A DNA stretch of 25,630 nt. Origin: a virus. The position numbers and the translations under genes are program-made. The DNA lies in IMG/VR virus record IMGVR_UViG_3300042891_000341, positions 1 to 25,630 of that record; one strand, given 5' to 3'. Shown piece by piece: positions 1-25,630 of this stretch. The notes beneath the pieces are model-generated. The model saw only the letters and a list, made by a program, of their open reading frames with translations, was not told the origin of the DNA and made no database searches. Each line of letters opens with the position of its first letter. Position 1 is the first letter of the stretch.

Positions 1-1008
1 ATCATAAATTAACTTACGAACACCTTTAGCTTTACTGTCTTGAGTAGTAGTAAATGCTTGTATTTTCTTTATATGAGGCTTAATAAGCTCATACATAGCG
101 AGTCCTATTCCATTTGTTTCAAGAAATCCTCCCACGACATTCCACTTACGGCACTCAAATATGATATCCTTTCCAAGTTCTTCAAAAGTTCGTCCATTAG
201 CTCTAATAATTTTTTCGACTCTTCCGGATTCGCTTTGGATAGTGCAAACTGTGTAATCGTTGATGACACCCGTATCAATTCCAATATAGTAACGTTCACT
301 TCTTTTTGGTATTCCCCATTCATTTAATATACATATTTGGTCTAAGTTAGTAAATACATCATTTCCACTATCGGTAAATTCAGCTTCATATTCTTGTCTG
401 TAAATGTCATTCGGTAGTGATTTGCGCTGTTCTACCAAAAATTCTTTACTAACATATGGGTTATCGTGACTTACACCTTTGAATGAAATATACGTCACGT
501 TATCTAACGAACCCCGTAAGAAATACTCATAGAACCAGTTCTTACTTTTAGGCGTACTAATAATTAAACATTTTTTGCCTAATGCTGTTAGTGTAGGTAA
601 TATTGCTTCATTTACTGCATCTTGTTTTACATAAGCGGCTTCGTCAATAACCATGTAGTTAAAACTAAAACCTCTAATGGAAGAGGGATTATCTGAACTA
701 AGGTATGTAAGTGTAGATCCATTAATGAATTGAATTGAAAGTTCTGATTTATTGTGATTGGTAATAATTTCATATGCTGCATCTGTTAATTCTTGAAATA
801 CTTTACGGCATTGGGAATATACAGGGGAAATCCAACAACCTTTCATATTTGGTTTACTCAATAGCCAATATAACATTAAATTTTGTGCTAATAATGACTT
901 TCCGAACTGTCGTCCACAACTTACAATTCCAAACTTATGTTCACTGTCAGCGAATCCATCTATAATATGTTGCTGACCCAAATGAGGACTAAACAGTGTT
1001 ACTTCCAT
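1..1008 (-). CDS. terL: Terminase large subunit (partial, C-terminus outside window)
   Basis: This is the ATP-driven DNA packaging motor and nuclease that docks on the portal. From the ATG at 1008 the frame stays open to base 1, giving 336 residues, so the C-terminus is missing. The N-terminal ATPase has a Walker A motif, CGRQFGKS, at residues 31-38, a Walker B motif, YMVIDEAA, at about 118-125, and an STP coupling motif at about 151-153. The nuclease domain starts near residue 240 with GIDTG (catalytic Asp about 245) and has a second acidic motif, LETNG, near 296-300. The third acidic cluster lies beyond the edge. The start overlaps the stop of the small terminase by one base (TAATG), so the two are probably translationally coupled. 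The identification is secure. Confidence 0.96.
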   Translation of the reverse strand, partial: MEVTLFSPHLGQQHIIDGFADSEHKFGIVSCGRQFGKSLLAQNLMLYWLLSKPNMKGCWISPVYSQCRKVFQELTDAAYEIITNHNKSELSIQFINGSTLTYLSSDNPSSIRGFSFNYMVIDEAAYVKQDAVNEAILPTLTALGKKCLIISTPKSKNWFYEYFLRGSLDNVTYISFKGVSHDNPYVSKEFLVEQRKSLPNDIYRQEYEAEFTDSGNDVFTNLDQICILNEWGIPKRSERYYIGIDTGVINDYTVCTIQSESGRVEKIIRANGRTFEELGKDIIFECRKWNVVGGFLETNGIGLAMYELIKPHIKKIQAFTTTQDSKAKGVRKLIYD

Positions 1009-1388
1009 TATAACTTATTACCCCAATTTAACTTGATTGACACTTCACCTTTATGTTCTATTTCGTGACGTTCTACTTCACCACCTCTAATTTTGTTTTT
1101 GTATTTTAATACTTCTAACCAAATTCTTCTGTCACCTTCTGCTTTAGCTACTTCTTCTAGTTCTTCTAATTTCATCAATGTTTCAGTTACTGACTGTCTT
1201 ACGTTGTCTTCAAAGTCATATGTGATAATATTCCACGCTTCTTTCCAAACTAAATTAGCATATTTGCGGTTAGCACCATGTTTCTCCACATACCAATCGG
1301 TAAATTGAGTCCATCCTGCCTTATTGTCTAAAATGTAATCTACACATTCTGTTAAATTACTTATATTTTCTATTTTATTTGATTTCAT
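1008..1388 (-). CDS. terS: Putative terminase small subunit
   Basis: The 126-aa product probably recognises phage DNA and loads it onto the large terminase. Its N-terminal half is helical with a helix-turn-helix-like stretch (about residues 25-52, including ANRKYANLVWKEAW). A charged helix follows (about 65-100, with RRIWLEVLKYKNKI), and the tail is a short strand-like segment, EVSIKLNWG. This layout (HTH, oligomerising helix, short beta tail) is usual for small terminases, and the length fits. The strongest evidence is position, directly upstream of the large terminase and sharing one base with its start. I see no family-specific diagnostic residue, so the call is mostly context. Confidence 0.72.
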   Translation of the reverse strand: MKSNKIENISNLTECVDYILDNKAGWTQFTDWYVEKHGANRKYANLVWKEAWNIITYDFEDNVRQSVTETLMKLEELEEVAKAEGDRRIWLEVLKYKNKIRGGEVERHEIEHKGEVSIKLNWGNKL

Positions 1389-1457
1389 AGTTGGTATATT
1401 TGTATATACGATATTTCAATGTGAGATATCTACCACTAAATATTGAAAAGTATTCCA

Positions 1458-1901
1458 TTAGTAATTGCGATGATTAATTATGCTCCACTTATTTGTTTTG
1501 TATCTGTCTACTATAGTTTGCCAATCAAAGTTCCAACCGTTGTCTTGAAATAATCTACTAAACTTGTGTTTATGAAATCTAATGTTAACATATAAGTCTG
1601 TTTTATAAATTTCAGGCGACAAAAATCGTCTGTGTAAACAATTATATACTCTACCTAAATCGGTTATTACATAGTCACCATTAAGAAAGAAACTATGTTG
1701 TTCTTCTGGCAATAATATCATGTGTAACAATTCAGTTCTTTTTTCTACTATGACTTCTTCTTTTAAGTATTCAGGATACAAGTCATCTACGTCTTTTCCC
1801 ATTTCAATGTAATCCCACACTAAGTCACTGTCTAAATAAATGCCAAATTGCTTACTGTCATATTTGACTTTTTGTTGAGTATATTTACCTGTTCTAGTCA
1901 T
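1458..1901 (-). CDS. Hypothetical protein with a NUMOD4-like motif
   Basis: This 147-aa protein is not securely recognised. The N-terminal half is acidic (YIEMGKDVDDLYPEYLKEE). Residues 75-88, GDYVITDLGRVYNC, resemble the 'Y-x-ISNxGRV' core of NUMOD4 modules that accompany HNH and GIY-YIG homing endonucleases. A basic, aromatic-rich segment follows (about 107-140, HKHKFSRLFQDNGWNFDW). No HNH catalytic signature is present, so it would be at most a DNA-binding module or a decayed remnant. It starts on the last base of the preceding gene's stop (TAATG at 1901) and is followed by a 69-base gap before the small terminase. The frame is a convincing gene, but the function is open. Confidence 0.75.
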   Translation of the reverse strand: MTRTGKYTQQKVKYDSKQFGIYLDSDLVWDYIEMGKDVDDLYPEYLKEEVIVEKRTELLHMILLPEEQHSFFLNGDYVITDLGRVYNCLHRRFLSPEIYKTDLYVNIRFHKHKFSRLFQDNGWNFDWQTIVDRYKTNKWSIINHRNY

Positions 1902-2245
1902 TATTTGCGAGACTTGCGTGTTTTTACACGAATTTCGTTTGGTAAAGTTTGCACTTCAGTAACTGCCTCGATTATAATTTCACTTGACGCAACTTCAACG
2001 GGAGGATAAGCAACTGCTTCAATTTGACTTTTATGTTGGTCTAATCTTGATGTCCAAACCATATGAGTTGCTTTATATTCACAACTACAACCAGGAATGC
2101 CTACTTGTTCACGAAATACTTTATTGTGTCCTTCCATAAGTTTACTTAATGTAGGATGAGCAATTCTATGACTAAACACTGGAAATACTTGTTCTAGTAC
2201 CCATTGAGCGTCTGTTTGACTTAACTGTTCATTAAAATTAATCAT
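1901..2245 (-). CDS. Hypothetical protein, 114 aa
   Basis: No family is recognised with confidence. The first 50 residues look helical (LSQTDAQWVLEQVFPVF and LSKLMEGHNKVF). A small cysteine pair, GCSCEYK, sits at about residues 52-58, and the C-terminal third is low in structure and ends in a basic tail (RVKTRKSRK). Small proteins with a C-x-C centre are often found near terminase genes in phages of Bacteroidota, but I cannot name this one. The start overlaps the GIY-YIG gene's TGA by four bases (ATGA) and its own stop overlaps the next start by one base. It is therefore embedded in a coupled string leading to the terminase, and a packaging or regulatory role is only a guess. Confidence 0.72.
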   Translation of the reverse strand: MINFNEQLSQTDAQWVLEQVFPVFSHRIAHPTLSKLMEGHNKVFREQVGIPGCSCEYKATHMVWTSRLDQHKSQIEAVAYPPVEVASSEIIIEAVTEVQTLPNEIRVKTRKSRK

Positions 2246-2679
2246 TTTGTCTTCTTTGAATTTTTATTATAAGGTGGTTGATACATTGTAATGTAATGTT
2301 TTTCTAATGATTTTAATTTATCTTGATCACATTGACAAATAATAGACCATTCAACTTGATGTTTATTTAAATTAGTATATAAAGCATACTGTGTTGGTCT
2401 GTGTTCTAATGCCTTATTTAAATGTTTAGCAGCGTATCTATGATTATTAATTCTACCATTGACACTCTTACTAGCACCAATATACAGCCAAGTTCCTGTT
2501 TGAGTGTCTTTAGCTCCATAAACTCCACAATATTTAAAATGATAAGTTTTAAGAGCTGCTCTGTGTTTAGCTTTTCCTGTTGGAGAAGTTATCCATTTTC
2601 TTTGGGCAGTTTTAGCTGCAGCGGTTTTGTTGTATATTTTCATATACTCCTTTTTAGTTAATTTTATTTTAGTTTCCAT
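2242..2679 (-). CDS. GIY-YIG homing endonuclease-like protein
   Basis: This 145-aa protein has the GIY-YIG nuclease fold, which cuts DNA using a conserved Tyr, Arg and Glu. The GIY strand is GVY at 52-54 and the YIG strand is LYIGAS at 65-70. The catalytic Arg is probably R76 (GRINNHR), the Glu is E126 (LKSLEKHYI), and the usual Asn follows in PPYNK (N138). About 45 basic residues precede the nuclease and may bind DNA. It is free-standing, with no intron or intein around it visible here. It lies three genes upstream of the terminases and overlaps both neighbours (11 bases with the 85-aa gene, 4 with the 114-aa gene). Free-standing phage enzymes of this kind often spread themselves by cutting related phages, but that role is inferred. 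Confidence 0.88.
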   Translation of the reverse strand: METKIKLTKKEYMKIYNKTAAAKTAQRKWITSPTGKAKHRAALKTYHFKYCGVYGAKDTQTGTWLYIGASKSVNGRINNHRYAAKHLNKALEHRPTQYALYTNLNKHQVEWSIICQCDQDKLKSLEKHYITMYQPPYNKNSKKTK

Positions 2680-2926
2680 ATCTGTGTTTTTCCATTAAAT
2701 CTATTAAAAAGCTTATTGTGTATGATAATAAACTTACTATTACTGATTCATAAATATTGAATGTCATAGCAAGTCCAAACCAGAGGCCAAAGCATTTCCC
2801 ACAATATAATACCTTTCCAATAAGAGGCCAACTGTATGCTTTAAGATAGTTTTTAGCTTCTTGAATTGGTTCAAACCATTCTGTAAATAATACACTAAGA
2901 ATTGCTAATCCTACTAGTTCAATCAT
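2669..2926 (-). CDS. Small membrane protein with a CxxC motif, 85 aa
   Basis: The protein has a hydrophobic N-terminal stretch (residues 2-14), a short amphipathic loop, and a long hydrophobic region from about 46 to 76, so two or three membrane segments are likely. A CGKCFGLWFG motif at about 42-51 precedes the second membrane stretch. A similar Cys-x-x-Cys-x-G/S-x-W pattern next to a membrane helix occurs in small membrane proteins of the DUF1360 kind, but I would not assign it firmly. It overlaps the 58-aa gene upstream by eight bases and the GIY-YIG gene downstream by eleven. A role in lysis is possible because two tiny membrane proteins sit together here, but no endolysin is visible nearby. 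Confidence 0.78.
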   Translation of the reverse strand: MIELVGLAILSVLFTEWFEPIQEAKNYLKAYSWPLIGKVLYCGKCFGLWFGLAMTFNIYESVIVSLLSYTISFLIDLMEKHRYGN

Positions 2927-3095
2927 TTATAATGTCTTTAAGTTGTCTTTCTACTTCAGCACTAACTAATGCTTGTAATTTCGTGTTTTTGCGTGTTTTT
3001 CGTTGTATAATAACGCGTTTAATTTGGGGGTAATAGTAGGTCGCGAGAGAAGAGAGACCTGCTGTAATACACACTAATATTATTTCTGTGAACAT
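2919..3095 (-). CDS. Small single-pass membrane protein, 58 aa
   Basis: The ATG at 3095 gives 58 codons ending in TGA at 2919-2921. The N-terminus is one membrane helix (about residues 4-22, IILVCITAGLSSLATYYY), followed by a strongly basic stretch (KRVIIQRKTRKNTK) and an amphipathic helix rich in charge (ALVSAEVERQLKDIIND). By the positive-inside rule the tail should face the cytoplasm. It overlaps the sigma-like gene upstream by 16 bases and the 85-aa membrane gene downstream by eight. It fills what would otherwise be a 150-base gap in a string of overlapping genes, which supports it being real. Small N-in/one-helix proteins like this can be holin-like, but nothing here proves it. Confidence 0.62.
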   Translation of the reverse strand: MFTEIILVCITAGLSSLATYYYPQIKRVIIQRKTRKNTKLQALVSAEVERQLKDIIND

Positions 3096-3664
3096 ATATT
3101 TTTTATTTTTGCTAAAGCTGAGTTAATATCTTTCTTAAGGGAATTTAGACTGATGTTGTATTTCTTGTGCATATCACGAAAAGTTAATCCTTTGATATAA
3201 TACTCTTCTATCAAAATTTTATCATACCAATGTAATTGTTCTAAAGCATAACGAACACAGTCTAAATCGTTTTTAACATAGGCTGGACTATCAAATTCAA
3301 CATCCATTTCTTCACCTATTTCTACCAGTGGATCTATTTCTTCTCTTCCATCTTCTACTAAATAAATTCCCCTACTATTGTATCCTTCTTTACGATATCG
3401 GAACCAAAATGGACTTGATGAACTTTTAATCTGTAGTCCCATGCTGTATCCTATATAATTAGGTAACTTGTTATCTTGAACTGCTACTTTATATTGATAT
3501 TTAAGATCTTTATTACAAAGAAAATCTTCTAAAACAAAAGCTAAGAGGTCGTCTCCGTATTTCTCGAAATTTGCTCCTGAAATTTGCATAGAGTCACGGT
3601 ACATCTTAGGATACCACTGAGTGACTTTAGCATTTATTTGTTTTCTCATTTCTTCTTCAGTCAT
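3080..3664 (-). CDS. Putative sigma-70-like (ECF-type) transcription factor
   Basis: The 194-aa protein ends in a region-4-like helix-turn-helix at about residues 134-190. It has an 'aLeqLhwyDKiLIeeYYikGLTFrdmhkkYnis' pattern, in which GLTFRDMHKKYNISLNSLKK aligns with the recognition helix-turn-helix of sigma factors. An N-terminal region (about 35-90, DDLLAFVLEDFL then PFWFRYRK) could correspond to region 2 but is weaker. Sigma-like proteins of this size are common in phages of Bacteroidota and would redirect host RNA polymerase to late promoters. Placement upstream of the packaging genes fits a late-gene regulator. It could instead be a DNA-binding packaging or replication accessory factor. 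The start at 3664 follows an AT-rich leader, 16 bases after the preceding stop. Confidence 0.58.
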   Translation of the reverse strand: MTEEEMRKQINAKVTQWYPKMYRDSMQISGANFEKYGDDLLAFVLEDFLCNKDLKYQYKVAVQDNKLPNYIGYSMGLQIKSSSSPFWFRYRKEGYNSRGIYLVEDGREEIDPLVEIGEEMDVEFDSPAYVKNDLDCVRYALEQLHWYDKILIEEYYIKGLTFRDMHKKYNISLNSLKKDINSALAKIKNICSQK

Positions 3665-3680
3665 ATTATTATGTTAATAA

Positions 3681-3995
3681 CTATTGATTTTTCTTCCAAG
3701 AACTGGGGACTTTTAAATATTCTGGGTCACATTTCTTCTGTAAGTCACGAAGTACCTTCATTTGTTTATAACTGATTGATGATTTACCCCTGAGTGATTT
3801 AATAAAACTAATAGCAAATTCTTTACTTGGGCCTAATTTATTTTGATACAGAGCAATTGTTTTAATTACTGGCATAAATAAAGCATATTCTATGCCCATA
3901 TTCGTTTGAGTTTGCGATGGATTCGTTACTGAAGGTTTAGAATCATACATTTGGGCGACTCTTAAGATGTCTTGATTATTATTTACTGAGTTCAT
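3681..3995 (-). CDS. Hypothetical protein, 104 aa
   Basis: The first 35 residues are polar and probably disordered (rich in Asn, Gln and Ser). The remainder is helical, with a C-terminal SISYKQMKVLRDLQKK stretch at about 73-88. The 'LS-x-KQ-x-x-x-L-x-x-L' pattern recurs at the ends of phage and bacterial DNA-replication and single-strand-handling proteins, so a nucleic-acid role is plausible but unproven. It is three bases downstream of the DUF6291 gene, which also belongs to a group often found with replication proteins. The two may form a small replication-associated pair. Confidence 0.68.
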   Translation of the reverse strand: MNSVNNNQDILRVAQMYDSKPSVTNPSQTQTNMGIEYALFMPVIKTIALYQNKLGPSKEFAISFIKSLRGKSSISYKQMKVLRDLQKKCDPEYLKVPSSWKKNQ

Positions 3996-3998
3996 AAC

Positions 3999-4517
3999 TT
4001 ATTTATTTTTACGATAATTATATGATTCAATGTATTGACGTTTCTTCCCAGGAGATATTGAATTCCATTCATTAACATTTATTTCTAACATTCGACATAT
4101 TTCATTCACATTTTCATTCTCATTCTCATTCTCCTTTACATTAACATTGTCATTAACATTGTCATTATCATTAGATACCCATAAACGGGTATTTTGAGAC
4201 CCGATATCGGGTCTTAGAGTATCTAATATCGGGTCTTTTAATTCCCGATATTGGGTATTTTGAAGTTTAGAATTAGTTTTTGAAACATTTTTCATGTTAT
4301 CTACTTTAGCTTGATATTTTTTATTGTTTTCTTCTAAATTATATTCTATGGTATCCCAGAACATTTCTACTTTATCTGTCATTTCTAATAGTTGTTCATC
4401 AGAATGATATCTCATAAGATTTTCTAATACCATACCTTTTTCTTCTAAACTCATTTTTTCTAATGGTTTCTTCCAGCTGGTATAAACTGGGAATGATTTG
4501 CGTTGTGCAGTTTGCAT
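3999..4517 (-). CDS. DUF6291-like protein with a repeat-rich centre
   Basis: The N-terminal 75 residues (KSFPVYTSWKKPLEKMSLEE, then VEMFWDTIEYNLEENNKKY) match the pattern of DUF6291. In that family 'F..Y..W...i..L...e.g.l...i..Y' is followed by 'FW..i...i..dn.KY'. These proteins are common in phages and mobile elements next to replication-initiation genes, and their biochemical role is not established. Residues 85-140 are low in complexity: a proline/aspartate stretch encoded by palindromic DNA repeats and an Asn/Asp/Val/Glu run encoded by 6- and 12-base tandem repeats. A short helical tail follows (about 140-172). It is the first gene of the left-hand minus unit and sits behind a structured, roughly 130-base leader. 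Confidence 0.75.
   Translation of the reverse strand: MQTAQRKSFPVYTSWKKPLEKMSLEEKGMVLENLMRYHSDEQLLEMTDKVEMFWDTIEYNLEENNKKYQAKVDNMKNVSKTNSKLQNTQYRELKDPILDTLRPDIGSQNTRLWVSNDNDNVNDNVNVKENENENENVNEICRMLEINVNEWNSISPGKKRQYIESYNYRKNK
4102..4172. repeat. Short tandem repeats inside the DUF6291-like gene
   Basis: On the plus strand CATTCT occurs three times in a row at 4115-4132, and CATTAACATTGT occurs twice in a row at 4139-4162, followed by a partial CATTATCATT copy. They encode the Asn/Asp/Glu/Val-rich linker. All units keep the frame, so copy-number change would lengthen or shorten the linker without breaking the protein. Confidence 0.85.
4187..4264. repeat. Palindrome and iterated GATATCGGGT-type repeats
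   Basis: A perfect 16-base palindrome, GACCCGATATCGGGTC, lies at 4198-4213. Copies of ATATCGGGTCTT occur at 4204-4215 and 4226-4237, a variant ATATTGGGTA lies at 4248-4257, and GGGTATTTTGA occurs at 4187-4197 and again at 4253-4263. They fall within the DUF6291-like coding region. The spacing of the two exact copies is 22 bases, which would place them on the same face of the helix. A protein-binding site or origin-like iteron cluster is possible, and a repeat expansion in a disordered linker is the plain alternative. Confidence 0.8.
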
Positions 4518-4550
4518 ATTATATATTTGTTTTTAAGTTACCAATAAAGG

Positions 4551-4601
4551 GAGGAGCTTCAAGTACTTACGACTGCACTCGTAATGTACTATCCACTCCT
4601 C
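4551..4601 (-). promoter_or_regulatory. Leader hairpin upstream of the left-hand unit
   Basis: GAGGAG at 4551-4556 pairs with CTCCTC at 4596-4601. After a symmetric five-base internal loop, AGTAC and TTACGA at 4562-4572 pair with TCGTAA and GTACT at 4579-4590 with one bulged base, closing a six-base loop. That is 17 base pairs in 51 bases. It lies about 34 bases upstream of the DUF6291-like start on the minus strand and would be in its 5' untranslated leader if the candidate promoter to its right is used. There is no T-run after it, so it is unlikely to be a simple terminator. No known riboswitch class is recognised. Confidence 0.6.
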
Positions 4602-4654
4602 AATATTCTTTTGTTGTTCAGCGTGCAGACTGATTAACTTCTTAATTACATCAA

Positions 4655-4685
4655 TAAATATAACAACTCAGGCTTGGAACTCCAA
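4655..4685 (-). promoter_or_regulatory. Candidate Bacteroidota-type promoter for the left-hand unit
   Basis: On the minus strand TTG (4685-4683) is followed after 20 bases by TATATTTA (4662-4655). The consensus of primary promoters in Bacteroidota is TTTG, about 19-21 bases, then TAnnTTTG, so this is a near match with one base off in the -7 element and one missing in the -33 element. It sits between the terminator at 4728-4745 and the first gene of the left unit, where a promoter is expected. In AT-rich DNA such matches arise easily. Confidence 0.3.
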
Positions 4686-4703
4686 TTTTAATAAAATGTG
4701 TTG

Positions 4704-4719
4704 TTACGGAGAGCCGTAA
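4704..4719. other. Small perfect hairpin
   Basis: TTACGG at 4704-4709 pairs with CCGTAA at 4714-4719 around an AGAG loop. It lies eight bases from the terminator stem and could be part of the same 3' structure of the minus-strand transcript. TTACGG also recurs at the terminator loop, so alternative pairing between the two is possible. Confidence 0.5.
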
Positions 4720-4723
4720 GCAC

Positions 4724-4745
4724 AAAAAGACCCCTTACGGGGTCT
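4724..4745 (-). terminator. Intrinsic terminator for the right-hand minus unit
   Basis: AGACCCC at 4728-4734 pairs with GGGGTCT at 4739-4745 around a four-base loop. Read on the minus strand, the GC-rich seven-pair stem is followed at once by TTTTTG (4728-4723). It would stop transcripts coming leftwards from the structural genes after they have passed antisense across the plus-strand gene. On the plus strand the stem is followed by CGTTGC with no T-run, so it should act in one direction only. Confidence 0.72.
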
Positions 4746-4747
4746 CG

Positions 4748-4776
4748 TTGCTTGTCTGTTGAAAGATATAAGTTTC
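4748..4776 (+). promoter_or_regulatory. Candidate promoter for the plus-strand gene
   Basis: TTG at 4748-4750, then 18 bases, then TAAGTTTC at 4769-4776. This is one base off the TAnnTTTG -7 consensus of Bacteroidota, with a slightly short spacer. If used, transcription would start near 4783, after the possible TTG codon at 4759 and before the ATG codons at 4846 and 4852. It starts immediately beside the minus-strand terminator. Confidence 0.27.
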
Positions 4777-4845
4777 CACAAGAAGGGTTCAGTTCCTTGC
4801 AATTATAAATATGTTCTTGGTTCTTTCCTTATTATTTATTATCAT

Positions 4846-5352
4846 ATGAATATGAATGAAATTTTAGATACTAAAAACAAAACATTGATTGCTCACTTTT
4901 TTAAGTGGTTAGGTTCAAGATTTGCAGAAATTCACGAAGCATCAGAAAATGCTCCTATTACCTGTATGGCTGTAGATGAAGAAGGTAAGGAATACTACAT
5001 TAGAATTAATTACAACGAAAAAATGTCATCAGCTGACATTGAATTTACAGGAACTAAAATTGAAAATGTTACTTTTTACCAGTTATACAGTATGGTCTCA
5101 GAAGGACTAAGTGTATTTCACTTTGAAGCATTTAACGACGGTTACTGTTTGTGGTTTCTTAACGATTGTACTCCTGAATCAATCAAAGTCGTTGACGAGT
5201 ACACTTTAATTGGCATTTCTAGCTGTCTTCACCACGAAATATCTCAATCAAGAATCAATGTAGTTCCAACTACATCTGTTCCTCTTCCACCAGTAAATAA
5301 TATTACATTACCTAAATTAAAAACCGTAACCGGTTCATTTAGTTTTAATTAA
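4846..5352 (+). CDS. Hypothetical protein, the only plus-strand gene
   Basis: No family is recognised. The open frame extends left to a TTG at 4759, but I choose the ATG at 4846 (or 4852). The extra N-terminal residues read like untranslated sequence, and the candidate -7 element at 4769 lies inside them. The result is about 168 residues: a mostly soluble, acidic protein with an N-terminal amphipathic helix (NKTLIAHFFKWLGSRF), an alpha/beta-looking centre containing ITCMAVDEEGKEYYIRI and YCLWFLNDC, and a proline-rich tail (SVPLPPVNNITLP) ending in VTGSFSFN. It stands alone with its own candidate promoter and a strong terminator. This is the layout of a phage 'moron', an independently expressed accessory gene that often affects host defence or superinfection. 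That role is inferred from layout only. Confidence 0.75.
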   Translation: MNMNEILDTKNKTLIAHFFKWLGSRFAEIHEASENAPITCMAVDEEGKEYYIRINYNEKMSSADIEFTGTKIENVTFYQLYSMVSEGLSVFHFEAFNDGYCLWFLNDCTPESIKVVDEYTLIGISSCLHHEISQSRINVVPTTSVPLPPVNNITLPKLKTVTGSFSFN

Positions 5353-5474
5353 CGACCTTGTCCTCTATACTTAGAGACAGAATGTGCTTTAGGGCCAGGC
5401 GTTTTACTTGCTTGGCCCTTTTTCTTTGGTTTAATTTTATATAAACTTACGGAATTTGCTTTTACTTTTGCCAT
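5349..5474 (-). CDS. Small basic protein, 41 aa
   Basis: From the ATG at 5474, which shares one base with the stop of the lectin-like gene (TAATG), there are 41 codons to TAA at 5349-5351. The product is very basic, with KIKPKKKG at about residues 18-25 and a C-terminal SKYRGQGR. Tiny Lys/Arg-rich proteins ending in a similar Y-x-G-Q-G-R tail are, as I recall, frequent beside structural genes in phages of Bacteroidota, but I know no assigned function. It overlaps the convergent plus-strand gene by four bases and contains that gene's terminator. It is the last gene of the right-hand unit. A nucleic-acid or capsid-interior role is a guess. Confidence 0.68.
   Translation of the reverse strand: MAKVKANSVSLYKIKPKKKGQASKTPGPKAHSVSKYRGQGR
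5391..5423 (+). terminator. Intrinsic terminator of the plus-strand gene, nested in the opposing gene
   Basis: AGGGCCAGGC at 5391-5400 pairs with GCTTGGCCCT at 5410-5419 (ten pairs including one G-T wobble) around a nine-base loop, followed by TTTTC then TTT. It lies 39 bases after the plus-strand stop. On the minus strand it is followed by AAAG, so it acts only on plus-strand transcripts. The whole element lies inside the coding region of the 41-aa minus-strand protein. Confidence 0.82.
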
Positions 5475-6361
5475 TATACTACAACTCTTCTTGATGTTCC
5501 CATAGCAGCATCTACATTAGATTGAAAAGTTTGCACTACTCCATTTAATAATTCCATTTGTACAAATGTTAAATTACCACCAACAGTAGCAAATTGATAT
5601 TGTTTATCAGGATAACTAACTACTCTTGCAGCGTTGTCGTTGTCTCTAATTCCACCTATAGCTATAGAAATAGAAGCAAGACCAGCAGTTGTTTGATTAG
5701 CAGTTAAAGTATTTATACCTTGTCTCACCAGTTGACCTTTTGGACTTGCTGAACCATCATATCTTGCTATATAATAACCATTACCGGGACTACCAGCAGC
5801 TTCAGCATAGTTAGTTGATGCTACATACAATGCTCTATTTGAATTAGCTCCACTTTTAAATCTACCCGTAATTAATATAGAAAGAGCTGAATTGTTAACA
5901 TATGCACCCATATCTTGAACGTTTCCAGTATTACCATCTGTTGTGGTATATAAAGACATGTGAAATGGTCCGAATGGTCTTTGAGTTTGTGGCACATATG
6001 GTACATTCATGTATATCGCATTTGGGTTAAATGTTGGATGTGTAACACCTACTGCAGATGAACTAAAACCATTGAAATTACTATTAGTTAATGGATTTGA
6101 AAATGTTCCTTGAAATGAACCAGTATTTTTTAAATTATATGAAAATTGTGTTGATAAAGCACCTAAATTATCTGCTACAAAAGGATATATTATATCCATT
6201 GGTGTCCATACACTATTAGATTTTAAATCTAATACTAATTGATTAACAGCAGATCTAAGTCCAGTATTTGTTATGCCAGTTGCTGTGAAAAAGTTTTGTG
6301 CATCTGGATCATATACAATAGCTACTTCTTCTGATTTTACGAATGCGAATGGTGTAAACAT
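5474..6361 (-). CDS. Lectin/laminin-G-like tail protein, 295 aa
   Basis: The N-terminal part shows the pattern 'D-A-x-x-F-x-x-x-T-G-I-T ... A-V-N-x-L-V-x-D-L-K-x-x-x-x-W ... D-x-I-Y-P-F-V' (about residues 18-62). It recurs in tail-end or host-recognition proteins of phages of Bacteroidota, ahead of a concanavalin-like beta-sandwich. The centre (about 85-250) is beta-rich and polar, including SILITGRFKSG and ARYDGSASPKGQLVR, as expected of a lectin-like fold. The C-terminal 35 residues are helical. The likely role is attachment to the cell surface or a fibre tip. It lies three bases downstream of the 1223-aa fibre, an arrangement usual for fibre and tip/adaptor pairs. No enzymatic signature is visible. 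Confidence 0.7.
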   Translation of the reverse strand: MFTPFAFVKSEEVAIVYDPDAQNFFTATGITNTGLRSAVNQLVLDLKSNSVWTPMDIIYPFVADNLGALSTQFSYNLKNTGSFQGTFSNPLTNSNFNGFSSSAVGVTHPTFNPNAIYMNVPYVPQTQRPFGPFHMSLYTTTDGNTGNVQDMGAYVNNSALSILITGRFKSGANSNRALYVASTNYAEAAGSPGNGYYIARYDGSASPKGQLVRQGINTLTANQTTAGLASISIAIGGIRDNDNAARVVSYPDKQYQFATVGGNLTFVQMELLNGVVQTFQSNVDAAMGTSRRVVV

Positions 6362-6364
6362 ATA

Positions 6365-9300
6365 TTATACGAAATTCTTAATATTACTTAAGTAAAGATT
6401 TGTTGAATCAAATGATATCAATGTTATTATGTCTTCTCCATTTGCTGTTGCTGTAGGAGTATAAGCACTACCTGATACTTGTTTTATACTTGAGGCAAAT
6501 GATATTGAACCTGAGGCAACTGATGCTTGTTTAACTCGTAAGTTAATTGTTTGTCCTGGTAATATATTAGAAGGATTTACAAATGTATTTGAACCACTTA
6601 CTAATAATAATGTAAAGAAGTTATCTGTTGAACAATCAAGTGATGCTGTATTTGAACTAATTGATAAAGCTTGTACCTCACCTCTTACAGAACCACTAAA
6701 TACAGTAGATTGTAATGTAGATGAACCAGTTACTATTAATGAACCACTAATAATTTGATTTCCTGTAAATGTAGATGAACCAGTTACTATTAATGAACCT
6801 GAAATTATTGCTCCAGTAGTTGTTGTTAAAGAACCTGTAATTACTGTTGAATTTGATAATCTAATAGTAGTACCGTCAAAATTAAAAATACCATTAATGT
6901 TGATTCCATTGGTTCCAGAAGCAGTAACGTTATAACCTATAGCTACAGCATTTACTCCATTAGCCATTGATGTATTACCTAAAGCAACAGCTCGAAGACC
7001 TTGAGCTTGAGTTGCTGTTCCTATAGCTACTGTTCCTCCTCCTAAAGTATAAGCGCCACTGCCCAATGCAATACTGTTTGCTCCACTTGCTGTGGCTGCA
7101 TTTGTAGTTAAGTATGCAGCAGATCTCATAGCTGTACCAGCACCACCACCTAAACCACTAACTAAACCACCTCCTGTAGCTGCAAAACTTGCACTAACTA
7201 CGGTTCCTGTAAATGAGCCAGATACTACTAAATTAGGAACATATACTGTGTCAGTAGCATTGGAAGATATATTTGAACCTCCAATTACAACTGAACGTGC
7301 GTGACTAACTGTATTATTTTGACCACCTATGACTGCACTATTATGAGCACCTGAATTTATAGTATTACCAGTACCACCAAGAATAGTTGTTTGATCTCCT
7401 CCAAGTAAGGTATTGCTATTTCCTCCAAAAATAGTTCCATAAAATGTAGTTCCACTTATTGTGCTATTATTTGAGGCAACAATAGCAGCATTATCAGATC
7501 TAACTGTTGAATTTTTAGCTCCAAATATACTTGCATCACTAATAGATCCTGAAACTGTATTTCCTCGACCACCAAATATCATATTGTGACTAAAGGGTGT
7601 AGTGACTGTATTGGTACCTCCACCAATTATCATACAATTGTCACCAGAATCAATATTTAAAGTATTTTGAGATCCACCAATAATACTAGCTCCTTCAACT
7701 GGAAAAGAGGAAGATACTGAACTAATAGATTGTATTCTTTGGCTTCTACCTCCAACAATAACAGCGTTATTATATGGAGTTCCATTACTAAGAATTGATG
7801 AACCTGAAGAAACTAGAATTCCACCGTCTGGTACTATAGACGAACCAGAAATTACGTTATCTTTACCTGTATTAATTTGACCAAAAAGTAATGTTGAACC
7901 TGTTACGGTCAATGAACCTGTAGCATTTAATGAACCCGTAACATTAGTAATATCACTTAAACTATCACCTAATGTAGTATTACCTTGAACAGTTGCGTTA
8001 CTTGAAACTTTAAAAGGAATATTAACACCTACCTCGCTAGGACTTATTCTTATCGATTCTTTATAACTATTTAAACCAATAGAAAAATCATTAGTAGTAC
8101 TATACAAGTAATCTCTGTAAGCCATTGGTCCTGGATCGTATCCAGTTTCAAAAACCACACGTCCAATATTATTAGTTGCACCAGCCGTTAAAAGAGGAGT
8201 AGTAGATAAAGTTCCACTAATTTGTAATGAACCAGTAATTATAGCTGAACCAGTAAATGGAAAAGCAGGAGAAGATGGAGCATATGATGCTGATAAAGCA
8301 GTAGTAGCAAAACTTGCTGTTCCTGTTAAATTACCTAAGAAACCTGTTGATGCCGATATTTCTGTACCAACAATAGGAGTAGTAAATGTAACATTAGTAC
8401 CATCATCAGTAATAGTTGAATCATTTAAGTGATGACCACCATTACCTTTAGATAATTTATTGTTTGTTAAGTATGTTGGTGATCCTATTGTACTATACTC
8501 AGGACCAAACATTACAACACCAAAATTATCTGGATCAGCTGAACTTGTGTATTCGTAGAACCAGTCGTTAGTTTGACTATCAAACTGTAAAGATGCTGTA
8601 TAATTGTTGGGAGTACCTGATCCACTGTCTTCTACTTTAATACCAGCATATCTTGTAGCATTTGAAGTATTAAGTACAATAAATGAATCTCCAATGTTAA
8701 CTACTGAACCAGTAATTGTTTGTAAATAACCAATACTTGCAGATTGAAAATTAGCAGTTGAAGCTGATATACTTGTAATGTTTAAGTTAGTAGTACTTGG
8801 TAAAAATGAAGCAGTATCAGCTGAAGTAGCATTTGTAGCAAATGATGCAGTTCCTAATAATGAACCTGTAATGCCTCCAGTTACTAATAATGAACCCGTG
8901 ATTATTGTTGGATTTGATAATCTAATAGTAGTTCCATCATATACAAAAATACCGTTGATATTAATTGCATTAGTACCAGATGCTGTAATATTATAACCAA
9001 TAGCTATACAGTTTGTTCCGTTAGCAAATACTGTATTTCCTAAAGCAACACCACGAACACCTTGAACTTGAGTAGCAGTTCCAATAGCTACTGATCCTGC
9101 TCCTAATGTGTAAGCTCCACTACCTAATGCTATACTATTTCCTCCACTTGCTGTTGCTGGAGTAGCAGTCAAGTATGGAGCAGATCTCATAGATGTAGTA
9201 GCACCACTAAGAGTACCAGCAATTAATCCACCACCGGTCATCGCTAAGTTAGCAACACTTGAACTAACAGCAAAACTTGAACTTAAAGCAACACTTGCAG

Positions 9301-10036
9301 AAACAGCTACACTTGCACTTGTTGCTGTTTGTGCTGAAGTCGCGAATGAACTACTTGTAGATGTAAGACTATATGATGACGAAATACTTGTCGCACTATT
9401 TAACGAACTCACCGCGAAACTTGCAAAAGATGCACTTGTCGCTGTAGCAGCTGAAGTAGCAAACGAAGCTGAAGTTGCTGTATCTGCTGTAACACTATAA
9501 GACGCACTTGTAGCGTTTACTACGTTATTAGCTGTAATACTAAATGTCGAACCGTCGCCTTTGCTAAACGTTGTAGTTGCATCTACTATAGACGCTGTTA
9601 CTAACAAACTACCTGTATTAACAGTAACTGCTGAACCAGTGTCTACAGTTAAATTGAATGTTGAACCATCTCCTTTAGTGAAAGTTAAAGTATTAGAACT
9701 AACACTACCAGTAACCATTAAACTACCAGTATTAACAGTAACTGCAGAACCTGTAGCAACTGTAACTGTAAATTGTGAACTGTCTCCTTTTGTAAAAGTA
9801 ATTACGTTGTTAGCAGCTGAAGCTGTAGTCAACAATGAAGCAGTTGATACTGTTGTTCCTGCATTTAAAGCAAACGAAGCAGTTGTAGCAAACGACGATG
9901 ATATAGCTTGTGATGAGGTAATTAGTAAACTACCTGTAATAGTGTTTCCTAAGCCATCTTGCAATTCACTACCACTTATTTGTGTTAGAAACTGATACGA
10001 TTGACTAATGAATAAGGTGGATAAATTTCTTCCCAT
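6365..10036 (-). CDS. Giant tail fibre with YadA-like and GG-x-x-NT repeats, 1223 aa
   Basis: This is a trimeric-fibre-like protein likely to bind the host. The N-terminus (1-60) may anchor to the tail. Residues about 65-170 hold three FTKGDGSTF-type beta repeats. Residues 175-265 are an Ala/Ser-rich heptad-like stalk (ATSASFATSA). A 95-residue YadA-head-like block (SIALGSGA, SVAIG, VALGN, AIGYN) spans 283-377, and a second copy spans 970-1064. Residues about 410-540 form a globular domain (AGIKVEDSGSG, WFYEYTSS). Residues about 720-925 carry a run of GG-x-x-NT turns (IIGGSQNTL, IFGGRGNTV, VIGGQNNTV), probably a beta-roll. The last 110 residues are a globular cap with LPGQTINLRVKQ. No S74-type self-cleaving chaperone is seen. 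The large size and repeats fit a receptor-binding fibre. Confidence 0.85.
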   Translation of the reverse strand: MGRNLSTLFISQSYQFLTQISGSELQDGLGNTITGSLLITSSQAISSSFATTASFALNAGTTVSTASLLTTASAANNVITFTKGDSSQFTVTVATGSAVTVNTGSLMVTGSVSSNTLTFTKGDGSTFNLTVDTGSAVTVNTGSLLVTASIVDATTTFSKGDGSTFSITANNVVNATSASYSVTADTATSASFATSAATATSASFASFAVSSLNSATSISSSYSLTSTSSSFATSAQTATSASVAVSASVALSSSFAVSSSVANLAMTGGGLIAGTLSGATTSMRSAPYLTATPATASGGNSIALGSGAYTLGAGSVAIGTATQVQGVRGVALGNTVFANGTNCIAIGYNITASGTNAININGIFVYDGTTIRLSNPTIITGSLLVTGGITGSLLGTASFATNATSADTASFLPSTTNLNITSISASTANFQSASIGYLQTITGSVVNIGDSFIVLNTSNATRYAGIKVEDSGSGTPNNYTASLQFDSQTNDWFYEYTSSADPDNFGVVMFGPEYSTIGSPTYLTNNKLSKGNGGHHLNDSTITDDGTNVTFTTPIVGTEISASTGFLGNLTGTASFATTALSASYAPSSPAFPFTGSAIITGSLQISGTLSTTPLLTAGATNNIGRVVFETGYDPGPMAYRDYLYSTTNDFSIGLNSYKESIRISPSEVGVNIPFKVSSNATVQGNTTLGDSLSDITNVTGSLNATGSLTVTGSTLLFGQINTGKDNVISGSSIVPDGGILVSSGSSILSNGTPYNNAVIVGGRSQRIQSISSVSSSFPVEGASIIGGSQNTLNIDSGDNCMIIGGGTNTVTTPFSHNMIFGGRGNTVSGSISDASIFGAKNSTVRSDNAAIVASNNSTISGTTFYGTIFGGNSNTLLGGDQTTILGGTGNTINSGAHNSAVIGGQNNTVSHARSVVIGGSNISSNATDTVYVPNLVVSGSFTGTVVSASFAATGGGLVSGLGGGAGTAMRSAAYLTTNAATASGANSIALGSGAYTLGGGTVAIGTATQAQGLRAVALGNTSMANGVNAVAIGYNVTASGTNGININGIFNFDGTTIRLSNSTVITGSLTTTTGAIISGSLIVTGSSTFTGNQIISGSLIVTGSSTLQSTVFSGSVRGEVQALSISSNTASLDCSTDNFFTLLLVSGSNTFVNPSNILPGQTINLRVKQASVASGSISFASSIKQVSGSAYTPTATANGEDIITLISFDSTNLYLSNIKNFV
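6845..7129 (-). repeat. YadA-head-like block, C-terminal copy
   Basis: It encodes fibre residues 970-1064. It aligns without gaps to the block at 8906-9190, and by my hand count about 75 of 95 residues are identical, whereas many third codon positions differ. The copies are therefore an old duplication kept at protein level. Confidence 0.85.
8906..9190 (-). repeat. YadA-head-like block, N-terminal copy
   Basis: It encodes fibre residues 283-377, from the Met-Arg-Ser-Ala start to IRLSNPT. The partner copy is at 6845-7129. Both are followed by an ITGSL-type stalk. Confidence 0.85.
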
Positions 10037-10042
10037 TATATG

Positions 10043-10678
10043 TTAAAAATTAGATACATTGCTTTTATAGGCAGCATAAGGATACTGCGGAAATTGTGGA
10101 TAACGACTATCGTAAACTGGTAAACCACATTCACGAGCTTGATTATAATGATAACCTCTACCATTACGTCTCATAACTATAGGATTTCTGTATTGAACAC
10201 CGAAATCGGGGTACATTTCTTGTAATTCTACGTTACCATTTAACTCAGGAAAATCACCTTGATTTTGAATTAAATAGTTAGTTAAACGTTCAGCATAAAA
10301 TTGAGCTTTATTTTTTACTGATTCACGTTTACGATTATACCAAGTTCCATCAGCTTCTACACTATTTTCACCACCCGTAGGAATTAGTAGACCATTATTA
10401 CGAGGTCGTAGGTAAATGTCTTCTAAACTATAATAGTAAGCAAAATAGATAGCAGCGTTTTGAACCCAATCTACTACTAGTGTTTGATAGTCACCTGATA
10501 AAGTACCTGTCTTAATATCAGCAAGTATTTTATTGTATAATTTAGTGCCTAATATTCTTTGAATTTCAATGTCTTGACTTTCTCTAATAGCACTAGACAA
10601 TAACTTACTGTCAACATTGTTATTAATGTCAGTAAATTGTCTTATATTAGCTTCGCTTATGATGAATACGTCTATCAT
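10043..10678 (-). CDS. Head-tail connector, DUF6712-like, 211 aa
   Basis: The N-terminal 100 residues follow a pattern I associate with DUF6712/gp6-like connectors. It reads 'I-x-E-A-N-I-R-x-x-T-x-I-x-x-N-V-D ... L-x-x-A-I-R-E-S-Q-D-I-x-I-Q-x-I-L-G-T-x-L-Y-x-K-I', then a Y-x-x-L-V-x-x-W-V-x-x-A helix. Such proteins form a ring beneath the portal and join head to tail. The C-terminal 60 residues are rich in Tyr, Pro and Arg and probably disordered (YDSRYPQFPQYPYAAYKS). It lies one base downstream of the portal gene's stop, the usual place for a connector, which strengthens the call. Confidence 0.72.
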   Translation of the reverse strand: MIDVFIISEANIRQFTDINNNVDSKLLSSAIRESQDIEIQRILGTKLYNKILADIKTGTLSGDYQTLVVDWVQNAAIYFAYYYSLEDIYLRPRNNGLLIPTGGENSVEADGTWYNRKRESVKNKAQFYAERLTNYLIQNQGDFPELNGNVELQEMYPDFGVQYRNPIVMRRNGRGYHYNQARECGLPVYDSRYPQFPQYPYAAYKSNVSNF

Positions 10679-10679
10679 T

Positions 10680-11942
10680 TTATAATAAATTTGTGTTTAT
10701 TGGTTCTGGATCTACTACCTCATTTGTGTAAGGTGTATTTAATCTGTCAGCACGTTCAATTTGTGCTTCTAATATGTTGTCTTCTCCTACTTCACTTTCT
10801 TGTCCTGTAACAACATCTACTTCTTCTTTACCATCGCTGTATAATTTTAATTGTTCAACACCTAAAATGTAATCATTACCGTAGTTAATTTTAAATATTT
10901 CGTCAAAACAATCTAAAATTGCTTGTTGAAATGGTTTAACTACTGTGTTTGTAAACAATAAATAAGCTTCTGTTGTTTCTGTTCTGCCACCTAATTGTCC
11001 TTCTGTTTTAATTCCTAACATCATAGGCGAAGTAATTCGGTGAGCAGTTAATATTTTCTGTGTAACTAAATCGTTTATAGTTGTATAATACTCATCAGTT
11101 CCATTTGATTGAATAGGTGTAATAACTGGAGCATTTTCTGGACTATCAACGTCCATATAAATCAAGCTTCCAGCGTTTTGAGTTCCGCCATATTGTTGAC
11201 GAAGCATTATTTCAATTGCTTCTCTTTCTTCTTCGTTGGCATTAGTAAATGTAGTAATAGCCACAGAGGGAACAACACCGTTAGTAATGTTATTAAGGTG
11301 AAAATTATCAACTTGAGCATCTAATTCTATGATTTTTAAAGCCCCAACATAATCAGGTAGAGGATAATATTTCATACCTGGTCTGTAAGCGTAGTATACA
11401 TAGATTTGACTTGGCTCGTCGTATTTACTATTTGGGTTATATACAGGTAAGTATGGAATATCTTCTAACGACTGATTAATCCATGAATTTGTTTCATTCC
11501 AACCGTCCCAAATGTAATATCCTGGAACCTTACCTCTTAAATTCTTTTCTTTAGCTCTAACATAACTAAAATCAATATGATATGTTTCTGCTATTTTACT
11601 TCTGTCTTTACTCCAAATTACTTCTAAAGCAAAACCACCAAATAATTTTAAGTCTTTAGCTACTTTTTTATAAATGTCATTCCACGATTCGTTATCGTAG
11701 TTTGCAAAATCTAATGTTTCAGGCATGTTGGAAGTTAATCCATTGCCTACAATTGCTTCAACAGTTGCATTAACACAAGTTCCATGAATTGAACTATAAT
11801 TTACTAAGTCAATTAATTTGCCAGGAAAATTATTGTCAGAACCGAAACTAATGTAAAATTGATCCTTACGCTCAATTAAACTAATACGAGCGTTTGAGTC
11901 TTGTACTCTAGGAATTGTTTTAAATGTATATTTGTTACTCAT
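10680..11942 (-). CDS. Portal protein, 420 aa
   Basis: This forms the dodecameric channel at the capsid vertex through which DNA is packaged. The order of segments is that of PBSX/HK97-type portals. An N-terminal wing begins near residue 30 (YISFGSDNNFPGKLIDLVNYSSIHGTC) and is followed by a helix-strand core with LFGGFALEVIW (about 100-110). A stem region includes VDNFHLNNITNGVVPS (about 211-226), and the crown/clip has RITSPMMLGIKTEGQLGGRTE (about 302-322) before the long helix with KPFQQAILDCFDEIF. The last 45 residues are acidic. The start overlaps the previous stop by one base (TAATG). The gene lies after the capsid genes, which is less common than portal-first orders. Confidence 0.9.
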   Translation of the reverse strand: MSNKYTFKTIPRVQDSNARISLIERKDQFYISFGSDNNFPGKLIDLVNYSSIHGTCVNATVEAIVGNGLTSNMPETLDFANYDNESWNDIYKKVAKDLKLFGGFALEVIWSKDRSKIAETYHIDFSYVRAKEKNLRGKVPGYYIWDGWNETNSWINQSLEDIPYLPVYNPNSKYDEPSQIYVYYAYRPGMKYYPLPDYVGALKIIELDAQVDNFHLNNITNGVVPSVAITTFTNANEEEREAIEIMLRQQYGGTQNAGSLIYMDVDSPENAPVITPIQSNGTDEYYTTINDLVTQKILTAHRITSPMMLGIKTEGQLGGRTETTEAYLLFTNTVVKPFQQAILDCFDEIFKINYGNDYILGVEQLKLYSDGKEEVDVVTGQESEVGEDNILEAQIERADRLNTPYTNEVVDPEPINTNLL

Positions 11943-12394
11943 TATGGATAATTATAAGTGTAATAGTAAGCTCCGTTTACCGGCACTGGATATTGTGTAA
12001 TACTATATTCATTAGTCCCCGATACATATGCTCTTTCAGTTGATAATAAGGTTCCTTTTACAAGAGCTCCACCACCATCCCAAGTATTATTAGTAGCATT
12101 CCATAAAGTTGCTTGTGTTTGCCAAATACCTAAAGTACCTCCTTGAGTAAATGTATAAATGTCTACATCATATTGTCCTGAAGCTGTTGGAACAGAACTA
12201 CCTGTTAATTGAATTACTAACCAAGGATTTGCTGCACTAACTGTATTAGCTAAAGTAGCAATTATGTTTGGCGTTGTATTCTTGTTGATAGATTGAGTAA
12301 AATCTAATAATACTTGTGTTGTTCCAGCCGGAGCCAACACATCAGGATAAACTGCGTTAGTATTAGTTGCCTGTGAGTGGTTTAACTGTAGCAT
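11942..12394 (-). CDS. Small beta-rich structural protein, 150 aa
   Basis: The protein is beta-rich with many Thr, Asn and Tyr residues and almost no lysine. It has a leading segment (MLQLNHSQATNTNAVYPD) and later strands such as WLVIQLTGSSVP and QYDVDIYTF. The C-terminus is a Tyr-rich strand, YYYTYNYP. Small beta-sandwich proteins of this look lie among structural genes in related phages, and I would guess a tail, decoration or fibre-attachment part. It is followed directly by the portal (one-base overlap) and preceded by a 67-base gap holding a GC-rich hairpin after the tail-tube-like gene. Confidence 0.68.
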   Translation of the reverse strand: MLQLNHSQATNTNAVYPDVLAPAGTTQVLLDFTQSINKNTTPNIIATLANTVSAANPWLVIQLTGSSVPTASGQYDVDIYTFTQGGTLGIWQTQATLWNATNNTWDGGGALVKGTLLSTERAYVSGTNEYSITQYPVPVNGAYYYTYNYP

Positions 12395-12414
12395 AGGCTA
12401 TATTCAACCAAGTA

Positions 12415-12441
12415 GGGGGTTACGCAATAAGCGCAACCCCC
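12415..12441. other. GC-rich hairpin between tail-tube-like and 150-aa genes
   Basis: GGGGGTT at 12415-12421 pairs with AACCCCC at 12435-12441. Inside, after an A-C mismatch, CGC pairs with GCG around AATAA. On the minus strand, the direction of the genes, it is followed by TACTTGG, not a T-run. It may partly terminate, block nucleases or mark a processing point so that capsid and tube messages exceed those of the genes downstream. On the plus strand it is followed by GTTTGGTTTATTT, but no plus-strand gene is there. Confidence 0.6.
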
Positions 12442-12461
12442 GTTTGGTTTATTTAAAAAGA

Positions 12462-13019
12462 TTAAGCGTAAGTAGTAATAGTAATACCACTCAAAGAGCC
12501 AGTGAATGTAGTAGCTGAACCACTAACTTCACTTGCTGGGTTAGGTTCGTTACCTGAGAATACCAAGTTGTAACCGTTCAAATCACTGAATGCAGTACCT
12601 GTATTTGAAGTACCACTCAATAACTGAGCGCCATTAACTTGGCCCATCAAGAACCAACGTGCTTCACCATCAGTTGAACCGTTTTGAGTTTCAATGATGA
12701 TTTTTAAGTTCGGGTTTTGAGCTAATACCTTAACTTGGTTCCTTACAGACTGCTGCATTTTGAAGAATACAGCGTTGATGCTTTGGTTGTAAACGATAGT
12801 TCCGTTTTCAGGAGTAGCTACTAATTCTTCACCGTAGTTAGACGTTTGTCTGAACAATTGGAATTGGTAGAATACACCTGAACCTGTAATACCTGTAATA
12901 GTACCGTCAGCAGCAGTGTTGATTGTTGTAATAGAACCAGAAAGGATATAAAGTGCTTTTAAACCACCTGTATTGTCGCGGCATCCTAACTGGAAACCTG
13001 ATGTAATATCGCAAGCCAT
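12462..13019 (-). CDS. Putative tail tube protein, 185 aa
   Basis: The sequence opens with CDITSGFQLGCRDNTGGLKALY and continues with an 'ISGSGVFYQFQLFRQTSNYGEEL', 'ENGTIVYNQSI' and 'FKMQQSVRNQVKVLAQN' pattern, then GTAFSDLNGYNLVFSGNEPNPA. I know this pattern as a very common structural protein encoded straight after the major capsid protein in phages of Bacteroidota. Its size, beta-rich make-up and position suggest it forms the tail tube, but I cannot prove this from sequence alone. The coding DNA is richer in GC-ending codons than the tail genes, as is the capsid gene, which fits high expression. It starts 38 bases after the capsid stop behind an AT-rich leader without a Shine-Dalgarno site. 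Confidence 0.68.
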   Translation of the reverse strand: MACDITSGFQLGCRDNTGGLKALYILSGSITTINTAADGTITGITGSGVFYQFQLFRQTSNYGEELVATPENGTIVYNQSINAVFFKMQQSVRNQVKVLAQNPNLKIIIETQNGSTDGEARWFLMGQVNGAQLLSGTSNTGTAFSDLNGYNLVFSGNEPNPASEVSGSATTFTGSLSGITITTYA

Positions 13020-13057
13020 AATTTTATTTTTCTGGTTTTAAATTGTTAAACAAAGGA

Positions 13058-14014
13058 TTAAGCTAAATCGTTAGATACCCAGAATTCAGGATATGCGATG
13101 TTAACTCCCAACTTAGTAGCAATACGGTGACGCAATGTATCAGTGTTGATATCGTACCACAATTGGAATTCAGTGAAGTCACTCAATAAGTCAGTACCAA
13201 CAACGATTTGTTTAGCAGGGCCTAAAACGACACGGTTTGAACCTTGCAAACCTACAGTACCAACAACTTTAATGTTTGGTTGGAATGGGTATTGCATTTC
13301 ATACAAACCACCACGGTTAGTTACAGAACTAGGATCGAAGTAGAAGTTGTTAGCTAAACGAAGAGCAGTCAAATAGTTACGGAACAAAGTAACACTCATG
13401 AAGAAAGTCAAATCTTCACGGTCAGCTACATCGGCGCTAGAAGCAGCGATCATTTGATCCATAGTACCTAAAATGTTACCTGAAGTAACGATAGAACCAG
13501 CTGAACCTGAAGTGAAAGTAGGAACTACTACACCTGAAGTTGAACCAGAAATAATAACGTTCAAGCCACTTACGTTACAAGTTCCACCGAAAGTAGAAGC
13601 TGAACCTGAAACTTGACGCCACAAGAATTGGTCGTTAGCTTTTTGGAATTGGTTTACCAACAATTCGCTGTACTGAGTAGCCAAAGCGAAAGTTTCGTTG
13701 TAAGAACCTGGAGCCAAAGCAGAGATACCTAAGTATTTCTTGTCGAGGTCTTTCAAACATAAAGCATCGAATGATGTACGAGGACATACTTCGATAGTAC
13801 GTTGAGAGAAGGTAGCTGATCCAGAAGCACTTGATACACAAGTACCGTTCTGCATGTAAAGACTAACTTCGAAAAGGTTAATTGGTTCTTGGTATTTAAC
13901 ACCTTCCTGTATTGTTACATATTCTACAGTAGAACCAGCATAAACCATCTTGATGATCAACTCACCAGCAATCTGGTTGTTGAAATCGGATAGAGCGGAT
14001 ACGTTTAATGACAT
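13058..14014 (-). CDS. Major capsid protein, 318 aa
   Basis: The protein is likely the HK97-fold shell subunit. Supporting features are its position after protease and scaffold, its size, and a C-terminal half with the run 'NIKVVGTVGLQGSNRVVLGP' and 'IVVGTDLLSDFTEFQLWYD', then RHRIATKLGVNIAYPEFWV. This order (P-domain strands, then 'vG.d', 'w.d' and a final 'R...G..i.yPe.wv') is familiar from capsid proteins of such phages. The N-terminal region has three cysteines near residues 58-86 (NGTCVSS, EVCPRTSFDALCL) and there is one more in the insertion (GGTCNVSG, about 145-152). Codon choice is more GC-ending than in neighbouring tail genes. No classic N-terminal delta domain is present because scaffold function is separate. 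Confidence 0.85.
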   Translation of the reverse strand: MSLNVSALSDFNNQIAGELIIKMVYAGSTVEYVTIQEGVKYQEPINLFEVSLYMQNGTCVSSASGSATFSQRTIEVCPRTSFDALCLKDLDKKYLGISALAPGSYNETFALATQYSELLVNQFQKANDQFLWRQVSGSASTFGGTCNVSGLNVIISGSTSGVVVPTFTSGSAGSIVTSGNILGTMDQMIAASSADVADREDLTFFMSVTLFRNYLTALRLANNFYFDPSSVTNRGGLYEMQYPFQPNIKVVGTVGLQGSNRVVLGPAKQIVVGTDLLSDFTEFQLWYDINTDTLRHRIATKLGVNIAYPEFWVSNDLA

Positions 14015-14034
14015 AGTTGTATTATTTTAATTGT

Positions 14035-14742
14035 TTATTTTCTTTTATTTTTGATTAATTCACGAGCTACTTTAATAGCAGTATCGTTGGTAGCAGTTGA
14101 AAACGCTTCCATTTTTACTTTACCTACAGCAGCCATAGTTTTTTCTTTAGCAGGAGACATCATAAATTCTTCGAATTTTTCCTTCATTTTACCCATTTCT
14201 TCTTTGATGCCAGTAATAGCAGAAGCTACAGCTTCGTCTACAGCCATTTTAACTTTCATCATCATTTCAGCTTCTACTTCAGCCTCAGTTTTAACTGGAC
14301 CAGTCAATGTAGAAACAGGAACGTTAGTTTCAGTTACTGAATTTTGAGGAGTAGTACCTTGAACTTCTGAAATTGATTCTTTAGCGGCAAATGCTTCTTC
14401 TACAGCTTTATTTGCTTTATCTTCAAATACACCTAAACCGTCCATTTCAGTCATTTCTTCTTCACTTTTACCTTCAGGTGATTCAATTTCTACTACTGAA
14501 GAACCTTCAGTTTTAATTACAGTTCCGTCAATAAGCTTATGATAGCCATCTGGAGCTAAGGACTCTTGTCCTTCTTCGGTAACAACTTTTACCTCGTCAC
14601 CTACCTTTAATGTATCACCAGGGAATACGATTTTAAACGCTTTGTTCTCGTCGTAAATTTCACCAAATTTTTCTGATACAGGGGTATGATCAACAAGATT
14701 AAAATGAGCTTTTACCAACTCTCTTAATTTTTCTTTGTTCAT
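14035..14742 (-). CDS. Putative scaffold protein, 235 aa
   Basis: Residues 1-30 form a helix (EKLRELVKAHFNLVD). Residues about 38-90 form a short beta-domain with VGDEVKVV and the 'DGYHKLIDGTVIKTEGSSVVEIE' pattern seen in capsid assembly proteins. Residues 95-215 are acidic and helical with a coiled-coil look (VEAEMMMKVKMAVDEAVA, then GIKEEMGKMKEKFEEFM). The C-terminus is basic (ARELIKNKRK), as expected of a scaffold that binds the capsid interior. It lies between the protease cluster and the capsid gene, the standard place. An alternative is an internal head protein that stays in the virion. Confidence 0.78.
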   Translation of the reverse strand: MNKEKLRELVKAHFNLVDHTPVSEKFGEIYDENKAFKIVFPGDTLKVGDEVKVVTEEGQESLAPDGYHKLIDGTVIKTEGSSVVEIESPEGKSEEEMTEMDGLGVFEDKANKAVEEAFAAKESISEVQGTTPQNSVTETNVPVSTLTGPVKTEAEVEAEMMMKVKMAVDEAVASAITGIKEEMGKMKEKFEEFMMSPAKEKTMAAVGKVKMEAFSTATNDTAIKVARELIKNKRK

Positions 14743-14790
14743 ATTAAATTAATTTATTATTTGTGTCGACTTATAAATATCATAAAGAAA

Positions 14791-14916
14791 TTACTTCTTT
14801 GCTTGACTGTAACATATAGCACTTGCTTGTCTCAAAGGGTACTCTTTACGTAACTGTCTAATACATTTAGCGATAAATTCGTCTTTAGGTTCTGATTTTC
14901 TTACTGGAATAGGCAT
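14791..14916 (-). CDS. Small phage protein with FIAKC...AICYSQ motif, 41 aa
   Basis: The ATG at 14916 lies one base after the stop of the protease gene (TAATATG), and 41 codons run to TAA at 14791-14793. The core DEFIAKCIRQLRKEYPLRQA then AICYSQAK matches a short motif ('F-I-S-R-C-M ... A-V-C-Y-S-Q'). I know this motif from phage structural and protease regions, either as tiny proteins or as an appendage of head proteins. Two cysteines (positions 18 and 35) could bind a metal or each other. Its function is not known to me. It is encoded between the XkdF-type protease and the scaffold, so a head-assembly role is likely by position. Confidence 0.75.
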   Translation of the reverse strand: MPIPVRKSEPKDEFIAKCIRQLRKEYPLRQASAICYSQAKK

Positions 14917-14917
14917 A

Positions 14918-16699
14918 TTATTTATAAGTTAAAATATTGTTTAAGAAATAACCTTCAACACTAAAGCCTTTAACTTTACCTGTTTTAACATATTCGTTCC
15001 AAACACGTCTGTTGTCAATTTTATACATTCCATACCATTGTCCTGTAACAGGTAAGAAACCATATAATACTGATTTGTCAGCTTCTGGATCTTTAACAAT
15101 CCAAGTTTCAACTAAATAAGCATCATCAACTCTATGAGCACCATCGTGTTCAATGTTAACTGAATCAACTAATTTATCTTGCATCATTTTATAGGCAATT
15201 TTCTCAATTGTTTCTTTAGAGAAAAATACTTGATATTCTTCACCTGTTTCTTCGTCAATACGAGCAATTAATTTGCCTGGTGTCATAAGTGGACCTACTA
15301 ACATTTGTTTGTCTTGCAATTCAGCAGCAAAATTACGTCTTTTACCTGTTGATGCTTCGTTTACAAAGTTAGGTAAAGCGTTAACGTTAATGTTAAATGC
15401 TTCAGGAGCATAAGCTACTATGGTTTGTAAATGTCCATCCATGTAACTTACGTCGTGAGTCATGCCTGTAATTTCATCAATTTCTAACATTAAATCTTTG
15501 AAATCACTAATTAATAATGATGCTACTTCAACGTCTTCAGGCATTGCTATACCTTCTTCAATTACGTCTTCTTCTAAATCAAAAATATTATCAGCAATTA
15601 AAGCAGCACTACGAATCATACCTTTAGTATCTTCGTCTACTTCCATTGATGTTAAATGTTCAAATGTCGCTATAGCACCTGGACACATGTAGAAATACTC
15701 AGTTGGATAACCAAATACGTCTATGTTCAATGAATCTTTAATTATTTCTTCAATTAGGTCTTCACTAAAATTTTCTTTTTTAGGATGTTTTGTAGGCAAT
15801 AAATCGTAATCTGTTGTGTATTTTTTATTTTGAGATCTGCCTTCTTTTAACAAATATAAGTAAGCATTTACTCTAGCCATAGCCCATTGTTTAGCACCAC
15901 CAGCAGCTGCTACTTCAGGTGAACGAGAAGTATTATAAGCACCTAAACCACGTTGATAAACTGATTTTAGAGCACCTATATTAGCACCATAACCTAATTT
16001 ATCTTTATATTTCTCGTTAAATTCATCTGCTTTATCTTGCAATGTTTTTTCTGTAGCTTTATCTACTTCAGCACCTCTAGATGTAGCGGCTGATCCTTTA
16101 GCTGTACCTTCTCCTTTAGGATTAGGATTTTTAGTGTCACTTTTAGGTGCTTTAGGTGATTCTTTAACACCACCTCTAGGTCCTATTTCAGCATAAATTT
16201 GAGGTTCGTTAGGAGCAATACGAGGTATGTTTGCGTCTAATAACGCATCACCAAATTTACTGAATTCAATACCTGCTTGTCTTAATTTCTTTTCAGCCCA
16301 AGGTAATGCTGCTTCTCCACCCCACAATAAATAACTGATGTAACCACAAGCATTATAATCTTTTCTACGAGTAGCTAATTCATAGTTTCCTTTTTGACGA
16401 ATGAGAAATGCTCTCATGCGTTTAATAGTATCTAATGATAATTTTTCTCCGTTTACTAATTGTTGTGCTCTTACTTTACCTACTTGGGTAGCACATTTCA
16501 TGTTGTTTTTTTCGTTTAATTCAATACCACGTCTAGCTGCATCAACTGCTGCTTGAGGATAATCGTTGTATGTCATTTCTGCCATGTTAACTTTATTGAA
16601 TGCAATAAAATCAGTTTCTATAGCCGGTGACTCAACTAATGCTACAGCATCTACACCTGAGAAAGCGGTATCATCTATTTTTAATTCTACGATTTTCAT
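14918..16699 (-). CDS. XkdF-type prohead protease with two inserted domains, 593 aa
   Basis: The protein cleaves head proteins during maturation. Residues 1-35 (ELKIDDTAFSGVDAVALVESPAIE) are the start of an XkdF/S78-like protease. The rest of the protease is at about 318-593, with VGPLMTPGKLIARID, VFFSKETIEKIA, VNIEHDG (H518, probable catalytic His), GQWYGMYKIDN, and GFSVEG (S580, probable catalytic Ser). Between them lie two extra domains. Residues 42-148 (YNDYPQAAVDAARRGIEL ... GYISYLLWGG) are a helical domain common in phage proteins. Residues about 172-305 open with GPRGGVKESPKAPKSDT and contain SVYQRGLGAYNTSRSPE plus QWAMARVNAYLYLLK, which fits DUF5824. The start shares one base with the tape measure's stop. 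Catalytic residues are inferred, not proven. Confidence 0.85.
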   Translation of the reverse strand: MKIVELKIDDTAFSGVDAVALVESPAIETDFIAFNKVNMAEMTYNDYPQAAVDAARRGIELNEKNNMKCATQVGKVRAQQLVNGEKLSLDTIKRMRAFLIRQKGNYELATRRKDYNACGYISYLLWGGEAALPWAEKKLRQAGIEFSKFGDALLDANIPRIAPNEPQIYAEIGPRGGVKESPKAPKSDTKNPNPKGEGTAKGSAATSRGAEVDKATEKTLQDKADEFNEKYKDKLGYGANIGALKSVYQRGLGAYNTSRSPEVAAAGGAKQWAMARVNAYLYLLKEGRSQNKKYTTDYDLLPTKHPKKENFSEDLIEEIIKDSLNIDVFGYPTEYFYMCPGAIATFEHLTSMEVDEDTKGMIRSAALIADNIFDLEEDVIEEGIAMPEDVEVASLLISDFKDLMLEIDEITGMTHDVSYMDGHLQTIVAYAPEAFNINVNALPNFVNEASTGKRRNFAAELQDKQMLVGPLMTPGKLIARIDEETGEEYQVFFSKETIEKIAYKMMQDKLVDSVNIEHDGAHRVDDAYLVETWIVKDPEADKSVLYGFLPVTGQWYGMYKIDNRRVWNEYVKTGKVKGFSVEGYFLNNILTYK

Positions 16700-18972
16700 T
16701 ATAATTTACGTTTTTGATTTATTTTTTCATTTGCTACTTGAGCATCTGTTACATCACCAGCTAATACATATGTTCTAAAAACAGGTGTAGTAACTCCTGT
16801 TCCACCAAATTGTCCTGTAGCATCTGCTTGAAATTCATTAGGATCACGTTTAGGCGCTAATCTAGGTGGTAATACATTTGTTCCTCCACCACCAAATCCA
16901 CCACCAGAGAATGGATTAAGTGTATTTCCTCCTCCACCTGTTCCACCTACAGAACCAAAACTACCTCCACCTCCTCCACCAGCACTACTTGGACTATCAA
17001 ACTTTTGAGCGGCTATTACTGCTATTCTTCCTAAACCAGCAGCAACAGCAACAGCAGCAGCAATTTGTGCTCTACCTATACTAGTAGGATCACCAGGTAT
17101 AATTTGTGATGTAAATGCTTTTTGTGCTGCTAAATAAGTATCTACTGTAGCACTAGCTATTGCAAATAATTTTTGTTGTTCAAAAGCTTGTTTTCGAGCT
17201 GCTTCATTATCATCATCATAGTTTTGACTCAATGTAGTTAAATCACCAAATAATGATTTTGCTGAACCTAAAACTAAATCTTGTAACTGTTGTTGATATT
17301 GAGCTTGTTTTTCGGTTGTTGATTTTTCAACAGTTAATAATTCTTTAGAACTATTAGTTATAATTTGTAATTTCCTATCTTGAAATGCTTGGAAATCAGC
17401 TGCTTGTTTATCTTGAGCATCTTTAGCTTCTTTACTAAATATACCATTATTTTTAATAGCATCATCAGTTTGTTGTTGAAGTATTTGTTGTCGTTTTAAC
17501 TGTTCCTCTTCTAATAGTTTTACAGTTATATTTACTCTATTACGAATTGTAGTAGCTTGATCTAAATTTTGTTGTTCTAAAGCAGCCTGAGTAGCATTTA
17601 TTGCCTCTGCTATAAAAACATTTATGTCATCAAATTGTTCTTTAGTAGCAACGTTTTGAGTTAAAGCAATTTGTGAAGCTGCATTTTCAATGTTATTTAA
17701 TGTACGAGAATATTGAGCTTCAACTGCTGATAATTGACTTTCTAATTGTTGTCTACGTTCAGCTATAAGTTTTTCAGAAGCAGCTTTATCAATCGCTGCT
17801 AAATCATTATTTAATTTTATTTTAGCACCTTTTTCTAATGCATCATACTTAGCAATAATGTTAGCTTTACTAACTCCTAATCGTTCTGCTTCGGCTAATT
17901 CAGCGTTTTTAGCTATTCTAAAATCTTCTAATGTATTATTGTATTCTATTTGAGCACGTTCTCTTTCAGTAGCAGCTTGATCAATTGCTAATTGCTGTAA
18001 TGCTTCACGTAAGTCATTTTCAATACCAAGAAGAAAATCTGATTTTTCTTTAGCTAATGCTTTAGCATCTGCTGCATCTTTTTCTCTTTGTTTTCTTTTT
18101 ACTTCATTTAACTCATTTCCAATTTCAATTTCAGCATCTGCTGAGGCAAGAGCTAATTTATTTTGTTCGTCAATAAATGCAGCTGTTTGAGTATTTGATT
18201 CATTTCTAAATTCATCAAAAGCTTTAGTTAATGCTTTTTGACTGTCTAATTTAATTTGAACTAATTCAAGATCACTAGCACCTCTTTCACGAGCTGTTTC
18301 TAAATCACTTCTTAATTGTTTTTTATTACTATCAATTATAGCAGCTAATTTTTTTCGTTCAGCATTATCTACTCTTTTAAGTGATAAATCAGCTTCTTTA
18401 GCTGCATCTTCTTGAGCTTTTTTATTGTCTTCAAATGCTTTACTTAATTCGTTAACTGCTACAATAGCTACACCTATTCCAATACCAGCTAAAGCAATGT
18501 TAAATGCACGAGCACTAGCTGCACCTGTAGTAAATGCTTCTGAAATAGTGGCGCCTAAGCCTTTTAATTTAGGACCTATTACGTCAACTGCATCGTTATA
18601 TCCTTCAATTGTTGATTGAATTCCTCCTCCAATAGCGATAATGCCTAATAAATTCTTTTCTACTTTTTCTAAATCTTCACTATTACCACCAAATAAAGTT
18701 AATGCACCTGCTGCTGATTGTATAGCACCAGTCATTCCTTGAAATGCATTTACTAATTTAGCTGCACGTTGATCAGGATCTAAGCCTTTAGTTGCTTCTT
18801 TAAAGTCTTTTATTTCACCTTTAGCTTGTCTTAATCTAACAACTAAATCATCATATTCTTTAGTTCCTGTAGGTGTTAAGTCAAGTTGAGTTTGTATTTC
18901 TCTTATTTCTTGTCTTAAACCAGCTAGACTTCGGGTATCGGTGTTTATTACTACGGTTTGTTCAATAGCCAT
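16699..18972 (-). CDS. Tape measure protein, 757 aa
   Basis: This sets tail length and is ejected into the host. It shows an N-terminal helical region (about 10-65), a hydrophobic stretch with possible membrane helices (about 75-185, including FNIALAGIGIGVAIVAV), and a very long charged coiled-coil core (about 185-600, with EREAR/AEAER-type heptads). A second hydrophobic helix follows (about 640-665), then a glycine-rich segment of roughly 35 residues. The C-terminus, FRTYVLAGDVTDAQVANEK, matches the 'Y-V-x-x-x-D-I-T-x-A-Q' ending of tape measures in phages of Bacteroidota. At about 0.15 nm per residue it would span roughly 110 nm, so a long tail. The gene comes before the head genes, not between tail genes only. 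Confidence 0.88.
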   Translation of the reverse strand: MAIEQTVVINTDTRSLAGLRQEIREIQTQLDLTPTGTKEYDDLVVRLRQAKGEIKDFKEATKGLDPDQRAAKLVNAFQGMTGAIQSAAGALTLFGGNSEDLEKVEKNLLGIIAIGGGIQSTIEGYNDAVDVIGPKLKGLGATISEAFTTGAASARAFNIALAGIGIGVAIVAVNELSKAFEDNKKAQEDAAKEADLSLKRVDNAERKKLAAIIDSNKKQLRSDLETARERGASDLELVQIKLDSQKALTKAFDEFRNESNTQTAAFIDEQNKLALASADAEIEIGNELNEVKRKQREKDAADAKALAKEKSDFLLGIENDLREALQQLAIDQAATERERAQIEYNNTLEDFRIAKNAELAEAERLGVSKANIIAKYDALEKGAKIKLNNDLAAIDKAASEKLIAERRQQLESQLSAVEAQYSRTLNNIENAASQIALTQNVATKEQFDDINVFIAEAINATQAALEQQNLDQATTIRNRVNITVKLLEEEQLKRQQILQQQTDDAIKNNGIFSKEAKDAQDKQAADFQAFQDRKLQIITNSSKELLTVEKSTTEKQAQYQQQLQDLVLGSAKSLFGDLTTLSQNYDDDNEAARKQAFEQQKLFAIASATVDTYLAAQKAFTSQIIPGDPTSIGRAQIAAAVAVAAGLGRIAVIAAQKFDSPSSAGGGGGGSFGSVGGTGGGGNTLNPFSGGGFGGGGTNVLPPRLAPKRDPNEFQADATGQFGGTGVTTPVFRTYVLAGDVTDAQVANEKINQKRKL

Positions 18973-18992
18973 TGTTTATAAATATTTTTTAA

Positions 18993-21900
18993 TTAATACA
19001 TTGAATTCATTGTTGCTATAATTGATGGAATTGCTGGATAAACTCCTGGAGCAGCATTACCAGCGTTTAAGAAAACATCTGTACTGTCAGCAGTCCAAGC
19101 AATTTCATAATAATCACCTGCTGAACCACTAACAAAGAAATTCCAAGCCGCTACTGCTTTATCACTTGAACCTCCACCCATTGTAACAATAGTATTTGAT
19201 TGTGATACATCAGTTCCATTTTTTCTCAACCAGAAATAACTATTGTGTTTTGTTCCTGTTGTTTTATCTAATTGAGCACTAAATTGTAAGTTATAAGCAC
19301 CACCTTGAGACAATGTAAATTGTGAAGATGACACTAATGTAATTCCTCTACTAAAATCTACTGTGTCAAATTCAAATACTGATGCAGTTAAAGCTGCATC
19401 TATTGTTTGATCTGTAGTGTCAAATACAGAAATAAATGACGCTGTTTGAGCAAATTGACTTCCAATATTAACATTAAACGTAGAACCATCACCTTTAGTA
19501 AAAGTTAAATTAGGATTACTATATGATGCTGTAACTATAAATGAACCTGTATTTAATCCTGAACCTGAAAATGGATAACAATCACCATTAATACACAAAC
19601 TTCCAGTAATATCAACCGAACCTGTCATAGTAGCACCGTCTTTAAAGTCAGCAGTACCTTGGTTAATTAAATTACCCGTGTAAACACTACCAGTAGGATC
19701 ACTAGGTACAATATCATTAATTGGATTTATTACAACATTATTTGATGAACCTGAAATTATTCTTGAACCTGAAGGTTGAATTAATACTACTTCATTTGAG
19801 TCAATTATACTAGCACTATTAGCAATTAAAAATACATCATTGTATCCACTAGATACTGTATTGTCATTACCAAAAATACTTACGTTTGAAATATTGTCTT
19901 GTAAAGTATTACCAGCACCAATACTTATTACGTTTTGTTGTGTTTCGTTGTATTTACTGTTACCTAAAACAATTATATTAGGATTAACAACTACTTGTTC
20001 TTGAGTATTCCAAGACACTTCAGTATCATATGCTTCATAACCATCTAAAGCAGCTGCTTGACTTAAAATAAATGGATCTGTTTCAGGTTCATCTGTTTCA
20101 TATACACTATAAAATACAGAACCGTTATCAGTAAATCCATTAATAATAACATCTTTAAATTCAGTAGGTCCTATTCCAGTTGATATTCTTCTTCTACCTG
20201 TATATGGTTGACTACGAGGTAATAATTTAACCAATTCAACTTGAGTTGATTGACGTTGAACTAAATTAGCACCTTGTATTTTATTTACTCTATAATAATG
20301 ACCGTCTATAAAAATCTTATCATTTAAATTAATAAGTTCTATGTCTGATGGATCTAATACAACATTACACATTAATACACGTGCATCTATGTCATATAAT
20401 GAGTTAATATAATATGCCCAATATCTGTTGTATAAACCATCTTGACATCTACCGTTAACAGCTGACTGTTGAAAAGGAACATATCCTAAATTGTTATAAT
20501 GTAAATCAAGACTACTGCTGAATATAGTAGGACTGTCAGTTGTAGGTAATAATGTTCTGTAAAAATTTAAAGCACGAACACCATTATTTTGAGGATCGGC
20601 AATGTAATAATATGTTGAACCTGAAGGTGCATTAAATGAACCTGTAGCTGTACCATACATTTCATTGTTTGGTATAGTTTTTATAGGTGTTTTATGTAGT
20701 AATCTAGGTTTAAATTTAAATGGTTCAACGTATTTACCTGGTTCCTGTTTTACTAACCAAGGTAATACTGTTGTTCCGTTTACATTTTTAGTTGGTATTC
20801 CTTTAACAGGAGTAGCAGCAAAAAAACCACCTATTTGTCTTTCTCCACTTGCTAAGTCACTGTCAGTTTGATAAGTTTGTTCACCATATACTTTACCTGA
20901 ATTATCAAATTGATATTGGTTTAATACATCATCATCTAAATCATCACTAAATCTAAATTTTTTAGGTAATGACTGAACAGGGTGAGTGATTTGAAATTTA
21001 ACACTTCTGTCTACTATATCTGTCCAATCAACTGTATTTCCTAAATTAATCCAGTCGTTGTATGGTTCTATTCTTAATATGTTGAGTCTATTAGGTACAG
21101 GTTCTATTACTAAGTTAAATTTTTCAACTAAACCTTTCATAAAATCAAGTATCTTAATGTCACCAAATACTTTACTTATGTCAACTGTTCCACCTATAGG
21201 ATTTTGAGGTGTAATTACTTTTACATAAACACCATTTTGTCCTGCTGTAACAACAGTTCTTAATTTTTCTAATCCATTGCTACTAGGTGTTTGTAGAGCA
21301 ATAGAAAAATATAAAACGTCACCTGCTATTAAACTAACACTAATATTACCTGTATTGATTACTCCTGATACAGCATTAGGAATAGGTGTAGTACTAGTAT
21401 GAATAGTATTAGTTGTGCTTGGTGAATTTTTAGTAATTTTTAATATAAATTTTCTTCCTTTATTGTTAACAACTAACGGACCAAAGTTAGAAGTTATTAC
21501 ATAAGGTATGTTGAAATTTAAAATATGATTACCAGTATAATCAGCTGTATAATTATCTGTTGCTACATTAAAATTATTACCATTGTTGTAAATAGTAGCT
21601 TGATAATTTAATTGTGTAAAAGTAGCTGTAGTAAAATAACTGTCAATACTTTGTGATACTGTAGCATAAGCATATGAACCTGAGTTTGAGTTGACAAATG
21701 ATAAACCATCTTGATCATCAGGAGTATTTAATAAATACAACTGTTTGAAGAAATCACTGTTAATAAAACTAGAAGTATACTTATAATTTATTGATTTAAA
21801 TATTTCGTCTACAATTGTTTTAGCTTGAACTGCTGGTTTAAATTGACTTACAGATAGTGGTGTAAATGGATTATCCATTTGAAACTGACTACCACCAAAT

Positions 21901-22448
21901 TCAAATCCAGGAGAACCTGCTGTGTTTGGATTAGCACCATAATTAATTAATGGATATAAAATTGAACCACTAAATAACTGATCATTCCACGATTGAGAAA
22001 TACTTGCGTATGTGTAACTATGAGAATATGGAGCCCAAGCTAAATCAGCTATTCCTTTATTTTCAGTTAATATACGAAAATCTACGGTTTCATTTGCTAC
22101 AACACAATTATAAATTATGTCATTGTATTCATCAGTAATAATACTATCAACTCTTAATTTACCTGTAAACACTCCAGCTCCATCAACTAATACTTGACAG
22201 GGCACTGATTTATTTAAGGCAACAGCTGGTGTTGTTCCTAAATCAAATAAATTGTTAAAAAATTGATTGTTTAAGTCATTGCCTGGTAATGTAAAGTTTT
22301 GTGATGAAATTCCAAATACACTTCCTATATCACCTAATTCTATAGCTGATATGTCAAGTAAAAAATCTGGAGTGTCAATTATTTCTAAATCAAACTTTTC
22401 ACCAAAGTCGTTTTGTGCTCGTAATATTACTGAATACTGATTACTCAT
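18993..22448 (-). CDS. Baseplate hub-like tail protein with C1q-like tip, 1151 aa
   Basis: The first 190 residues follow a pattern familiar from large tail proteins of phages of Bacteroidota: FDLEIIDTPDFLLDISAIEL, then a 'SSQNFTLPGNDLNNQFFNNLFD' segment and VLVDGAGVFTGKLRVDSI. The middle (to about 790) is beta-rich and carries 'ILDFMKGLVEKFNLVIEP' (about 435-455), typical of hub/baseplate proteins. After residue 830 the protein becomes fibre-like, with short GNTL/GNDNTV turns (about 830-890) and TGSLCINGDCYPFSG. One LTFTKGDGSTFNV repeat, like those of the 1223-aa fibre, follows near 985. The last 135 residues look like a C1q/TNF-like jelly-roll (GGAYNLQFSAQL, NSYFWLRKNGTDV, AGDYYEIAW). The start shares one base with the previous stop. 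Confidence 0.78.
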   Translation of the reverse strand: MSNQYSVILRAQNDFGEKFDLEIIDTPDFLLDISAIELGDIGSVFGISSQNFTLPGNDLNNQFFNNLFDLGTTPAVALNKSVPCQVLVDGAGVFTGKLRVDSIITDEYNDIIYNCVVANETVDFRILTENKGIADLAWAPYSHSYTYASISQSWNDQLFSGSILYPLINYGANPNTAGSPGFEFGGSQFQMDNPFTPLSVSQFKPAVQAKTIVDEIFKSINYKYTSSFINSDFFKQLYLLNTPDDQDGLSFVNSNSGSYAYATVSQSIDSYFTTATFTQLNYQATIYNNGNNFNVATDNYTADYTGNHILNFNIPYVITSNFGPLVVNNKGRKFILKITKNSPSTTNTIHTSTTPIPNAVSGVINTGNISVSLIAGDVLYFSIALQTPSSNGLEKLRTVVTAGQNGVYVKVITPQNPIGGTVDISKVFGDIKILDFMKGLVEKFNLVIEPVPNRLNILRIEPYNDWINLGNTVDWTDIVDRSVKFQITHPVQSLPKKFRFSDDLDDDVLNQYQFDNSGKVYGEQTYQTDSDLASGERQIGGFFAATPVKGIPTKNVNGTTVLPWLVKQEPGKYVEPFKFKPRLLHKTPIKTIPNNEMYGTATGSFNAPSGSTYYYIADPQNNGVRALNFYRTLLPTTDSPTIFSSSLDLHYNNLGYVPFQQSAVNGRCQDGLYNRYWAYYINSLYDIDARVLMCNVVLDPSDIELINLNDKIFIDGHYYRVNKIQGANLVQRQSTQVELVKLLPRSQPYTGRRRISTGIGPTEFKDVIINGFTDNGSVFYSVYETDEPETDPFILSQAAALDGYEAYDTEVSWNTQEQVVVNPNIIVLGNSKYNETQQNVISIGAGNTLQDNISNVSIFGNDNTVSSGYNDVFLIANSASIIDSNEVVLIQPSGSRIISGSSNNVVINPINDIVPSDPTGSVYTGNLINQGTADFKDGATMTGSVDITGSLCINGDCYPFSGSGLNTGSFIVTASYSNPNLTFTKGDGSTFNVNIGSQFAQTASFISVFDTTDQTIDAALTASVFEFDTVDFSRGITLVSSSQFTLSQGGAYNLQFSAQLDKTTGTKHNSYFWLRKNGTDVSQSNTIVTMGGGSSDKAVAAWNFFVSGSAGDYYEIAWTADSTDVFLNAGNAAPGVYPAIPSIIATMNSMY

Positions 22449-23848
22449 TATCTACTTCTCTTGTTGTTTGCTAATGTATAGTTAACTATGTATTGAAAAT
22501 TCTTTTGTGTTCTTGGATTTGTTTTACTAACAAAATCTGTGTCAAGTAAAATAACAGGAATAAATTCTAATCCAATTTGAACATAAACGTTGGGAGAATA
22601 AAATAATTCACCTAACCAATCAGCTTGTTCTTGTGTTAACCAATCACTGAATACTCTAAAACTTTCATTAATATTAACATAATAACTTGTAGTTCCTCTA
22701 CGTTTTTTATTGTATGGAACTGTATTTGTTGTTGTGTTGTAAGGCACAAATGTTTGTTTATATAAACCTCTTTCTAATGTAGTTGTTTTGTCTTCTTGCA
22801 AAGTAAAATTGAAATAATCCCAAGTACCATAATCATTTAACCAAGCAAATCTTACTCCATCATAACCACAATTAGCGCTTTGGTTATAATAAGTAAATGT
22901 GTCCCAACTAGCACTAACGTTAGGTCCTGAAGTGCCTCGAGGATAAAATTTAACAGTATAATAGTCCCAACTTCCTGTTAAAGTTAAATAATTAAATTCA
23001 GTTAAGTTTTGAGGACCTGCACCTACATACATTAATAAACTACCTGATGTTTGAGTACCTGATGATGTAGTACAAGTATTAATTGTTCCAGGAAATGGAT
23101 TACCAATACTACCTGTTCTAGGACCACCTGATAAATAGTTATTTGTATTATCAAGGTTATCTAGTACACTTTGTTGCACGATACTCGCGCCAGAATACAA
23201 CGTATACTCGACGTAAGCTACATCTTGAGCTAATGTCGTGCTTTGATTTAGGTTGCCGTTTAAAAGCGATATAGTTGCGTAATCTGTTAATTGAACATAT
23301 TGTTCACGTGGTGCATCTGTTAAAGCAACATTATAACTAAAACTACCTGTATTAGGTGTAGGTTCCATTTTAAAGAACGAACTGGTATCCCAGTTAAAAC
23401 TACCGTAGTTAGGATCTAATGTTCCATTTAAAATATAATAAAAAGGAATTGAACCTGTAAATTGAGCACTACCTGTAGCATTACCTATACCTGTATAACT
23501 TGTTACACTACCTGTAGTAGTTGTACCAAATTCTTCACCAAATGCTACTTTGAAAAATTCAGCTGTGTTAGTATTTTTATGGAATATGCTACCTGTTCCT
23601 GTTATGTCTAAAGCATATAAGTCAGGTTCAACATATTGTTTAATGATTCGACCTAAGTTAAATACACCTTTACCTGATGGATTAGGCTGTTGTTTTATTG
23701 TTGTTAAGACATTGTTACAACCATCTCTTAAAACACAAGTATATTGAAATTGAGGTGCTGAAGATGACACTGAAGTTACTTCCCACAACAAATCACTGTT
23801 TGCTAAATTTAATTGTCCTGCTGCTTGCTGTATAGTTATCTGACTCAT
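22448..23848 (-). CDS. Distal tail/baseplate structural protein, 466 aa
   Basis: The protein is beta-rich with many Tyr, Thr and Asn residues. The C-terminal 140 residues carry the run FAWLNDYGTWDYFNF, then RRGTTSYYVNINESF, SDWLTQEQADWLGELFYSPN and FIPVILLDTDF. I know this signature from a structural protein encoded just upstream of the large hub-like protein in phages of Bacteroidota. The N-terminal half (LANSDLLWEVTSVSSSAPQF) resembles a beta-sandwich. It is likely part of the distal tail or baseplate. It overlaps the gp10-like gene by four bases (ATGA) and shares one base with the next start. A CpG-rich patch at about 23175-23285 stands out from the rest of the gene. Confidence 0.68.
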   Translation of the reverse strand: MSQITIQQAAGQLNLANSDLLWEVTSVSSSAPQFQYTCVLRDGCNNVLTTIKQQPNPSGKGVFNLGRIIKQYVEPDLYALDITGTGSIFHKNTNTAEFFKVAFGEEFGTTTTGSVTSYTGIGNATGSAQFTGSIPFYYILNGTLDPNYGSFNWDTSSFFKMEPTPNTGSFSYNVALTDAPREQYVQLTDYATISLLNGNLNQSTTLAQDVAYVEYTLYSGASIVQQSVLDNLDNTNNYLSGGPRTGSIGNPFPGTINTCTTSSGTQTSGSLLMYVGAGPQNLTEFNYLTLTGSWDYYTVKFYPRGTSGPNVSASWDTFTYYNQSANCGYDGVRFAWLNDYGTWDYFNFTLQEDKTTTLERGLYKQTFVPYNTTTNTVPYNKKRRGTTSYYVNINESFRVFSDWLTQEQADWLGELFYSPNVYVQIGLEFIPVILLDTDFVSKTNPRTQKNFQYIVNYTLANNKRSR

Positions 23849-24294
23849 TTTGTTTTAAACATTGTTTCTATTTCTTGTTTTATTGCTTTACCAAATATTC
23901 CACCTAAATCTTTCTTCAATACTTCATCAACAGCAGGTTGAATAAATGGAAATGCTTGTCTTCTTACTTGACCTCGTTTTGCAATTCCACGAGCAATAAC
24001 CCAAGGTAATTGTTTTGCTGATATTCCTTTTCTAGGTGTAATTGCATTTTTAGCTATCCAAAATTGAATTGCTTTAATAGGTGGTTGTTTACCTCCTCTA
24101 CGTTCATGTCCATCATTAACCCATTTACCATATTTTTCCATTGTTATGATAAGCTTATCTCCTTCAACTGTAGCTTGAATTGAATTGCTTAATTTACCTG
24201 TATTATCATTGTTATTACGTTGTAAATTAGCCTTCATTTCAGCAACTATTTGATTGCCTACTTGCTGTAATGCTTGCTGAATTGGAGTTGCCAT
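23845..24294 (-). CDS. HK97 gp10-like neck/tail completion protein, 149 aa
   Basis: The layout fits this family: an N-terminal helix (IQQALQQVGNQIVAEMKANLQ), then NTGKLSNSIQATVEG, a strand, and the marker YGKWVNDGHER followed by a loop with GGKQPPIKAIQFWIA. RQAFPFIQPAVDEVLKK lies near the C-terminus. Members with 'Y...v..Gt' and 'PFl.pA' are neck proteins that link the connector to the tail. The protein is highly basic in its central part. It follows the tail-terminator-like gene with a one-base overlap (TAATG). Confidence 0.78.
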   Translation of the reverse strand: MATPIQQALQQVGNQIVAEMKANLQRNNNDNTGKLSNSIQATVEGDKLIITMEKYGKWVNDGHERRGGKQPPIKAIQFWIAKNAITPRKGISAKQLPWVIARGIAKRGQVRRQAFPFIQPAVDEVLKKDLGGIFGKAIKQEIETMFKTK

Positions 24295-24761
24295 TATAAT
24301 GAAGGAAAGTTACAGAAGTCTAATACACCATAACTATTAAACGTAATATTTGCTTGCCAACCAGCTACTCTATCATTAAACGCTTCGTACAACGGACTAA
24401 TACTATTTAATGTTACGTATTCATCACGTTGTACAGCGCCTAAATTAAAATAAGCAATAATGTCGTATAGATATATTTCTGTTTGTGATTGTAATTTCAA
24501 TACGTCTGTGTCAGTTAATTGTGGAATGTCCATCATATAAAACTCGAAGTTTAAACTGCGAGCACCTGATACACCATTAGCATTTAACACCATACCTGTT
24601 GATTGTAATGGTCTTAAAAATGCAAACGGATACTTTACGTTTTGAAATAAACTGTCTAATCTGTCGATACTTCCCTCACCAAATTGTTTTATTGCTTGGT
24701 GAGCAGTACATGCTGCTTCAAATTGATCAACTACAGATTTGTATGTGGGAAAATCAGCCAT
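24294..24761 (-). CDS. Tail terminator-like protein, 155 aa
   Basis: An N-terminal helix (YKSVVDQFEAACTAHQAIKQ) is followed by a 'YPFAFLRPLQSTG' segment and strands with LNFEFYMMDIPQ. A helix follows (LQSQTEIYLYDIIAYF), then a conserved-looking end, FNDRVAGWQANITFNS, with LDFCNFP. The pattern 'y.f.f.vmD.....n....q..t...l.Di...l ... f.drvaGW...i.i......d.C..P' is one I know from small tail proteins of phages of Bacteroidota that are probably tail terminators or completion factors. Placement between the chaperone-like gene and the gp10-like gene agrees. Confidence 0.68.
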   Translation of the reverse strand: MADFPTYKSVVDQFEAACTAHQAIKQFGEGSIDRLDSLFQNVKYPFAFLRPLQSTGMVLNANGVSGARSLNFEFYMMDIPQLTDTDVLKLQSQTEIYLYDIIAYFNLGAVQRDEYVTLNSISPLYEAFNDRVAGWQANITFNSYGVLDFCNFPSL

Positions 24762-24762
24762 A

Positions 24763-24942
24763 TTATTTTTTCTTTAAAATTTCTTTAAGTTCATGTTCAT
24801 TAATCATAAATGAAGCACATACTCTGTCTACTGGTTTAACTTCTGCAGCTGCAATTACTTGTTTTTCAAAATCAGTAAGTTCTACTTTAACAGCTTTGAC
24901 TTTATATGATTTTAAAATTTCGTTATTTTCTAAATTATCCAT
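24763..24942 (-). CDS. Small hypothetical protein, 59 aa
   Basis: From the ATG at 24942, 59 codons reach TAA at 24763-24765. The protein is mostly helical and charged: ILKSYKVKAVKVELTDFEKQ at about residues 9-28, then RVCASFMINEHELKEILKKK at the end. No family is recognised. The ATG lies one base after the stop of the frameshifted chaperone product (TAACATG), and its own stop is one base before the next start (TAATATG). It is therefore almost certainly translated in series with both neighbours. A small tail-assembly accessory is a guess from position. Confidence 0.68.
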   Translation of the reverse strand: MDNLENNEILKSYKVKAVKVELTDFEKQVIAAAEVKPVDRVCASFMINEHELKEILKKK

Positions 24943-24943
24943 G

Positions 24944-25630
24944 TTATTTTAATTTAATTTGTTTTTGTTTTTGTTGTCTTTCTAATTCTATTTCTGTTTG
25001 TAACGATAAGTAATTAAATACAAATATTACATTTAAATCGGTTAAACACTTTTCTCCATTTATTGATAAGATATTGGTTTCTGCAAGTTCATAGAGTGTA
25101 AGAAACCAACCGTAGTGGTTAGCAATCGATGTTTTGTCTTGCTCATCATCTTCTTCGCTTTCTCTATTTGGATTTTGTGGGAAGATAACAGAATATCGCT
25201 TGATAACATTGTCTTTGTACCTAAAAAAAAAGCCATAGCTCCTAATGCTATGTCTAAAGGAAAATTATCAAATTCAGGTGATTTAATTTTACGTTTATCT
25301 GTGTTGTATTCTTCTACGTCGTAATAATCAAATACATTTTCAACTTCATATTTTAAAGCCTTAATAGTTGACTTATAAATAAATTTAGCTGTGTTAATTT
25401 CATTACGAGTAACTGGACGATACAATAAAGCAAGTATATCATTTAAGTTGCGATCTACATCTTTAATTAAGTTGTCTAAATCAACATATTCACCTAATGT
25501 CATTTTAGACATGTTTCTGAAACCATACAATTGTCCTTTCCATTCAACAATAGGATGAAATGTTTGACTATTTTTGTTAATTATATCAGTAATACGTTTA
25601 TAAACATCAATAATAGAACTAATACTCCAC
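24944..25630 (-). CDS. Tail assembly chaperone-like protein joined by a -1 frameshift (partial)
   Basis: The N-terminus lies outside the window; the frame is open at 25630. The first frame contains FHPIVEWKGQLYGFRNMSKM, MTLGEYVDLDNLIKD and LALLYRPVT, then PLDIALGAMAFF, a pattern I know from a protein that precedes tail genes in phages of Bacteroidota. At a T9 run (25231-25223) this frame goes on for only about 54 unconvincing residues to TAA at 25060-25062. A -1 shift gives RYKDNVIKRYSVIF, an acidic linker, then YGWFLTLYELAETNILSING, VIFVFNYLSLQTEIELERQQ and TAA at 24944-24946. The -1 ending matches the family's usual C-terminus and sits one base before the next ATG. The shift may be programmed or a homopolymer error. 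The window holds 228 residues of the fused product. Confidence 0.76.
25222..25231 (-). other. U_UUU_UUA slippery site for -1 frameshift
   Basis: On the minus strand the codons are GCT TTT TTT TTA, so the heptamer U UUU UUA (25228-25222) is in the correct register for tandem -1 slippage. It is the same heptamer used by the HIV-1 gag-pol shift. Slippage would make the ribosome read AGG TAC next. I see only a weak hairpin downstream (TATC-AAGC-GATA), no strong pseudoknot. A one-base assembly deletion in this T9 run would give the same picture. Confidence 0.7.

Follow-up and report, generated by a model that had tools for sequence, protein, structure and literature searches.

The window, by which we mean the whole 25,630-base stretch of phage DNA analysed here, carries a minus-strand gene at its right end that is truncated 5' by the end of the contig and that, judging by its relatives, yields a short and a long protein through a change of frame at a run of nine T's (T9; Table 1). 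We consider it almost certain that this frame transition is programmed, whichever machine slips, and we infer, with reasonable though limited confidence, that a tail assembly chaperone gene is most likely involved and that the transition arises through slippage of RNA polymerase. About 50 codons of the N-domain, estimated from a near-identical homologue (L012), lie past the contig end. Past T9 the -1 frame reads RYKDNVIKRYSVIF...HYGWFLTLYELAETNILSINGEKCLTDLNVIFVFNYLSLQ... and ends in a TAA (24946-24944) one base ahead of the ATG of the next gene, which starts at 24942, whereas the 0-frame stop would leave a gap of 117 bases, as the sequence-only reading of this DNA had correctly described.

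Table 1. Coordinates of the frameshift gene, its parts and the neighbouring genes in the window.
Feature	Position	Strand	Remarks
Source record	25,630 bases		IMG/VR phage record, linear
T9 run, site of the frame transition	25223..25231	(-)	Coding strand GCT TTT TTT TTA GGT
In-phase heptamer U_UUU_UUU within T9	25225..25231	(-)	Common to three phase classes; candidate ribosomal shift site
0-frame N-domain, through FFL	25222..25629	(-)	Reads ...LDIALGAMAFFL
0-frame tail (short product)	25060..25221	(-)	Ends with the stop at 25060; shares bases with the -1 frame
-1-frame C-terminal domain of the long product, including TAA	24944..25222	(-)	Conserved as protein in relatives
Next gene, 59 aa	24763..24942	(-)	Short gene in the same position in relatives
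155-aa gene	24294..24761	(-)	Conserved neighbour of the frameshift gene in relatives
HK97 gp10-like tail completion / neck protein	23845..24294	(-)	phrog_5 E 2.7e-11, PF04883 E 1.7e-5; conserved neighbour
Likely tail length tape measure protein	16699..18972	(-)	phrog_1506 E 8.5e-12 and other tape-measure profiles
Large terminase	1..1008	(-)	C-terminus past the contig end

The earlier claim that the 0-frame protein up to T9 and the -1-frame protein past it are both coding was borne out by their conservation as protein in relatives. The two parts lay in different frames, both protein-conserved, in all ten relatives of a first-round scan; a second-round profile scan found T9 with a -1 step in 80/80 loci, again with both frames protein-conserved; and a third scan, with divergent members as queries, found T9 in 60/60 loci and the -1 step in 59 of them, the last locus having no scorable C part and the 60 loci partly overlapping the earlier sets. 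Because both frames are protein-conserved across 10/10, 80/80 and 59/60 loci, the pattern is far beyond chance. Altogether the run was exactly T9 in 142/142 related loci (two P12024-type loci included; 80 groups below 90% identity and 20 groups below 50%), and every scorable step was -1. T9-bearing relatives include the isolated Nonlabens phages P12024S/L.

These counts bear on the suggestion that the assembly had lost one T. Homopolymers are error-prone and replication slippage can alter their length, and an assembly or sequencing error, or a phase-variable run that changes length in the DNA, might be imagined; nevertheless, nine T's in every locus, drawn from many separate assemblies and from isolate genomes, with no T8 or T10 allele among the 142, led us to rule out the assembly error and make either form of this explanation extremely improbable. 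A programmed -1 shift with two products, probably in a tail chaperone, is supported across relatives, but the accompanying idea that this phage had newly acquired it is not, as the frameshift is, on these comparisons, ancestral to the whole clade. No relative of the T9 family or of the 11b-type family described below was found in the bacterial genomes searched. Judged by portal protein, Nonlabens phage P12024S is the closest isolate, followed by Bacteroides phages, and Nonlabens belongs to the Flavobacteriaceae; by nearest-isolate inference, the phage group probably infects Bacteroidota.

Since the 0-frame stop falls inside the -1 ORF, coupling between two separate genes is conceivable, with translation of the -1 part beginning at its own start codon or through re-initiation. 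However, in 44 of the 47 representatives the -1 frame opens with no ATG, GTG or TTG nearby, on which ground a free-standing -1 ORF was ruled out, and in about 20 of the 47 a -1-frame stop abuts T9 directly, so that the -1 frame is reached via a shift within the run. The 0-frame stop, moreover, is located 53-67 codons into the -1 domain, and we regard an arrangement of two genes as having hardly any likelihood. The alignments indicate instead that both frames are coding, that the step lies within T9, and that the length of nine is kept regardless of codon phase.

That the 0-frame tail past T9 is non-coding, as had first been supposed, is doubtful. It is open for 53-67 codons in 47/47 representatives, compared with a mean of 24 when synonymous -1-frame codons are reshuffled; over the wider set it measures 24 codons in the P12024S lineage and more than 100 in three other lineages. 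Amino-acid constraint on the tail is suggestive in close pairs (0.12 vs 0.21 differences at the -1-frame third position) and absent among distant pairs. The short product may thus have a genuine C-terminus encoded in a dual-coding stretch, although constraint on the amino acids of this tail is weak.

In most relatives inspected, the frameshift gene lies directly 3' of the large terminase gene and is followed by the short gene, the 155-aa gene, the HK97 gp10-like gene and the tail genes. In the window it belongs to the tail module and lies upstream of the likely tape measure gene, with five genes between them, and the product of the latter is presumed to be the chaperone's partner. The two ends of the window (1 and 25630) fall in the large terminase gene and the frameshift gene, which are adjacent in relatives. 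Both ends have matches in L012, about 1.3 kb apart, so that the genome is probably about 27 kb in size, nearly complete, and circularly permuted in the record.

In 45/46 representatives (e.g. L013, L022 and L077) the start codon of the frameshift gene is preceded, at a distance of 2-14 bases (mostly 4-6), by the 7-mer TATTTAT. These positions are read from relatives because the window's own start is cut off. The 7-mer also occurs in the window at 18978-18984 (-), where 5 bases separate it from the likely tape measure gene downstream. Its role could be that of a -10-like promoter element, with a near-leaderless mRNA as the result, or of a translation signal. Elsewhere in the window, a likely GIY-YIG homing endonuclease gene lies at 2242-2679 (-; phrog_5123, E 2.3e-5), and two genes at 6365-10036 (-) and 18993-22448 (-) encode proteins of 1223 and 1151 aa, both with Ser/Thr-rich TGSLLVTGS-like stretches and the former with repeated SIALGSGAYTLG-like motifs, which are perhaps fibre or adhesin parts.

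The target of selection at the site was examined by counting third-position changes on the tree over 183 codon columns and by pooling codon usage. The median third position had changed 14 times, and the only three columns with no change were the third bases within the run. At the codon just ahead of the two Phe codons, 8 amino-acid changes (Ala, Gly, Ser, Asn) were counted and none of the third T, and the last codon of the run, nearly always Leu, starts with TT in 47/47 main-clade representatives, where 35% of the Leu codons in these genes are CTN. All nine positions of the run are conserved, and the base that follows is A, G or C. The run occurs in three codon registers, namely 1-3-3-2 (window: GCT TTT TTT TTA), 2-3-3-1 (NTT TTT TTT TAT, in the clade of isolate P12024S) and 3-3-3 (TTT TTT TTT ACG, in another clade), all of which sum to nine and have in common a core of seven T's around the two Phe codons (U_UUU_UUU). 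The two T's beyond this core lie downstream, one per side, or upstream depending on the clade, and parsimony assigns only two independent changes of phase. The heptamer U_UUU_UUA named in the sequence-only reading is thus not the unit under selection, for the base after T9 varies, the T preceding the heptamer is invariant in a codon whose amino acid changes, and T9 stands in other codon phases in sister lineages.

A programmed -1 ribosomal frameshift of the lambda G/GT kind would leave the mRNA faithful, and a small share of ribosomes would shift by a tandem slip at U_UUU_UUU (25231-25225) and perhaps at U_UUU_UUA (25228-25222) as well. Several observations speak for it: the direction is -1 throughout, U_UUU_UUU demands an invariant T ahead of two Phe codons, there is precedent in lambda and many phages (PMC5009743), and the in-phase X_XXY_YYZ heptamer expected of a ribosomal site is present in all relatives, as U_UUU_UUU in all phase classes, which weighs against a reading by polymerase only. 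In contrast, constraint limited to that heptamer was not found. A tandem slip requires only seven T's, also in registers 2-3-3-1 and 3-3-3, whereas every lineage has kept two extra T's outside the heptamer, on different sides by clade (both phases 0 and 1 among them), and always to a total of nine. A conserved A/T homopolymer of about nine or more bases at the transition, with a length maintained regardless of phase (here through three phases and two independent changes), is what would be expected of a site of transcriptional slippage. We consider the ribosomal shift possible, at appreciably less than even probability.

On the coding strand, T runs of at least eight other than T9 are depleted. 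Apart from T9, that strand of the window has no A or T run of at least eight, against about 7.4 expected under a first-order Markov model. In 77 related loci (374 kb) there are 79 T runs of at least nine, 77 of them being the T9 site, with 7.7 expected from composition, and the A runs of at least nine number 9 against 21.6 expected. Two further results count against a ribosomal shift, namely that no excess of downstream RNA folding was detected in 47 representatives (nested folding; mean z +0.2 and +0.4) and that a Shine-Dalgarno-like GGAG upstream is not conserved, its Gly codon alternating between GGA and GGT. A downstream stimulatory stem-loop or pseudoknot is common, not universal, in -1 ribosomal frameshifting, and because the lambda site is efficient without a strong stimulator, the lack of folding is weak evidence.

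Based on the independence of T9 from phase, the depletion of other runs and the lack of excess folding, we favoured RNA-polymerase slippage over a ribosomal -1 shift. In a study of 108 bacterial genomes, selection against coding A/T runs began at nine bases in a large proportion, and IS elements as well as Thermus dnaX make use of 9A/9T sites for transcriptional slippage (PMC1088944). The present comparison does not finally separate polymerase from ribosome, since T9 holds a heptamer in any phase. Counting against the polymerase are the small number of independent phase changes, the fact that the chaperone frameshifts known to us are all ribosomal, and the six-A heptamer of locus L224 described below.

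If RNA polymerase slips on the nine T's, a fraction of the mRNAs would gain one U (U10). The unslipped U9 mRNA would then give the short product, consisting of the N-domain and the 0-frame tail, and the U10 mRNA the long product, in which the N-domain is fused to the -1-frame domain. The short form would presumably be common and the long form rarer, and together they would cover the tape measure protein and bring in the tail tube, in the chaperone role played by lambda gpG/gpGT.

A comparable homopolymer was found in the family typified by the chaperone of Flavobacterium phage 11b, which is apparently unrelated in sequence to the window protein and has a weak match to phrog_441 (tail assembly chaperone, E 4.5e-6). 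Members of this family carry A9 in 62/68 scored loci and A10 in 5/68, always with a step of -1. Taking both families together, we lean narrowly towards the view that Bacteroidota phages rely on slipping RNA polymerase, at A/T runs about nine bases long, to make both chaperone forms. The runs (T9, and A9/A10 of the 11b type) belong to two families between which no sequence relationship was detected, and transcription rather than translation would then set the ratio of the forms. The distant 11b-type member L224 carries a classic A_AAA_AAG on six A's with a -1 step where its relatives have A9 or A10, and a switch of mechanism inside one family is a possible explanation. The 11b chaperone homologue of Cellulophaga phage phi10:1 (L095, 36889) has A8 and a +1 relation of its parts; it was set aside as ambiguous because the annotated ATG overlaps the A8.

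The expectation that chaperones of Bacteroidota phages are usually encoded in one frame is consistent with a different family, the B40-8/P2559Y type (phrog_8914), for which most of the listed records align in one piece, mostly in one frame. Croceibacter phage P2559S (L097, 14747; A8, +1 step) was discounted as support for slippage, given that its family is mostly one frame and that L109, a 96% relative of P2559S, has A9 and a -1 step. Either locus would form a single open frame if its run were A10 or A7; the two runs may be sequencing errors or a run that slippage makes tolerable. In Flavobacterium phage 6H (L098, 10048-10351), an unannotated gap past gp10 holds a -1-frame domain, and no homopolymer was seen at the border between the two; the chaperone-like gp10 of this phage is a structural match to the window model.

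From its size, two-product design and neighbourhood, the window protein can with fair confidence be called a tail assembly chaperone like lambda gpG/gpGT. Pfam, PHROG and PDB sequence searches with the window protein matched no named family, and one member of the -1 domain gave a weak match to phrog_4963 (tail assembly chaperone, E 0.015). A structural model of the N-part of the L012 homologue (pLDDT 91) matched P12024S gp38 and many unnamed phage proteins with a probability of 1.00, and fold matches to chaperone-labelled phage proteins were weak (E 0.02 and 0.5). Against PDB folds, no Foldseek match reached E 0.001, and the alignments from VIA-align 2 stayed at Z 2.6 or less over 48-62 residues, results that carry little weight as to the fold. 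The -1 domain modelled alone reached a pLDDT of 59 and was left out.

Ribosomal recoding has its textbook example in the lambda G/GT frameshift. Should polymerase slippage operate in a large phage group, the two mechanisms would be interchangeable for one function, as with dnaX, and gene finding based solely on models of ribosomal heptamers would overlook genes of this kind; the P12024S record has a plain ORF of unknown function. The conserved T9 points to a built-in slip, perhaps by the polymerase, rather than to a sequencing error.

The gpG/gpGT chaperones of lambda are the reference for a translational frameshift conserved in tail genes (Xu, Hendrix and Duda 2004, as cited in PMC3711429 and PMC5009743). 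The window gene resembles them in having, by comparison with relatives, a short and a long product with a common N-terminus joined by a conserved frame transition, in the -1 step, in its tail-gene neighbourhood, and in a long form of about 280 aa. It differs in its conserved nine-base homopolymer in place of the G/A heptamer, in an overlapping 0-frame tail of 53-67 codons, in adjoining the terminase gene several genes upstream of the tape measure gene, and in showing no significant sequence match to named chaperones.

Among phages of Bacteroidota, the nearest counterpart is gp38 of Nonlabens phage P12024S with the ORF that follows it (phrog_32199 and phrog_38404, both of 'unknown function'), which has the same place after the large terminase, the model match given above, a T9 and a -1 step; it differs in phase (2-3-3-1 vs 1-3-3-2 here), in its 24-codon 0-frame tail and in being annotated as a plain 175-aa ORF. 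The 11b chaperone (PHG11b_38) is alike in its nine-base A/T homopolymer and -1 step, and differs in that the run is of A's, the 0-frame tail is about 10 codons long, and no sequence relationship to the window protein was detected. The B40-8/P2559Y chaperones come from phages of the same host phylum, some of their records being annotated as tail assembly chaperones, but they are mostly in one frame and showed no relationship in sequence to the window protein. Transcriptional slippage for a phage tail chaperone was not reported in the open-access papers searched. Known sites of transcriptional slippage include the 9A/9T runs of bacterial IS elements, the A9 of Thermus thermophilus dnaX and Shigella T3SS genes (PMC1088944, PMC5009743), and the T9 site is like them in that the homopolymer is nine bases long, the frame changes there, the downstream frame is conserved, and such runs are avoided elsewhere.
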